Source of the DNA: Synergistaceae bacterium
Lineage (GTDB): Bacteria > Synergistota > Synergistia > Synergistales > Synergistaceae
Assembly: GCA_030533085.1 (NCBI GenBank)
Contig: JAUNJZ010000016.1
Location: 1 to 54,732 of the forward strand
DNA length: 54,732 nt
Reading direction: 5' to 3'
Program-made: the position numbers and the translations under genes
Shown here: in pieces, positions 1 through 54,732 of the stretch
Layout: each line of letters opens with the position of its first letter
How positions within the stretch are numbered: the stretch's first letter is position 1
Notes under the pieces: generated by a model
Database searches by the model: none
What the model was told of the DNA's origin: nothing
What the model saw: only the letters and a program-made list of their open reading frames with translations

Positions 1-2
1 AT

Positions 3-47
3 GGTGACATTATCTCAGAACATTTATGGGGTGACATTATCACAGAC
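3..47. repeat. Tandem transposon-end-like repeats at the window edge
   Basis: The 12-mer GGTGACATTATC occurs at 3-14 and again at 30-41, exactly 27 bases apart, each followed by a CAGA-containing stretch. Closely spaced direct copies of a short sequence at an element edge are typical of transposase-binding sites at insertion-sequence ends (IS21-like elements, for example). No transposase is present inside the window, so the family is a guess. What follows, the malQ promoter and gene, looks chromosomal. Confidence 0.4.
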
Positions 48-72
48 TAATAACACCGAGCGGAAGATATCT

Positions 73-101
73 GTTCGCGGAAGAGCTTTTTGCATTATAA
101 T
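73..101 (+). promoter_or_regulatory. Putative promoter of malQ
   Basis: A perfect -10 hexamer TATAAT lies at 96-101. The matching -35 region (about 73-78) is weak. The start codon follows about 30 bases downstream of the expected transcription start. Confidence 0.4.
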
Positions 102-138
102 ATAGCGTTGTTATTTGCTTGAACGGGGGAAGCTTCTT

Positions 139-1665
139 TTGTCTATCAGACGCAGCAGCGGGATTCTTTTGCATGTTACCTCGCTTCCGGGGCCTTACGG
201 CGTCGGCGATTTAGGAAGGGAGGCGCGCGGCTTCGCGGAGCTTATCAGTCAGGCCGGCTTTTCGCTCTGGCAGCTGCTGCCGCTCACTCCGGTGCAGCCG
301 GTATTCGGCAATTCGCCCTACAGCAGCCCCTCCGCATTCGCCGGCAATCCGCTGATGATAAGCCCCGATATTCTGTATGAAGAGGGGCTGCTGTCGGAGG
401 GAGAATTAAATTCTTTCGCCCTTCCATCCGCCGCTGAGGCTGACTTTGACGCCGCCGCGCTCTGCCGCGAGGAGCTTATGGCCGCGGCCTGGAGGCGTTT
501 TTGCGGCGGCGGCGCGTCGTCCGTCTGGGATGATTTCGAGCGTTTTCGCCGCGATGAAGCTCTTTGGCTTCGCGATTTCGCCCTCTATTCGCTTTTGAAG
601 AAAATTAACGGCGGAAGCTGCTGGGCTGAATGGCCCGCCCCTTTTGCCGCGCACAACGAAAAGAGTCTGCTCGTCTTTGAGGCCGCTCACAGCGAGGAGC
701 TTGCGCTGATAGAATTTACTCAGTTTATATTTTTCCGTCAGCTTCGCTCCCTCTCAGAGTACTGCGCCGCGCGCGGCGTGACGCTGATGGGTGATATTCC
801 CATTTATGTCGCCTGGGACAGCGCGGACGTCTGGTCGAAGCGCGAGCTTTTCGACCTTTGCTCCGACGGCTCGCCGCGCTGCGTCGCCGGAGTTCCGCCG
901 GATTATTTCAGCCCAACCGGGCAGCGCTGGGGCAATCCGCTCTATAACTGGGAGAGGATGCGCGCGGACGATTTCGCCTGGTGGCGGGGGCGGCTGCGGC
1001 GGCTGCTCGACTGCTGTCCTCTGGCGCGGATAGACCACTTTCGCGGCCTCTGCGCCTTCTGGGAGATACCGGCCTCATGCGAAACGGCCTGCGAAGGGAG
1101 CTGGCGTCCGGCTCTGGGGCGCGAGATGCTGGAAGCTTTCATGCGAAATGAGCGCGGCGGCTCGGGGACGCTTCCGCTGGTGGCGGAGGATCTCGGCATA
1201 ATAACCGACGACGTGAGGCGGCTTATGGACGATTTCCGGCTTCCGGGCATGAAGGTGCTTATGTTCGCATTCGGCGGCGATGTGGCCGGCAATCCCTACG
1301 CGCCGCACAATATAGAGCCGCGAAGCGTCGTCTATACGGGCACCCACGATAATGATACCGCCGCAGGCTGGTGGCGCTCCGCGACCGCTCAGGAGCGAGA
1401 AAATTTCGCCCTTTACGCTGGGATGGAGATCAACGGGGAAAATGTAAGCGGCGTGATGACACGCATGGCTCTTTCTTCGGCGGCGGAGCTTGCCGTCGTA
1501 CCGGCGCAGGATATTCTCGGTCTCGGCGGAGAGTGCCGGATGAACCGCCCCTCGCAGCCGCTCGGCAACTGGCGCTGGCGCATGAGGGCGGAGGATATGG
1601 AGGCTCTGCGCGGCAAAGCGCCGGCGCTGCGGAGTATGAATAATATATACGGACGCGCCGGATAG
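139..1665 (+). CDS. malQ: 4-alpha-glucanotransferase (amylomaltase)
   Basis: GH77 enzyme that transfers alpha-1,4-glucan segments between maltodextrins in the cytoplasm, for maltodextrin or glycogen use. The protein opens with SSGILLHVTSLPGPYGVGDLG, the standard GH77 N-terminus, and contains DIPIYVAWDSADVW, PPDYFSPTGQRWGNPLYNW, ARIDHFRGL (catalytic Asp nucleophile), VAEDLG (acid/base Glu) and TGTHDNDT. About 508 residues is the normal family length. I chose TTG at 139 because GGGGGAAG at 125-132 sits a proper distance upstream. An in-frame TTG at 115 has no ribosome site. It ends 15 bases before the phosphoglycerol transferase gene and probably shares its transcript. No other maltodextrin gene is nearby. 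Confidence 0.93.
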   Translation: MSIRRSSGILLHVTSLPGPYGVGDLGREARGFAELISQAGFSLWQLLPLTPVQPVFGNSPYSSPSAFAGNPLMISPDILYEEGLLSEGELNSFALPSAAEADFDAAALCREELMAAAWRRFCGGGASSVWDDFERFRRDEALWLRDFALYSLLKKINGGSCWAEWPAPFAAHNEKSLLVFEAAHSEELALIEFTQFIFFRQLRSLSEYCAARGVTLMGDIPIYVAWDSADVWSKRELFDLCSDGSPRCVAGVPPDYFSPTGQRWGNPLYNWERMRADDFAWWRGRLRRLLDCCPLARIDHFRGLCAFWEIPASCETACEGSWRPALGREMLEAFMRNERGGSGTLPLVAEDLGIITDDVRRLMDDFRLPGMKVLMFAFGGDVAGNPYAPHNIEPRSVVYTGTHDNDTAAGWWRSATAQERENFALYAGMEINGENVSGVMTRMALSSAAELAVVPAQDILGLGGECRMNRPSQPLGNWRWRMRAEDMEALRGKAPALRSMNNIYGRAG

Positions 1666-1680
1666 AGCCGGAGGCGGAAG

Positions 1681-3597
1681 ATGAAATCTCTTTCAATTTC
1701 AAGGGGCGTATACCGCACTGCCGGCAGGGATTGCCGCGAGCTGATATTTTTCACGCTGCTGGCGCTGTCGCTCTTCTTAAAGTTTTATTTTCTCGAATAT
1801 GAGCTGTCGGAGCATGTGAGGCGCGCGCCGCTTTCCGTCGCCTCGTCGGCGGCGCTTGCGGCGTTCGCTGCCGCCGCCGCGTCGCTCTTTTGGCGCAGGG
1901 GGCGTCTTGCCGCCGCTCTGCTTCTCGACCTTGGGCTGACGGCGCTGCTGGTCGCGGATTTGCTGTATATGCGCTATTATTCAGACCTTTTCAGCTTTCA
2001 CAATCTGGGGCTTTCCTCGCAGCTTGGGGAGATATCTGACTCTGTTTTCGCCCTCTTTTCTCCGCACGACCTGCTCTATTTCATTGATATGCCGCTGCTT
2101 TTCGGTTATTACCGTATTTTCGGCAGGATATCGGTGCGCCCCTTTTTCCGCCGGCTGACGCTGCGGCGGCTGGCTGGAACGCTGCTTTTTTCCGCGCTCC
2201 TCCTCTCTGTCTTCGCCTTCCATATATACAGCTATAACAGGCTTGTGCCTGGGGTGCTGCGCTCTATGTGGGACCGCCCCGCGATATGTTGTAATATAGG
2301 GGCGCTCAGCTATCACGCGGCGGACGGCTGGAACACGCTGCGGGACAAGCTCTCGCTCCGCGCTCTCGGAGATGCGGAGGCGGACGAGCTTCGTCTCTGG
2401 TACGAGAATACCGTCAGAAACAGACCGCGCCCCGCCGGGCTCTTCGGCGCGGAGCATGGGAAGAATCTCATCGTCATACAGGCTGAGTCGCTTCAGAGCT
2501 TTGTCGTGGGGCTGAAGGTCGGGGGGCGCGAGGTGATGCCGAATATCAACGCGTTTGCCAGGGAGGCGTCGCTTTCGGCGGAGGCATACAGTCAGACGGC
2601 CTCCGGCAACAGCTCGGACGCGGAGTTTCTTGTAAACGCGGCTTTATATCCCGCCGCTTCCGGCGTAGCCTATACGCGCTTTGCAGGCAACCGCTACCGC
2701 GCGCTGCCTCACGCGCTGAAGGAGGCGGGCTATATCACGCTGGCGATGCACGGGGACCGCCCCGGCTTCTGGAATCGCGCCCACATGTATCCGGCGCTCG
2801 GCTTCGACAGATTCATAAGCAAAAAGGACTACGTCAACGACGAAATAATTGGGCTGGGGCTGAGCGACAGGAGCTTTTTCCGTCAGTCGCTCGCGATGCT
2901 CGAGGCGGAGAAGAAGCCCTTTTACGCCTTTATGATCACGCTGACGAGCCATTATCCTTTCAGCTTCGCGGAGCTTATCAGGCAGGCGGACTTCGACCCG
3001 GGGGCTGAGACGGAGGGAGCCGTGCTGCGCAGCTATCTTGCCGCGATACACTATTTTGACCGCGAGTTCGGCGCTTTCATCGATGGGCTGAAAAGGAGCG
3101 GGCTTTACGGCCGGAGCGTCATCGTCCTCTACGGCGACCACGCCGCTGTTCCGCGCTGGGATTCGGAGGCGCTTTCAAAGCTGCTGGGGACAGATCTTTC
3201 TAAGGACCATAACTGGCGGCGCGTCAACAGCGTTCCGCTGATAATAAACGCGCCGGGGGTGAAGAAGCTGCCGCGCGACGAAAAAATGGCGCTGGGGCTC
3301 GTCAATCTGCCGTCGTCGCTCGCCGCTCTGCTCGGCGTCGATTTTTCCGACGGGCTGGGCGAAAGCATTTTCAGCGGCCGCGCCGACGCTCCTGTGATAT
3401 TCCGAAACGGCTCTTATGTGACTGGCGATATCTTTGTAGAGCCGGCTAATGGCCGCGCCGTCAATATAAAAAGCGGAGAGGCGGCGGATTACGCCGATTT
3501 TTCCGCGCTGACGGAGGAGAGCGCGAAGATACTTCACGTCAGCGACATGATTCTTGAATATGACCTGCTGCGGCGCTTTGACGGCGGCGCGCGCTGA
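1681..3597 (+). CDS. LTA synthase-like phosphoglycerol transferase, membrane sulfatase-fold protein
   Basis: 638 residues: about five N-terminal membrane segments (residues 20-200), then an extracytoplasmic sulfatase/alkaline-phosphatase-fold domain. Metal and catalytic positions fit the LtaS/OpgB superfamily: Glu269 in VIQAESLQSF, a candidate nucleophile Thr306 in SQTASGNSSDAE, RPGFWNR, and Asp486-His487 in YGDHAAVP. Family members transfer glycerol-phosphate from phosphatidylglycerol to a polymer or to periplasmic glucans. In a two-membrane bacterium a glucan, lipid or surface-glycan acceptor is more likely than classical lipoteichoic acid. The start ATG follows GGAGGCGGAAG directly after malQ. 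Family is clear; acceptor unknown. Confidence 0.82.
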   Translation: MKSLSISRGVYRTAGRDCRELIFFTLLALSLFLKFYFLEYELSEHVRRAPLSVASSAALAAFAAAAASLFWRRGRLAAALLLDLGLTALLVADLLYMRYYSDLFSFHNLGLSSQLGEISDSVFALFSPHDLLYFIDMPLLFGYYRIFGRISVRPFFRRLTLRRLAGTLLFSALLLSVFAFHIYSYNRLVPGVLRSMWDRPAICCNIGALSYHAADGWNTLRDKLSLRALGDAEADELRLWYENTVRNRPRPAGLFGAEHGKNLIVIQAESLQSFVVGLKVGGREVMPNINAFAREASLSAEAYSQTASGNSSDAEFLVNAALYPAASGVAYTRFAGNRYRALPHALKEAGYITLAMHGDRPGFWNRAHMYPALGFDRFISKKDYVNDEIIGLGLSDRSFFRQSLAMLEAEKKPFYAFMITLTSHYPFSFAELIRQADFDPGAETEGAVLRSYLAAIHYFDREFGAFIDGLKRSGLYGRSVIVLYGDHAAVPRWDSEALSKLLGTDLSKDHNWRRVNSVPLIINAPGVKKLPRDEKMALGLVNLPSSLAALLGVDFSDGLGESIFSGRADAPVIFRNGSYVTGDIFVEPANGRAVNIKSGEAADYADFSALTEESAKILHVSDMILEYDLLRRFDGGAR

Positions 3598-3726
3598 TTT
3601 CTCCGCTGTGGGATATAGGCGCGGGCGGCTGTTTTTCGCTTTTGAACGATGCGGCGAAGAGGCAATTACATTTGCCTTAAAGCGCGGCTGGGAGTAAGAT
3701 ATCGAAAGCTGTGAAGGAGATCGGGA

Positions 3727-5049
3727 GTGGCTGTTATGGACAGAACGGAACTTTTTTACTGGCTTATATGGTGGGGATGGTGGATCGTACAATTCGTCCT
3801 CTATACGCTGCTTGGCGCTCTGATGTGCGACGGGATGTATCAGCTTATAGTCAGCCTGAGAGGCTTCTGGAGCCAGAAGAAGATGCCGATGGCCAAACGC
3901 TACCGCCGCTTCGCAATACTTGTGCCGGCTCATAACGAGGCGGCTGTGATAAGGCCGCTGCTGGTAAGCCTCGCGGAGCAGAACTATCCCAAAAACTGCT
4001 ATAAGGTCTACGCCTCATGCGACAACTGCACAGACGACACCGCGAAGCTGGCGCGAGAAAACGGGGCTGTCGCGCTGGAACGCTTCGACAAAGAGCATAA
4101 CGGAAAGACCTGGAATGTGCGCTGGGCGCTGACGCAAATCCCCTTTGACGAATATGACGCGCTTGCCATGTTCGACGCGGATAATCTCGCGGACAAAAAT
4201 TTCCTTATGACGATGAACAATTATATGGAGCTGCATCCCGAGGCGGAGTCAATCCAGGGAGTCCTTGACGTGAAAAATCCTGACGACAACTGGCTGACCC
4301 GCTCTTACGCGCTCGCCTACTGGTTCACGAACCGTTTCTGGCAGCTGGCGCGCGGCCTCTGGGGGCTGTCCTGCACGCTGGGCGGCACAGGGCTGGTAAT
4401 ACGAGTCGCGACGCTGGAAAGGATAGGCTGGAATCTCCAAAGCCTGACGGAAGATCTTGAAATGTCCACCCGTCTGATACTTTCCGGCAGCCGCGTCCAC
4501 TGGAACGACGCAGCCGTCATCTACGACGAAAAGCCGCAGGATATGGCGATATCGAAGCGTCAGCGCACGCGCTGGATGCAGGGGCATTACTGGGTATTCT
4601 GGAATTACGGCTGGGCCGCGCTGAAGGCCTTTTTCACAACGCGGAAGCTGCAATATCTCGACCTCTTCCTCTATCTGCTCGCGCCGGCAAAGTCCTGTCT
4701 CGGAGTTGTGATAATGTTCGCAGGGATGGCATTCACGCTGATAAACAATATGGTGCTCTATCCCTCGGCGGATGTTCCGCATACGATGATAGACTGGGCG
4801 CTCTTCTTCGGCCTGCCTATCTTTTCGATAATCTTCTTCTGTCTTATCTGCTCCGTCGCAGGGCCGTCATTTCACGAGAAAAAATTCACTCTGCGCTACG
4901 CGAAGGACACCTTCGCCTATTTCTGGTTCGGCCTTACGTGGATACCGATAATCTTCAAAGCGGCCTTTCTGGCAAAGGATCAGGGGACGTGGGACAAGAC
5001 GGAACACACGAGAAGTATCTCGCTCGACGATGTAATATCCAAAGGATAA
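3727..5049 (+). CDS. Membrane glycosyltransferase, family 2
   Basis: 440 residues. An N-terminal membrane segment (about 8-35) is followed by a GT-A catalytic domain with VPAHNEA, the nucleotide/metal-binding DADN, the acceptor-site TEDLEMS and the QRTRWMQG motif (QxxRW class). Two or three C-terminal membrane segments follow. This layout matches processive or polyprenyl-sugar transferases of the cellulose/hyaluronan synthase superfamily. It transfers sugars from nucleotide-sugars at the inner face of the membrane. GTG at 3727 is preferred over ATG at 3736 because AAGGAGA at 3714-3720 is 6 bases upstream. It leads a tight group with a lipid transporter and an aldolase, which suggests an envelope lipid or glycan role. 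Sugar and acceptor cannot be read from the sequence. Confidence 0.85.
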   Translation: MAVMDRTELFYWLIWWGWWIVQFVLYTLLGALMCDGMYQLIVSLRGFWSQKKMPMAKRYRRFAILVPAHNEAAVIRPLLVSLAEQNYPKNCYKVYASCDNCTDDTAKLARENGAVALERFDKEHNGKTWNVRWALTQIPFDEYDALAMFDADNLADKNFLMTMNNYMELHPEAESIQGVLDVKNPDDNWLTRSYALAYWFTNRFWQLARGLWGLSCTLGGTGLVIRVATLERIGWNLQSLTEDLEMSTRLILSGSRVHWNDAAVIYDEKPQDMAISKRQRTRWMQGHYWVFWNYGWAALKAFFTTRKLQYLDLFLYLLAPAKSCLGVVIMFAGMAFTLINNMVLYPSADVPHTMIDWALFFGLPIFSIIFFCLICSVAGPSFHEKKFTLRYAKDTFAYFWFGLTWIPIIFKAAFLAKDQGTWDKTEHTRSISLDDVISKG

Positions 5050-5062
5050 GGGGGAGAGCGAT

Positions 5063-6346
5063 ATAAAAACGCAGTTTGAACTATTGCTCAGCCGGCGCTT
5101 CCTGCCTCTCTTTCTCACGCAGTTTCTGGGGGCTTTCAACGACAATCTTTTCAAGAGCGCGCTTGTAACGCTGATAACCTTCCGTCTGGCGGCCGCCTAC
5201 GGGCTGAACGCGCAGCTGCTGATAACGGTCGTCGCTGGGCTTTTTATTCTCCCCTTCTTTCTCTTCTCCTCGCTCGCGGGGCAGCTAGCAGACAAATTTG
5301 AAAAATCCTTCCTTATAAGGAAGATAAAATTCGTGGAAATTATACTGATGTGCCTCACAGCCCTCTCCTTTGAGCTGATGCAGCTCTGGTGGCTCATAGC
5401 GCTGCTCTTTTTCATGGGAGTGCAGTCGACCTTCTTCGGCCCGCTGAAATTCAGCATACTGCCGCAGCTTCTTTGCGACGATGAGCTGGTGGCCGGCAAC
5501 GGCCTTGTAAACGCCGGAACGAATATCGCCATTCTTACGGGCACTATCTGCGGCGGCCTGCTGATACTCTCACCGCTGGGACGCTGGTACATATCCGGCG
5601 GCGTCATAGGCGTCGCCGCGGCAGGCTATGCGGCGAGCCGCTTCATACCGATTGCCGAAGCCTCGTCGCCCGAACTGAGAATAGACAGGAATCTTTTCCG
5701 CTCGACATGGGAGCTTATCTCCTATCCGCTGTCGAATCCCCCCGTCTTTCTTTCCATAATAGGCATAAGCTGGTTCTGGTTTCTCGGCTCCGTCTTTCTC
5801 GCGCAGTTTCCATCATACGCGAAGGACGCGGTCGGCGGAAATGAAGAGGTCTCGACGCTATTTCTCGTGCTCTTCTCCGTCGGCGTCGGCTTCGGCGCAA
5901 CCTGCTGCAACAAGCTGCTCAAGGGGCGAATATCCGGCAGGTATCTCACCGCGAGCCTGCTTGGAATGAGCCTCTTCATCCTGTCGCTTTACATCTTCAG
6001 CCCGTCGGCGGCCGTCGGCGAAGCGCTGCTGGGGGCGCGCGGCTTTCTATCGACGCCCCGCGCCGCCGGCATAGTCGTATCCATGTTTATGCTTGCAGCC
6101 TGCGGCGGCCTCTACAGCATACCAATGTACGCGATGATGCAGAGCATGACGCCGGAAAGCCACATGGCGAGGACGATAGCCTCGCTGAATATAATAGATT
6201 CTCTGGGCATGGTGCTGGCCGCGGCGCTGATGTCGCTGATGCTGGCAGTCGGATTTTCAATATGCGGAATATTTCTTTCGATGGCTTTCATCAATCTGCT
6301 GATGCTGCCGCTGACTGTAAGGCTTGCGAGGTTTTCTCATGACTGA
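5063..6346 (+). CDS. LplT-like MFS transporter (lysophospholipid family)
   Basis: Twelve-helix MFS protein. The beginning, QFELLLSRRFLPLFLTQFLG followed by AFNDNLFKSAL, is the hallmark of LplT and the transporter half of LplT-Aas fusions, which flip lysophospholipids across the inner membrane. A later stretch FMGVQSTFFGPLKFSILPQL is also typical. The reading frame is open from just after the previous stop. The conserved N-terminus begins upstream of the first conventional start (TTG at 5084), at ATA 5063, which has GGGGGAGAG at 5050-5058 at good spacing. I therefore extend to ATA, a rare initiator. No acyltransferase domain is fused. The stop overlaps the next gene. Lysophospholipid as substrate is inferred from family only. 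Confidence 0.8.
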   Translation: MKTQFELLLSRRFLPLFLTQFLGAFNDNLFKSALVTLITFRLAAAYGLNAQLLITVVAGLFILPFFLFSSLAGQLADKFEKSFLIRKIKFVEIILMCLTALSFELMQLWWLIALLFFMGVQSTFFGPLKFSILPQLLCDDELVAGNGLVNAGTNIAILTGTICGGLLILSPLGRWYISGGVIGVAAAGYAASRFIPIAEASSPELRIDRNLFRSTWELISYPLSNPPVFLSIIGISWFWFLGSVFLAQFPSYAKDAVGGNEEVSTLFLVLFSVGVGFGATCCNKLLKGRISGRYLTASLLGMSLFILSLYIFSPSAAVGEALLGARGFLSTPRAAGIVVSMFMLAACGGLYSIPMYAMMQSMTPESHMARTIASLNIIDSLGMVLAAALMSLMLAVGFSICGIFLSMAFINLLMLPLTVRLARFSHD

Positions 6347-6980
6347 CGGTGAAAAAAGGGAAAAAATAATCGCGGTTGCCCGCGAAATGCTTGCGAAAGG
6401 GCTGGTACAGGGGAGCGGAGGAAATTTCAGCATCCGCTGCCGCGACGGCTTTATCATAACGCCCAGCGGAATGGATTACCGGCTGCTTGCCGCCTGCGAC
6501 CTGCCAAAGCTGTCGCCGGAGGGAACTGTAATCGAAGGGGGGCGCAGGCCGTCGATAGAAAGTCCGCTTCACGCCGGAATTTACCGCCGCCGCCCCGACG
6601 TCGGCGCGGTCATACACACACATTCCATATACGCGCTTGCCGCCGCCGCGATGCGCCGCCCGCTGCCCGTGCTTTCGGACAATCAGGCCGTCCTCTTCGG
6701 CGGCGAAATCCCCTGCGCCCGCTACGCCCCTATAGGCACGGCGGCGCTCGCGGAGAACGCGGCGGAAGCTCTGGGAAACGGCTTCGGCCTCCTGCTCGCC
6801 AATCACGGCGCGCTCTGCGCCGGCGCGACGATAGAAGAGGCGGCGGCGCGCTGCGAGATGCTTGAAATATTCGCGAAAATATTTTTCCTTACAAAAAGCT
6901 GCGGCGGGGGCGTATGCCTTACGGAAGAGGAGGCGGCGAGCGAAGCGGCCGACGTCGCCGCGCGTTACGGCCAGCGCTGA
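6339..6980 (+). CDS. Class II aldolase/adducin family protein
   Basis: 213 residues from ATG 6339, preceded by GAGG at spacing 7 and overlapping the previous stop by 8 bases, so translation is coupled. It resembles L-fuculose-phosphate and ribulose-phosphate aldolase/epimerases: substrate-phosphate loop GSGGNFSIR, PSGMDY, catalytic Glu74 in ESPLHAGIY, Zn ligands His93 and His95 in HTHS, and His156 in ANHGALC. The family splits sugar phosphates to DHAP plus an aldehyde, or epimerises them. No kinase or isomerase partner is adjacent, and its neighbours are envelope genes, so the substrate remains open. Confidence 0.85.
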   Translation: MTDGEKREKIIAVAREMLAKGLVQGSGGNFSIRCRDGFIITPSGMDYRLLAACDLPKLSPEGTVIEGGRRPSIESPLHAGIYRRRPDVGAVIHTHSIYALAAAAMRRPLPVLSDNQAVLFGGEIPCARYAPIGTAALAENAAEALGNGFGLLLANHGALCAGATIEEAAARCEMLEIFAKIFFLTKSCGGGVCLTEEEAASEAADVAARYGQR

Positions 6981-7161
6981 GCCGGATTTTTTTTTCGCTG
7001 CTCTTATAATAAAAACGCTATATTGATTTACTCTGATAAAGTGACAGCCAGACATTTTTTTACTAAAGTGTTTAGTATTTCGGAGCGGCAGGAAAATTTT
7101 CCTGATATTTCAGCCGCTTTCGGCGAGTAAAAAAAATTATATGGGAAAAATATGGAAAGTT

Positions 7162-7200
7162 AAAAAGAGAGCCTCCTGAATCACAGGAAGCTCTCTTTTT
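7162..7200. terminator. Bidirectional rho-independent terminator
   Basis: A 13-bp stem (7166-7178 with 7184-7196, one internal mismatch) has a 5-base loop, A residues before it and T residues after it. It can end transcription from the aldolase operon on + and the ferredoxin on -. Confidence 0.85.
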
Positions 7201-7222
7201 ATACAGCTTTTTGAATTACGAA

Positions 7223-7396
7223 CTACTGTGAAATAGCGCTTACCGGGCAGGTCGCAACGCAGGCGCCGCACTCGACGCAGGTATCGGCGTCAACTTGGGC
7301 TTTCCCGTCGTTCATCGCGATGGCTGACGTCGGGCATACGCCGACGCAGGCCTCGCAGCCTACACAAACCGACTGATCCACACTTGCTTTAGCCAT
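7223..7396 (-). CDS. 2[4Fe-4S] ferredoxin
   Basis: 57-residue clostridial-type ferredoxin with two full cluster motifs: Cys11, 14, 17, 21-Pro and Cys40, 43, 46, 50-Pro. Each cluster takes its fourth ligand from the other motif in this fold. It is a soluble low-potential electron carrier for fermentative oxidoreductases. ATG at 7396 follows AAGGAGGA at good spacing; the longer in-frame extension upstream lacks a ribosome site and similarity. It is a single-gene unit with its own promoter and terminator, convergent with the aldolase operon. Confidence 0.95.
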   Translation of the reverse strand: MAKASVDQSVCVGCEACVGVCPTSAIAMNDGKAQVDADTCVECGACVATCPVSAISQ

Positions 7397-7463
7397 AGTA
7401 AGAAGTCCTCCTTCAATTTTGTACAACCCGTTTTTTACGGGGACGCTCCCCGCATACTGTGCT

Positions 7464-7492
7464 ATTCTAGCGTGAATCGCGTCAACCTTCAA
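7464..7492 (-). promoter_or_regulatory. Promoter of the ferredoxin gene
   Basis: Read on the minus strand: TTGAAG (7487-7492), a 17-base spacer, then TAGAAT (7464-7469). The leader, about 60 bases, contains a small GGGGA/TCCCC hairpin before the ribosome site. Confidence 0.6.
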
Positions 7493-7563
7493 CTGTTTTT
7501 TTTGAAATTTTTAAACGCTGACAATGAATTGCTGTATGTAAAGATATATCAGCATGGGAACTA

Positions 7564-7591
7564 TAGACAAAAAGACTGCTTGCGATATAAA
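7564..7591 (+). promoter_or_regulatory. Putative promoter of the NhaC-type antiporter gene
   Basis: TAGACA at 7564-7569, 16-base spacer, TATAAA at 7586-7591. It would give a leader of about 160 bases. The gene-free stretch 7397-7759 otherwise holds only the ferredoxin promoter and an A/T-rich leader. An in-frame ATG at 7661 extends the antiporter frame but the extension looks non-coding. Confidence 0.4.
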
Positions 7592-7759
7592 ATAGTAGAG
7601 GCAAGTGGTTCAGAGTTATTTTTTACTCGCGTTTTTCTGCTATAAGAGTTACAAAATATCATGCCTCAAAGGGGAGGTGAAAAGGGGAAAAAGGCGGCGC
7701 GCTGTTTTTGTTGTATTTGGCACATTTTTTTCAAAAATCGAAAGGGGAGTAGCTTTATA

Positions 7760-9286
7760 ATGGCAAAAGAAAAGAAAGCACCATCGCTGGCTCTGTCGCT
7801 TCTGGTTTTCCTTGCGGTAGCGGTCATGATCCTTCTCGGTGTGCTCGTTTACGGCACCGACGTTCACATCATCCTCATCCTCGGCGCGATACTTGCCGGA
7901 GTCGTTGGGGTAACGGTACTTGGCTATCAGTATGACGAAATTGAAAAGGGAATTATCGACGGCATCATGGTCGGTATGCAGGCCTGCCTCATCCTCTATA
8001 CAGTCGGCCCGCTCGTCGGCTCCTGGATCAGCAGCGGAGTCGTTCCCAGCATGATTTACTACGGGCTGTCGATACTCTCGCCCTCTATCTTCCTATTCGC
8101 CACGCTCATCATCTGCTCGGTCGTCGCTCTGGCCACCGGCACATCATGGGGAACCTCCGGCACGGTCGGCATCGCCCTTCTCGGCATAGCGCTCGGCCTT
8201 GGCATCCCCGCTCCGCTGACGGCCGGCGTAATCATCTCCGGAGCCTACTTCGGAGACAAGATGTCGCCGCTCTCCGACACGACGAACCTCGCCCCCGCCG
8301 TCTCCGGCACGGACCTTTTCCAGCATATCCGCGCGATGGTCTGGACGACCGGGCCGACATATGTCATCGTGATCGCCATCACTCTCTTCCTCGGCTTCGG
8401 CTATGCGGGCGGGGAGCTTGACACCACGAAAATCGCGGCTTTGCAGGATATGTTCCAGAAGGAATTCTGGATCAGCCCCATTTCCCTCATCGCCCCGCTG
8501 GCGGTCATCGTTCTCTCCGCCATGCGCAAGCCCGCTCTTCCCTCGCTCTGGGCCGGTATCTTCATCGCCGTCATATTCCAGTTTGTAGAGGGGATCAACT
8601 TCGGCACGATTCTCGACGTTATGCAGAACGGCTACGCGCCGGCGCTTTCAGCCGAGATAGCCGGAGCGGCGGAGGATCCCGCGGCTCTCGCGGCCCTTCT
8701 CTCGCAGCACGCCATCAATTACGCTCCTGAAATAGCCCTCGAAGCGGCGAACGACGTCGTCTCCCTGATGGAGCGCGGCGGCCTGCAGTCGATGAACTGG
8801 ACGATATCCCTCATCCTCTGCGCCTTCACCTTCGGCTCAGTCATGAATGTATGCGGCTACCTCAAGGTCATCCTTGAAGCCATCATGAAGCCGGTCAGAA
8901 GCATCGGCGGACTTGTCATGGCGGTCATAGCCTCCTGCCTTGTCTGCGACATCTTCCTCGGCGACCAGTATCTCTCAATAGCGATGCCCGGTACGATGTT
9001 CAAGGACACCTTCGACGCGAAGGGGCTCCACCCGAGGATGCTCTCCCGCTCGCTGGAAGACTGCGGAACGCTCGTCTCCGTGCTTATCCCGTGGAACACC
9101 TGCGGAGCCTATCACGCCGGAATCTTCGACATTCCGACGCTGGCCTACGCTCCCTACGCATTCCTGAACTACCTGAACCCGATAGTCGCGATCGTCATGA
9201 CCTACCTGGGTATCGGTATCTTCTGGAAGGGTAAGGACGGCGAGCCTGTAAGGGGCGGAAGAACACGTCCCGCCAATCTGGCGTAA
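7760..9286 (+). CDS. NhaC-family Na+/H+ antiporter
   Basis: 508-residue, roughly 12-helix inner-membrane protein. The central motif GTSWGTSGTVGIALLGIALG, followed by GAYFGDKMSPLSDTTNLAP, identifies the NhaC/ArsB-like ion transporter group. The C-terminal part has EDCGTLVSVLIPWNTCGAY, again typical. It exchanges Na+ for H+, or in some relatives malate/lactate with ions. Start at ATG 7760, with AAAGGGGAG upstream. The nearby Na+-pumping methylmalonyl-CoA decarboxylase makes a role in Na+ circulation plausible, but the two are not in one operon. Confidence 0.88.
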   Translation: MAKEKKAPSLALSLLVFLAVAVMILLGVLVYGTDVHIILILGAILAGVVGVTVLGYQYDEIEKGIIDGIMVGMQACLILYTVGPLVGSWISSGVVPSMIYYGLSILSPSIFLFATLIICSVVALATGTSWGTSGTVGIALLGIALGLGIPAPLTAGVIISGAYFGDKMSPLSDTTNLAPAVSGTDLFQHIRAMVWTTGPTYVIVIAITLFLGFGYAGGELDTTKIAALQDMFQKEFWISPISLIAPLAVIVLSAMRKPALPSLWAGIFIAVIFQFVEGINFGTILDVMQNGYAPALSAEIAGAAEDPAALAALLSQHAINYAPEIALEAANDVVSLMERGGLQSMNWTISLILCAFTFGSVMNVCGYLKVILEAIMKPVRSIGGLVMAVIASCLVCDIFLGDQYLSIAMPGTMFKDTFDAKGLHPRMLSRSLEDCGTLVSVLIPWNTCGAYHAGIFDIPTLAYAPYAFLNYLNPIVAIVMTYLGIGIFWKGKDGEPVRGGRTRPANLA

Positions 9287-9305
9287 GACGAAAGGACGCG
9301 GCTGA

Positions 9306-9776
9306 TTGGCTGTACTTGAACCGCTGGAAAGCCTTCTGGTCTCGAAGTCCGGCAAGGAGTCTCAGAGATGGAAAAGCGTCGCCTTTGTGCTGATTGCCGC
9401 TTACCTCTTCACAACGGCGGGCTGGCAGCTCCGGCACGACGGAGTGACTCAGAAGGCTTTACTGAATCTGCTGCTGGGCGCTTGCAGCCTTGTAGTGATA
9501 AAGTATGAAAAGAGGGTATATGTATCGCCTCAGGGATTTGTAAAGGAGACGCATACATGGTTCTCTCACCATCGTGAGCTTCTGCCGTGGTCGGAGATAC
9601 GCCACGTGACGCTTATGATAAAGGGCGGGACGCTGATAGCCTTTCTCGAAAAGGATTCGCTGGGCTGGAAGCTCCTGTTCGACAGAAATGAAATGGCGGC
9701 GCTTGACGGGATAGTTAAAAAGTACGCCCCAAGAGTTCCGCTGAAAATCAGAAATGATATGAACTCCCGCTTCTGA
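9306..9776 (+). CDS. Small membrane protein with a PH-like domain, function unknown
   Basis: 156 residues. Two close hydrophobic segments (about 24-40 and 52-66) are followed by a soluble part (KRVYVSPQGFVKET ... LPWSEIRHVTLMIKGG ... LIAFLEKD) with the strand pattern and W-SEI signature of bacterial PH-domain/YdbT-like membrane proteins. Begins at TTG 9306, 19 bases after nhaC, with AAAGGA upstream, so it is probably co-transcribed with the antiporter. No catalytic motif is visible. Confidence 0.65.
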   Translation: MAVLEPLESLLVSKSGKESQRWKSVAFVLIAAYLFTTAGWQLRHDGVTQKALLNLLLGACSLVVIKYEKRVYVSPQGFVKETHTWFSHHRELLPWSEIRHVTLMIKGGTLIAFLEKDSLGWKLLFDRNEMAALDGIVKKYAPRVPLKIRNDMNSRF

Positions 9777-9801
9777 ACGGAGCCGGGAAGTTAAAAGGCA
9801 A

Positions 9802-9845
9802 AAAGAGACCGCCGAAAGAATTTTTCCGGCGGCTTCTTTTTTTTA
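9802..9845. terminator. Bidirectional terminator
   Basis: CCGCCG and CGGCGG arms flank an A/T-rich loop, followed by a long T run. It sits between two convergent genes and can serve both. Confidence 0.8.
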
Positions 9846-9861
9846 TTGACGCGGCTGGGAA

Positions 9862-10575
9862 TCAGTTTTTCTTCAGCCAGGGGGCCACAGCCCTGCGCGG
9901 GATTTCAAACTCCGGGCTGCCTGCAGCTCCGGGGGCCACTTCATATTTGTCGAAGCAGATGACGATATTTCCCTTATCGTTGACGAAGAAGTTCTGATTC
10001 GGCTTTATCGACGAAAAGCCGCCGGAATCCTGCGGCGCTATCCAGAAGGGGCCTTCTCCCTTCTTGTTGAGCCGGCGCATCTCGCCTCTGATGTAATCGC
10101 TGATGATCTTCACATAATCGGCCTTGCCGTTGAAAAAGGAGGAAAGCTCCACAGGCAGTCCCGTCTTTTTGTCGAAATTGTAGAATGTGTGAGTCGTTGA
10201 CGACGAACCTACGATAGTCAGCTCGTAGAGGTCTACCGTCAGCAGCTTTTCATTGTCAACGCGAACGTCATAGCTGAGCGTCACGCCGAGATGTCCTCCA
10301 TCAGCCATCTTGTCGTTCATCATCTCGCCGACCTCCGCCTCGTATTGAGCCGCCGTCTTTCTCCCCCTCGCCATAAGCGAGTCGTTCAGCTCGCGCTGAT
10401 AGTCGTCGATTGCAAGCCCCGTGAATATCGGCGTTACGATTTTCGCCTCGTAATTGCCGAACTTCGACTCGTAGACGCTGAATGTCGATACCTTTACGTC
10501 GATTTCGCCAGCGCAGGCCGTTCCCGCAAGCATCAAAGCGAGCGAGAGGGCGGCCGCGCCCCTGAAAAATTTCAT
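9862..10575 (-). CDS. DUF3298/RsiV-like periplasmic protein
   Basis: 237 residues with a clear signal peptide (KFFRGAAALSLALMLAGTACA, cleavage near 22). The rest has the DUF4163-DUF3298 pattern: KVSTFSVYESKFGNYEAKIVTP with multi-strand core, and the C-terminal signature VICFDKYEVAPGAAGSPEFEIP that marks DUF3298 in RsiV and PdaC relatives. In RsiV the domain binds lysozyme and related ligands. No sigma factor is next to this gene, so a free-standing periplasmic role is more likely. Its start is 15 bases after the flavoprotein stop, so the two are probably one transcript. Confidence 0.72.
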   Translation of the reverse strand: MKFFRGAAALSLALMLAGTACAGEIDVKVSTFSVYESKFGNYEAKIVTPIFTGLAIDDYQRELNDSLMARGRKTAAQYEAEVGEMMNDKMADGGHLGVTLSYDVRVDNEKLLTVDLYELTIVGSSSTTHTFYNFDKKTGLPVELSSFFNGKADYVKIISDYIRGEMRRLNKKGEGPFWIAPQDSGGFSSIKPNQNFFVNDKGNIVICFDKYEVAPGAAGSPEFEIPRRAVAPWLKKN

Positions 10576-10590
10576 CTTTTCCGCATCCTC

Positions 10591-11790
10591 CTATTCGCGC
10601 ACCGCGGCGGCCATATTTCTGCCAAGCTCGCGGCACAGCTCAAGGTCTGCCTCCGTCGGAGAGGATTTTACCTCGATGTTCGGCTCGACCATCTTCCAGT
10701 CGCCCCCCTGCTCCGCGAATACCCGCAGCTCCGAGAGCGCCCCCTTGCTCCAGCTGTAGGAGCCGCATATGCCGAGCGCGCGGTTCTTCATCATCTTGTT
10801 TTTCAGGGCGCGGCAGAGCGTCGCCATCGGCGGATAAAGCTCCGTGTTGTAAGTGCAGCTTCCCAGCACGAGGCCGCGGTACTTCCAGATGTCGCGCACT
10901 ATATATGAGAGATTCGAGCGGGAGGCGTCGTGAACTATAACGTCCTTTATGCCGGCCTCGCAGGCGGCGCGGGCTATAGCGTCCGTCATAAGCTTCGTGT
11001 TTCCGTACATCGAGCCGTAGACGACCACGATGCCCTCATCGGTGACGTGGCTGCTCCATTTGTCGTAGAGATCCACCACGCGCATGGGATCTGAACGGAG
11101 GATAGGACCGTGAGCCGGGCATATTATCTCCGGAGAAAGGGCGCGTACCTTCGCTATAGCCTTCTGCGTCGGGGCGGAGTAGCGCCCTACGATGTTCGCG
11201 AAGTAGCGCAGCGTCTCATCCTCATAGAGAGACATGTCAAGCTCGTCGTCGAAGATGCCCCCTTCGAGGGCGCAGAAGCCGCCGAATGCGTCCGTAGAGA
11301 AGAGAACCTTTTCAGTCGTGTCGTAGGCGACCATGCTCTCCGGCCAATGCACCATCGGTATTCCGGCAAAGACCAGCTTATGGCGTCCGAGGTCGAGAGT
11401 ATCCCCCTCTTTTACCTCTATCAGCCCCTCCGTGATTCCGTAGAAGGCCTCCAGCATCTCAATAGTTTTTTTGTTTCCCACTATCTTCATCTCAGGGTAG
11501 AGCCTGCGCATGATACTCACCGAGCCGGAGTGATCCGGCTCCATGTGGTTGACGACAAGGTAATCGACCCCGCCTCCGTCCTGCGTTATCGACACAAGAC
11601 GCTCCATGTAATCCGAAAGTTTATCCCCCTTTATAGTATCTATAACGGCCCTCTTTTCATCGTTGATAAAATAGGCGTTGTACGCCACCCCGCGCGGAAG
11701 CTCCCAAAGCCCCTCGAAAAGATCCGTCTCGCGGTCGTTGCCGCCTATCCAGAAGATTGAATCTGTTATCTTTATTGCCTGCTGCATCAT
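10591..11790 (-). CDS. fprA: A-type flavoprotein (flavodiiron O2/NO reductase)
   Basis: 399 residues from ATG 11790, which follows GGGGAGG at a 10-base spacing. The N-terminal metallo-beta-lactamase domain carries the diiron ligands in NHMEPDHSG (His82, Glu84, Asp86, His87). Later ligands lie in FSTDAFGGF and CPAHGPI. The C-terminal flavodoxin domain has the FMN loop VYGSMYGNT. The enzyme reduces O2 to water (or NO to N2O) with electrons from ferredoxin, rubredoxin or F420-like donors. In an anaerobe it is a detoxification enzyme. No rubredoxin is fused or adjacent. Confidence 0.93.
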   Translation of the reverse strand: MMQQAIKITDSIFWIGGNDRETDLFEGLWELPRGVAYNAYFINDEKRAVIDTIKGDKLSDYMERLVSITQDGGGVDYLVVNHMEPDHSGSVSIMRRLYPEMKIVGNKKTIEMLEAFYGITEGLIEVKEGDTLDLGRHKLVFAGIPMVHWPESMVAYDTTEKVLFSTDAFGGFCALEGGIFDDELDMSLYEDETLRYFANIVGRYSAPTQKAIAKVRALSPEIICPAHGPILRSDPMRVVDLYDKWSSHVTDEGIVVVYGSMYGNTKLMTDAIARAACEAGIKDVIVHDASRSNLSYIVRDIWKYRGLVLGSCTYNTELYPPMATLCRALKNKMMKNRALGICGSYSWSKGALSELRVFAEQGGDWKMVEPNIEVKSSPTEADLELCRELGRNMAAAVRE

Positions 11791-12023
11791 ATTATTTATT
11801 CCTCCCCGCAAGGTTTTTACGATAGATATTATATAACAATCGATTCAATCCGCGTGTTTTTTCAAAAAATTCACGCGCCGCTCAGCTCCCGCGAAAGAAA
11901 TATAGTACAATGTGATATTAGATAAGGCCTCTGACGCGCGAAAGAGTAAAAGTGCCTGCTTTGCCGCCGTTTCGCCTTAATAAAAAAAGAATGACTGACT
12001 TGTCTGAAACTTATGCTCAAATG

Positions 12024-12052
12024 TTGCAATTTTAGCGGAGTTGGTCAATAAT
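12024..12052 (+). promoter_or_regulatory. Possible promoter of the propionate module
   Basis: TTGCAA at 12024-12029, 17-base spacer, AATAAT at 12047-12052. The stretch 11791-12141 has no gene. Its leader portion holds two short hairpins, GTAGA/TCTAC and GGTCAT/ATGACC, just before AAGGAGG. I see no cobalamin riboswitch there. Confidence 0.4.
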
Positions 12053-12141
12053 AATAGCGTGTGGTTTTTTGTAGAAATCTACGAGTGTGCAGACGGTCAT
12101 TTTTACGATGACCCCAAAAGTTTCGCAAGGAGGCGGAGTAA

Positions 12142-13821
12142 TTGTTCGAACCAACACAGCTCCAGGAAGTAGCGGAAGGCAAGAAGGTCTACGACGCGGC
12201 GGTTGAGAAAGCGCTCGTCAAAGGGCCGGAGAGAAAAGAAAACTTCACCACGGGCGGCGGTATCCCCCTGAAAAGGACATACACGCCGGAAGACGTAAAC
12301 GGCGTGGACTACGCTAAAGACCTCGGTTTCCCCGGTCTTTATCCCTACACGCGCGGCGTCCAGCCCACGATGTACAGAGGCCGTTTCTGGACGATGCGCC
12401 AGTACGCGGGCTTTGCCACGGCGGAGGATTCCAACAAGCGTTACCGTTATCTGCTCAGTCAGGGAACGACGGGACTTTCAGTCGCCTTCGACCTGCCCAC
12501 GCAGATCGGTTATGACTCGGACGACCCGATGGCCATAGGAGAATGCGGCAAGGTCGGCGTCGCGATCGACAGCCTTGCGGACGCTGAGATACTTTTCGGC
12601 GGCATTCCCCTTGACAAAGTCTCGACCTCGATGACGATCAACGCGCCGGCTTCCGTGCTGCTCTCGATGTACATAGCAGTCGCGGAGAAGCAGGGCGTCC
12701 CGATGAGCGCTCTTTCGGGAACGATCCAGAACGATATCCTCAAGGAATACATTGCGCGCGGCACATATATCTTCCCGCCGAAGCCGTCAATGCGCCTGAT
12801 TACGGATATCTTTGATTTCTGCTCGAAGAACATTCCAAAGTGGAACACCATTTCCATCTCCGGCTATCATATCCGTGAAGCCGGCTCCACAGCCATTCAG
12901 GAAGTCGCCTTCACCCTCGCGGACGGCATCGCCTACATCGAGGCGGCCATCAAGGCGGGACAGGATCCGAACGTATTCGGCAAGCGCCTCTCCTTCTTCT
13001 TCAACGCTCACAACGATTTCATCGAAGAGGTAGCGAAGTTCCGCGCAGCCCGCAAGGTCTGGTCGAAGATAATGAAGGAGCGCTTCGGCGTCACCAACAC
13101 AGGCGCACAGATGCTCCGCTTCCACACCCAGACGGCAGGCTGCACCCTTACGGCGCAGCAGGCGGAGAACAACATCGTCCGCGTCGCCATTCAGACGATG
13201 GCGGCGGTCTGCGGCGGCACCCAGTCGCTGCACACCAACAGCCTTGACGAAGCGCTCGCTCTGCCGACGGACAAGAGCGTCCGCATCGCCCTCCGCACCC
13301 AGCAGATAGTCGCCTACGAGTCGGGCGTGACGAACGTCGTCGACCCGCTCGCCGGAAGCTACGCCATCGAATCCCTTACCAAAGAGATCGAAGAGGGCGC
13401 GTGGGAGTACATCAAGAAGATCGACGAGCTCGGCGGCATGATGACGGCCATCGAAAAGGGCTACCCGCAGAAGAACATTCAGGACGCGGCTTACCAGTAT
13501 CAGAAGTCGATAGAGTCCGGCGACCGCATCATCGTCGGCGTCAACAAGTTCCAGATTGACGAAGACATGTCCGAGCGCAAGCTCCTCAAGGTCGACGCCA
13601 GCGTTGGCGTGAACCAGATAAAGAAGCTCCGCGAGATGAAGGAAAACCGCGACAACGTCAAGGTAAAGGCGACCCTGGAAGCGATAGCGCAGGGTGCGAA
13701 GGGCGACGACAACCTTATGCCGCTCATTCTTGACGCTGTACACGCCTACGCGACAGAGGGCGAGATCTGCGGCGTGCTCCGCGAAGTATTCGGCGAGTAC
13801 AAAGAGAACGTGGTTCTTTAG
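12142..13821 (+). CDS. Methylmalonyl-CoA mutase, large (catalytic) subunit
   Basis: 559-residue TIM-barrel subunit that uses adenosylcobalamin to interconvert succinyl-CoA and (R)-methylmalonyl-CoA. Recognisable family stretches are [49 protein letters not shown], and [19 protein letters not shown]. The Tyr in PTMY is the position that selects methylmalonyl-CoA in characterised mutases, where isobutyryl-CoA mutase has Phe. The cobalamin domain is a separate gene immediately downstream, the split two-subunit form. Start is TTG 12142 with AAGGAGGCGG upstream. With the epimerase and decarboxylase it forms a succinate-to-propionate path. The MeaB-type chaperone is not in this window. Confidence 0.93.
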
Positions 13822-13854
13822 AATCGCGAGCGCTTTTTTAAGGAGGAAGAAGAA

Positions 13855-14268
13855 ATGGACCGTAAAATTCGCGTAGTTGTTGCGAAACCAGGACTTGACG
13901 GCCACGACCGTGGCGCGAAGGTCATAGCGAGAGCTTTCAGAGACGCCGGCATGGAGGTCATCTACACAGGACTTCGCCAGACGCCGGAACAGATAGTTGC
14001 CACAGCGATTCAGGAAGACGCAGACGCCATCGGCATCAGCATTCTTTCGGGAGCGCATGAGTACTGCTTCAAAGCCATAATAGACCTTCTCAAAGAGAAG
14101 AACGCCGAAGACATCATCGTATTCGGCGGCGGCGTCATCCCCGAGACCGACTATCCGACGCTCCTCGGATTCGGAGCCGGAGCTATCTTCGGACCGGGAA
14201 CGCCCACAACAGAGACGATCGCGTGGCTCGAAAAGGCGGTAGCTGAAAAGAGAGCGAAAGAGGCGTAA
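13855..14268 (+). CDS. Methylmalonyl-CoA mutase, cobalamin-binding subunit
   Basis: 137 residues, one B12-binding Rossmann domain. [10 protein letters not shown] carries the DxHxxG motif, with His17 as lower axial ligand of cobalamin. [12 protein letters not shown] and [11 protein letters not shown] contact the nucleotide tail, as in the mutase C-terminal domain. It pairs with the large subunit 33 bases upstream. The ribosome site AAGGAGGAAG precedes the start. Confidence 0.94.
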
Positions 14269-14274
14269 GTAAAA

Positions 14275-14679
14275 ATGGAAATTAAAAATGTAGACCATAT
14301 CGGAGTAGCGGTAAAGAGCATCGACGAAGCCCTTAAATTCTGGGAAGCGACGCTCGGCGTGAAATGCCATGGCGTTGAAGAGGTCGCGGAACAGAGGGTG
14401 AAGACCGCCTTCCTGCCCATCGACGACACGGAATTCGAGCTTCTTGAGGGAACGAGCGAGGACAGCCCCGTATCGAAATTCATCGAGAAGAACGGTCAGG
14501 GCATCCAGCATGTCGCCGTGAGAGTAGCCGACCTTGAAGCGGCGCTCGCCGAACTCAAGGAAAAGGGCGTCCGCCTGATAGACGAAAAGCCCCGCATCGG
14601 AGCGGGCGGAGCGAAGATCGCCTTCGTCCACCCCAAGGCAAGCGGCGGAGTGCTTCTCGAACTCTGCCAGCGCGACTAA
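14275..14679 (+). CDS. mce: Methylmalonyl-CoA epimerase
   Basis: 134-residue vicinal-oxygen-chelate protein (two beta-alpha-beta-beta-beta modules) that interconverts (R)- and (S)-methylmalonyl-CoA. VDHIGVAVKSIDEALKFWE gives metal ligand His8; the second half has GIQHVAVRV (His) and GVLLELCQ (Glu). Its start is 6 bases after the mutase small subunit stop, so the genes are translationally close. It supplies the S isomer to the decarboxylase encoded next. Confidence 0.95.
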   Translation: MEIKNVDHIGVAVKSIDEALKFWEATLGVKCHGVEEVAEQRVKTAFLPIDDTEFELLEGTSEDSPVSKFIEKNGQGIQHVAVRVADLEAALAELKEKGVRLIDEKPRIGAGGAKIAFVHPKASGGVLLELCQRD

Positions 14680-14695
14680 TCAGGGAAAAAGGCAT

Positions 14696-14715
14696 CCCGC
14701 GCCGCAAGGCGCGGG
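14696..14715 (+). other. GCAA-loop hairpin between epimerase and decarboxylase genes
   Basis: Perfect 8-bp stem CCCGCGCC/GGCGCGGG closed by a GCAA tetraloop. No T run follows, so it is more likely an mRNA-stabilising or processing element than a terminator. It separates the mutase/epimerase half from the decarboxylase half of the operon. Confidence 0.5.
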
Positions 14716-14824
14716 GCCTTGTACCATAGACTGTGAGACGTCGGACATTCGTCTCCCTTACAGCGCTGATCACGCGGGGAGACGGCGGCGGCTCATCCAA
14801 CAGATTATGAGGAGGTAAGAAGTA

Positions 14825-16384
14825 ATGGCGGACAAAACGATCGACGAACTGTGCGCTGCTCTCATCGAAAGACGTGAGAAAGCCGCGCTTGGCGGCGGTG
14901 AGAAGGCAATCGCCAAACAGCACGACAAAGGCAAAATGACCGCACGCGAGCGCATCGACGCAGTTCTTGACCCCGGAAGCTTCGTTGAGATCGACGAGTT
15001 TGTAGAGCACCGCTGCACCAACTTCGGGCTTGACAAAACGACGTTCCTCGGCGACGGCGTTGTTACCGGCTACGGTACGATAGACGGACGCATCGTCTAT
15101 GTATTCAGCCAGGATTTCACGGTCATGGGCGGCTCGCTTGGCGAAATGCACGCCAAAAAGATATGCAAGGTCCTTGACCTTGCACTGACGAACGGAGCCC
15201 CCTGCATCGGCATCAACGATTCAGGCGGAGCGCGTATCCAGGAGGCGGTAGACGCCCTCTCCGGCTACGGACAGATATTCTTCCGCAACGTCAAGGCCAG
15301 CGGCGTGATCCCGCAGTTCTCCATCATAGCGGGTCCCTGCGCGGGCGGAGCGGTCTACAGCCCCGCGCTGACAGACTTCATCTTCATGGTGGACAAAGTC
15401 GGCATCATGCACATCACCGGCCCGGCGGTCATCAAATCGGTGACGGGCGAAGACGTTACCTCCGAGCAGATAGGCGGAGCGCGCGCCCACAACGCGACAT
15501 CGGGCTGCGCCCACTTCTTTGCCGCCAGCGAAGCGGAATGCTACGCTCAGGTCCGCAAGGTCATGAGCTATCTTCCCAGCAACAACATGGAAGAGCCTCC
15601 CTTCATGGAGACGGGCGACGACCCTGCGCGCACAGACGCGGCTCTTCGCGAAATAGTCCCGACAAACCCCAACAGAGGCTACGACGTCCGCGACGTTATC
15701 AAAAAGGTCGTTGACAACGGAGATTTCTGCGAGGTTCAGGAGCTCTACGCCAAAAACATCGTCACAGGCTTCGCCAGAGTCGGCGGGCGCGTCATAGGCA
15801 TCATCGCCAACCAGGCCAAATTCATGGCCGGCTGCCTCGATATAGACGCCTCCGACAAGGCGAGCCGTCACATTCGCATCTGCGACGCATTCAACATTCC
15901 TATCGTAACCTTTGAAGACGTCCCCGGATACCTCCCCGGACTTAATCAGGAAATGGGCGGCATCATCCGCCACGGCGCGAAGCTCCTCTACGCCTACAGC
16001 GAAGCGACTGCCCCGAAAATCACCATCGTCATGCGCAAGGCATACGGCGGCTCCTATCTCGGCATGTGCAGCAAAGACCTCGGCGCTGACGTAGTCCTCG
16101 CCTGGCCGCAGGCTCAGATAGCCGTCATGGGCGCAGAAGGCGCTGCGAACATCATCTTCCGCAAAGAGATAGACGCGGCGGAAGACAAGACCGCGAAGCG
16201 CGCTGAAAAGATAGAGGAATACAAAGAATCCTTTGCCAACCCCTATCGCGCTGCGCAGCGCGGATTCGTCGATCGCGTGATACTTCCCGAAGAGACGCGC
16301 CCGGCCCTCTATCAGGCGCTGCTTATGACCGAGAGCAAGAGCGAGCTTCGCCCGAAACGCAAGCACGGCATACTGCCCAACTAA
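14825..16384 (+). CDS. mmdA: Methylmalonyl-CoA decarboxylase alpha subunit (carboxyltransferase)
   Basis: 519-residue carboxyltransferase with two crotonase-fold halves. It moves the carboxyl group of (S)-methylmalonyl-CoA to biotin on the carrier subunit, giving propionyl-CoA. Typical stretches are KMTARERIDAVLDPGSFVEID, GINDSGGARIQEAVDALSGYG, GPCAGGAVYSPALTDF, and in the second half VPGYLPGLNQEMGGIIRHGA and RKAYGGSYLGMCSKDLGAD. Start follows GAGGAGG. The delta, carrier and beta subunits follow in order, which separates this from propionyl-CoA carboxylase (no biotin carboxylase gene here). Confidence 0.94.
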   Translation: MADKTIDELCAALIERREKAALGGGEKAIAKQHDKGKMTARERIDAVLDPGSFVEIDEFVEHRCTNFGLDKTTFLGDGVVTGYGTIDGRIVYVFSQDFTVMGGSLGEMHAKKICKVLDLALTNGAPCIGINDSGGARIQEAVDALSGYGQIFFRNVKASGVIPQFSIIAGPCAGGAVYSPALTDFIFMVDKVGIMHITGPAVIKSVTGEDVTSEQIGGARAHNATSGCAHFFAASEAECYAQVRKVMSYLPSNNMEEPPFMETGDDPARTDAALREIVPTNPNRGYDVRDVIKKVVDNGDFCEVQELYAKNIVTGFARVGGRVIGIIANQAKFMAGCLDIDASDKASRHIRICDAFNIPIVTFEDVPGYLPGLNQEMGGIIRHGAKLLYAYSEATAPKITIVMRKAYGGSYLGMCSKDLGADVVLAWPQAQIAVMGAEGAANIIFRKEIDAAEDKTAKRAEKIEEYKESFANPYRAAQRGFVDRVILPEETRPALYQALLMTESKSELRPKRKHGILPN

Positions 16385-16402
16385 GGCGGGGGGAAGCCAG
16401 CT

Positions 16403-16801
16403 ATGACAGGATCAGCGATCAGTTCATATTTTGTAGGCGTCCCCGGAGGACTGATAATGTCCTTCATCGCCTTCAGCATAGTCTTCATCGTCATCATCGG
16501 CCTTATGCTGCTGATGATGGGAATGAAGCATATATGCGGAGCGATAGACAACATGGGCAAGGCGAAAAACGCCGCTCCGGCGGCGGCCAAGCCGGCCGCT
16601 CCCGCACCCGCGCCGGCTCCGGCAGCCGCACCGTCGCAGCAGGCCGCTGCGGCTGACGACGAGCTGCTCGCGGTGATATCCGCGGCCATAATGGCGGCCT
16701 GCGGCTCGGCTGCGCGCGTGGTCTCCTTCAGTCCGGTAAAGGCTCCCGCCTCTTCCGCATGGAAGAACGTGGGAAGGCTCCAGAATACAGAAGGCTGCTA
16801 A
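16403..16801 (+). CDS. mmdD: Methylmalonyl-CoA decarboxylase delta subunit (OadG-like)
   Basis: 132 residues: one N-terminal membrane helix (about 17-42), an Ala/Pro-rich linker (about 54-80) and a short C-terminal tail (SSAWKNVGRLQNTEGC) typical of MmdD/OadG. The subunit anchors the carboxyltransferase and biotin carrier to the membrane beta subunit and helps assembly. Begins 18 bases after mmdA. Confidence 0.88.
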   Translation: MTGSAISSYFVGVPGGLIMSFIAFSIVFIVIIGLMLLMMGMKHICGAIDNMGKAKNAAPAAAKPAAPAPAPAPAAAPSQQAAAADDELLAVISAAIMAACGSAARVVSFSPVKAPASSAWKNVGRLQNTEGC

Positions 16802-16840
16802 GCCTCTGACAACAACTAAATCTTAGGAGGTTTCTAACTT

Positions 16841-17245
16841 ATGTCACGCAAATACAGAGTTACGGTAAATGGAAAAGCATACGACGTAGATGTTGAAGAG
16901 ATGGGCGCAGGCGCGGCTCCTGCTCCTGTTGCGGCCCCCGCTCCCGTAGCGGCCCCGGCCCCTGTCGCGGCTCCCGCTCCGGCGCCGGCGGCAGCGCCCG
17001 CTCCCGCCCCGGCCGCTCCGGTTCCCGCAGGCGCCGGCGCGATCACAGCGCCGATGCCCGGCAAAGTCCTCAAGATCCTTGCCCCGCAGGGTTCGGCGGT
17101 AACGGCAGGACAGCTCGTCCTCATCCTCGAAGCCATGAAGATGGAAAACGAGATATTCACCACGGTAGCGGGGACGGTTTCACAGGTCTGCTGCAAAGAA
17201 GGAGATACGGTCAGCACCGGCGATACGCTCCTTGTAGTGGCATAA
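16841..17245 (+). CDS. mmdC: Methylmalonyl-CoA decarboxylase biotin carrier subunit
   Basis: 134 residues. A short N-terminal segment is followed by a long Ala-Pro repeat hinge (about 24-62) and a biotinyl domain with EAMKMEN, the biotinylated residue being Lys100. The flexible hinge lets biotin shuttle between the alpha subunit and the membrane beta subunit. The hinge DNA is made of near-repeats of a short GC-rich unit, so length variation between strains would not surprise. Confidence 0.95.
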   Translation: MSRKYRVTVNGKAYDVDVEEMGAGAAPAPVAAPAPVAAPAPVAAPAPAPAAAPAPAPAAPVPAGAGAITAPMPGKVLKILAPQGSAVTAGQLVLILEAMKMENEIFTTVAGTVSQVCCKEGDTVSTGDTLLVVA

Positions 17246-17284
17246 GTCTGCTCCGCGCAGTCATTTCCCAGGGAGGAAAACTGA

Positions 17285-18409
17285 ATGGAACTTTACCTGA
17301 CAGCATTGAAAGGTGTTGTGGAACAGTCTGGATTCGTCGCGCTGAACCTGCCCACGCTGGTCATGCTCCTCGTATCCTTTATACTGCTCTACCTCGCCAT
17401 CGCGAAAGGCTTCGAGCCTCTGCTCCTTATGCCTATCGCCTTCGGCTGCCTTCTCGTCAACCTGCCGCTCTCCGGCATAGTTGACCCGGGCGGCTTCCTG
17501 TACTTTGTAAAATTCGGTATAGACCACGAGCTTTACCCGGTCATCATCTTTATGGGTATAGGCGCTCTTACCGACTTTGGCCCTCTGCTGGCCAACCCGA
17601 TCACATTCCTGCTCGGCGCTGCCGCCCAGATAGGCGTCTTCTTCGCGGTCATCGGAGCCATGTTCATGGGCTTTACGATACAGGAAGCGGCCGGAATAGG
17701 CATAATCGGCGGAGCTGACGGCCCGACGGCCATCTACCTCTGCGCGAAGCTCGCCAAAGGCATACTGCCGGCGGTCGCGGTCGCGGCCTACAGCTACATG
17801 TCGCTCGTTCCGCTTATCCAGCCTCCGGTCATCAGGCTGCTCACCACGAAGCAGGACCGCGCCATTAAGATGGAACAGCTTCGCCCCGTCACCCGCACAG
17901 AGAAGATACTTTTCCCGATCGTATCCACGATTGCCTGCGGACTCGTTCTTCCCGCCTCCGTTCCCCTCGTCGGAATGCTGATGTTCGGAAACCTGATGCG
18001 TGAATGCGGCTGCTGCGACAGAATCTCGCTCGCCGCGCAGAACGAAGTGCTCAACGCGACGACGATCTTCCTCGGAATATCCGTCGGCGCGACGATGAGC
18101 GCGGAGTCCTTCCTGACCATCGCGACGATTAAAATCATCTGCCTCGGACTTGTCGCCTTCGTATTCAGCACGGCCGGCGGCGTCTGCTTCGGCCAGATAA
18201 TGAAGATCGTCTCAGGCGGCAAAATCAACCCGATCATCGGCGCGGCCGGCGTCTCCGCCGTCCCGATGGCGGCGCGCGTCTGCCAGAAGGTCGTCTCGAA
18301 AGAATTCCCCGGAAGCTACATCCTGATGCACGCAATGGGACCGAACGTTGCCGGCGTTATCGGCACGGCGGTCGCTGCCGGCGCGATGCTCACGCTGCTT
18401 ACAAAATAA
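17285..18409 (+). CDS. mmdB: Methylmalonyl-CoA decarboxylase beta subunit, Na+ pump
   Basis: 374-residue polytopic membrane protein. It decarboxylates carboxybiotin and drives Na+ out of the cell. The signature GIGIIGGADGPTAIY has Asp145, the equivalent of the essential Na+/proton site Asp in oxaloacetate decarboxylase OadB. ALTDFGPLLANP and the C-terminal NPIIGAAGVSAVPMAARVCQ are also typical. It closes the operon and is followed by a strong terminator. Confidence 0.95.
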   Translation: MELYLTALKGVVEQSGFVALNLPTLVMLLVSFILLYLAIAKGFEPLLLMPIAFGCLLVNLPLSGIVDPGGFLYFVKFGIDHELYPVIIFMGIGALTDFGPLLANPITFLLGAAAQIGVFFAVIGAMFMGFTIQEAAGIGIIGGADGPTAIYLCAKLAKGILPAVAVAAYSYMSLVPLIQPPVIRLLTTKQDRAIKMEQLRPVTRTEKILFPIVSTIACGLVLPASVPLVGMLMFGNLMRECGCCDRISLAAQNEVLNATTIFLGISVGATMSAESFLTIATIKIICLGLVAFVFSTAGGVCFGQIMKIVSGGKINPIIGAAGVSAVPMAARVCQKVVSKEFPGSYILMHAMGPNVAGVIGTAVAAGAMLTLLTK

Positions 18410-18436
18410 GCGGCGCGGCAACAGCTTTTAACACAA

Positions 18437-18470
18437 AAGACAAGGCCCTGTTTTCGCAGGGCCTGTCTTT
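18437..18470 (+). terminator. Terminator of the propionate operon
   Basis: Stem arms at 18437-18450 and 18457-18469 (AGGCCCTG/CAGGGCCT core) with a TTTTCG loop and a short T run. Confidence 0.85.
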
Positions 18471-18514
18471 ATACCGGCGAATCAGGGATTTGCCTTCTTT
18501 TTCAGCTAAAGTAA

Positions 18515-18523
18515 TGATATAAT
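18515..18523 (+). promoter_or_regulatory. Extended -10 promoter of the EAL protein gene
   Basis: TGATATAAT, a perfect extended -10. No good -35 hexamer is at the right distance, which fits an extended -10 promoter. It gives a leader of about 105 bases. Confidence 0.5.
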
Positions 18524-18634
18524 TGAAAAAGAAGCCATGTTAAGTGGAAATTTTTTCAGAAAAATTATATAATATCATTGTCATTATAACTATATTGCAA
18601 GTATGCGGACGCTGTACGAACGGAGAGGGATACT

Positions 18635-21600
18635 ATGGGGAAAAACAGGAACGAAACAGGCGACGCCGGCAAGGCGCTGCAAGTGAACTGCGTCATAGAC
18701 GACAGCTATCGCCTCATCTCCGTCAGCGGCGCGCTGAGACGGCTCCATCCTCAGTTACAGCTCGGCGGTCTCTGCTACGAGCAGCTGTACCAGCGACAAT
18801 CCATCTGCAACGCCTGTCCGATTCAAAAGCTCAAAAGCGAAGGAACTGACGCAGCGGTCAGCCAGCAATATGACGCGAAAAATGATTCCTGGGCGCAGGC
18901 AGGCGCTGTGAAAATAAATATTCCCGACCACGGCCAATGCTATTTAGCCTACAGGGAAGAGATAGGCGACATTTCAAAAGAGACCTTTTATAAATCATAC
19001 CTCAGCCAGACCTACGACCTTATCATTGAAGCAAATCTGACAAAAAACAGCTACAAATTCGTTTATAAAATAGAGGGCAAATATGTGCTGCCTTCAGATG
19101 TAGGAGATCTCCGGGAAATGCTTACCGGAGTGGCCGACCATATCATCCACCCCGATCATCTTGAAGAATACTGGAGCTTCTGGGATAAGGAAAAGCTCTG
19201 CAAATCCCTGAAACAGGAAAAAGCCACTGTGGGATTGGATTACCTCGCCGCGACCAGCGACGGGAAATATATCTGGCTCTCGAACATCATTCAGCCTACG
19301 GAGAATGAAGAGGGAGACGACACTCTGCTCTGCTGCATACTCGACATAGATGAAAAGAAAACGCTGGAGCTGGCGCAGCAGGAATCAAGCCTCGCGCACG
19401 GCGGGACGGACAGCCTCACCGGCCTTATGGATAAGGAGCGCTTCTGCAAAGAGGCGCAGGCGCTGACAGCCGCCGGCGAAAAGGGTCAATACTGCATGGT
19501 GAGCGTCGATATCGAGCATTTCAAACTCTTTAACGAATGGTACGGCAGAGAGCGCGGCGATATTCTGCTGCGCGAACTGTCCGAGATACTGCGGAAGATA
19601 GCCGGCGAGTTCGGCGGCCTCGCGAGCCGCTTCGGCGACGACGATTTCGCGATGCTGCTCCGCTCCGACTTCCTCTCCGAGACGGCTGTAGTGGAAAAGA
19701 GGATTACAGAGCACATCTTCTGCGCCGAATGCGGAGTAAACCTGCTGCCGGCAATCGGCGTCTACGTTGTGGAGGACACGAGCGCGCCTATTCAGACGAT
19801 ATACGACAGGGCTACGATATCGATGGATCTGGTAAAGGGCAGATACCTCAACCGCACGCAGATCTACAGCGACAACATGCGCCGCTCGCTTGAGGACGAT
19901 CAGCTGCTGCTGGCGGAGCTGAAACACGCGCTGGAAAATGACGAGTTCATCATCTACCTGCAGCCCAAATGCAGCATCCGCACAGGCAAGATCGTCGGCT
20001 CGGAGGCGCTGGCGCGCTGGAAGCACCCAACAAGGGGAATCGTCGGCCCCGGCGACTTTATCCCATTCATGGAGCGCGCCGGAATGATATTCGAAATTGA
20101 CGTGCGCGTCTGGGAAGCTACCTGCCGCGTCCTCCGCAGCTGGATAGACGCCGGAATCGAGCCGCTGCCGGTATCCGTCAACGTATCCCGCGCCGATATC
20201 TACAACAGAGACCTTATCTCCGTCCTATGCGGACTGACGGATAAATATAACATCCCCCGCGGCCTCCTCAATCTGGAGGTTACGGAAAGCGTCTACGTCC
20301 AGAACGAAGAGCAGATGCTGAAGGTAATGCGGGAGCTGCGGAGCCTCGGCTTCCTGATCCTGATGGACGATTTCGGCTCCGGCTACTCGTCGCTCCACAT
20401 GCTGAAAGAGATGGAGCTGGATATAATAAAGATAGACATGCGCTTCCTGGAAATGTCGCAGGAGAATATACGCAGAGGCAGCAGCATAATAGAATTTGTC
20501 ATATATCTGGCCAAGCTGCTCGGCTACAGGGTCATAGCGGAAGGCGTCGAGACGCTGGAGCAGGCTGAATTCCTGCTCTCTCAGAACTGCGAATACGCGC
20601 AGGGCTATTACTTCCACAAGCCGATGCCGGTAAGCGAATTTGAAAAGCTGCTCACTGACGGCGACAACGTGGATTTCCGCGGGATACCGAAGGAAAAGCT
20701 CTCGCACATAGACCTCAGCAGCATATTCGCCGGAAATATCCCGAATGACATACTGATGAACCGCCTGCTCGGCGGAATCGCGATATACTCGCTGGACGCA
20801 GACGAGAATCTGGAGCTGCTGCAGGTAAACGACGGTTACTACCGCATGACAGGCTGCAACCCGGTAGACCTCTATGAAAGAAAGAAGTATATCCTCAGCC
20901 GGCAGGTCGTTGAGGAAGACAGGGAGAAGGTCTTACAGGCGCTGCGCGAAGCCCGCGCCAACCCCATGAACGACTGCGGCGTCACCTTCCGCCGTTACAG
21001 GCTCTCGGGAGAGATAATGTGGATGTACGCCCGTATCGTATTCCTGAAAGAGGTGGAGGGGTGCGCGATATACTACGCCTCGATAACCGACATGACGGAG
21101 CAGAAAGAGGCGGAGATGAAGCTCGACTCCTCGCGGCAGAGTATGCAGGCGCTGCTGAAAGCCGCCGGAATCAGCGGGCCGCTGAAAGAGCTGAAGGAGG
21201 AAGAGCGCAACGCGCTGCTCGCGATAGCCTCTGGCAGGGTCGGATGCGGCATGATCGGCTTCTACTGCGAAAAGGAGCTGCCTGTCTACTTCGTCAACGA
21301 CGAGATGCTTGCGCTGCTGGGCTATGACTCCCACAGGGATTTCGCCGACCGCACGGACGGCGGCAAGATAATCGCACTCGTACACCCCGACGATATTGCC
21401 GGAATCATTGAGGCGGCTGACAGGATAAGCGAAGGGGCCGAATGCACCTCGCGCTGCCGTATGCGGCGCAAAGACGGCTCGTGGATGTGGGCTCTGGCCT
21501 GCGGCCGCGCTGTCAGAACGGGCGAAGAGAGGCTCGCCATCGTCGGCGTCTGCATAGACATATCGGAAAAGGTGGCCGCCGTCGATCAGCTCTGCGAAGT

Positions 21601-22372
21601 GACCGGAAAGCTCAAAGGCGCTCTGGAACAGCTGAGCTACTTCAATAAAAACAACCCGGGAGGCTACCATCGCTTCGCCGACAATGAAAGCGGAGACTTT
21701 ATCGATATAAGCGACCGCTTCTGCGAAATTATGGGCTGGTCGCGCGATGAAATCAGGGATAAATTCGACAACAAATTCGTCAACCTGATACACCCCGACT
21801 ATGTCGGCAAGATGTTCGGCAATACAGAGGAATCGGAAGAAAACAGGCCGTCGGCCGCTCCATATCCGATGTTCGCCCAGAAAGGCTACATCTGGGTCAA
21901 GGACAACCCCGTGCTGCTCTCGATAGACGGCAAAGACTGCTACTGCGGAACCGTGCTTGACGTTACCGACATCAAATGGGTGGAAAAGGCGCTGCGCGCG
22001 GAAGAGCTGGGGACGCGTATGCTTGTGGAAGAGAGCGGCCTGGCGATGTGGGAATATGAGCCGGAAGAAGACCGGCTGCGCCTCTGCGCTGATGAAAAGA
22101 GCTTTCTGCGCTCCCGCATCGGCCTGGACAAATATACGAAAAATTTCAAAGAGCTTGTCGCGAACTCGGCTCTGATAGACAAAGAGGGAAAAGAAAAGCT
22201 CCTCCGCCTCTGCGAAGGGATCAAAGACGACGAGCCGACGCTCCCCTTCACTCTGAAGCTCACTGACAGAGAGGGAAAAAGGGCGGCGCTGAAAATCTCC
22301 GCCCGTCCGCTCCCCGACGACGGACTGGGAAGCCTCGGCTGCATCGGAGTGGCGCGGGAGATACAGAACTGA
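18635..22372 (+). CDS. PAS/GGDEF/EAL multidomain c-di-GMP phosphodiesterase, putative
   Basis: 1245 residues, no clear membrane segment. The N-terminal part (1-240) has sensor-like regions and a Cys cluster (CYEQLYQRQSICNACP). A GGDEF domain (about 255-400) has GDDDF in place of GGDEF, so cyclase activity is doubtful. The EAL domain (about 440-675) keeps the expected residues: SEALARW, VSVNVSR, LEVTES, MDDFGSGYSS, IIKIDMRF, IAEGVETLEQ and AQGYYF, so it should hydrolyse c-di-GMP. Four PAS-like segments follow (about 705-820, 865-985, 1008-1118, 1128-1245). Sensors placed after the EAL domain are the less common order. It is a single-gene unit with its own promoter and terminator; the target process is unknown. 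Confidence 0.9.
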   Translation: MGKNRNETGDAGKALQVNCVIDDSYRLISVSGALRRLHPQLQLGGLCYEQLYQRQSICNACPIQKLKSEGTDAAVSQQYDAKNDSWAQAGAVKINIPDHGQCYLAYREEIGDISKETFYKSYLSQTYDLIIEANLTKNSYKFVYKIEGKYVLPSDVGDLREMLTGVADHIIHPDHLEEYWSFWDKEKLCKSLKQEKATVGLDYLAATSDGKYIWLSNIIQPTENEEGDDTLLCCILDIDEKKTLELAQQESSLAHGGTDSLTGLMDKERFCKEAQALTAAGEKGQYCMVSVDIEHFKLFNEWYGRERGDILLRELSEILRKIAGEFGGLASRFGDDDFAMLLRSDFLSETAVVEKRITEHIFCAECGVNLLPAIGVYVVEDTSAPIQTIYDRATISMDLVKGRYLNRTQIYSDNMRRSLEDDQLLLAELKHALENDEFIIYLQPKCSIRTGKIVGSEALARWKHPTRGIVGPGDFIPFMERAGMIFEIDVRVWEATCRVLRSWIDAGIEPLPVSVNVSRADIYNRDLISVLCGLTDKYNIPRGLLNLEVTESVYVQNEEQMLKVMRELRSLGFLILMDDFGSGYSSLHMLKEMELDIIKIDMRFLEMSQENIRRGSSIIEFVIYLAKLLGYRVIAEGVETLEQAEFLLSQNCEYAQGYYFHKPMPVSEFEKLLTDGDNVDFRGIPKEKLSHIDLSSIFAGNIPNDILMNRLLGGIAIYSLDADENLELLQVNDGYYRMTGCNPVDLYERKKYILSRQVVEEDREKVLQALREARANPMNDCGVTFRRYRLSGEIMWMYARIVFLKEVEGCAIYYASITDMTEQKEAEMKLDSSRQSMQALLKAAGISGPLKELKEEERNALLAIASGRVGCGMIGFYCEKELPVYFVNDEMLALLGYDSHRDFADRTDGGKIIALVHPDDIAGIIEAADRISEGAECTSRCRMRRKDGSWMWALACGRAVRTGEERLAIVGVCIDISEKVAAVDQLCEVTGKLKGALEQLSYFNKNNPGGYHRFADNESGDFIDISDRFCEIMGWSRDEIRDKFDNKFVNLIHPDYVGKMFGNTEESEENRPSAAPYPMFAQKGYIWVKDNPVLLSIDGKDCYCGTVLDVTDIKWVEKALRAEELGTRMLVEESGLAMWEYEPEEDRLRLCADEKSFLRSRIGLDKYTKNFKELVANSALIDKEGKEKLLRLCEGIKDDEPTLPFTLKLTDREGKRAALKISARPLPDDGLGSLGCIGVAREIQN

Positions 22373-22380
22373 AAATACAA

Positions 22381-22414
22381 AAAGCCGCCCGCCTGAAAAA
22401 CGGCGGGCGGCTTT
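22381..22414. terminator. Strong bidirectional terminator
   Basis: Perfect 13-bp stem, AAAGCCGCCCGCC with its complement, and an 8-base loop. It starts 9 bases after the EAL gene stop and can also stop transcription from the regulator on the minus strand. Confidence 0.9.
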
Positions 22415-22442
22415 CATCTTTGCCCTCCTGCGGGATAATATT

Positions 22443-22520
22443 TTACCCCTTTAAGCTCTCAGAGATAGCGTCGCTGTAATCCTTCGTGCGCAGATAGCCC
22501 TCTTCGTAGGGCGACAGCAT
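22443..22520 (-). pseudogene. 25-codon remnant of a gene end (tentative)
   Basis: On the minus strand an ATG at 22520, with a TAA codon immediately before it, opens 25 codons (MLSPYEEGYLRTKDYSDAIS, then five more) in the GC-rich codon style of the region, ending in TAA. The piece reads like the C-terminal tail of an enzyme whose body is gone. The DNA upstream (22521-22614) is A/T-rich and non-coding. I cannot name the parent gene. Confidence 0.3.
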
Positions 22521-22614
22521 TTACTTTTTAAGGTTAGATAAAACGCCAAGCAAAAGCTGCGGAAAATGGCGCTGCCTTTGCCAAGTTTTAGTTTACCACT
22601 GCACAGCGCGGCGG

Positions 22615-23385
22615 CTAATCCTGCAATGACCAGTATGGGCTGGGTATCTTGGCGACAAATGAGGGATATTTCTCGCTCATCATCTGCGCGGATTCGATCA
22701 TGTGCAGCTGTAGTATCTCTCCCGCCATTTTGGAATTTTTCTCTTCTATCGCGCTTATGATATCCGCGTGCTGACGCTGAATATGCAGCATCCAGCCTTC
22801 CTCATGGAGCAGCCGCGGATGAATGATGGCGTTGTTTTTTTCGACCAGAGTATTTATGCTTTCGTTGACCCTCGACAGAACGGGGTTATGCGCCGCCTCG
22901 GTCGTCAGGTGGTGCAGAAGCGCCTCCCATTTTCCGCTCTGCACCTGCTCTTCCGCTGTGCCGTAAGGGCAGGATACGAATGAATCATAACAGTCGCGCA
23001 GTTTGCGGAGGTCCTCATCCGTCCTGCGCTGCGCCGCCAGACGGGCCGCCGGGACTGATATTATCGTCCTTACCTCCAGCTGATAGGCGATGAAATCCGC
23101 CGGGAGCAGATTAAGGCTTTGAATGGCGTCCATCATGCCGTACTCTTGCAGGCTTTTGATAAATATTCCCTGCCTGTCGCGCACTTCCAGCATTCCTTCG
23201 GCGGAGAGCGAGATGACGGCTTCACGGAGCACGTTGCGGCTTACGTTCAGCATCTGCGTAAGCTCCCGCTCCGATGGCAGCTTGTCTCCTTCTCCGTATG
23301 AACCCGACAATATCAGCTCTCTTAACCCCTCTATAGTCATTTTTTTCTTGCTGCCATTTTTTCCAGCAGGCATATTCTTTTCCAT
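22615..23385 (-). CDS. FadR-type GntR transcriptional regulator
   Basis: 256 residues. An N-terminal winged helix-turn-helix (about 17-80: GDKLPSERELTQMLNVSRNV, LREAVISLSAEGMLEVRDRQG) is followed by a helical FCD ligand domain (about 95-235) with the His/Asp metal-site pattern of the family. FCD regulators usually sense small carboxylates or sugars acids and control the adjacent catabolic genes. Start ATG follows GGAGG. It diverges from the glycyl radical enzyme cluster across a 240-base region with palindromes of the GGT-n-ACC type, so it is the likely regulator of that cluster. Confidence 0.9.
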   Translation of the reverse strand: MEKNMPAGKNGSKKKMTIEGLRELILSGSYGEGDKLPSERELTQMLNVSRNVLREAVISLSAEGMLEVRDRQGIFIKSLQEYGMMDAIQSLNLLPADFIAYQLEVRTIISVPAARLAAQRRTDEDLRKLRDCYDSFVSCPYGTAEEQVQSGKWEALLHHLTTEAAHNPVLSRVNESINTLVEKNNAIIHPRLLHEEGWMLHIQRQHADIISAIEEKNSKMAGEILQLHMIESAQMMSEKYPSFVAKIPSPYWSLQD

Positions 23386-23503
23386 GCTTTTTTCCTCCGG
23401 CGATTTATCTGTTTGACGGTTCAGCTGTTAAAACAACGCTGAAATAGCGCCGTACCGGATAATAATACCAGATAACGTGGCGCTGAAAAGAGAAAAATTT
23501 TTG

Positions 23504-23538
23504 ATAACGAAAAATAATGCAAATTATTATTTCGTTAT
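23504..23538. promoter_or_regulatory. Imperfect inverted repeat overlapping the -35 of the GRE operon
   Basis: ATAACG at 23504-23509 pairs with CGTTAT at 23533-23538. The A/T-rich inner parts are also near-complementary, a span of 35 bases. It ends at the first base of the -35 hexamer. A further ATAACG is at 23472-23477. Probably a regulator-binding site. Confidence 0.45.
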
Positions 23539-23567
23539 TGACAATGTGGCAGAATTCAATATATAAT
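23538..23567 (+). promoter_or_regulatory. Promoter of the glycyl radical enzyme operon
   Basis: Consensus TTGACA (23538-23543), 18-base spacer and consensus TATAAT (23562-23567). A promoter this strong implies it is held off by a repressor. Confidence 0.75.
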
Positions 23568-23582
23568 TTTATTGCAAAGATT

Positions 23583-23604
23583 GGTTGAACCTCTGGTATT
23601 ACCA
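23583..23604. promoter_or_regulatory. Two palindromic GntR/FCD-type operators
   Basis: GGTTGAACC (23583-23591) and TGGTATTACCA (23594-23604) are perfect palindromes with centres 12 bases apart. TGGT-n3-ACCA matches the class of sites bound by FCD regulators such as PdhR and LldR. They lie just downstream of the expected transcription start, a repressing position. Confidence 0.55.
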
Positions 23605-23626
23605 AAAATAGAAATCAGGTGATTAT

Positions 23627-24388
23627 ATGGCGGCTGTGGGCAGGATATTCAATATAGGGCATTACGCGGTACATGACGGGCCGGGAATACGCACTACGGT
23701 TTTTCTCAAAGGCTGTCCCGCGCGCTGTCTCTGGTGTTGCAGCCCGCAGTCGCAGAGCTTTGAAATCGAGCGCTCCGCCGACGGCGGGAAGATTTTCGGA
23801 CGCGAGCTTACGGCGGCGGAGCTCTTTGCGGAGGTTCGCCGCGACGCCCCCTTCTGGCGGCGCTCCGGCGGCGGGGTTACGCTCTCCGGCGGCGAGGCGA
23901 TGGCGCAGCCTGATTTTGTCATGGAGTTTCTGTCCCTCTGCCGCGCGAATAATGTGCATACGGCGATTGAAAGCTGCCTCTTCGCCCCCTATGAAACGGC
24001 GATGCGTATTGCCGAACTTACGGATTTTATTCAGTTCGATTTGAAGGCGATGGATACGGAGCTGCACCGCCGGCTGACGGCGAAGGGCAATGAGAATATC
24101 CTTGAGAACGCCGCCGCGCTGCTGAGAGGGGATAAGCCGCTTTTGGCGCGCCTGCCGCTGATTCCGGGGCTTAACGATTCTGAGGAGAATCTGCGCGCGA
24201 CCGGGGCCTTTCTTGAGAAGCGGCGCGCGGGGGCCGCGCTGGAGATATTGAAGTATCACCGGCTAGGCGTCGGCCTCTATGAGGAGCTGGGGCGGAGCTA
24301 TCCTCTGCCGGATGTCATGCCGCCCTCTGACGAGGAATATGCCAGGGCTAGGGAAATCCTGAGCGATTACAATATAAGGCTTTTGTAG
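23627..24388 (+). CDS. Glycyl radical enzyme activase, short form (radical SAM)
   Basis: 253 residues. It begins IFNIGHYAVHDGPGIRTTVF, the activase signature, then GCPARCLWCCSP with the radical SAM cluster ligands Cys30, Cys34 and Cys37. It lacks the ferredoxin-like double cluster insert that most non-PFL activases carry, so in length it resembles the pyruvate formate-lyase activase. It abstracts a hydrogen from the glycyl radical enzyme through 5'-deoxyadenosyl radical. Start ATG has AGGTGAT just upstream. First gene of the operon, 20 bases before the first enzyme; it presumably activates that one. Confidence 0.9.
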   Translation: MAAVGRIFNIGHYAVHDGPGIRTTVFLKGCPARCLWCCSPQSQSFEIERSADGGKIFGRELTAAELFAEVRRDAPFWRRSGGGVTLSGGEAMAQPDFVMEFLSLCRANNVHTAIESCLFAPYETAMRIAELTDFIQFDLKAMDTELHRRLTAKGNENILENAAALLRGDKPLLARLPLIPGLNDSEENLRATGAFLEKRRAGAALEILKYHRLGVGLYEELGRSYPLPDVMPPSDEEYARAREILSDYNIRLL

Positions 24389-24408
24389 GAAAGGGAGGAA
24401 TGAATGTA

Positions 24409-26781
24409 ATGATCAGCGAAGCGACTATAAAAAGAATATCCGGTATGAAGAAGCGCATGATCACAGATTGCCCGACGGAGCTTTTGCCGGAAAGGGCGCT
24501 GCTTGTCACGGAGGCCTATGAACGCTACGCCGCTGAGCCGCCGGTGCTGAAACGGGCATACGCGCTGCGCCATATCCTGGAAAATATGACGCTCTTTATC
24601 GACGAGGGGGAGCTGTTTGTCGGCCACAACTCGCCGAAGCCACGTTCTCCAATCGCCTGTCCGGAGCTTGGCGCGCGCTGGATACTCGCCGACCTTGATA
24701 ATTTCGCCACACGTCCAGCCGACGCTATCGGCATTACGGAGGAGAATAAAAAGATACTGCGCGGCTGCCTTGAAGGCTGGCAGGAGGCTTCGCTTGATTC
24801 CGTCACCTCCGCTCTTATGCCGGCAGAAACAAAGGCGGCGATCGAAGAGGCTATGATTACCGTCGGAGCGCAGGGAACTGCGCACGGCAATATCGCTGTA
24901 AATAATAAAAAGCTGCTCGAAAAGGGGCTGCGCGGCATTATAAATGAGCTGGAGACGCAAATAGCCTCTTTTAAGCCGCAATGCGCCGCCGACGGCGGCA
25001 AGCTCGCCTTCTGGCGCGCCGCGAAGATATCCTGCGAAGCGGTAATAGCCTTTGCCCACCGCTATGCGGAGGAGGCGCTGCGGCTGGCGTCGGAATGCGC
25101 GGACACAGCGCGCGCTGAAGAGCTGCGCGGGATAGCGGCGACGCTCAAAAGAGTTCCGGAGTTCCCCGCCTCGAATTTCCGCGAGGCGCTGCAATCGGTG
25201 TGGCTCATCTACGTCGTCACCCAAATCGAGGCCGACCCTCACGCGATGCTGCTCGGACGCTTCGACCAGTATATGTATCCCTATTACAAAAAAGATATTG
25301 AAGAAGGGCGGCTCACCGACGAACAGACCGTCGAGCTGCTGGCTCATATCTGGATCAAAGGCACGGCCATCATCAAGCTGATGGACTCCGTGACTACAAG
25401 GACCTTCGCCGGCTTCCCGCTCTTCCAGAATATCACCCTCGGCGGGCAGGGGGCGCGCGGCGAAGATGTATGCAACGAGCTGACGCGGCTCGTGATGGAC
25501 GCCGCCGCCGCCGCACGCGTGACGCAGCCCTCGCTCTCCTTCCGTTACCACAACAAGGTAGACCCTGACGCGCTGCTGAAAGCCTGCGAGACGATAAAGC
25601 TCGGCCTTGGCTATCCGGCGATAATGAATGACAACTGCATAATTCCAAAGCATCTGATCCGCGGCGCAACGCTTGAAGAGGCGCGCGGCTACTGTATGAA
25701 CTGCGTGGAATCTGACATTGAAGGCGCCTGCGACTCGCGTTCCAACGGCGGCTATGTCAATCTGCCCAAAGCCTTCCTGCTGGCGCTGAACGACGGAGCC
25801 GACCCAGCGACTGGACGGCAGGCGGGGCCGCATACGGGAAAGCTGGCTGATTTCAGGAGCTTTGACGAGCTTATGAAGGCCTTTGACTCTCAGGTAGCTT
25901 ACTTCGTCAGCCTCATCGTCCGCGCCTATGACCTTATCGACGGGGCGCACGCGGTACACGCGCCGGAGCCATTTACCTCCGCGCTGCTTGACGACTGCAT
26001 AGAGACGGGGCTTACGCGTCAGGAGGGCGGCGTGCGCTATAACTTCTCCGGCATCTTCGGCGTCGGGCTGGCCTCTGCCGCCGACGCGATGGCCGCAGTG
26101 AGAAAGCTTCTCTTTGACGACAGGAGCGCCGCGCCGGAGGCTCTGCTTGCGGCTTTGAAAAACAACTTCGCCGGAGCGGAGGCGCTGAAGGAGCTGTGCG
26201 CCGCAGCGCCGAAATTCGGCAACGACGACGATTACGCCGACCTGCTCGCGCGCGGCGCGGCGCATATTTTCTGCAAAGAGGTAGTTCAGTATCCCTGTAT
26301 GCGCGGCGGCTTCTACATTCCGGAGCTTCACTCCGTATCCACTCATGTCTACTTCGGCGAGCTGACGGGAGCTACGCCTGACGGACGTCCGGCCGCGACG
26401 CCCTTCTCGGACGGCGCATCTCCTGTCGGCGGACGCGATCGCAGCGGCCCGACGGCGGCTGTTCGCTCGATGAGCAAGCTCGACCACATGGAGGTATTGC
26501 AGGGGGTGCTCTACAATCAGAAATTCTCCCCCTCCGTGCTCTCCGCGCCGAACTCGGCGGCGCTGCTCGCGGATTACATCCGCGCATGGTGCGACTTCGG
26601 AGGCCATCATATACAGTTCAACATAGTCTCGTCCGAAGATCTGAAAGAGGCGCAGCACAGGCCGGACGACTACCGCGACCTTATAGTCCGCGTAGCCGGC
26701 TACAGCGCCTATTTCGCGGAGCTTAACAGGAATACGCAGAATGAAATAATCGCGCGTACAGAGTATGAAGAGATGAACTAG
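24409..26781 (+). CDS. Glycyl radical enzyme 1, substrate unassigned
   Basis: 790 residues of the PFL-like superfamily: ten-stranded barrel with an active-site Cys loop and a C-terminal Gly loop. The thiyl Cys is Cys432 in YCMNCVESDIEG with Glu434 two residues on, the C-x-E layout of dehydratases and decarboxylases rather than the Cys-Cys pair of pyruvate formate-lyase. The radical Gly is Gly764 in RVAGYSAYF. The residue before Cys is Asn, where Gly is usual. ATG at 24409 is chosen since GGGAGG (24393-24398) lies 10 bases upstream; ATG 24400 would be only one base from it. No microcompartment, dehydrogenase or transporter neighbours hint at a substrate. Confidence 0.9.
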   Translation: MISEATIKRISGMKKRMITDCPTELLPERALLVTEAYERYAAEPPVLKRAYALRHILENMTLFIDEGELFVGHNSPKPRSPIACPELGARWILADLDNFATRPADAIGITEENKKILRGCLEGWQEASLDSVTSALMPAETKAAIEEAMITVGAQGTAHGNIAVNNKKLLEKGLRGIINELETQIASFKPQCAADGGKLAFWRAAKISCEAVIAFAHRYAEEALRLASECADTARAEELRGIAATLKRVPEFPASNFREALQSVWLIYVVTQIEADPHAMLLGRFDQYMYPYYKKDIEEGRLTDEQTVELLAHIWIKGTAIIKLMDSVTTRTFAGFPLFQNITLGGQGARGEDVCNELTRLVMDAAAAARVTQPSLSFRYHNKVDPDALLKACETIKLGLGYPAIMNDNCIIPKHLIRGATLEEARGYCMNCVESDIEGACDSRSNGGYVNLPKAFLLALNDGADPATGRQAGPHTGKLADFRSFDELMKAFDSQVAYFVSLIVRAYDLIDGAHAVHAPEPFTSALLDDCIETGLTRQEGGVRYNFSGIFGVGLASAADAMAAVRKLLFDDRSAAPEALLAALKNNFAGAEALKELCAAAPKFGNDDDYADLLARGAAHIFCKEVVQYPCMRGGFYIPELHSVSTHVYFGELTGATPDGRPAATPFSDGASPVGGRDRSGPTAAVRSMSKLDHMEVLQGVLYNQKFSPSVLSAPNSAALLADYIRAWCDFGGHHIQFNIVSSEDLKEAQHRPDDYRDLIVRVAGYSAYFAELNRNTQNEIIARTEYEEMN

Positions 26782-26796
26782 AAGGAGGGGCATACA

Positions 26797-29193
26797 ATGG
26801 AAAACCAGCCGAAATATCTGGAACGAGTGGAAAGATTGAAATCGAAGCTCTTTGAGACATATCCGGAGATAGACCTTGAGGACGCGAAGCTGCTGACGCA
26901 GAGCTTTCTTGAGACTCAGGGGGAGGCGCTTGTCACGCGCAAGGCCAAGGCTTTTCTGAAGCAGTGCCGTGAAAAGAGCGTTAAGATATGGGACGACGAG
27001 CTGATCGTAGGAAATTCCGGCAGCAAGATACGCGGCGGTATACTCTCCGCGGATGTCTGCTGGTCGGTGCTCGACCGCGAGCTTGATACTATCAATACCC
27101 GCGAATATGACAAGTTCAGGCTTCTGCCGGAGGACAAAAAGGATTTTGAAGAGATGATCCGTCCCTACTGGAAGGGGCGCTCAAATTACGAAGAATGGCT
27201 CGCGCGTATACCTGCGGATGTGGCCGCTCTGCGCGACAACGGCGCGCTTTATATCGACAAGAAGGCAGTGCGCGGCTGGGGCGAGGTCACGGCCGGCTAC
27301 GAGTGGTTCATAAATAACGGCGTCGAGGGGCTGCGCAAGAGAATTCTTGAGCGTAAGGCAAAGCTTGACGCCACAGTTCCCGGAGATTACGAAAAGGAAG
27401 TCTATCTCGACGCGCTTCTGACAGTCTGCGAAGGGCTGGAGACTCTGGCCGAACGTTACGCCATCGAGGCGGAGCGTCTTGCCGCAAAGGAGCAAGAGCC
27501 GCGCCGCAAAGCGGAGCTGCTTGAGATAGCGCAAGTCTGCCGCCGCGTTCCGGCATATCCCGCGCGCAGCTTCCGCGAAGCCATGCAGTCCTTCTACTTC
27601 TACCAGATAAGCATCTTCATGGAACAAAACGCCGCCGCCTACAACCCCGGACGCATGGACCAGTATCTCTATCCCTACTACAAGGCCGACCTGGAAGCCG
27701 GACGCATCACCCCCGAAGAGGCGCAGGAGCTCTTTGACTGCCTCTGGGTAAAATTCTCCGAACAGTGCCTCTTTCAGGACGCCAAATCCGCAGAATATGC
27801 CTCCGGCTACCCGATGTTCCAGAACCTCTGCGCCGGCGGCGTGGACAAAATGGGACGCGACGCGGTAAACGACCTCTCCTACATGATAATACAGGCCACA
27901 ATGGACACACAGCTCTACCAGCCATCGCTCTCGGTGCGCTACAACATGGCGAAAAATCCAAACTCCTTCCTGCGCAAAATAGTAGAGCTTATGGTAATGG
28001 GCACGGGCTTCCCCGCCTTCCATAACGACGAAGTGGGCATACGTATGCTGATGAACAAAGGCATCCCTCTGCGCGAAGCGCTTGACTGGAACCCCGGAGG
28101 CTGCGTCGAGACCAACCTTGCCGGCAAACTGCGCGCCTACTCCGCCCTTGCAGACATAAACCTCGGCAGCGTAATGGAATTCGTGCTGCTGAACGGCAAA
28201 TGCCGCAAAACCGGCGCGCTTGCCGGAGCGCAGACAGGCGACCCCGCCAGCTTCGCGACATTCGGCGACTTCCTGAACGCAGTCAAAGCTCAGCTCCGCT
28301 ACGTCATCAAAGTAGTCGTCAAAGCCAGCCACATAATAGACGAAATATGCATGGGACGCCCCGTCCCCGCCCTCTCCGTCAGCTTTGAGGAATGCATCGA
28401 AAACGCGAAAGACTACGCCTGGGGCGGCGCTAAATACAACACCGGCAACGGGATCATCTGCATCGGCGTATCAGACCTCATCAACAGCGTAGCCGCAGTC
28501 AAACATCTCGTCTACGACACAAAAAGCGTCAGCATGAAACAGCTGCTCGCGGCCCTCGCCTCCGACTTCGAGGACGCGCCTGAAATCCTCAAAGCCTGCA
28601 AAGAAGCCCCCAAATACGGCAACGACGACCAATACGCGGACAGCCTCGCGGCGGAACTCTTCGCCTACATCGCCGACGAAATAGAAAGCTACCGCAGCAA
28701 ATTCGGAGTAATGACCCCCGGCATCCTGCCGGTCTCCGGCAACACCCCCTTCGGCGTAGAAGTCGGCGCTCTGCCCTCGGGAAGGCGCGCGGGCAAGCCC
28801 CTTGCCGACGGAGTCAGCCCAAACGGCGGGACAGACGTCAACGGCCCCACGGCAGTGCTGAAATCAGTCGCCAACATTCCGCACGACCGCTTCGTACAGG
28901 GTACATTGCTCAACATGAAGCTCGACCCGCAAATGGCAAACAGCGAAAACGGCATACGCCAGATAATGGCGATGCTGCGCACCCTCTGCTCGCTCGGCGT
29001 CTACCATGTGCAATTCAACGTAGTGGATCAGAAAAAGCTTCTTGAGGCGCAGGCGCACCCGGAAGAATACCGCAACCTGCTCGTGCGCGTGGCGGGCTAC
29101 ACGGCCTTCTTCGTAGAGCTTGGCAAGGAAGTGCAGGACGACATAATCGCGCGCACGGTGCAGCGCGAAGGCAGCTGCGCCAGCTGTGGATAG
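26797..29193 (+). CDS. Glycyl radical enzyme 2, with Cys-rich C-terminal tail
   Basis: 798 residues, same superfamily as the preceding gene but clearly diverged from it. The active-site loop is NPGGCVET with Cys436 and Glu438; the radical Gly is Gly767 in RVAGYTAFF. After the Gly loop most family members end within about 20-25 residues. Here the protein finishes with EGSCASCG, a C-x-x-C pair at the very end. GRRAGKPLADGVSP and NGPTAVLKS are typical of dehydratase/decarboxylase-type members. ATG has GAAGGAGGGG upstream and the gene starts 15 bases after enzyme 1, so both are made together. Substrate unknown; a paired or heteromeric function is possible. Confidence 0.9.
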   Translation: MENQPKYLERVERLKSKLFETYPEIDLEDAKLLTQSFLETQGEALVTRKAKAFLKQCREKSVKIWDDELIVGNSGSKIRGGILSADVCWSVLDRELDTINTREYDKFRLLPEDKKDFEEMIRPYWKGRSNYEEWLARIPADVAALRDNGALYIDKKAVRGWGEVTAGYEWFINNGVEGLRKRILERKAKLDATVPGDYEKEVYLDALLTVCEGLETLAERYAIEAERLAAKEQEPRRKAELLEIAQVCRRVPAYPARSFREAMQSFYFYQISIFMEQNAAAYNPGRMDQYLYPYYKADLEAGRITPEEAQELFDCLWVKFSEQCLFQDAKSAEYASGYPMFQNLCAGGVDKMGRDAVNDLSYMIIQATMDTQLYQPSLSVRYNMAKNPNSFLRKIVELMVMGTGFPAFHNDEVGIRMLMNKGIPLREALDWNPGGCVETNLAGKLRAYSALADINLGSVMEFVLLNGKCRKTGALAGAQTGDPASFATFGDFLNAVKAQLRYVIKVVVKASHIIDEICMGRPVPALSVSFEECIENAKDYAWGGAKYNTGNGIICIGVSDLINSVAAVKHLVYDTKSVSMKQLLAALASDFEDAPEILKACKEAPKYGNDDQYADSLAAELFAYIADEIESYRSKFGVMTPGILPVSGNTPFGVEVGALPSGRRAGKPLADGVSPNGGTDVNGPTAVLKSVANIPHDRFVQGTLLNMKLDPQMANSENGIRQIMAMLRTLCSLGVYHVQFNVVDQKKLLEAQAHPEEYRNLLVRVAGYTAFFVELGKEVQDDIIARTVQREGSCASCG

Positions 29194-29195
29194 AA

Positions 29196-30131
29196 ATGGC
29201 TGAAACGATTCGCGGCGTCGTGCTGCGCATAGAAAGAAGCTCCATCTACGACGGCGACGGACTGCGAACGGTGCTATTTTTGAAGGGCTGTCCGCTGCGC
29301 TGCCTCTGGTGCTCCACGCCGGAGTCGCAGCGCGGCGAGCCTGAGCGCGGCATCTCCCGCGAAAAGTGCGCCGCCTGCGGCAAATGCGTCGGCATCTGCC
29401 CGGGCGGGGCGCTCTCGCTGAGCGGCGGAAGGATAAGCTTTGACCGGAGCCGCTGCACCGGCTGCTTTGAATGCGCGCGGATATGTCCGGCCGGCGCGGT
29501 AGAGGTATATGGCAGGGAGATGAGCGCCGAAGAGGTCGTGCGGGAGATATCGAAGGATGAGCTTTTCTTCTTCCACTCGGGAGGCGGGATCACAATAAGC
29601 GGCGGTGAGCCTTTCGCGCAGCCGCGTTTCGTTCGGGCTGTGCTCGAGGGCTGTTCAAGGCGCGGCATAGACTGCGCCGTTGAAAGCAGCTTCCTCGCGG
29701 GCTGGGAAGATATAGAGATGATCCTGCCCTTCGTGAGCCTCGTCCACACAGATATAAAACATCCGAACCCCGCGAAGCACAAGGCGCTGACCGGAGTCGA
29801 AAACGGTATCATACTGGAAAATATTCTGCGCGCCGACCGATCGCCTCACAAATTCGGCTTTGTGATAAGAACGCCGCTGATACCCGATGTAAACGACTCC
29901 GACGGCGATATAGCGGCTCTCGCGGAATTTGTTCGGAAGCTGAAAAAGCTCCGCTTCATGGAATTTCTCGCCTATCACCGCCTTGGCACAGAGACCTATA
30001 AACGGCTGGATATGAGCTACGCGCTCCGGGAAATCGAAACTCCAAAGAGCGAATATATGGAGCGCAAGGCGCGGCTCTTCAAAGAGCTGACCGGGCTTCC
30101 CGTGAAGGTAAACGGAAGAGATATCCTCTGA
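29196..30131 (+). CDS. Glycyl radical enzyme activase, ferredoxin-insert form
   Basis: 311 residues. Radical SAM ligands Cys32, Cys36 and Cys39 in GCPLRCLWCS are followed by a two-cluster insert (Cys58, 61, 64, 68-Pro and Cys87, 90, 93, 97-Pro), as in activases of glycerol dehydratase or choline lyase type. The start is 2 bases after the stop of enzyme 2, with little ribosome site, so translation is coupled to it; it presumably activates enzyme 2. It differs from the short activase at the other end of the operon, which suggests two independently acquired enzyme/activase pairs. Confidence 0.92.
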   Translation: MAETIRGVVLRIERSSIYDGDGLRTVLFLKGCPLRCLWCSTPESQRGEPERGISREKCAACGKCVGICPGGALSLSGGRISFDRSRCTGCFECARICPAGAVEVYGREMSAEEVVREISKDELFFFHSGGGITISGGEPFAQPRFVRAVLEGCSRRGIDCAVESSFLAGWEDIEMILPFVSLVHTDIKHPNPAKHKALTGVENGIILENILRADRSPHKFGFVIRTPLIPDVNDSDGDIAALAEFVRKLKKLRFMEFLAYHRLGTETYKRLDMSYALREIETPKSEYMERKARLFKELTGLPVKVNGRDIL

Positions 30132-30160
30132 AAATCCCTTTCCACGAATAACGGAACGAA

Positions 30161-30201
30161 AAAGCGGCCTCCCCGCGGATAAGCAATGGGAGGCCGCCTT
30201 T
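30161..30201 (+). terminator. Terminator of the GRE operon
   Basis: Perfect 10-bp stem GCGGCCTCCC/GGGAGGCCGC with preceding A residues and a short T run. Confidence 0.8.
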
Positions 30202-30276
30202 CTGATTCCCCCGCCGGAACTATGAATCGCGCAGCTGAAGGTAGGCGGGGGAATTTTTACAGCTTTACCGGAAGCG

Positions 30277-30621
30277 TCAGCCGATAGTCTTCGCGCCGCG
30301 TTCCACCTCTTCGTCGGTGCTTTCAAGCTTGAATATCACGGGGCGCAGTCCGTCGTTGCAGCTGCATATCGCCACGCCGGGCTTTCTCACCCAATCTCCG
30401 TAATAAAAAAGCTCCTCTCCGGAGCCGTGCGCCATAGCGAAGGCAAACTGACAGAAGGCCTTCCACGCCTCGTCGCAAAGCCCCTCCGGCTTTCTGTAAT
30501 CCGCGTAAAAGACCTGCCCCTCCCTGTGCATCGGGCAGGCAGCTATCCCCTCTCCGCCGTACTCGCGCGCCAGCTCCTCGTCAAAGGTTCTTTTCAGCAC
30601 CGTTATCTTTACCCTTTTCAT
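30277..30621 (-). CDS. TIGR04076-family protein
   Basis: 114 residues. VKITVLKRTFDEELAREYGG at the start, CPMHREGQVF, the long helix-rich middle with MAHGSGEE, and CNDGLRPVIFKLES at the end match the uncharacterised TIGR04076 family found in anaerobes. Conserved Cys residues (CPM, CSCND) hint at metal or redox chemistry but no function is known. A good ribosome site (AAGGAGGGGG) precedes ATG 30621, and it has its own promoter. Confidence 0.75.
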   Translation of the reverse strand: MKRVKITVLKRTFDEELAREYGGEGIAACPMHREGQVFYADYRKPEGLCDEAWKAFCQFAFAMAHGSGEELFYYGDWVRKPGVAICSCNDGLRPVIFKLESTDEEVERGAKTIG

Positions 30622-30670
30622 ACTCTTCCCCCTCCTTCTAAAAATAAAGCTTTATTCAGTTTCGGTCAAA

Positions 30671-30699
30671 GTATAATATATAAATAAAGAGGCTGTCAA
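30671..30699 (-). promoter_or_regulatory. Promoter of the TIGR04076 gene
   Basis: On the minus strand TTGACA (30694-30699), 17-base spacer, TTATAC (30671-30676). Confidence 0.6.
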
Positions 30700-30730
30700 A
30701 ACGGCGGCGCGGCGCTGTAGAAGCTAGAAA

Positions 30731-30758
30731 AGCCCCGCGCTCTTTGCGAGGCGGGGCT
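30731..30758 (-). terminator. Terminator of the polyamine operon
   Basis: Arms AGCCCCGC (30731-30738) and GCGGGGCT (30751-30758), followed on the minus strand by TTTTC. It lies downstream of speB. Confidence 0.75.
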
Positions 30759-30786
30759 GCGTCTATACGGCCTTTGGGCGTGAGCC

Positions 30787-31653
30787 TTACATTTTCCCCT
30801 CATCATGCTCGTAAAATGCCAGCAGCATTTCGCGCAGCGTTTTGCAGGCCAGCGCTGTGGAGGCGCCGGAATGGTCGTAGTGCGGCGAAAGTTCGCAGAG
30901 GTCGAAGGCGGCGACGTTTAGGCCGCGCAGTGAGAGAATGGCTCTCAGCAGCTCCGCGAAGCGCAGGCCGCCGGCCTCCGGCGTTCCGGTGCCGGGAAAT
31001 TCCGACGGGTCTATCACGTCGAGGTCGAGCGTGACGTAGAGCGGCAGGCCGCGAAGTCTCTCCGCCGTTCTGCTTATCCCCTCCGCGCTGAAAAACTCCG
31101 TCTCGACATGTCCGCGCCCCCATTCTATCTCTTCGCGGCTGCCGGAGCGTATGCCGAATTGGAATATCCTGCCGTCGCCAAGAATGTCATGGCAGCGTCT
31201 TATGACCGAGGCGTGGGAAAGGCTCTCCCCCATATAGTCGCTGCGCAGGTCGGCGTGCGCGTCGAAGTGGATGAGACGCAGCTCCGGATATTTTTTCGCG
31301 GCGGCCCTCACCGCGCCGAGCGTGACTAGATGCTCGCCTCCGAGAAGCGCCGGCATTTTGCCGTCGTTGAGTATCTCCGAGACGCCCCCCTCTATCATAT
31401 CGAGCGCCGCCGCGGCGTTGCCGAAGGGCAGCTCAAGCTCTCCCGCGTCGAATATGCGGCTGTCTTCAAGGGCCTTATCCTGATATGGGCTGTAGCTTTC
31501 GATTCCGAATGACTCCGAACGAATAGCGGAGGGGCCGAAGCGCGCCCCCGGACGAAATGAGGTCGTCGAGTCAAAGGGGGCGCCTAAAAGCACCGTCCGC
31601 GCTTCAGCGTATGAGGAGATGCAGCCGATGAATCCCTGGATGTTCGTCTCCAT
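30787..31653 (-). CDS. speB: Agmatinase (agmatine ureohydrolase)
   Basis: 288-residue ureohydrolase that splits agmatine into putrescine and urea with a dimanganese site. Metal-binding motifs are LGGEH, FDAHADLRSDY, SHASVIR and DLDVIDPSEFPGTGTPE, the last two with the Asp-x-Asp pair. The agmatinase reading rests on family length and on the arginine decarboxylase and spermidine synthase in the same operon. Start ATG is 2 bases after the speE stop. Confidence 0.93.
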   Translation of the reverse strand: METNIQGFIGCISSYAEARTVLLGAPFDSTTSFRPGARFGPSAIRSESFGIESYSPYQDKALEDSRIFDAGELELPFGNAAAALDMIEGGVSEILNDGKMPALLGGEHLVTLGAVRAAAKKYPELRLIHFDAHADLRSDYMGESLSHASVIRRCHDILGDGRIFQFGIRSGSREEIEWGRGHVETEFFSAEGISRTAERLRGLPLYVTLDLDVIDPSEFPGTGTPEAGGLRFAELLRAILSLRGLNVAAFDLCELSPHYDHSGASTALACKTLREMLLAFYEHDEGKM

Positions 31654-31655
31654 CT

Positions 31656-32504
31656 TTATTTTATTTCGAGGGCGCTCTTGACGTAGTTGGGCAGCATGAA
31701 AGAGCCGACGTGGATGTCCGTGTTGTAGTATTTCGTCTCAAGCCCCAGCCCATTCCACGCGGCGGCGTCCAGATCTGCGATCGGGTCGAACTTCTTTGAG
31801 GCGAAGCCGAAGAGCCAATGTCCCGAGGGATATGTGGGAATGTGCGCCTGATAGACGCGGCAGATGGGAAAAAATTCCTCTATGCGCCGGTGAGCGCGTT
31901 TCATGGAGGCGGAGTAGGACTCATAGTATGGATTCTCATGCTGATTGACCAGAATGCCTTCGGCGCTCAGCGCGCGGAAGCAGTTCCCGTAGAACTCTCT
32001 TGTGAAAAGCCCTTCGCCGGGGCCAAATGGGTCTGTCGAATCAACTATGATAAGGTCGTAGCTCTCTTCCACCGTGCGCACGAATTTCAGCCCGTCCTCA
32101 AAATAGAGCGTCACGCGCGGATCTCCGAGCTTGCGCGAGGTAAAGGGAAGCAGCTCGCGGCAGACCTTCACCACCATTTCGTCAATATCGACCATGTCTA
32201 TTTTCTCTATCGTCTTATAGCGCGTAAGCTCCCGCACTGTGCCGCCGTCCCCGCCGCCTATCACGAGCACCCGCTTTATCCCGGTGTTCGTCGCCATCGG
32301 AACGTGGACTATCATGTCGTGATAGATAAATTCATCCTTCTCCGTCACCATCATCAGCCCGTCGAGCGTGAAAAAGCGTCCGAATTCGTCAGAATCAAAT
32401 ACGTCTATCTGCTGAAAGGGGCTTTTCCCTCCGAAGAGCTGCTTCTTCACCTTTATCGAAAAACGAACCGAGGGAGTATGTTCTTCCGTGTACCATAATT
32501 CCAT
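31656..32504 (-). CDS. speE: Spermidine synthase
   Basis: 282-residue aminopropyltransferase making spermidine from putrescine and decarboxylated SAM. A beta-strand N-terminal domain (LWYTEEHTPSVRFSI) precedes the Rossmann fold with VIGGGDGGTVREL, and the catalytic DSTDPFGPGEGLF. YPSGHWLFGFAS near the end is also standard. Ribosome site AGGAGG precedes the ATG. Both of its substrates are made by other genes of the operon. Confidence 0.95.
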   Translation of the reverse strand: MELWYTEEHTPSVRFSIKVKKQLFGGKSPFQQIDVFDSDEFGRFFTLDGLMMVTEKDEFIYHDMIVHVPMATNTGIKRVLVIGGGDGGTVRELTRYKTIEKIDMVDIDEMVVKVCRELLPFTSRKLGDPRVTLYFEDGLKFVRTVEESYDLIIVDSTDPFGPGEGLFTREFYGNCFRALSAEGILVNQHENPYYESYSASMKRAHRRIEEFFPICRVYQAHIPTYPSGHWLFGFASKKFDPIADLDAAAWNGLGLETKYYNTDIHVGSFMLPNYVKSALEIK

Positions 32505-32516
32505 TTTTATTTCCTC

Positions 32517-33980
32517 CTATTTTACAATGTATAGCTTTTTCAGCTCCATGTCGCGCGGCCCCATTACGAGGCTGCCCTTTTCCTTCGCGTACAGAATGTA
32601 ATCCAGCGCCTCCGGCGTGACCTCTTCTCCGGGGGCGAGTATCGGGATTCCGGGCGGGTAGCACATGACGAATTCCGCCGATATGCGCCCCTTCGTCTCT
32701 TCTATCGGCAGCGGCGAGCTTGGGGCGTAGAATGCCTGCTGCGGCGTCATCCTCACCACAGGGGGGATATACTCATGGTCGAGCAGTCCCAGTCTGCCGC
32801 GGCCGCCGTGCAGCCGCTTTATCTCCGACAGCGAGGCCACAAGGCGCTCTATGGCGTAATGGTTGTCGCCGACGGAGACTATAGCCAGCATATTTCCCAT
32901 GTCGCCGAACTCTATCTGAATGCCGTAGTCGTCGCGCAGCAGGTCGTAGACCTCAACGCCGGCCAGCCCCGTTTCCAGCGTGTTGACGGAGAGCTTTGTC
33001 ACGTCGAAGTCATAGATATATTTCCCGTCCGTTATCTCTCGCGAGAAGGCGTAATAGCCTCCGATTTTGTTGATCTCTCCGCGCGCGTACTCCGCGAGCG
33101 AAATGACGCGCTGAAATGTTGAGAGCCCCTCCGTCGCGAGCGCCTTGCGCGCTATGTCAAGGGAGCTCATCAGCAGATATGAGGCGCTGGTGGTCTGCGT
33201 AAGGTTGATTATCGTCCTCACGTAGTCGGGGGACAGCAGCCCACGCTTCATCAGCAGCAGCGAGCTTTGCGTCAGCGAGCCGCCCGTTTTGTGCATACTG
33301 ACGGCGCTCATGTCGGCCCCGGCCTCCATCGCTGTGAGGGGCAGCCCCTCGCCGAAATAAAAATGCGTGCCGTGCGCCTCGTCGACGAGCGCCGCCATTC
33401 CCGCGCGGTGCGCCGCCTCCACGATGCGTTTCAGCTCCGCGCATATGCCGTAGTATGTCGGATTGTTTACGAATACGGCCTTTGCCTCCGGATGCGCGGC
33501 TATCGCGGCTTCAACGTCCTCCGCGCACATGCCCAGCGATATGCCGAGCCGCGGGTGAATGCCCGGGTCGACATATATCGGGGATATCCCGCAGAGGATG
33601 AGGGCGTTTATAGCCGATTTGTGAACGTTGCGCGGGATTATGATGGAGTCTCCGCCCTTGCAGACGCTCATTATCATAGCCTGTACCGCCGCCGTCGTTC
33701 CGCCTATAATGAGAAAGGCGTCGTCCGCTCCGAATGCGTCGGCGGCCAGCGCCTCTGCCTCTTTTATGACAGATGTGGGGTGGCTGAGATTGTCGAGCGG
33801 CTTCATTGAGTTGACGTCTACCGAAAGACATTCCCTGCCGAGAAATTTCGTCAGCTCCGGCGTGCCGCGCCCCTGCTTGTGTCCGGGTACGTCAAAGGGA
33901 ACCACGCGGCTGCTGCGGTATTCCGCGAGCGCTTCGTAGAGCGGAGCCTGCTCCTGGGCCAGCTTATAATCTTTTTTCAT
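32517..33980 (-). CDS. speA: Arginine decarboxylase, aminotransferase-fold type
   Basis: 487-residue PLP enzyme of the Orn/Lys/Arg decarboxylase family (Bacillus SpeA size). PFDVPGHKQGRGT at the start, DEAHGTHFYF for the cofactor Asp, and SMHKTGGSLTQSS with the PLP lysine. The C-terminal domain has YPPGIPILAPGE. The family alone cannot separate arginine from lysine or ornithine, but agmatinase downstream makes arginine the likely substrate. It starts 9 bases after the speD stop with GAGG upstream. Confidence 0.9.
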   Translation of the reverse strand: MKKDYKLAQEQAPLYEALAEYRSSRVVPFDVPGHKQGRGTPELTKFLGRECLSVDVNSMKPLDNLSHPTSVIKEAEALAADAFGADDAFLIIGGTTAAVQAMIMSVCKGGDSIIIPRNVHKSAINALILCGISPIYVDPGIHPRLGISLGMCAEDVEAAIAAHPEAKAVFVNNPTYYGICAELKRIVEAAHRAGMAALVDEAHGTHFYFGEGLPLTAMEAGADMSAVSMHKTGGSLTQSSLLLMKRGLLSPDYVRTIINLTQTTSASYLLMSSLDIARKALATEGLSTFQRVISLAEYARGEINKIGGYYAFSREITDGKYIYDFDVTKLSVNTLETGLAGVEVYDLLRDDYGIQIEFGDMGNMLAIVSVGDNHYAIERLVASLSEIKRLHGGRGRLGLLDHEYIPPVVRMTPQQAFYAPSSPLPIEETKGRISAEFVMCYPPGIPILAPGEEVTPEALDYILYAKEKGSLVMGPRDMELKKLYIVK

Positions 33981-33989
33981 CGTCCGGCC

Positions 33990-34802
33990 TCAGTACATGT
34001 TCATTCCGTAATATATTTCGAGCATTTCTTTTGTAATGCGGTCCTTGATGTCAAGCCGCTCCTCCGGCGGAAGCTCGCGCGGGTCGATGTTGAAGAGATA
34101 GTCGGCTATGCGCATCTCTTTCAGCATCATTTTTGTGTGGAAAATATTCGACTGGTAGACGTTTACGTCAATAGCGTCGTAACGGCGCAGCGTCTCTTCG
34201 TCGATGAAATTCTGAATGGAATTTATCTCATGGTCTTTATAATATTTCTTGCCGTCCACGTCGCGCGTGAAGCCCCGTATCCGGTAATCGAGCGCGATGA
34301 TGTCCGAGTCGAACTGGCCGATGAGGTAATTAAGCGCGGTCAGCGGCGATATCTTTCCGCATGTGGAGACGTCGATATCTACCCTGAAAGAGCTTATATC
34401 GTTGTTTGGATGAAATTCAGGATATGTGTGGACGGTGACATGGCTCTTGTCGAGATGAGCGACGACTGTTTCCCTCTCCTCGCGGAGTCTCTTCGCCCAT
34501 TGTCCTCTGTTGCAGGAGTCGTCTATCTGCGCGGGCGGAACTGATTCTTCGGAGATGAGGATCGTAACGCTGGCCCCCTGCGGGTCGTAATCCTGTTTGG
34601 AAATGTTCAGCACGCAGGCGCCGATTATGTCCGTGACGCCGCACAGTATCTTCGTAAGCCGTTCGGAATTATACTGCTCGTCGATATAGGCGATATAATC
34701 CTTTTTCTCCCTCTCTGTCTTCGCGTAACAGATGTCGTAGATGTTGAAACTCAACGTTTTTGTCAGGTTGTTGAATCCATAGAGCTGGATCTTGTCTTTC
34801 AA
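33990..34802 (-). CDS. speD: S-adenosylmethionine decarboxylase proenzyme, enterobacterial type
   Basis: About 270 residues, the long SpeD form known from Escherichia coli rather than the short Bacillus/Thermotoga form. [20 protein letters not shown] at the N-terminus and [12 protein letters not shown] mark it. The chain self-cleaves before Ser120 to make the pyruvoyl cofactor. It gives decarboxylated SAM for spermidine synthase. TTG at 34802 is chosen because the N-terminus then matches the E. coli form; GTG 34814 and TTG 34826 remain possible. First gene of the operon, with a consensus promoter about 70 bases upstream. Confidence 0.9.
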
Positions 34803-34877
34803 CCCTATCCCCACGTCCCTTCTCAAGCCGAGGCTTTATATTTTTTCGGCGCGGAAAAATTTCCGGCGCAAAGCATG

Positions 34878-34906
34878 ACTATACATATAAAGGGGAGCTT
34901 TGTCAA
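34878..34906 (-). promoter_or_regulatory. Promoter of the polyamine operon
   Basis: On the minus strand TTGACA (34901-34906), 17-base spacer, TATAGT (34878-34883). The leader contains a GCGCCGGAAA/TTTCCGCGCC-like hairpin followed by A residues, which might modulate expression. Confidence 0.7.
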
Positions 34907-34964
34907 AGCTTTTATGCAATCGCTTGCCTGAAATTTTCATATTTCGCATAGCCGCCGCGAAAAA

Positions 34965-34988
34965 AAAAGGAGAGCCTCGCGGCTCTCC
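34965..34988 (-). terminator. Terminator of the ABC transporter operon
   Basis: GGAGAGCC (34969-34976) and GGCTCTCC (34981-34988) with a 4-base loop, followed on the minus strand by eight or more T residues. Confidence 0.85.
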
Positions 34989-35011
34989 CTTCAGGCTTAT
35001 TGCAGCGCCGT

Positions 35012-36319
35012 CTAATCCTCTTTTAGAGCCGCGGCCTTTGACTGCTTGAGCGCCTTCCAGACGTAGAGTCCGAGCGCAAGCCCTATTACGCCGTAGACCA
35101 TGAAGGTTCTGAAATACTCACCGAGCAGCGCCTGTCCGAAAAGCGACTGACCTATCTCAGGCGACATGATGAACATCGAGTTGAAGAGTATCGTTCCGAA
35201 TATCGCGTTCTTAATATTCGCGTTCGACGTCGACGCGCCTCCGACGAGCAGCGACGCGACGGAGAACATTCCTATCTGCGTATGCGCGTTGTAGGTATTG
35301 AGCGTACCCATATTTTGCAGATAGATTATCTGCCCCCACGCCGCGAGCACCGTTGAGATTACCGTCGCGATTATCCTCGTCTGATCGACGTTGATGCCCG
35401 ATACCTGCGAAACATGCTGGTTGAATCCGGCGGAGCGGAAATCCTGCCCCAGCTTCGTCTTTGTTATCAGCACCGTAAAGATGCAGAGCGCGAGAATGAG
35501 CAGCCCCGTTACCACAGGCACGCGGCGCACCATCAGCAGCGAGGTCTCCGCCGCTATCGAATAGAGGGATACCGCGGCCAGAGCCAGCCCGAGCAGAATA
35601 TTTCCGGCTGCGCTGCGCCTGTTGTTCCTGTAGCCCTCTCCGCGTTTTTCGTTGAACCAGTAGCGCGCGATTGTGAAGATGATGATCCCGACGGCTATCA
35701 CGAGCAGCGCGTAGACGAAAGGCATCGTCCAGATGTCGTCGAGGGCGTACTTGAGGCCGCCGCTCTTGACCGGCACGAGGTCGACGGTCATGCGTATGCC
35801 GATACCGTCAGGCTTTATCATCGGATGCGTCGCAGGAACCGCGATTATCACGCCGACGACGAAGAGGAAGAGGAACTGGTATATTCCGTTCGCAAAGTAT
35901 CCGACGATGAGGCTGGCTATCATCTCCTGCCCTCTCGTCTTGTTGTAGAGCAGACCGGTGAAGTATCCGCAGAGCGCGGCGACGAAGAAGGCTATCACGA
36001 AGGCGTAGAGCAGCCCCGATATGCCGCCAAGCTCAAAATATCTGACTATTGATATCGCTATCTGGCCGGACATAGCGCCGATGACTATTCCGAAGTTAAG
36101 CCCCAGCCCCGCCAGCACCGGTATTATCAGCGACAGCACGAGGAAGGAGTTGCGGAATATGCGGCTCGAAAGCTCCGAGAGGAAGAAGGGGAGCGAGACG
36201 TTATCCGATACGAAGAATCCGAATAGCGTAAAGGCGACGAATATCAGCGTAACTATATTGTCCAGCAGCCATTGTCCGACGCTCTTGTTTTCGGCCGGCG
36301 TCCTGAGAAGCTCGCCCAT
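35012..36319 (-). CDS. ABC transporter permease, ribose/nucleoside-type, second
   Basis: 435-residue inner-membrane protein of the BPD_transp_2 family with about ten helices. GASTSNANIKNAIFGTILFN is the conserved cytoplasmic loop that docks on the ATPase, and LGQDFRSAGFNQHVSQVSGI is another family mark. The N-terminal 20 residues are soluble. Its start overlaps the stop of the preceding permease by one base, so the two are translated as a pair and form a heterodimeric channel. The solute depends on the DUF3798 binding protein and is unknown. Confidence 0.87.
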   Translation of the reverse strand: MGELLRTPAENKSVGQWLLDNIVTLIFVAFTLFGFFVSDNVSLPFFLSELSSRIFRNSFLVLSLIIPVLAGLGLNFGIVIGAMSGQIAISIVRYFELGGISGLLYAFVIAFFVAALCGYFTGLLYNKTRGQEMIASLIVGYFANGIYQFLFLFVVGVIIAVPATHPMIKPDGIGIRMTVDLVPVKSGGLKYALDDIWTMPFVYALLVIAVGIIIFTIARYWFNEKRGEGYRNNRRSAAGNILLGLALAAVSLYSIAAETSLLMVRRVPVVTGLLILALCIFTVLITKTKLGQDFRSAGFNQHVSQVSGINVDQTRIIATVISTVLAAWGQIIYLQNMGTLNTYNAHTQIGMFSVASLLVGGASTSNANIKNAIFGTILFNSMFIMSPEIGQSLFGQALLGEYFRTFMVYGVIGLALGLYVWKALKQSKAAALKED

Positions 36320-37389
36320 TACTTCGCACCTCCCTTGACCTGAGTCAGCGCGTAGAGAATGATGCCGTTCTGGATTATCATCCTCATGATCTCCGAAAGA
36401 TCCGTTCCGGCGAATATCTCATTTGCCACCGGAAGCGCCGTCGTCAGCAGCCCCTGAAAGAGCAGCACGCCGATAATGACATGCGAGACCTTAGCGCGCG
36501 ACGCCGTAGCGCCGCCGATGAGCACCGCCGCGACGGCGGGGAATGCCATCATAAGAGGCGCGGTGTAGAGCTGCGCGTAGCCGAAGCTCTGGGAATAGAC
36601 GATTATTCCGACGGCTCCGAGCACTGTGGAGAGCATATTTGCGTAGACGCGGTTTCTGTCAATATCCAGCCCTGTCGCCTGCGCGAATTTCGGATTGATG
36701 CCTCCGGCCGATATCCCTATGCCTAGTCTGGAGCGGAAGAAGAACCAGACCAGCAGGCAGAAGAAGCCGAAGATGAGCAGCAGCCCCGTCGGTATGATGA
36801 TATCCCCTATACTGAAGGCCATTATGTTGTTCAGTATCTGCGCCGCGCCTACCGCGTCAAGCTGAATGGTCTCGCGCAGGCCTTTACCGATGAACCAGCC
36901 CATTTTCGGATTCTTGAAGGGGAGCATGAGCCACGCCAGGCACATAAGGGCGACGACGGAGAAGCCGGTGTAGGTGGCTATCGTCATCTCCGAGCCTTTG
37001 ACGGCGTTCATCAGCTTGCCGTATCCGTAGCCGACAAGGGCGGCCAGCGGGATGGTTATCGCGAGGGAGAGAGCCAGCCAGCCGAAGCCGGAAGCGCCGG
37101 CCTCGATCGAGCAGACCATCGCGAAAAGCCCGCAGACTATTCCTATAGGCAGCGCGAAGTTCGGGCCGGTGCCGGACTGTATGGCCGGAACCATTGCCAG
37201 AACGAGTATTCCGTTCATCCCCGCGCGCTTTATCGTGTCGGAAAGCAGCGCGGACATCGAAATGCCGACGAAGAAGCCGCTTACCAGCGTCAACAGCCAG
37301 AAAGCCGCGATGATTATCGTAGGCATACCGATGGCGGCGACGGTGTCCTTTATCTTGTAACTAAGGGATCCGCTGTTTATTTCAGCCAT
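36319..37389 (-). CDS. ABC transporter permease, ribose/nucleoside-type, first
   Basis: 356-residue BPD_transp_2 permease with eight to ten helices. NPKFAQATGLDIDRNRVYAN and LIGGATASRAKVSHVIIGVL are the docking loop region. Begins 2 bases after the ATPase stop. GGAG lies upstream of ATG 37389. Works with the second permease. Confidence 0.87.
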   Translation of the reverse strand: MAEINSGSLSYKIKDTVAAIGMPTIIIAAFWLLTLVSGFFVGISMSALLSDTIKRAGMNGILVLAMVPAIQSGTGPNFALPIGIVCGLFAMVCSIEAGASGFGWLALSLAITIPLAALVGYGYGKLMNAVKGSEMTIATYTGFSVVALMCLAWLMLPFKNPKMGWFIGKGLRETIQLDAVGAAQILNNIMAFSIGDIIIPTGLLLIFGFFCLLVWFFFRSRLGIGISAGGINPKFAQATGLDIDRNRVYANMLSTVLGAVGIIVYSQSFGYAQLYTAPLMMAFPAVAAVLIGGATASRAKVSHVIIGVLLFQGLLTTALPVANEIFAGTDLSEIMRMIIQNGIILYALTQVKGGAK

Positions 37390-37391
37390 TT

Positions 37392-38987
37392 TTAAAGACT
37401 CCTTTCAGCGGTATTTGCTTTGCTTCCGGACATGAGAAGGCCGAACTCGGCGTCTGTCGCGTCCGGCGGCAGGACTCCGCCGATTTTGCCCTCGCAGATT
37501 ATCACGATCCTGTCGCATATACTGCGAAGCTCCGCCAGCTCAGATGAGGTCATCACTATCGTCATTCCCATCTCTTCATTGAGCTTGAGCAGGAGGTCGA
37601 GAATAAGCTTCTTCGCGCCGATGTCTATGCCGCGCGTCGGCTCGGATACGAACAGGAATGTAGGCTCCTGCGTGAGCGCCCTCGCGACGCAGACCTTCTG
37701 CTGATTGCCTCCGCTCAGGCTTCCGGTGTGCTGCGCCGGCGACTCGCAGCGGATGTCCAGCTCCTTTATCATCCGGAGCGCGTGACTGCGCATTTCGCTG
37801 TCATTCTGGAATTTCATGCCCATAACATTTTTCATGAAGCGGTTTTTTATCTGCATAGCAGTGAAGGCGATGTTCAGCTCTATTGACTCGTTGAGCAGTA
37901 GTCCGACGCCCTTTCTGTCCTCGCTCACGAAAGCTATCCCTGACTCGATGGTGGAATGCGGGTCGTTGAGCTTCAGCTCTTTGCCCTTAAAGACCACCCT
38001 GCCTCTCGTCGGGTAAGTTCCCATAATGCCGTTCGCTATGCCCAGCTTTCCCTGACCGGCAAGACCGCCTATACCGACTATCTCGCCCTTCTTTACTTGA
38101 AGGTCGATCCCTTTGACCTTCTCTCCCGGCATTGCGACGTGAAGATCCTCTATGCTCAGCTCTATCTCGTCGGAAATATTTACGCGGGGGCCGCCGGCGC
38201 GCTCGATAGAGACCTTTCTTCCTATCATCAGCGAGGCTATCTCAGCGGCGTTGGTGTCGGAGATATTTTTCGTCGCGACATGCTCTCCGTCGCGCAGCAC
38301 GGTCACTCTGTCCGCTACGCTCACTATCTCGTCCAGCCTGTGGCTGATGAAGATGATGCCGATGCCCATCCCCGCCAGCCTCCTGATAGCTGCCAGCAGA
38401 TTCTGCGCCTCGCTTTCGGTCAGCACCGCCGTCGGCTCGTCAAAGACAAGTATTTTCAGCCCCGTCTTGTCGATTTCCCTTGCGATTTCGATAAACTCCA
38501 TATGTCCGACGGGAAGCCCGGCGACGACGGTATAGGCCTCGATGTCCATATCGAGCTTATCCAGCGCCTTGCGGGAGTCCGCGTTCATGCTCGCCATGTC
38601 GATGGTCTCAAGCCTCTTTCCGAATACGCGAGAGATCACGTTTGGCGATGTTATTTCCCTGTTAAGCTTGATATTTTCGGCTATCGTATACTGCGGTATG
38701 AGCATGAATTCCTGATGAACCATGCCTATCCCCGCCTCCATAGCCGCGTGCGGGGACTTTATATCGACCTTCTTTCCGTCGATAAGTATATCTCCCGAGT
38801 AGCCGCCTGTCGTATGAATGACCGGCATTCCGAAGAGGATATTCATAAGAGTCGATTTTCCGGCCCCGTTCTCCCCGATGAGCGCGTGTATCTCGCCTTT
38901 CTTTACGTCGAAGCTGATATTGCTCAGGACGTTATTGCCATAATAGTTTTTTGAAACGTTACGAAAACAAAGAAGGTCTTCGCTCAA
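37392..38987 (-). CDS. ABC transporter ATPase with two nucleotide-binding domains
   Basis: About 531 residues, RbsA/YufO-like. First half: Walker A GENGAGKSTLMNILFG, Walker B ILVFDEPTAVL; its signature loop (LPVGHMEFIEIARE) is degenerate. Second half: Walker A-like GLAGQGKLGIANG and a good signature LSGGNQQKVCVARAL, with SEPTRGIDIGAK. One normal and one degenerate site is usual for this subfamily. TTG at 38987 sits 8 bases after GGGGGA; GTG 38993 is too close to it. The gene follows the binding-protein gene but is separated from it by a strong hairpin. Confidence 0.88.
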   Translation of the reverse strand: MSEDLLCFRNVSKNYYGNNVLSNISFDVKKGEIHALIGENGAGKSTLMNILFGMPVIHTTGGYSGDILIDGKKVDIKSPHAAMEAGIGMVHQEFMLIPQYTIAENIKLNREITSPNVISRVFGKRLETIDMASMNADSRKALDKLDMDIEAYTVVAGLPVGHMEFIEIAREIDKTGLKILVFDEPTAVLTESEAQNLLAAIRRLAGMGIGIIFISHRLDEIVSVADRVTVLRDGEHVATKNISDTNAAEIASLMIGRKVSIERAGGPRVNISDEIELSIEDLHVAMPGEKVKGIDLQVKKGEIVGIGGLAGQGKLGIANGIMGTYPTRGRVVFKGKELKLNDPHSTIESGIAFVSEDRKGVGLLLNESIELNIAFTAMQIKNRFMKNVMGMKFQNDSEMRSHALRMIKELDIRCESPAQHTGSLSGGNQQKVCVARALTQEPTFLFVSEPTRGIDIGAKKLILDLLLKLNEEMGMTIVMTSSELAELRSICDRIVIICEGKIGGVLPPDATDAEFGLLMSGSKANTAERSL

Positions 38988-39030
38988 CAGCACTTCCCCC
39001 TCTTTTCTGTGTTGGTATGTTCATCTTCAA

Positions 39031-39068
39031 AAAAAGAATTCGCAGAATCGGACTGCGAATTCTTTTTT
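39031..39068 (-). terminator. Intra-operon terminator between binding protein and ATPase genes
   Basis: A 15-bp perfect stem (39031-39045 with 39053-39067) and a 7-base loop, rich in A on one side and T on the other. It works in either direction. Partial read-through would give much more binding protein than transporter, a common design. Confidence 0.8.
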
Positions 39069-39122
39069 GTTTGCATGTCGTTAAATTGCAGCTGTTACCC
39101 TATACGATACTATACCGCGCGG

Positions 39123-40265
39123 TTAGTATGTGAGGAAGTCCATCAGGACAAAAAGATACGTGGGGTACTTTTTGCCGGCTTCGTCGACATAGGGATTTGT
39201 GGTGACTTTGACCTTCGCGTAGTCGCCCATGCACTTCTCAAGCACGGGAACATTCAGCTTGTCAAAGGGAACTTCGCCGTCGATGACCTTCAGCGCGTAT
39301 TCCGTTCCGGCGACTGTCGCCATCATAGCGACGGGAACCGGCCATGTCGAGAGTCTGCCGGATACGCCCTTTTCCTTGAGTATCCTCTTCGTCTCGGCTA
39401 TGACGTGCTCCAGGTTTCCCTGCTGTTCGGTGTTCGACTGAATGCCGAGCGCCGTCGGGAATCCGTGGTAGGGCGACGGGCAGCAGGGCTGCGGATAGAT
39501 AGCCTTCGCGTCTACAACGGCCTTGATGAGCGGAATCTGCATCGCGCAGTTCGTTGAGAAGAAGGCCGTATCCTTGCCATACTTGGCTACCATCTTCGGA
39601 ACGTCTTCAAGGATGAACTGCTGCGCGCCGGGAAGTCCGGAGTCTCCGGTGGGGTCGGGAGCTGTGGCGTCAACAAATTCGAGGCCGAGCTCCGCGCATT
39701 TCTTTCTCATAAGCTCTCTGCGCGATGAGAGAAGAACCTGCGACATATGTCTCGGGAAGGAATAGTGGACAAAGGTTTTCGCTCCGAGTTTCTTTGCCTG
39801 AACGGGGATGGCGTCTCCCATTCCAAGCTCGTCGGGCTGAATGATAAGCTGCGCGCGGGCGGCGACATCCGGGGGGTTCTCCTGCGGCGTCGCGTAGACG
39901 ATGAAGACGTCTTTCCTTGTCTCCAGAAGCTTATCGACCGCGGCATTCGTTCCGGGCACGGCCTGATTGATGATGAGAGCCTTGACCTCGGGGTCGTAGG
40001 CGAGTCTGGCCACGATGCTGACCATCTGCTCCTGCTCGGCCATGAAGTTGTCCGGCCATGTCACGTGGACGATGCGGTCGCCGTACTTCTTGGCCATTTC
40101 CTGAGCGGAACGGTATTCCTCTTCGTTCTGGGAGACCGTATTCGTTACGATTGCTACCTTACCCTTTTTCGCCGCCGCTGCTTCAGCCGCGGGAACGAGG
40201 GCCGCCGTCGTAAGGAACACGAACGCCAGAACTGACGCCATGGAGATAATCCAACGATTCTTCAC
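39123..40265 (-). CDS. DUF3798 family ABC substrate-binding protein
   Basis: About 380 residues from GTG 40265, which has AGGAGG 8 bases upstream. Signal peptide MKNRWIISMASVLAFVFLTT with cleavage after the Ala-rich stretch near 27-29. The mature part (KVAIVTNTVSQNEEEYRSAQ ... GKDTAFFSTNCAMQIPLIKA) has the periplasmic-binding-protein type 1 fold and matches DUF3798, a family typical of anaerobes with no known ligand. No lipobox Cys is seen, so it is likely free in the periplasm. First gene of the transporter operon with a consensus promoter. Confidence 0.82.
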   Translation of the reverse strand: MKNRWIISMASVLAFVFLTTAALVPAAEAAAAKKGKVAIVTNTVSQNEEEYRSAQEMAKKYGDRIVHVTWPDNFMAEQEQMVSIVARLAYDPEVKALIINQAVPGTNAAVDKLLETRKDVFIVYATPQENPPDVAARAQLIIQPDELGMGDAIPVQAKKLGAKTFVHYSFPRHMSQVLLSSRRELMRKKCAELGLEFVDATAPDPTGDSGLPGAQQFILEDVPKMVAKYGKDTAFFSTNCAMQIPLIKAVVDAKAIYPQPCCPSPYHGFPTALGIQSNTEQQGNLEHVIAETKRILKEKGVSGRLSTWPVPVAMMATVAGTEYALKVIDGEVPFDKLNVPVLEKCMGDYAKVKVTTNPYVDEAGKKYPTYLFVLMDFLTY

Positions 40266-40311
40266 TAATGGTGCCTCCTTCGGAAATATGAAATATGGAA
40301 TTACTTCGCTA

Positions 40312-40340
40312 ATTCTAAGCCATTTGCGGGGGCATGTCAA
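40312..40340 (-). promoter_or_regulatory. Promoter of the ABC transporter operon
   Basis: On the minus strand TTGACA (40335-40340), 17-base spacer, TAGAAT (40312-40317). Confidence 0.75.
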
Positions 40341-40436
40341 TCTATGGCCAAAAAGCTGATGTATCAAAAGACCGCCCCACGGAAGAGCCGAAAACGAAAA
40401 GATTTATAAAGCTTTCCCCGCATTTTGTTTCAAAAC

Positions 40437-40463
40437 TTGACAGGGCGTTCCGCCGAGTAATAT
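40437..40463 (+). promoter_or_regulatory. Putative promoter of the M24 peptidase gene
   Basis: TTGACA (40437-40442) with TAATAT at 40458-40463 after a slightly short spacer of 15. The 320-base stretch between the two divergent genes holds only these promoters and a leader. Confidence 0.4.
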
Positions 40464-40588
40464 CATTGTAAAGGTTAAAGGCTCCGGCATCTCTCTTCTG
40501 TTGATATATCAGTTCAGGCGAGCGGTAAAAGTGCCTTTATATACATTCAGCGGGAGCGGAAAAACTATCCTAACGGGAGGTTCTGACC

Positions 40589-41692
40589 ATGATCAGAAAA
40601 GAAAGAGTAGATCGTCTTGCGCGGGAACTGCAAAGCAGGGGACTGGACGCCATTTATATCGGCCCCTCCAGCGACCTTGAATACATCGGCGGCCTCGACA
40701 CACACCCCGACGAGCGCGTGCGCGGCCTTATGGTCGATAAAAACGGAGGCTGCTTCGCGATGACGCCGCTCCTTTATAAAGAGGAGATAGTCAACGCCTT
40801 CGGCGACGTCCCCTTCTACGCGGAATGGAATGACCACGAGGGTTTCACCGGCGCATTCCGCCGCGGCTGCGAGCGCCTCGGACTGCTCGGCGGCAGGGTA
40901 GCCTTCAACGACGGAGTGAGAGCTGTCGATATGCTGGCGATACGCGACGCGATGAATATTCAGCTCTTCAACGGGCAGGACGTTCTGGCCCTGCTGCGTT
41001 CCGTGAAGGACGAGGAAGAGCTTGATAATCTCAGAGAGGCGGCGCGCATGATAGACGCCGTCGTTGATAAGCTTTTTCTCTTTATCAGGCCGGGAATGAA
41101 AGAGCGCGACGTCGTGAAGAAGATTCCTGAGCTGCTGGAAGAGGCCGGCTGCACGGAGATATCCTTCTCTCCCATCGTCGCCAGCGGCCCCAACGGCTCC
41201 ATGCCGCACTACGGCGGAGACCAGCGCGTCATTCAGGAGCGGGACGTCATCATTCTCGACCTTGGCTGCCGTTATAAATCCTATTGTTCTGACACCTCAA
41301 GGACATTCTTCGTGGGCGAACCGACGCGGGAGCAGCGCGAGGTCTACGAGATAGTGCGCCGCGCGCAGGCCGCCGGAGAGGCCGCCGTCCAGCCGGGGGC
41401 GACGGGGCAGGATGTTGACCGCGCCGCGCGCGCGGTGATAGAAGAGGCCGGCTACGGAAAATATTTCTTCAACAGAGTAGGGCACGGCGTCGGAATCGCG
41501 GTACATGAGAATCCGTACATCATCGAAGGCAACGACAGGCCGCTGCTGCCCGGCAACGTATTCAGCGTAGAGCCGGGAATATATATAGAAGGCAAATTCG
41601 GAATGCGCGTGGAGAACCTCGTGGCGGTAAAGTCGGACGGAACGGCGGAGGCGCTGAACAAAACGACGCGCGAAATGAGGATAATAAGATAA
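40589..41692 (+). CDS. M24 aminopeptidase/prolidase (Xaa-Pro peptidase family)
   Basis: 367-residue pita-bread metallopeptidase that removes residues before or after proline from short peptides. All five metal ligands are visible: Asp224 and Asp235 (ILDLGCRYKSYCSDTSRTF), His299 (GHGVGIAVHENP), Glu328 (VEPGIYIEG) and Glu342 (MRVENLV). The N-terminal creatinase-like domain is present. Length fits PepQ/YpdF-type enzymes. ATG has GGGAGG upstream. It fits an organism living on peptides and amino acids. Confidence 0.92.
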   Translation: MIRKERVDRLARELQSRGLDAIYIGPSSDLEYIGGLDTHPDERVRGLMVDKNGGCFAMTPLLYKEEIVNAFGDVPFYAEWNDHEGFTGAFRRGCERLGLLGGRVAFNDGVRAVDMLAIRDAMNIQLFNGQDVLALLRSVKDEEELDNLREAARMIDAVVDKLFLFIRPGMKERDVVKKIPELLEEAGCTEISFSPIVASGPNGSMPHYGGDQRVIQERDVIILDLGCRYKSYCSDTSRTFFVGEPTREQREVYEIVRRAQAAGEAAVQPGATGQDVDRAARAVIEEAGYGKYFFNRVGHGVGIAVHENPYIIEGNDRPLLPGNVFSVEPGIYIEGKFGMRVENLVAVKSDGTAEALNKTTREMRIIR

Positions 41693-41725
41693 TAGGCGAC
41701 GCGGATAAATAAGCTGCGGCGAAAT

Positions 41726-41754
41726 AAAAACGGGGCTGAGCGCCCCGTTTTTTG
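41726..41754. terminator. Bidirectional terminator
   Basis: CGGGGC/GCCCCG stem with A run before and T run after, between the convergent peptidase and methyltransferase genes. Confidence 0.85.
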
Positions 41755-41782
41755 TTTCGCTTTTTTCTTCAGCGCGCCGCGG

Positions 41783-42538
41783 CTATTCCGCCGGCTTCAC
41801 GGCGAGGAAGCGCAGCCGCACATAATCGGCCGTCCAGCCCTTCTCCTCGTCGTACAGCGTCGGGCGGCAGTAAGCTTCGACCTCCTGATAGAAGTTCTCC
41901 CTCTCCGCCTCAGAAAAACCCTCAGTGTGGCTGGCGGAAAAAACCTCCAGCCAGCCGCGCAGTCCGGCCGGCAGCGGGGTAGGGCGGTCTATGCGCGCGA
42001 TAAATTTTACCTGAAAGCCCTGATTCTCCAGTATCTTTGAAAAGACCCCCAGCTCGGGATACTTCCACGGGTTGCGCGCCTTGTAGTCGATGCCGCGCTT
42101 GATGAGAGATATCTTCATACCCTCGCGGATAATGCGTATACAGCCCTCGCCTCCGCACTCGGCGGCGAAGCGCCCGCCGGGCTTCAGCAGATTCCAGACG
42201 CGGCGCGCCACTGAATAGTGGTCAGACATCCAATGTATCGCCGCGTTGCTTATCACCGCGTCAAACTTTTCCTCCATCTTCAGCGTCTGCGCGTCGGCGG
42301 GAAATGCCTCGACGCCTAGCTCACGCGCGGCCGCCGCCATCTCGGGGCTGGAATCGACGCCGACGACGGAGCAGCCCATATCGGCCAGCCTTTTTGTCAA
42401 AATGCCTGTTCCGCAGCCGAGGTCAAGTATCCTCTCTCCCGCCTTCGGCTCAAGCAGCTCTATCACCGGTTCTCCCAACTTTGCGACGAAGTCCGCGTTC
42501 TTCATGTATTCCCGCGGGTTCCAGATTTGATTTGTCAT
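41783..42538 (-). CDS. SAM-dependent methyltransferase, trans-aconitate methyltransferase-like
   Basis: 251-residue class I methyltransferase. Motif I is ILDLGCGTGILTKRLADMGC, followed by GVDSSPEMAAAAR and the post-motif NAAIHWMSDH. The whole layout, including NPREYMKNADFVAKLGEPVI at the N-terminus, resembles trans-aconitate 2-methyltransferase and related small-molecule O-methyltransferases. Actual acceptor not certain. It lies 94 bases after the IclR regulator on the same strand and may be co-transcribed. Confidence 0.8.
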   Translation of the reverse strand: MTNQIWNPREYMKNADFVAKLGEPVIELLEPKAGERILDLGCGTGILTKRLADMGCSVVGVDSSPEMAAAARELGVEAFPADAQTLKMEEKFDAVISNAAIHWMSDHYSVARRVWNLLKPGGRFAAECGGEGCIRIIREGMKISLIKRGIDYKARNPWKYPELGVFSKILENQGFQVKFIARIDRPTPLPAGLRGWLEVFSASHTEGFSEAERENFYQEVEAYCRPTLYDEEKGWTADYVRLRFLAVKPAE

Positions 42539-42632
42539 AGACGGGCACCTCTTTCTTGAAGCGCCGCCGAAAGCGCCGCGTCAAACGCGCGCCGGCGGCG
42601 GAAGCTGAATTGTGTTGCCTTTACGTCCTGTA

Positions 42633-43376
42633 TTATATCTGAGTTGCCAGCTCTCTGCACATCTTTTGTATCTGAGGAACGAGATTGACCGCCCGCTCCT
42701 CCGTGAATCTCTGCGAAGGGCCGGCGATGGAAAAGGAGAAGGCCAGCTCCCCGCGGCGGTTGAAGATAGGTACGGCAACGGATAGGATACCCTCCTCGCG
42801 GTCTCCGTAGCTCAAAGCGTAACCGAGCGTGCGCACATTCGACAGCTCCGCGCGCAGTCTGTCTGGCTCATAAAGGGTCGCCTCCGTGATCTTATGCGCC
42901 TTTTTTATCTCGCGCTCTATGGCCTCCTCGCCGAGGAAGGCCAAAAGCGCCCTGCCGCCGGCTCCGGCCCAGAGCGGCAGACGGTCTCCCACCCGCATCA
43001 CGCACTGCATAGACAGCAGGCTCTCCACATGCTCAAAACAGGCGCGGTCCTCGCCGACCACGCCGTAGAGCGACACAGCCTCCTTTGTCTCGTCGCGCAT
43101 CTGCTTCATATAAGGATAAATTATCTGCTGCGGGCGAAAATTGGCCTTCGCCACGCTGCCGAGCAGATACAGCTGATTGCCGAGAGAATAACAGCGGTCG
43201 CTGTGGCGGTGGAGCATATTCAGACTTTCAAGCGTATTCGCGAGACGCAGCGTAGTGGTTATCGGGAGCTGTATCCTCTCCGCCAGCTCGCTGAGCGTCA
43301 GCTTATAATCGTCTCTTGTGAACGCCTTCAAAATCGAAAAGGCGCGTCCTACGGAACGTACAGAATCTTCTTTCAT
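42633..43376 (-). CDS. IclR-family transcriptional regulator
   Basis: 247 residues from ATG 43376, directly preceded by AGGAGG. Winged helix (about 5-65: SVGRAFSILKAF, LTLSELAERIQLPITTTLRL), then the effector domain with AGGRALLAFLGE and the C-terminal VAVPIFNRRGELAFSFSIAGPS. IclR members sense small aromatic or carboxylate effectors. Its promoter region is shared with the divergent surface-protein gene, so it could also touch that gene, though this is only positional. Confidence 0.9.
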   Translation of the reverse strand: MKEDSVRSVGRAFSILKAFTRDDYKLTLSELAERIQLPITTTLRLANTLESLNMLHRHSDRCYSLGNQLYLLGSVAKANFRPQQIIYPYMKQMRDETKEAVSLYGVVGEDRACFEHVESLLSMQCVMRVGDRLPLWAGAGGRALLAFLGEEAIEREIKKAHKITEATLYEPDRLRAELSNVRTLGYALSYGDREEGILSVAVPIFNRRGELAFSFSIAGPSQRFTEERAVNLVPQIQKMCRELATQI

Positions 43377-43548
43377 GGCTGCCTCCTGAATGTATCCTCT
43401 TTCCAACGTATGGAATAAAATTGCGTTTTACCGGACAATAATAGTTGAAAGCGCCGAACTTTGCAACGGCAGCGCGGCATTTTTATTATACGCGGCTTCC
43501 ACCTCGCCCTCACATTTCCCTCTTGCTGAAAAAAATAAAATCCGCCGC

Positions 43549-43577
43549 TTGACAGTAGCCCTAAAAAATTATATTGT
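43549..43577 (+). promoter_or_regulatory. Promoter of the poly-C surface-protein gene
   Basis: TTGACA (43549-43554), exact 17-base spacer, TATTGT (43572-43577). The start codon lies about 90 bases downstream. Confidence 0.65.
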
Positions 43578-43671
43578 ACTTCTGTGGATGACTTTATGCG
43601 CGGGGCGGGCGGCTTTTTTCTCTGCCGCGCCGTAAGGCCGGCCAAATCTAAAATCGTAAGGAGCCATAAAA

Positions 43672-46600
43672 ATGTTCATGGAAAAAGAAATCTGTAATGA
43701 TACTTTGATGAACAACGGTACGCCCCCCCCCCCCTAGGCTGTAATAGGGTTCATTTTGCCTTATTATCGCTCATACTGCTCATTTCGCTATTTGCCTTCG
43801 CCTCTCCGGCGCGGGCGCTGACCCTGAACCCGGATGGCGTTTACGAGCTTGCCACAAGCCAGGACCTCATTGATTTTCGCGACGGTATAAACAGCGAAAA
43901 TATCGCTGCCTCATCTAACGCGAAGCTATCCGCCGATATAGACCTCGGCGGCACGAACTGGACGCCGATCGGCAATGGAGCTGTTCTGTATAACGGAACC
44001 TTCGACGGCGGCGGCCATACAATCAGCAATTACGAAATAACCGCAAACAACCTTACGGTTGTGAATGAACCTGACGTCGACGCCCACTCAGAGCCCCTCT
44101 ACTTTGCCGGCCTCTTTGGCCGGATAGCTGTAAGCGGCGACGTGCGCGGCCTCACAGTCAGCGGCGATATAAATATAACAGGGCTTCAAGTAAGGTACTA
44201 CACCGGCGGCGTCGCCGGGCAGAACCGCGGTACGATATCGAACTGCGTCAACAACGGCGCGCTCTCAGTCAGCCGCAGTCAAGGCAGCGGCAGCTGTAAG
44301 AGCTACGGGGGCGGCGTCGCTGGGTGGAACTGCGAGGGCGGCACGGTATCGAACTGCGAGAACAACGGCTTGGTTCGCGTCTCCGGCGATGTTGGCTGGA
44401 ACACCGCCGGCGGCGTCGTGGGGTATAACAAAGGCACAATAAAGAACAGCGCGAACAGCGGCGCGGTCTTAGCCCCCGGCGGCAGCAGCCGCAGCGAAGG
44501 CGACTACGCCGGCGGCGTTGTGGGTGATAACCACGGTATGATAACGGACTGCGCGAACCGCGGCGCGCTCACAGCCAACGGTTACAATTACAGCTACGCC
44601 GGCGGCGTAGCGGCGGAAAACCACGGCACGATAACAAACAGCGTGAACGGCGGCACGGTCTCGAACAACAATGGCCGTACTAGGAATTACGTTGGCGGCG
44701 TCGCGGGATGGAACCACGTCAACGCCGCGATATCGAACTGCGTGAACAACAGCGATGTCACAGCCGCATACAGAACCGGCTACGCCGGCGGCGTCGTGGG
44801 GTGGAACGGCGCCAATGAAGCTGCTGGGAATACGGCTTCCGACAGCACTACGATAACGAACTGCGTGAACCGCGGCAAAGTCTCCTCAAAATATAGCGCC
44901 GGCGGCATCGCGGGCTCTAACGGCTGCTGTGTCGCTTCAAGCACTGCTGTGATAACAAACTGCATGAACAACGGTGTGGTCGAAGCCTCTGAGAACAACA
45001 AAACCTACGCCGGCGGCGTCGCGGGGTGGAACCAGCCCGACGCCAAGATAACGAACTGCGCGAACAACGGCGCGGTCGCCGCATCCCTCACCGGTGGCGG
45101 CACCAACAGTTACGCTGGAGGCATCGTGGGGTGGAACGGCACCGATCCAGACATGGAAACATCTGACCCATCTGTTTGGGATGCGGTCAACAGCGGCACC
45201 GCTGCGATATCGAACTGCGCGAACAGCGGCGAGGTCACATCACCCGGTTTAGTCGGCGGCGTCGCGGGGTGGAACGGCTACCGTAGCAGTAGAGATCCAA
45301 GCTTTGCTGCGATAACGAACTGCGCGAACAGCGGCGCGCTCTCAGGCAACAACGTCGGCGGCGTCGCTTGGATAAACAAGCGCAACGGCACGATAACGAA
45401 CTGCGGCTGGCTCGCATCCCCCACGGTGACCGCCGGCATCGGCAGCAGCCAGTCCGGCAGCAGCAGCAGCAACGTAGTATCGTTCGACTCAACAGATAAT
45501 ATCGTCACGACAATCCTCCCAGCGAGCCGCGACATCACGGTCAGCCTGAACGGCAGAGCGGACGCCTTCGTCTCCTACCCTGGCACAGCCGCGAACATGG
45601 ACAGCTATTTCGTATCCGGCAGCCCCGTCATTTCCCCCGGCGGGCTGGTCTCTGTCGGCAGCGCGTGGCCCTACAGCCTGACGGCGGGATATACCCCCGG
45701 CGCAGCGACGCTCACCGCGGCCAACGCCGCGATAAAGGCGACTGACTTCTCAACAGTCAGCGGCGGCTCCCCCAGTCCCATAGCAGACGGCTATATTATC
45801 TCCCCTGACCTGAGCTGCGCGGTAACAGTCACAGGCACGCCGGCCGACTCCGTAACGATAAGCGGCGACACAAGCCTCGAAATCGGCCATACATCGACGC
45901 TCACAGCCGTCGTCTCACCGGCCGGCGCGATATACCCGACAGTGACCTGGAGCGTCAGCGGCGACGCGGTAACGCTCTCCGCGACAAGCGGCGGCAGCGT
46001 CACAGTCACCGCCGCCAAACGCGGCAGCGCAGCAATAACCGTGACCGCAGATGGCGGCCTCAGCGCCGACTGCGCCGTAACAGTAAAACAGCCCCTCGAC
46101 AGCGCGGTCATCACAATAGACCCCAGCGCCGACCTCACCTACAGCGGAACGGCAAAACAACCGGCCGTAACGGTGCAGGTAAACAGCAATGACGTAGACC
46201 CCTCCGGCTACACGGTAAGCTACACCAACAACATAAACGCGGGCACAGCCGCGGTAACAATAACAGGCCAGGGTTACTACAGCGGCACGGCAAGTGCGGA
46301 CTTCACCATCCAGAAAAAGAACGTGACGATAAAAGCCAACCCCCAGACCGTCACCTATGGCACACCCATCAGTCAGGGACCGAGCTATGTAACGGCAACC
46401 GGCCTCAACGACGGAGCGAGCGTCACAGACATAACGCTGACCCCGAACAGAACAGATTTCGGAACAGGCATAATAACGCCATCCGCCGCGGTGATAACGG
46501 CAAACGGCGCGAACGTAACCGACAACTACAATATAACCTGGGACACCGGCTCGCTCACAATCTCACCCAAAGTGGTGACGATAACGCCGAATGCTGGACA

Positions 46601-49574
46601 GCACAAAGTCTACGGCGACACAGACCCGACATTCGGCTACACGTCAAGCGAAAGCGGCCTGACGTTCACCGGCGAGCTCTCCCGCGTTTCCGGCGGAGAT
46701 GTAGGAAACTACGCCTACCGCCTCGGCACGCTCAGCGCCGGAAGCAACTACAGCCTGAGGATCGCCTCCGGACAGCATTTTGAAATAACGGCCAAAGCGG
46801 TGACGATAACGGCGAACGCCCAGACTGTCACCTACGGCACGCCCATCAGTCAGGAGACGAACTGCGTAACGGCAAGCGGCCTCAACAGCGGAGCGAGCGT
46901 CACAGCCATAACGCTGAGCCAGGACATAACAGATGTCGGAACAGGCGCAATAACGCCATCCGCCGCGACGATAACGGCAAACGGCGCGAACGTAACAGCC
47001 AACTACAATATAAGCTACATCGACGGGACGCTCATAATCACGGCCAAAGCAGTGACGATAACGCCGAACGCCGGACAGCAAAAAGTCTACGGCGACACAG
47101 AGCCGGCATTCAGCTACACGTCAAGCGAAAGCGGCCTGACATTCACCGGCGGGCTCTCCCGCGCTTCCGGCGAAGATGTAGGAAACTACGACTATAACAT
47201 CGGCACGCTCAGCGCCGGAAACAACTACAGCCTGACGCTAGCCTCCGGACAGCATTTTGAGATAACAGCCAAAGCGGTGACAATAACGGCCAACGACCAG
47301 ACCGTCGCCTACGGCACGCCCATCAGTCAGGGAACGAACAATGTAACGGCAAGCGGCCTCAACAGCGAAGCGAGCGTCACAGCCATAACGCTGACCCAGG
47401 ACAGAACAGATGCCGGAACAGGCTCAATAACGCCATCCGCCGCGGCGATAACGGCAAGCGGCGCGAACGTAACAGCCAACTACGCTATAAGCTACATCAA
47501 CGGAACGCTCACAATCACTCCGACTCCGGCCTCCCCCGACGTGACCGAAAAGGGGCGCACGGACGGAGACAACTCCGGCGTACTTGAAATAGAGGCCAAC
47601 ACAACGGAAGACTTCGCGATATACGACGCGCTGAAGGACATGACCATATCCGGCGACCTGCCGGCAGGCATAAGCGACGCCGCGAAAGCCCTCCAAGCCA
47701 CCAGCGCCGACGTCGACACATCGACCGACATCTATACAAAAGAGCAGATAAGACAGGCCGTCGCCGGCTACTGGGACGTCACGGACAACAGCGAAAAGAA
47801 AATACGCGTAGTAGACGTAAAGAACACGATAGCGACAAGAACGGAAGAAACGCTCTACGCCAAATTCTGGAGAATGCTCGTCAGCACCTTCACCAACAAC
47901 CACGGCGTGAACAGCCTCTCCGACGACGCCTACCTGCCGCTGCAAACCAACTTCACCATCACCAGCGCCGACATAGCCGCCCTGCCTGACGAGCTGAAAA
48001 ACGGACTCTCGGCAGACAACCTCCTTGAGCGCGTAAGCCTCTTCGCCGTAGTATCCGAAGACAGCGGAGTTCACGCCAGAAGCCTGTATGATGCCGTAAG
48101 CGCGGACAAAAACGCCTACATAACAGTAAGCGGAGACAACGACAGCGGCTACAGCGTACATACCCGCGTAATGCTCTTCGACATGCCCGGAGGCGTATCA
48201 GGAGACAAGACGACGGGAGCGAAATGGGTAAAGCCGCTCAAAGTCTCGAACTCGCAGGGACGCGACAACACAAAAGACAACTACTTCATCGTACAGGACG
48301 GAGCAAGCGACGACAGCTACGAGCTCTGCCTCGCCTTCGCCGCGAAAGAGACCAACTACGCGACAGTAAACGTGACAATATCGGGAGATATAACGGCCGA
48401 AAGCGTATACTGGACAATAAGCGGCGACAGCACGATACATAACGGCAATACAAGCGCCGACATAAGAGGCGAAGCGCAAAGCGTCACATTCCACGAAATA
48501 AGCGGCTATACAGTCACGCTAAGCGACGGAACGCGGACGCTCTCCCCCGACGTCATGACAATAAGCAAAGACGTCGAATGGGGCGAAAGCTGGAACATAA
48601 CGGCGGCATACGCGAGAATCGCGGTTGAGGGCGTAACGCTCGACCGCGCCTCCGCCGTGCTTGCCAAAGGAGACACGCTGGCGCTCACAGCGACAGTGAC
48701 CCCCGGCAACGCCTACGACAAAGCGGTAAGCTGGACAAGCGGCAATCCTGAGGTCGCCACAGTGAGCGCCGGCGGCCTTGTGACGGCGACAGGAAGCGGC
48801 AGTACGGCAATCACGGCGGCAGCGGGAGGCCAAAGCGCAAGCTGCACCGTAACGGTACTCAAAACCGTATCCGACGACAGTGAAATAACGGTCATAACGC
48901 CAGCGCCGCTTCTCCCCGCAGTTTCAGGAGAGAATCTGCTGCCGGTGCTGGCGGGTTACGTCAACAGTCAGGAAGAAAGACAAAAAACGCTTGAACAAAG
49001 CGGCTTCCGCTATGACGAACTGGCGACGGACGACAACGGCAATCTCCTCGTTACCGGGGATACTGTCAGAAGAGCCATAGCCGACATTGAGAGCAAATCC
49101 GGAGCGATCTCCCACGACCACGTCACCACGCTGCCGGTAGTAACCTCCTCCGCCGACCAGGCCGGCATGATACACGTCCTCGGCTTTGCAGTAAGCGGAG
49201 ACATATTCGGCGAAATAACAGACGTGAGAGATATCAAAGTGATGAAAATCCTCCCGAACGGCGGCGGCGAGCTATTCACCGTCGCGACCTCGCCGGAAAG
49301 CTTCGCCGACAAACATACGGCGCTCTTCGACGCGGAAGGCGGCATAGTCGCCGGCGCGGTGGATAAGACGGCAAACTACACGCTGACCATATTCATCCTC
49401 GACGGCGGAGAATTTGACCTATCGCCGGAAGCGCGCAAAGTCACCGACCCGATGTCGATACTCCGCGTACAGCCCACCCAGACCTGCAATTCCTCAAACG
49501 GCTGCGCATCAGGCATTGGAGCGATAGCGTTGCTAGCGCTCCTGCCGCTGGCGCTGTGGAGAAGAAAAAAGTAA
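43672..49574 (+). CDS. Very large secreted adhesin-like protein, frame broken at a poly-C tract
   Basis: ATG 43672 has AAGGAG at 43658-43663, eight bases upstream, but its frame ends at TAG just after 12 C residues. Restoring frame (13 or 10 Cs) joins MFMEKEICNDTLMNNGT to a signal peptide (ALLSLILLISLFAFASPARA) and then 1900-odd residues. No usable start exists in the long frame until GTG 44061, beyond the signal peptide. Order: about 12 GLUG-like repeats (GGVAGWN...ITNCANNG), an Ig-like Big2 domain, MBG-type repeats, an acidic middle region, a second Big2 domain (VTLDRASAVLAKGDTLALTA), and a Synergist-CTERM-like end with NGCASG, hydrophobic helix and WRRKK. Probably exported and anchored; likely adhesin, phase variable. 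In this copy it would be OFF. Confidence 0.85.
43723..43734 (+). repeat. Homopolymeric C12 tract inside the start region of the surface protein
   Basis: Twelve consecutive C residues after ACG codon 43720-43722. Slipped-strand changes in such tracts switch genes on and off in many host-associated bacteria. Lengths of 10, 13 or 16 keep the signal peptide and body in frame with ATG 43672. With 12 a TAG follows at once; with 11 a TAA is met two codons later. Confidence 0.9.
46566..47519 (+). repeat. Two tandem 477-bp coding repeats (MBG-type adhesin units)
   Basis: Positions 46566-47042 and 47043-47519 are near-copies offset by exactly 477 bases (159 codons). A partial unit precedes them (46311-46565). 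Each unit has a KVYGDT-containing half and a TVTYGTPISQ-containing half. The nucleotide identity is high enough to allow recombination and copy-number change. Confidence 0.8.
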
Positions 49575-49602
49575 CGTAAGAAACAAAGAGTAAAAAGCAA
49601 AA

Positions 49603-49640
49603 CAAAGCCGCCCCGAACGAAAAGTTTTGGGGCGGCTTTG
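49603..49640 (+). terminator. Hairpin downstream of the surface-protein gene
   Basis: Perfect 12-bp stem CAAAGCCGCCCC/GGGGCGGCTTTG with a 14-base loop. The T run after it is short. Confidence 0.65.
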
Positions 49641-49672
49641 TGCGGCATGGGGCGGGAGAAAAGAGAAAGGGC

Positions 49673-49732
49673 GAAGGTCAAAGGCAAGACTCCCGTATAA
49701 TAAAAACTGCGTTGTCGTTGCCGTTGACCTTC
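49673..49732. repeat. 15-bp inverted repeat in gene-free DNA
   Basis: GAAGGTCAAAGGCAA at 49673-49687 faces TTGCCGTTGACCTTC at 49718-49732, one mismatch, 30-base interior. I see no gene between 49575 and 50081; the rest of that stretch is the terminator, the promoter and the riboswitch. Confidence 0.5.
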
Positions 49733-49845
49733 GATGAACCGAGGCAGCAAAGCAGGCTAAAGCGGCGCGAAATTTTCCCAAAGCCGCCTTTGCCTTTGCA
49801 ATTAACACAAAAATTATTCTTTACCTATTAAAAAAGATATTCTTC

Positions 49846-49873
49846 TTGACTAAAACAACTCTGTTGCTATAAT
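49846..49873 (+). promoter_or_regulatory. Promoter of the riboswitch-controlled regulator
   Basis: TTGACT (49846-49851), 16-base spacer, consensus TATAAT (49868-49873). Transcription would begin about 18 bases before the riboswitch. Confidence 0.7.
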
Positions 49874-49897
49874 CTTAAGTGGATAAAAATGAATAAT

Positions 49898-50012
49898 ACC
49901 CCGAGCCTGTTTCCCTGTGGAAATTACTTCGCTTCTATGGGAGCAGGCCGATGGGTGTCTCCGGAAACGGGGGCGCCTCCCGTACGGAAAGGGGAAGGAA
50001 CGACCTTTGCGC
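49898..50012 (+). ncRNA. Molybdenum cofactor (Moco) riboswitch
   Basis: The conserved order of Moco RNA elements is present: CCGAGCC; a P2 stem (GCCTG-TTCCC with GGGA-CAGGC); a P3 hairpin (GTGTCTCC/GGGGGCGC closed by GGAAAC); then GCCTCCCG, GGAAAGGGGAAGGAACGACC. GGAACGACC at 49997-50005 is the most diagnostic block. Moco riboswitches usually repress cofactor synthesis or transport genes, or tune molybdoenzymes. Here the downstream gene is a response regulator. A pyrimidine stretch at 50026-50038 can pair with either this block or the ribosome site, a plausible on/off platform. I could not run a covariance search. Confidence 0.75.
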
Positions 50013-50081
50013 CGTCTGTCAGAGGGGTCTTTCCTTTTGCCGCGGGAGCTGAAAAATCCTGTGAAAGGAGGAAGAGGTGCA

Positions 50082-50777
50082 ATGCGCAGTTTAAAAGTTT
50101 TGATTGCGGAATCGGATCCCCTTCTTCAAAAGCTCTATTCCGAGGTTATCGTGAATGATACGGCCTTTACCCTTCTCAAATGCGTCTCTACAGGGCCGCA
50201 GATGTTTGAGGCCATGCGCTGCGTCGACGTCGACTTGGTGCTGCTTGACCTCTTCCTGAAGGACTTCAGCGCCATCGAGGGGCTGGACGACCTGCGCAAG
50301 CAGTTTTCGCGCACGGATTATATCGTCGTCTCTTCCGGCGACAATCCTGAGCTGGTGCGCAAGGCGCTTTGCGCCGGCGTCTTTGAGTTTCTCGTCAAGC
50401 CCTTTTCCTTTGACAGGCTTCGCGCGGCGCTGAAAAATTACCAGATCTATCATCATTCGCTCACCGGGCGCACACGCCCGTGGCAGCAGGAGGATCTTGA
50501 CGCGCTGGTATCCATGAAGATCCACGACCCGTCGTTGGCGCGCAATCGCTCGATCCCTAAGGGATTGCAGCTCAAATGTCTTAACGACATAGAGTCTTTC
50601 CTGAAGGAGAACGAAGAGACATATTCGGCGCAGGAGATAGGCGACCGGCTTGGCATATCCCGTTCGACGGCGCGCCGCTATCTTGAGTTTCTTACCATGA
50701 GCGAGCGCGTTGTGGTGGAGTATGCCTACCGACGGGTAGGCCGGCCGGAGAAGCGCTACCGAATGGCGCTGCTTTAG
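50082..50777 (+). CDS. CitB/DcuR-like response regulator, orphan
   Basis: 231 residues. The receiver domain (1-120) has the acidic pocket AESD, the phosphoacceptor Asp in VDLVLLDLFLKD and the Lys in FLVKPFSF. A C-terminal helix-turn-helix (about 175-231) has YSAQEIGDRLGISRSTARRY and RRVGRPEKRYRM, as in CitB/CitT/DcuR regulators of carboxylate and anaerobic metabolism. ATG 50082 follows AAAGGAGG at a 10-base spacing; the open frame further upstream only reads through the riboswitch. No histidine kinase is adjacent. Next to it is a molybdoenzyme gene, a possible target. Confidence 0.9.
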   Translation: MRSLKVLIAESDPLLQKLYSEVIVNDTAFTLLKCVSTGPQMFEAMRCVDVDLVLLDLFLKDFSAIEGLDDLRKQFSRTDYIVVSSGDNPELVRKALCAGVFEFLVKPFSFDRLRAALKNYQIYHHSLTGRTRPWQQEDLDALVSMKIHDPSLARNRSIPKGLQLKCLNDIESFLKENEETYSAQEIGDRLGISRSTARRYLEFLTMSERVVVEYAYRRVGRPEKRYRMALL

Positions 50778-50800
50778 TGTTTTTACCGCGATATTGTCAT

Positions 50801-50832
50801 GAGCCGGCGATAATTCCGCCGGCTCTTTTTTT
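50801..50832 (+). terminator. Terminator of the response regulator gene
   Basis: Perfect 9-bp stem GAGCCGGCG/CGCCGGCTC, 7-base loop and seven T residues. Confidence 0.92.
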
Positions 50833-50911
50833 ATTCCATTTGACGATTGCAGGGCGAGAAAAATTTTCAGAGGGGATGGCTTCGGCTATTCTCGTGAACT
50901 TTACTGATAAG

Positions 50912-50967
50912 AAAATGAGCAAAAACGCCCATAACGTTCCTTTTTGTACCTAAATATTGCTCATTTT
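50912..50967. promoter_or_regulatory. 11-bp inverted repeat overlapping the -35 of the molybdoenzyme promoter
   Basis: AAAATGAGCAA (50912-50922) and its exact complement TTGCTCATTTT (50957-50967), centres 45 bases apart. The right arm contains the -35 hexamer. Spacing of about four helical turns suggests two sites on the same DNA face, fit for a dimeric or looping regulator. Confidence 0.55.
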
Positions 50968-50985
50968 TGTGTACTTTTGTATGAT
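50957..50985 (+). promoter_or_regulatory. Promoter of the molybdenum hydroxylase gene
   Basis: TTGCTC (50957-50962), 17-base spacer, TATGAT (50980-50985). The leader from about 50992 to the start codon is about 285 bases, holding a tandem palindrome and a structured RNA. Confidence 0.6.
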
Positions 50986-51005
50986 TTGAATAGAAAGTTT
51001 TGACT

Positions 51006-51027
51006 ATTGTTGCAACATTGTTGCAAC
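51006..51027. repeat. Two perfect tandem 11-bp repeats, each with palindrome GTTGCAAC
   Basis: ATTGTTGCAAC at 51006-51016 and 51017-51027. Each holds the 8-base palindrome GTTGCAAC; spacing of 11 bases is one helical turn. It lies just after the expected transcription start, so a repressor site is likely. Confidence 0.55.
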
Positions 51028-51172
51028 CCCCGAGTCCAGCCTCCTAAAGCCTGACAGCCACGGAGGCGCGACCGGCGAACCGAAAGGTTCCGAGGGCCTG
51101 TAAGGGAAACCGTCCGGCCTCCCGGGATGCGGTAAGCATCCGATTAGGAAAGGGGAAAACGAGCCGCCGAGG
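51028..51172 (+). ncRNA. Structured leader RNA, possible Moco/Tuco riboswitch variant
   Basis: Stems that can be drawn: GCCTCC (51039-51044) with GGAGGC (51062-51067); GAACC-GAAA-GGTTC (51077-51090); GGATGC-GGTAA-GCATCC (51125-51141). In order it repeats many landmarks of the Moco element 1.1 kb upstream: CCGAG, GGCGCGACC, GCCTCCC, GGAAAGGGGAA and ACGAGCC. The spacing differs and there is an added hairpin, and GGAACGACC is not exact. It precedes a molybdenum hydroxylase, a fitting target. It may be a diverged Moco or tungsten-cofactor class, or a new RNA. Confidence 0.5.
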
Positions 51173-51226
51173 CAGGCGCGCAAAGTTTTTCTTCCCTATG
51201 AAAATGCGGTCAAAGGATCCACACAT

Positions 51227-51249
51227 GCCTCCGAGTCCATTGGACGGAG
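51227..51249 (+). other. Hairpin able to compete for the ribosome site
   Basis: CCTCCG pairs with CGGAGG across CCATTGG, just before AGGGAGGA of the next gene. The CCTCC arm could alternatively pair with GGGAGG of the ribosome site at 51264-51269. It would link the upstream RNA to translation. Confidence 0.4.
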
Positions 51250-51278
51250 GAGAACAATATTGAGGGAGGAATTCATCT

Positions 51279-54125
51279 ATGGCAAAGGAAATGACAGAGG
51301 CACAGCTTGCGGCCAGCTACGTCACCAAGAAGCTCACCATCAACGGCGTGCCGCGCCGCGTGATGGGGAAGCCCGACGTGACGCTGCTTACCGTCCTTCG
51401 CGAGCAGCTCAAGATGACGGGAACGAAGCGCGGCTGCGACTGCGGTCAGTGCGGCGTCTGCAACGTCATACTCAACGGCAAGGTGGTGCGCGCCTGTATC
51501 ACGCGCTGGAAGAACGTTCCTGAATTCTCTGAGATCACGACGATCGAAGGGATAGGCACGCCCGACAATCTCCACGCCATGCAGTGGGCGATGATCGTCT
51601 GCGGCGCGATTCAGTGCGGCTTCTGCACACCGGGCTTCATCGTCTGCGGAAAGGCGCTGCTGGATCAGAACCCGAACCCGACGCGCGAAGAGGTTCGCGA
51701 CTGGTTCGGCAAAAACTGGATGGCCTGCCGCTGCACCGGCTACAAACAGATAGTTGACGCGGTAATGAAGGCCGCCGCTATTATCCGCGGCGAGGAGAAG
51801 ATAGAAGATCTGGCCAAGATGTACAAGCCGGGAGATAAGGTCTGGAATTCAAGCTATCCGCGTCCGAACGCGGTGTTCAAGGCGACGGGGCTTTGGGACT
51901 TCGGCGATGACGACCGCCTGAAGCTGCCCGAGGAATTCCTTTTCGCATATCCCTACGCCCTTGAAGGCGTGCGCCACGCGAAGGTCAACAAGATTGACGT
52001 TAGCGAAGCCGAGAAGTGCGAAGGCGTCGTGAAGGTCTGCACCTACAAGGACGTCAAGGGTACGAACCGCCTGCGCGGCCAGATAAACTGCGATTCCGCC
52101 GTTGTCGACGGCTGGGAGCGCCGCATCATGGTCGAAGAGGGCGACAAGATCCGCCAGTGGGGCGATATCGTAGCCGTCGTCGTCGCTGACAACGAAAAGC
52201 ACGCGCGCGCCGCTGCGCAGAAGATCAAGGTCGATTACGAGCAGCTGCCGGAGCTCGTAGACGTTCGCGAGGCTATCAAGCCAGACGCGGTGAAGGTATT
52301 TGACGACTGCCCCGGTATCGACGGTATGCCCAATGCCTGGAACAAGCGCTGCTTTGCGAAGGGCGAAGAGCCGGACGACGCCATTGCGAAGGCTCCCTAT
52401 GTGGTCGACGACGAATTCTACAGCTCGCGCCAGCCGCACATGGTTCTTGAGGCCGACTGCGGATACGCCTATTACGACGAGGAAGGGCGCGTAACGATTC
52501 ATTCAAAATCCTGCGCCATTTACTTCGCTATAGTCAAGCTTGCCAGAGGCATCGGACTGCCGCCGTCGAAGATTCGCATCATTGAGAACAACATGGGCGC
52601 CTCTTTCGGCTACAAGACCACCGTCACAAACGAGCAGTATCTTGCCCTTGCCCTCATGGCGACGGGACGTCCGGTCTATATGCGCGTCAATATGAAGGAG
52701 CACAACCAGCGCACGCCGAAGCGTTCGCCCTCCTTCATGCACATCAGAGCGGCCGCGGATGAAAAGGGCAAGCTCGTCGGCGTCGAAGGAACCTGCTGGA
52801 TCGATCACGGCCCCTGCAGCGAATCCGCGAACGACCTTACGAACAAGAGCGGACAGTTCTTCTTCTCGCCCTACGCGTATGACAATATGCGCGTAACGGC
52901 ATATACGATTTGGACGAACCACCGCTGGAGCTCGGCCTTCCGCGCCTACGGCTCGCCGCAGATATACTGGGGCACCGAAACGGCGATGGATATGCTTGCC
53001 TATAAGTGCGGCATGGATCCCTACGATTTCCGCGAACAGAATCTCCTCGAGTGGGAGCCGTTCACGGAGAATCCGCGCGGCCACTTCCCCTCAGGACATG
53101 CGCCGGAGGTATTCCCGCTGCCTGAAATGATGAAGAAGGCTCGCCCCGCCTATGAAGAGATGAAGAAAAAGGCTCAGGAGCTTTCAACGCCCGATAAGAA
53201 ATACGGCGTCGGCGTTTCGGTCAGCATCTACAACGCGAATGACGACGGAGCTGACGAATCAGCCAGCAACATCGAGCTGCTCAAAGACGGAAGCGTCATG
53301 ATTTACAACACCTGGGAGGATCACGGACAGGGGGCGGATATCGGCACCGTGGGTACGGCTCACGAGGCGCTGAAGCCGCTTGGACTTGCCCCCGAACAGA
53401 TAAAGCTCTTCATGAACGACACTGCGCGCTGCCCGAACAGCGGAGCCGCCGCGGCGAGCCGTTCACAGACGATGACCGGAAACGCGATAGTCGACAGCTG
53501 CAAAAAGCTCCTTGACGCGATGCGCAAGGAGGACGGCACATACCGTACTTACGATGAAATGGTCGCGGAGAATATCCCGACCTTCTACGAAGGCAAGTCC
53601 TACGCCCAGATCCTGCACAAGGACGGCTCTATCGAGAACTGCGGCGGCAACGACAAGGATACCGGTATCGGCAAACCCTTCGCCTTCCACATGTTCGCCG
53701 TCAACCTCGCGATGGTCTCTGTAGATATGAAAACCTACAAGGCGCACTGCGAGAAGTTCGTCCTCTGCGGCGACGTCGGAGTCATCAACAACTATCTTGT
53801 CGTCGATGGCCAGCAGTACGGCGGCGTCGCGCAGGGCATCGGCCTCGCGCTTACGGAGGATTTCCTTGACGAATCGAAGTACAACAACTTTGTAGTCATG
53901 GGCTTCCCCTACATCAAGGACATTCCGGACGATCTCGTGCTGATTCAGTCTGAAGTGCCGCGCCCGCTCGGCCCCTTCGGAGCTTCAGGAACCGGCGAAA
54001 TGCCGCTTTCCGGCCCGCACGCCGCGGTATGCAACGCTATCTATGCCGCCTGCGGAGCGCGCGTCAAGACTATCCCGGCAATTCCGGAGAGAATCAAGGC
54101 CGCCCTCGAAGAGGCGAAGAAGTAA
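51279..54125 (+). CDS. Molybdenum hydroxylase, aldehyde oxidoreductase-like, one chain
   Basis: 948 residues with the order [2Fe-2S] plant-type domain, second [2Fe-2S] helical domain, Moco-binding large domains, and no FAD domain, like Desulfovibrio aldehyde oxidoreductase (Mop). First cluster: Cys53, 58, 61 and 73 (GCDCGQCGVC), with an extra Cys55. Second: Cys113, 116, 150 and 152 (CGFCTPGF, ACRCTGY). Moco contacts include GASFGYKT, AFRAYGSPQ and GQGADIGTV; the catalytic Glu907 sits in GTGEMPLSGPHAA. The substrate could be an aldehyde or N-heterocycle. ATG 51279 has GGGAGGA 8 bases upstream. No cofactor-maturation gene or separate FAD subunit is nearby. Confidence 0.92.
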   Translation: MAKEMTEAQLAASYVTKKLTINGVPRRVMGKPDVTLLTVLREQLKMTGTKRGCDCGQCGVCNVILNGKVVRACITRWKNVPEFSEITTIEGIGTPDNLHAMQWAMIVCGAIQCGFCTPGFIVCGKALLDQNPNPTREEVRDWFGKNWMACRCTGYKQIVDAVMKAAAIIRGEEKIEDLAKMYKPGDKVWNSSYPRPNAVFKATGLWDFGDDDRLKLPEEFLFAYPYALEGVRHAKVNKIDVSEAEKCEGVVKVCTYKDVKGTNRLRGQINCDSAVVDGWERRIMVEEGDKIRQWGDIVAVVVADNEKHARAAAQKIKVDYEQLPELVDVREAIKPDAVKVFDDCPGIDGMPNAWNKRCFAKGEEPDDAIAKAPYVVDDEFYSSRQPHMVLEADCGYAYYDEEGRVTIHSKSCAIYFAIVKLARGIGLPPSKIRIIENNMGASFGYKTTVTNEQYLALALMATGRPVYMRVNMKEHNQRTPKRSPSFMHIRAAADEKGKLVGVEGTCWIDHGPCSESANDLTNKSGQFFFSPYAYDNMRVTAYTIWTNHRWSSAFRAYGSPQIYWGTETAMDMLAYKCGMDPYDFREQNLLEWEPFTENPRGHFPSGHAPEVFPLPEMMKKARPAYEEMKKKAQELSTPDKKYGVGVSVSIYNANDDGADESASNIELLKDGSVMIYNTWEDHGQGADIGTVGTAHEALKPLGLAPEQIKLFMNDTARCPNSGAAAASRSQTMTGNAIVDSCKKLLDAMRKEDGTYRTYDEMVAENIPTFYEGKSYAQILHKDGSIENCGGNDKDTGIGKPFAFHMFAVNLAMVSVDMKTYKAHCEKFVLCGDVGVINNYLVVDGQQYGGVAQGIGLALTEDFLDESKYNNFVVMGFPYIKDIPDDLVLIQSEVPRPLGPFGASGTGEMPLSGPHAAVCNAIYAACGARVKTIPAIPERIKAALEEAKK

Positions 54126-54160
54126 CGGAGACTCAGGCGCGTTAAAGCCTGAATGACTTA

Positions 54161-54196
54161 AAGGGCCGGCATGGAATCTTTTCATGTCGGCCTTTG
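54161..54196 (+). terminator. Terminator of the molybdenum hydroxylase gene
   Basis: GGCCGGCATG pairs with CATGTCGGCC (one G-U pair), flanked by AAAG and CTTT. A second small hairpin TCAGGC/GCCTGA lies at 54133-54153. Confidence 0.8.
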
Positions 54197-54250
54197 CCGT
54201 TTTATGATAGACTATTTATATGAAAACAGCTTGCGATTTGGAGGGATACG

Positions 54251-54679
54251 ATGAGCGAAAAGAAAAATTACGGCTCGATATATGAGCTTCCGCTGCAAAA
54301 CGCCTCGGCCTTGGCGCCGGATATTGAAAAGAGGACCATCTACGGCCCCGAGGGAGATGTCTGGAAGGATTATGTAATGCGCCACTTCATCCTCCCGGCG
54401 CACAAGGGAATACCCGCGCATGTTCACGACTGGGATCACCTTATGTTCACCCTCTCCGGCGACGGCGTTGTGGAGGTTGAGGAGGAAGAGGGAAAGAGAA
54501 CTCCCTATCATATGAAGACCGGCTACTGGACGCGCGTCCCCGGAGGCCTAGTCCACGAGTATAAGAACGACGCCGATATACCGCTTGAATTCTTCTGCAT
54601 AGTCCCGACCTGCGGCGACCCGCACGCAAAAAAATATTCAATGCGCGCGGAACGGGCGAAGCGCAAGGAAGAGGCGTAA
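54251..54679 (+). CDS. Cupin-domain protein
   Basis: 142 residues, a single cupin barrel. Metal-ligand candidates are His57, His59 and His63 in PAHVHDWDHLMF and His102 in RVPGGLVHEY, separated by FTLSGDGVVEVEEEEGK. Could be an isomerase, dioxygenase or sensor; no closer reading is possible. Ribosome site TTGGAGGG precedes the ATG. A group II intron is inserted 2 bases after its stop codon. Confidence 0.82.
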   Translation: MSEKKNYGSIYELPLQNASALAPDIEKRTIYGPEGDVWKDYVMRHFILPAHKGIPAHVHDWDHLMFTLSGDGVVEVEEEEGKRTPYHMKTGYWTRVPGGLVHEYKNDADIPLEFFCIVPTCGDPHAKKYSMRAERAKRKEEA

Positions 54680-54681
54680 AA

Positions 54682-54732
54682 ATCGAGTAGGAGGCTACCC
54701 ATTAGTTGAGCAGCCGACCTCTCACACCACCG
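54682..54732 (-). mobile_element. 3' end of a group II intron (partial)
   Basis: On the minus strand the window begins CGGTGGTGTGAGAGG, the end of domain V. Domain VI follows as GGCTGCTC-AACTAAT-GGGTAGCC (8 bp with two G-U pairs; loop contains the A-rich turn), then TCCTACTCGAT, the characteristic 3' terminus of bacterial group II introns. The intron body with its reverse transcriptase lies beyond the window. Confidence 0.78.

Follow-up and report, generated by a model that had tools for sequence, protein, structure and literature searches.

Poly-C tracts in a repeated leader cassette point to phase variation of a dispersed surface-protein family in Synergistaceae

Most known cases of phase variation through repeats come from Neisseria, Haemophilus, Campylobacter, Helicobacter and a small number of other bacteria. 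The homopolymeric contingency tracts of Campylobacter, Helicobacter and Neisseria are spread over many unrelated genes. In the Opa system of Neisseria, the product is an outer-membrane beta-barrel. Up to 11 dispersed gonococcal opa loci each have their own repeat in the region coding for the leader peptide, and the repeats change by slipped-strand mispairing (PMC3960869). For Campylobacter, Helicobacter and Neisseria, another paper describes G or C homopolymers of at least 7 bases inside the reading frame that lead to ON/OFF switching (PMC4965091). In Synergistetes, DNA inversions have been reported in one of two species (PMC5903667).

We analysed a stretch of 54,732 nucleotides from a Synergistaceae bacterium, here called the window, in which a leader reading frame runs into a poly-C tract in front of a giant surface-protein gene (Table 1). 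Here 'ON' means that leader and body form one reading frame as assembled, and 'OFF' that they do not. An earlier note on the window had reported a start codon with a good ribosome site, a run of 12 C and an immediate TAG, and all of these were found. It had also claimed that one C more or two fewer would fuse the leader to the body, which frame arithmetic confirms, and that the long frame has no start codon before the signal peptide is lost. The body frame is indeed open over 43701-49574, and its first ATG, GTG or TTG is a GTG at 44061, well beyond the signal peptide.

Table 1 Features of the switch locus, in positions of the window
Feature	Position	Strand	Remark
Promoter TTGACA-17-TATTGT	43549..43577	+	10 of 12 consensus bases; kept in 10 of 10 paralogous cassettes
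Ribosome-binding site AAGGAG	43658..43663	+	invariant across the ten copies
Leader ORF (OFF product), MFMEKEICNDTLMNNGTPPPP*	43672..43737	+	ATG at 43672, 21 codons, then TAG at 43735-43737
Poly-C tract, 12 C as assembled	43723..43734	+	directly after GGTACG; 10 or 13 C would join leader and body in one frame
Signal peptide CNRVHFALLSLILLISLFAFASPARA	43740..43817	+	no in-frame start codon of its own
Surface-protein body: GLUG part (predicted beta-helix), MBG_2 repeats, Big_2	43818..49574	+	domain matches; the GLUG part matches 3n6z in fold
Synergist-CTERM sorting signal (TIGR04564)	49491..49571	+	profile match

In the 1,944 codons of the window gene, a signal peptide, GLUG motifs (PF07581), MBG_2, Big_2 and Synergist-CTERM were recognised (Pfam and NCBIfam profiles). 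TIGR04564 scores 27.4 bits and 35.1 bits on the protein with a curated cut-off of 22.5, which confirms the Synergist-CTERM-like anchor that had been proposed earlier at the end of about 1,900 residues of repeats. The MBG part contains 2.5 repeats of a 477-bp unit. We modelled the structure of residues 1 to 640 of the mature protein (mean pLDDT 67, highest over roughly the first 280). The model has many short beta strands, and only one PDB entry, 3n6z (Foldseek E 3.7e-5), matches it below 0.001; this entry is a putative IgA1 protease from Bacteroides. The GLUG part is thereby predicted to fold as a beta-helix. Neither Pfam nor NCBIfam profiles revealed a peptidase domain in the protein. The protein would be displayed on the cell surface and may act in adhesion. 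Downstream of the giant gene, the window also contains two molybdenum/tungsten cofactor riboswitches (RF01055; 49887-50010 and 51016-51171), the second of which precedes a molybdopterin-binding dehydrogenase-like gene.

Counting the C or G runs in the window gives 64 five-base runs, 8 six-base runs, no run of 7-11 bases and one of 12, and about 0.001 C runs of at least 12 would be expected in it from a first-order Markov estimate. C and G run lengths are bimodal, with 7-8 almost absent and lengths of at least 9 present. This distribution, together with the paralogs described below, rules out a chance run. Loss of mismatch repair was rejected as well, because mutS is present in the genome; thus, slippage is not known to be raised. 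A consensus fold of the 5′ UTR that pairs the ribosome site with a segment upstream has a few covarying pairs but a covariation energy of only -0.58, and such a structure is not claimed here.

When the phylum was scanned for a ribosome site, an ATG and poly-C in this order, ten distinct sites were found in this genome, the most of any, and none in the reversed control. Other genomes have fewer sites, and in some of these the poly-C falls within what looks like the signal peptide of another protein. The earlier note had described a single switch. The switch reading held, but its scope was too small, as nine further copies of the whole cassette lie in the same genome (2.63 Mb, 76 contigs). Runs of at least 10 C occur there at 12 places, 8 of which are the window-type leader. 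With two copies in which 9 C are followed by T, the cassettes total ten, and all precede dispersed paralogs. They share the order of TTGACA-17 promoter, ribosome site, ATG, 17 codons, poly-C and signal peptide.

Upstream homology among the copies starts just before the -35 box, with 82-88% over the last 200 columns and only background further upstream. Thus, unrelated places in the genome have received copies of the whole 5′ cassette, each copy with its own promoter. There are additionally a diverged eleventh copy (C37:76633), which is short and OFF with 8 C, and a copy on contig C9 that is truncated by the contig end at the signal peptide. The tract is absent from 13 other Synergist-CTERM proteins encoded in this genome, so that among Synergist-CTERM proteins here the switch is carried only by the GLUG subfamily. 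Most of the more distant GLUG proteins (in this genome, G014, G015, G042 and G046) have an ordinary start and no tract.

The tract is 10 C on contigs C19, C50, C59, C70 and C76, 12 C on C20 (the window), C37 and C49, and 9 C followed by T on C45 and C74. As assembled, 2/10 copies are ON (C37 and C49, both with 12 C) and 8/10 are OFF. The ON phase is 12 (or 9) C followed by ATAAGC. Because the window copy is one base shorter after the tract (TAGGC), 12 C is OFF there. One OFF phase is common to 7/10 copies, which may come from recent duplication or gene conversion rather than from independent slips.

Several other long tracts were observed in this genome. A TonB-dependent receptor gene with a TTG start (L001:5943-7986, contig C13) has 10 C within its signal peptide and is out of frame as assembled, making it a candidate for phase variation. 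A prepilin-like gene (L008:8499-9087, minus strand, contig C52) has a tract of 15 C and, 51 bases before it, a leader ATG, a spacing equal to that of the surface-protein family; this gene is also out of frame as assembled. On contig C24 (L003:6001-6136), 11 C lie just upstream of TTGACG-17-TATAAT, followed by a 622-codon ORF that by eye resembles polysaccharide-biosynthesis (CapD-like) proteins; here the tract might tune transcription. On contig C38 (L005:825-843), 11 G stand at the extreme end of a PAPS-reductase-like ORF and directly 5′ of the ATG of a DNA methyltransferase-like ORF (TSPPYYG motif).

Relatives were searched in 53 genomes of the family, and the same layout was found in three of them, from two other genera. 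The first, a single contig (G015), has tracts of C7, C8, C9, C9, C7, C8 and C7 in seven genes, 2 ON and 5 OFF. The second (G005) has tracts of C11, C7 and C9, all OFF, and the third (G004) has a C7 tract that is ON and a C8 tract that is OFF as read from DNA. One homolog in G005 has 12.8 copies of a 4-base unit where the others have poly-C, and is out of frame. Such swapping of one hypermutable repeat for another at one site would be expected from selection for switching, not from chance. Two more leaders (L243, L233) are without a tract and in frame, and a homolog in Synergistaceae bacterium OttesenSCG-928-D05 is without a tract as well.

In total, 24 loci in four genomes bear a tract. As is characteristic of contingency loci, a simple repeat with a unit that is not a multiple of 3 lies in them between the start codon and the remaining coding frame, poly-C in 23 and the 4-base repeat in one. 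The ON state is found in 5/24, a contrast between loci and not between cells of one strain.

Tracts of other kinds were also seen in the relatives. In G005 and G014 (L212, L219 and L221), an element that is present in several copies per genome ends in GGAG(C/G/A), after which come 9-11 C; there is no long ORF on that strand. In G023 and G024 (L228, L229), a tract of 17 C precedes a probable exported protein (OFF), and a tract of 12 C lies inside a signal peptide (ON); these can be read as switches of the same type acting on exported proteins that are unrelated.

An assembly or sequencing error could account for the 12 C in the window, the gene being simply ON with 13 C in the organism. Homopolymers of at least 10 are error-prone in short-read assemblies, and some of the copies lie at contig edges in this 76-contig genome. 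However, ten copies would have to err differently, while two 12-C copies are in frame and seven share another phase, and mixed phases with the same layout occur in the single-contig genome as well. We therefore regard such an error as unlikely; at this single locus, it would leave the switch standing, and the result for the group is independent of whether the window tract has 12 or 13 C.

The leader could instead be a regulatory upstream ORF, with the body starting at an unusual codon after the tract, as the OFF copies do have a separate short leader ORF. Around the signal peptide, however, no in-frame ATG, GTG or TTG was found in any OFF copy of this genome, and leader and body are one frame in the five ON loci. 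This explanation is hardly credible.

Most OFF copies have an intact body. In seven of the eight, the frame stays open across 580-1,944 codons, one of these (contig C76) being cut by the contig end. Between pairs of OFF copies, 2.2-7.8 stops per pair would be expected from the nucleotide differences without constraint and 0 were observed, the pairs not being independent. The dN/dS between copies is 0.5-1.2, a range that fits diversifying surface proteins. The exception is the copy on contig C19, in which the leader is OFF and an internal G run is at 9 where 8 G reads in frame, a homopolymer slip.

This doubly broken copy, the short diverged copy at C37:76633 and the high dN/dS in some pairs would fit with OFF copies being decaying pseudogenes of a duplicated family and poly-C being a mutational by-product. 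However, the other seven OFF bodies have neither a stop nor a frameshift, the stops expected between them are absent, and promoter, ribosome site and leader are all conserved. The intact OFF bodies rule out pseudogene decay as a general reading, and we consider it very improbable altogether.

Intact OFF bodies are also compatible with programmed ribosomal frameshifting or RNA-polymerase slippage on the C run, which would yield constant low protein from OFF alleles, as a dosage device rather than a heritable switch. Homopolymers can slip in transcription too. On the other hand, the copies would need opposite shifts (one C more in the window and one C fewer in the 10-C copies), and two would need none, which is incompatible with a directed ribosomal frameshift site; in one homolog, moreover, a tetranucleotide repeat takes the place of the tract. 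A directed ribosomal frameshift is thus unlikely because the shifts are opposite, and the dosage account as a whole is improbable, although transcriptional slippage could add leakiness.

The best explanation is that slipped-strand mispairing makes a dispersed multigene family of surface proteins phase-variable in the manner of Opa, and to this reading we give a probability of about 0.9. The contingency switch proposed in the earlier note is supported by ten copies of the same layout in differing phases, by intact OFF bodies, by homologous leaders (C7-C11, both ON and OFF) in two other genera and by the tetranucleotide repeat that one homolog has at this site; the switching itself is what the sequences of paralogs and relatives suggest. 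Each family member would be transcribed from its own promoter and translated from the leader ATG, and the ribosome would meet the poly-C about 17 codons after the ATG, and then the signal peptide. Slipped-strand mispairing in replication would add or remove C's and thereby set the reading frame. In frame, a secreted GLUG/Synergist-CTERM protein would be made; out of frame, a peptide of about 21-23 residues. With ten or more genes flipping independently, a shifting mixture of coats could result. The sequences themselves show the anatomy, the paralogs with their phases, the intact OFF bodies and the recurrence of the layout in other genera, and from these we infer slippage rate, expression, surface display and biological use (as adhesins, antigens or phage receptors).

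In a wider sense, members of the Synergistota probably run an Opa-like combinatorial phase variation, in which one 5′ cassette of promoter, leader, hypermutable repeat and signal peptide has spread before a diversifying GLUG/Synergist-CTERM family. The layout would be kept in at least three genera, with a repeat unit that can be replaced (poly-C, tetranucleotide), and similar tracts would also control a TonB receptor and a pilin as further exported proteins. We hold this generalisation with less assurance than the reading of the family itself.

Mechanisms of this type are familiar; what seems new, judged from the open literature, is the gene family, its size and its occurrence in this phylum. 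The open literature searched, which takes in only a minority of subscription papers, contained no account of phase variation driven by repeats in Synergistota, in line with the earlier note, and no paper on phase variation of GLUG adhesins. If our reading is true, a ten-gene switchable coat also arose in this phylum, whose anaerobic members often live in the gut and have been little studied. It would account for such genes looking broken in assemblies and annotations, and would offer a directly testable model for surface diversity in these organisms.

Like Neisseria Opa, the system is a multigene family with the repeat in the leader-peptide region, here in ten dispersed cassettes. The Opa unit is CTCTT, whereas here it is poly-C, or a 4-base repeat in one homolog, and the product, found in another phylum, is not an Opa protein but combines GLUG, MBG and Big_2 domains with a Synergist-CTERM anchor. 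The homopolymer tracts of Campylobacter, Helicobacter and Neisseria differ in being spread over unrelated genes; here a single leader cassette recurs before one paralogous family. With GLUG-motif proteins, including the N-terminal regions of IgA1 proteases (PDB 3n6z), the window protein shares GLUG repeats (PF07581) and the predicted beta-helix, but the metallopeptidase domain that lies beside GLUG in IgA1 protease was not found in it. Like other Synergist-CTERM (TIGR04564) proteins, it has the C-terminal sorting signal above the curated cut-off, and it differs from the 13 others of its genome in having the tract.

Follow-up and report, generated by a model that had tools for sequence, protein, structure and literature searches.

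The P3 stem of the Moco RNA family was described in 2008 by Regulski et al., who divided these RNAs by its presence and, on the basis of gene association, connected members with P3 to Moco and members lacking it to Tuco (PMC2408646). In the passages of that report consulted here, removing P3 did no more than disable the E. coli RNA, and S. wolfei and G. metallireducens are given as carriers of tandem Moco RNAs. Among the papers listed by our literature searches on the Moco riboswitch, RF01055 and Synergistota, none deals, as judged by title and the start of the abstract, with the leader analysed below. A study of contiguous riboswitches (PMC12452182) counts Synergistota among the riboswitch-enriched phyla, and Moco is not named in the passages of it that were seen.

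We analysed a 54,732-nt stretch of contig JAUNJZ010000016.1 from a Synergistaceae bacterium (referred to as the window in the rest of the text). An Rfam scan of the window returned two matches to RF01055 and none to any other family. The first lies upstream of a response-regulator gene, while the second, at 51016-51171 on the + strand (48.7 bits compared to a gathering score of 36, E = 1.2e-8), precedes the gene of a molybdopterin-dependent aldehyde oxidoreductase (AOR) whose product contains the five expected Pfam domains Fer2, Fer2_2, Ald_Xan_dh_C, MoCoBD_1 and MoCoBD_2 (Table 1). Helices P1, P2, P4 and P5 around the conserved junction are present in the AOR leader according to both the Rfam alignment and RNAalifold on 14 orthologues, the RNA precedes a gene for a Moco enzyme (NF045668 above cut-off), and a P3 stem stands between P2 and P4, which assigns the leader to the P3-containing (Moco-type) subgroup and not to the P3-less (Tuco-type) one. 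It has in common with the Moco RNA motif, as presented in the parts of PMC2408646 consulted, helices P1 to P5, the GAAA loop on P4, the receptor element in P2, P3 and the site before a Moco-enzyme gene. In contrast to the Rfam consensus and to the E. coli moaA leader, which by eye combines P3 with a short P5 loop, the AOR leader carries a hairpin within its P5 loop, which we call P6. This loop is 24 nt long, compared to 5 to 8 nt in short-loop members (5 nt in L065).

The AOR leader is an ordinary, conserved P3-containing RF01055 riboswitch with an optional P5-loop hairpin. The first-pass annotation had already recognized a second Moco-family RNA before a molybdenum hydroxylase gene, with the landmarks of the first plus extra hairpins, and all of its elements are found where it placed them (CCCCGAG at 51028; hairpins at 51077-51090, 51125-51141 and 51228-51250). 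Its suggestion of a new Moco/Tuco variant has to be abandoned: of the extra hairpins, one corresponds to P3, a stem that belongs to the family, and the other is the optional extension of the P5 loop. The leader exceeds the RF01055 gathering score as it stands and does not form a new class.

Table 1. Features of the AOR locus and of the neighbouring response-regulator locus (positions in the window).
Feature	Position	Strand	Basis or remark
First Moco RNA, without P3, 5-nt P5 loop (Tuco-type)	49887-50010	+	RF01055, 69 bits
DpiA/DcuR-like response-regulator gene	50082-50777		Downstream of the P3-less RNA at 49887-50010
Palindrome TTGCAAC-N3-GTTGCAA, likely operator	51010-51026	.	Exact; adjoins leader start
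Aptamer core	51028-51155	+	128 nt; P1 CCCC 51028-51031 with GGGG 51152-51155; pairs invariant in 14 sequences
P2 with tetraloop-receptor-like CCTAA	51034-51072	+	Rfam match and RNAalifold
P3 stem GAACC-GAAA-GGTTC, mark of the Moco-type (P3-containing) form	51077-51090	+	Perfect; pairing kept in 14/14
P4 with GAAA tetraloop	51094-51120	+	Rfam match and RNAalifold
P6 (name used here), 6-bp hairpin GGATGC-GGTAA-GCATCC within the P5 loop	51125-51141	+	Perfect
Pyrimidine tract, predicted Shine-Dalgarno partner	51189-51197	+	Folding
Hairpin between tract and Shine-Dalgarno, holds second CCGAGTCCA	51228-51250	+	Folding
Shine-Dalgarno GAGGGAGGAA	51262-51271	+	7 nt upstream of ATG
Regulated gene, molybdopterin-dependent AOR, 948 aa	51279-54125	+	NF045668, 1388 bits, cut-off 1100

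A pattern scan revealed a terminator-like hairpin at 50801-50825, just 3′ of the response-regulator gene, which parts this gene from the AOR gene. The palindrome that adjoins the start of the leader has an expectation of 0.01 by chance in the window; a single further site, with 1 mismatch, was found in the whole genome. It is kept in the orthologous leaders, including those of genus g20 that are devoid of the RNA, and is likely an operator, perhaps that of the adjoining response regulator. The association of an AOR gene with a response regulator preceded by its own P3-less Moco RNA recurs among relatives. Upstream of both RNAs, positions 44061-49574 contain an ORF of 1837 residues that resembles a repeat-rich surface protein and ends, by eye, with a hydrophobic segment and a basic tail.

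As envisaged in the first-pass annotation, covariation was examined among homologous leaders, and P3 and P6 do covary. The set consisted of 14 distinct orthologous leaders from one Synergistaceae clade, L107 being left out because its aptamer is identical to that of L080. P3 and P6 were scored in the individual folds of the sequences, and the register of P3 was set by hand; a plain MAFFT alignment shifts P3 and P4 by one base in some rows. The four basal positions of P3 are paired in 14/14 leaders, and positions 2 to 4 each occur as two or three different Watson-Crick pairs. P6 forms in every one of the 14 leaders, with 4 to 7 bp, and for each P6 loop at least 96.7% of the 300 shuffles fold less well than the loop itself. 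Five of the six basal positions of P6 vary, four with two Watson-Crick types and the fifth by G-U wobble only. RNAalifold on the 14 leaders predicted 29 pairs, 17 of which have at least one double change, and supports P1 to P4; run on the plain MAFFT alignment, it did not recover P6 because the columns are misaligned. P3 and P6 are real helices, and the position of the RNA ahead of the AOR gene is conserved. While the free energy of the whole leader is near ordinary (z = −1.12), its structure is far beyond chance, as seen from the RF01055 score and from the covarying P3 and P6 in the 14 orthologues.

Strong matches to the AOR protein occur in 76 of the 185 genomes of the phylum. The DNA upstream of 60 AOR genes was searched with Rfam in its entirety; with the window added, this yielded 43 RF01055 RNAs immediately preceding AOR and 12 that precede the response regulator. 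P6 is present in 15 of the 43 AOR leaders (L107 included) and in 0 of the 12 response-regulator leaders; the other 28 AOR leaders have a short P5 loop. All 15 P6-bearing AOR leaders also have P3. As read, the 28 short-P5 AOR leaders and the response-regulator leaders are P3-less (Tuco-type), a call made from the P2-to-P4 span that is imperfect, given that 5 of the 28 have spans of 61-64 (L106, L110 and L111, read as long P2 tips; L118, read as a misplaced P4; and L120, judged by length alone). The AOR leader of the window thus differs by its P3 from the RNA at 49887-50010, from the response-regulator leaders and from the AOR leaders elsewhere in Synergistota that were read as Tuco-type.

P6 is also found outside the phylum. 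A scan of genome contigs for the long-P5-loop pattern gave at least 80 loci, among which P5-loop hairpins occur in many phyla. Of the 80 loci listed, 61 have a loop with a folding energy of −3 kcal/mol or lower, 61 agree with a crude core test, and 49 combine the core and the fold; some of the remaining listed loci look like chance matches. Twenty P6-type loci, chosen by eye from Chlorobiota, Acidobacteriota, Chloroflexota, Bacteroidota, Clostridia, Coriobacteriia and others, all scored above the RF01055 gathering score (20/20). By eye, P3 is present in some of these loci and absent in others. The P6-bearing members from Bacteroidota, Acidobacteriota, Chloroflexota and other phyla have the P5-loop hairpin in common with the AOR leader and differ from it in their hosts and, for some, in lacking P3. 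The occurrence of P5-loop hairpins in many phyla rules out P6 as a lineage-specific invention; it is an optional RF01055 extension already present in members of other phyla. A new RNA class is likewise ruled out by the RF01055 scores of the AOR leader and of the P6-type loci elsewhere. In a broader form, a class or subclass marked by P3 plus P6 and binding another ligand, e.g. a cytosine-dinucleotide form of the cofactor, would agree with the finding that P3 and P6 occur together only before AOR among the classified Synergistota leaders. We nevertheless consider it improbable: the whole RF01055 model is matched, P6-type loci of other phyla match RF01055 as well, and the junction core is unchanged.

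According to the P3 rule, the AOR leader, an ordinary RF01055 member, would sense Moco, and the RNA at 49887 would sense Tuco. The 14 P3+P6 rows of a 30-protein AOR tree all fall within a single 18-row clade (support 100/100), of which four rows have no RNA. On the 12-row sister side, a P3-less RNA occurs in 5 rows and no RNA in 7. The second copy of G167 (L069) is absent from this tree. In three g20 leaders (L066, L067 and L069), the RNA is gone and the palindrome and ribosome site remain, while G129 (L078) and G167 (L068) have different upstream DNA that resembles, by eye, a membrane-protein gene. It is conceivable, and we propose it only tentatively, that in one clade the switch before a homologous AOR changed from a tungsten-type (P3-less) to a molybdenum-type (P3) form because the enzyme would use molybdenum there and tungsten or either metal in its relatives. 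If so, the gene cluster would hold one sensor of each type about 1 kb apart, and the natural pairs before the same enzyme would allow the P3 rule for Moco and Tuco to be tested. The value of the locus is comparative, since homologous enzymes are preceded by P3-containing RNAs in one clade and by P3-less ones in its sister, and both forms occur in one genome, which makes these natural swaps comparable; ordinary as a riboswitch, it is worth attention as a test bed for whether P3 separates Moco from Tuco sensing.

To mimic the bound state, the 3′ strand of P1 was taken away, and the 14 platforms were compared to 40 shuffled sets. With this strand removed, the mean unpaired probability of the Shine-Dalgarno was 0.205 in the 14 leaders compared to 0.315 in the shuffled sets (sd 0.031, minimum 0.239), while with the strand freed it was 0.355 compared to 0.350. 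The mean gain upon freeing the strand (0.150) lies above all 40 shuffled sets (mean 0.034, sd 0.026, maximum 0.103); 10 leaders show a positive gain, 3 show none and in 1 the value is slightly below zero, and since the 14 leaders are related, they are not 14 independent tests. In the window leader with P1 closed, the Shine-Dalgarno is 0.13 unpaired, a value as low being reached in 2% of 60 shuffles. Leader by leader, the pairing between tract and Shine-Dalgarno does not exceed that in shuffles (Fisher P = 0.14 across related sequences). In the window, the P1 strand reaches its most favourable duplex energy with the terminal hairpin and not with the tract, a value at chance level (P = 0.53); such single-leader duplex tests lend weak support to the platform. 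In many relatives, GGAAAGGGG, the closing strand of P1, is able to compete for a tract of this kind.

Folding of the 14 platforms gives moderate support to a translational OFF switch, and the P3-containing riboswitch probably controls AOR translation in this manner, through pairing between the tract and the Shine-Dalgarno. Ligand binding closes P1 as a general rule in such riboswitches. Binding of Moco would close the P1 helix and take up its GGGG strand, leaving the downstream pyrimidine tract free to pair with the Shine-Dalgarno, and translation would fall; when the cofactor is absent, the GGAAAGGGG strand would compete for the tract and the Shine-Dalgarno would open. In this scheme we infer Moco as the ligand, closure of P1 by the ligand and the sign of control. 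Masking of the Shine-Dalgarno is thus predicted to involve a separate tract, whereas the proposal for E. coli, in the passages of PMC2408646 consulted, places it within P1. The first-pass annotation suggested that the terminal hairpin may compete with the ribosome site. The likely ribosome site, however, is not the GGAGG sequestered by this hairpin but GAGGGAGGAA, for which pairing with 51189-51197 is predicted. No intrinsic terminator was found by pattern scan between 51156 and the AOR gene, which does not suggest a transcription-terminating switch. In L118, a P3-less AOR leader from another family, a terminator-like hairpin lies 3′ of the aptamer and fits OFF control.

OFF control by a cofactor is not what intuition suggests for an enzyme that uses it. 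The opposite arrangement, in which cofactor binding exposes the Shine-Dalgarno and the enzyme is made only when the cofactor exists, is what one would naturally expect of a gene with a Moco-using product, and 4 of the 14 leaders miss the OFF-type change. An ON switch nonetheless appears unlikely, because in 10 of the 14 leaders the Shine-Dalgarno is hidden once P1 closes, with a mean beyond the 40 shuffled sets, and because of the hairpin of L118. Also against OFF control, P2 and P4 of the window copy are weakened, and the RNA is lacking in three g20 genomes and in G129. By eye, P2 of the window copy contains two mismatches and P4 another two, which is consistent with its modest RF01055 score. 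Together with the loss of the RNA in sister genus g20, which yet keeps the palindrome and the ribosome site, the mismatches and the 48.7 bits could point to a decaying riboswitch whose structure remains in the window genome after regulation was lost. We regard decay as very unlikely, as P1, P3, P6, the GAAA loop and the predicted occlusion of the Shine-Dalgarno are all intact.

The CCGAGTCCA string noticed at first pass does recur exactly, at 51030-51038 and 51231-51239, but the repeat is not conserved in relatives: a match of 9 between the aptamer 5′ strand and the platform is absent in the 13 other leaders, and L074 and L070 contain unrelated 8-base matches. A direct repeat of 9 or more was obtained in 10.9% of 1000 shuffles. 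A narrower test of the aptamer 5′ strand against the window platform gave 0.3% of shuffles, this test having been chosen after the repeat was noticed. A role of CCGAGTCCA as a strand-exchange device is unsupported, since shuffles also give repeats of this length and this one is not conserved.

Other RF01055 loci were encountered in the phylum. Tandem RF01055 RNAs (L001 and L004; G000:C23:119257-119413 and 119622-119741) lie before the gene for the substrate-binding protein of an ABC transporter, which from its sequence we take to be TupA-like; 13 of 20 scanned loci of this kind in relatives also have two RF01055 RNAs. By eye, a terminator-like hairpin lies 3′ of the first tandem RNA. In relatives, the second RNA shows a CCCTGAA core variant; it is weak in the window genome (42.9 bits). 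Divergent pairs of RF01055 RNAs occur on opposite strands about 140-155 bases apart (G042:C188:5708-5827/5970-6089 and G041:C73:17018-17139/17293-17412). Finally, another long RF01055 match (L274) precedes a gene that, named by eye from its sequence, is MoeA-like.
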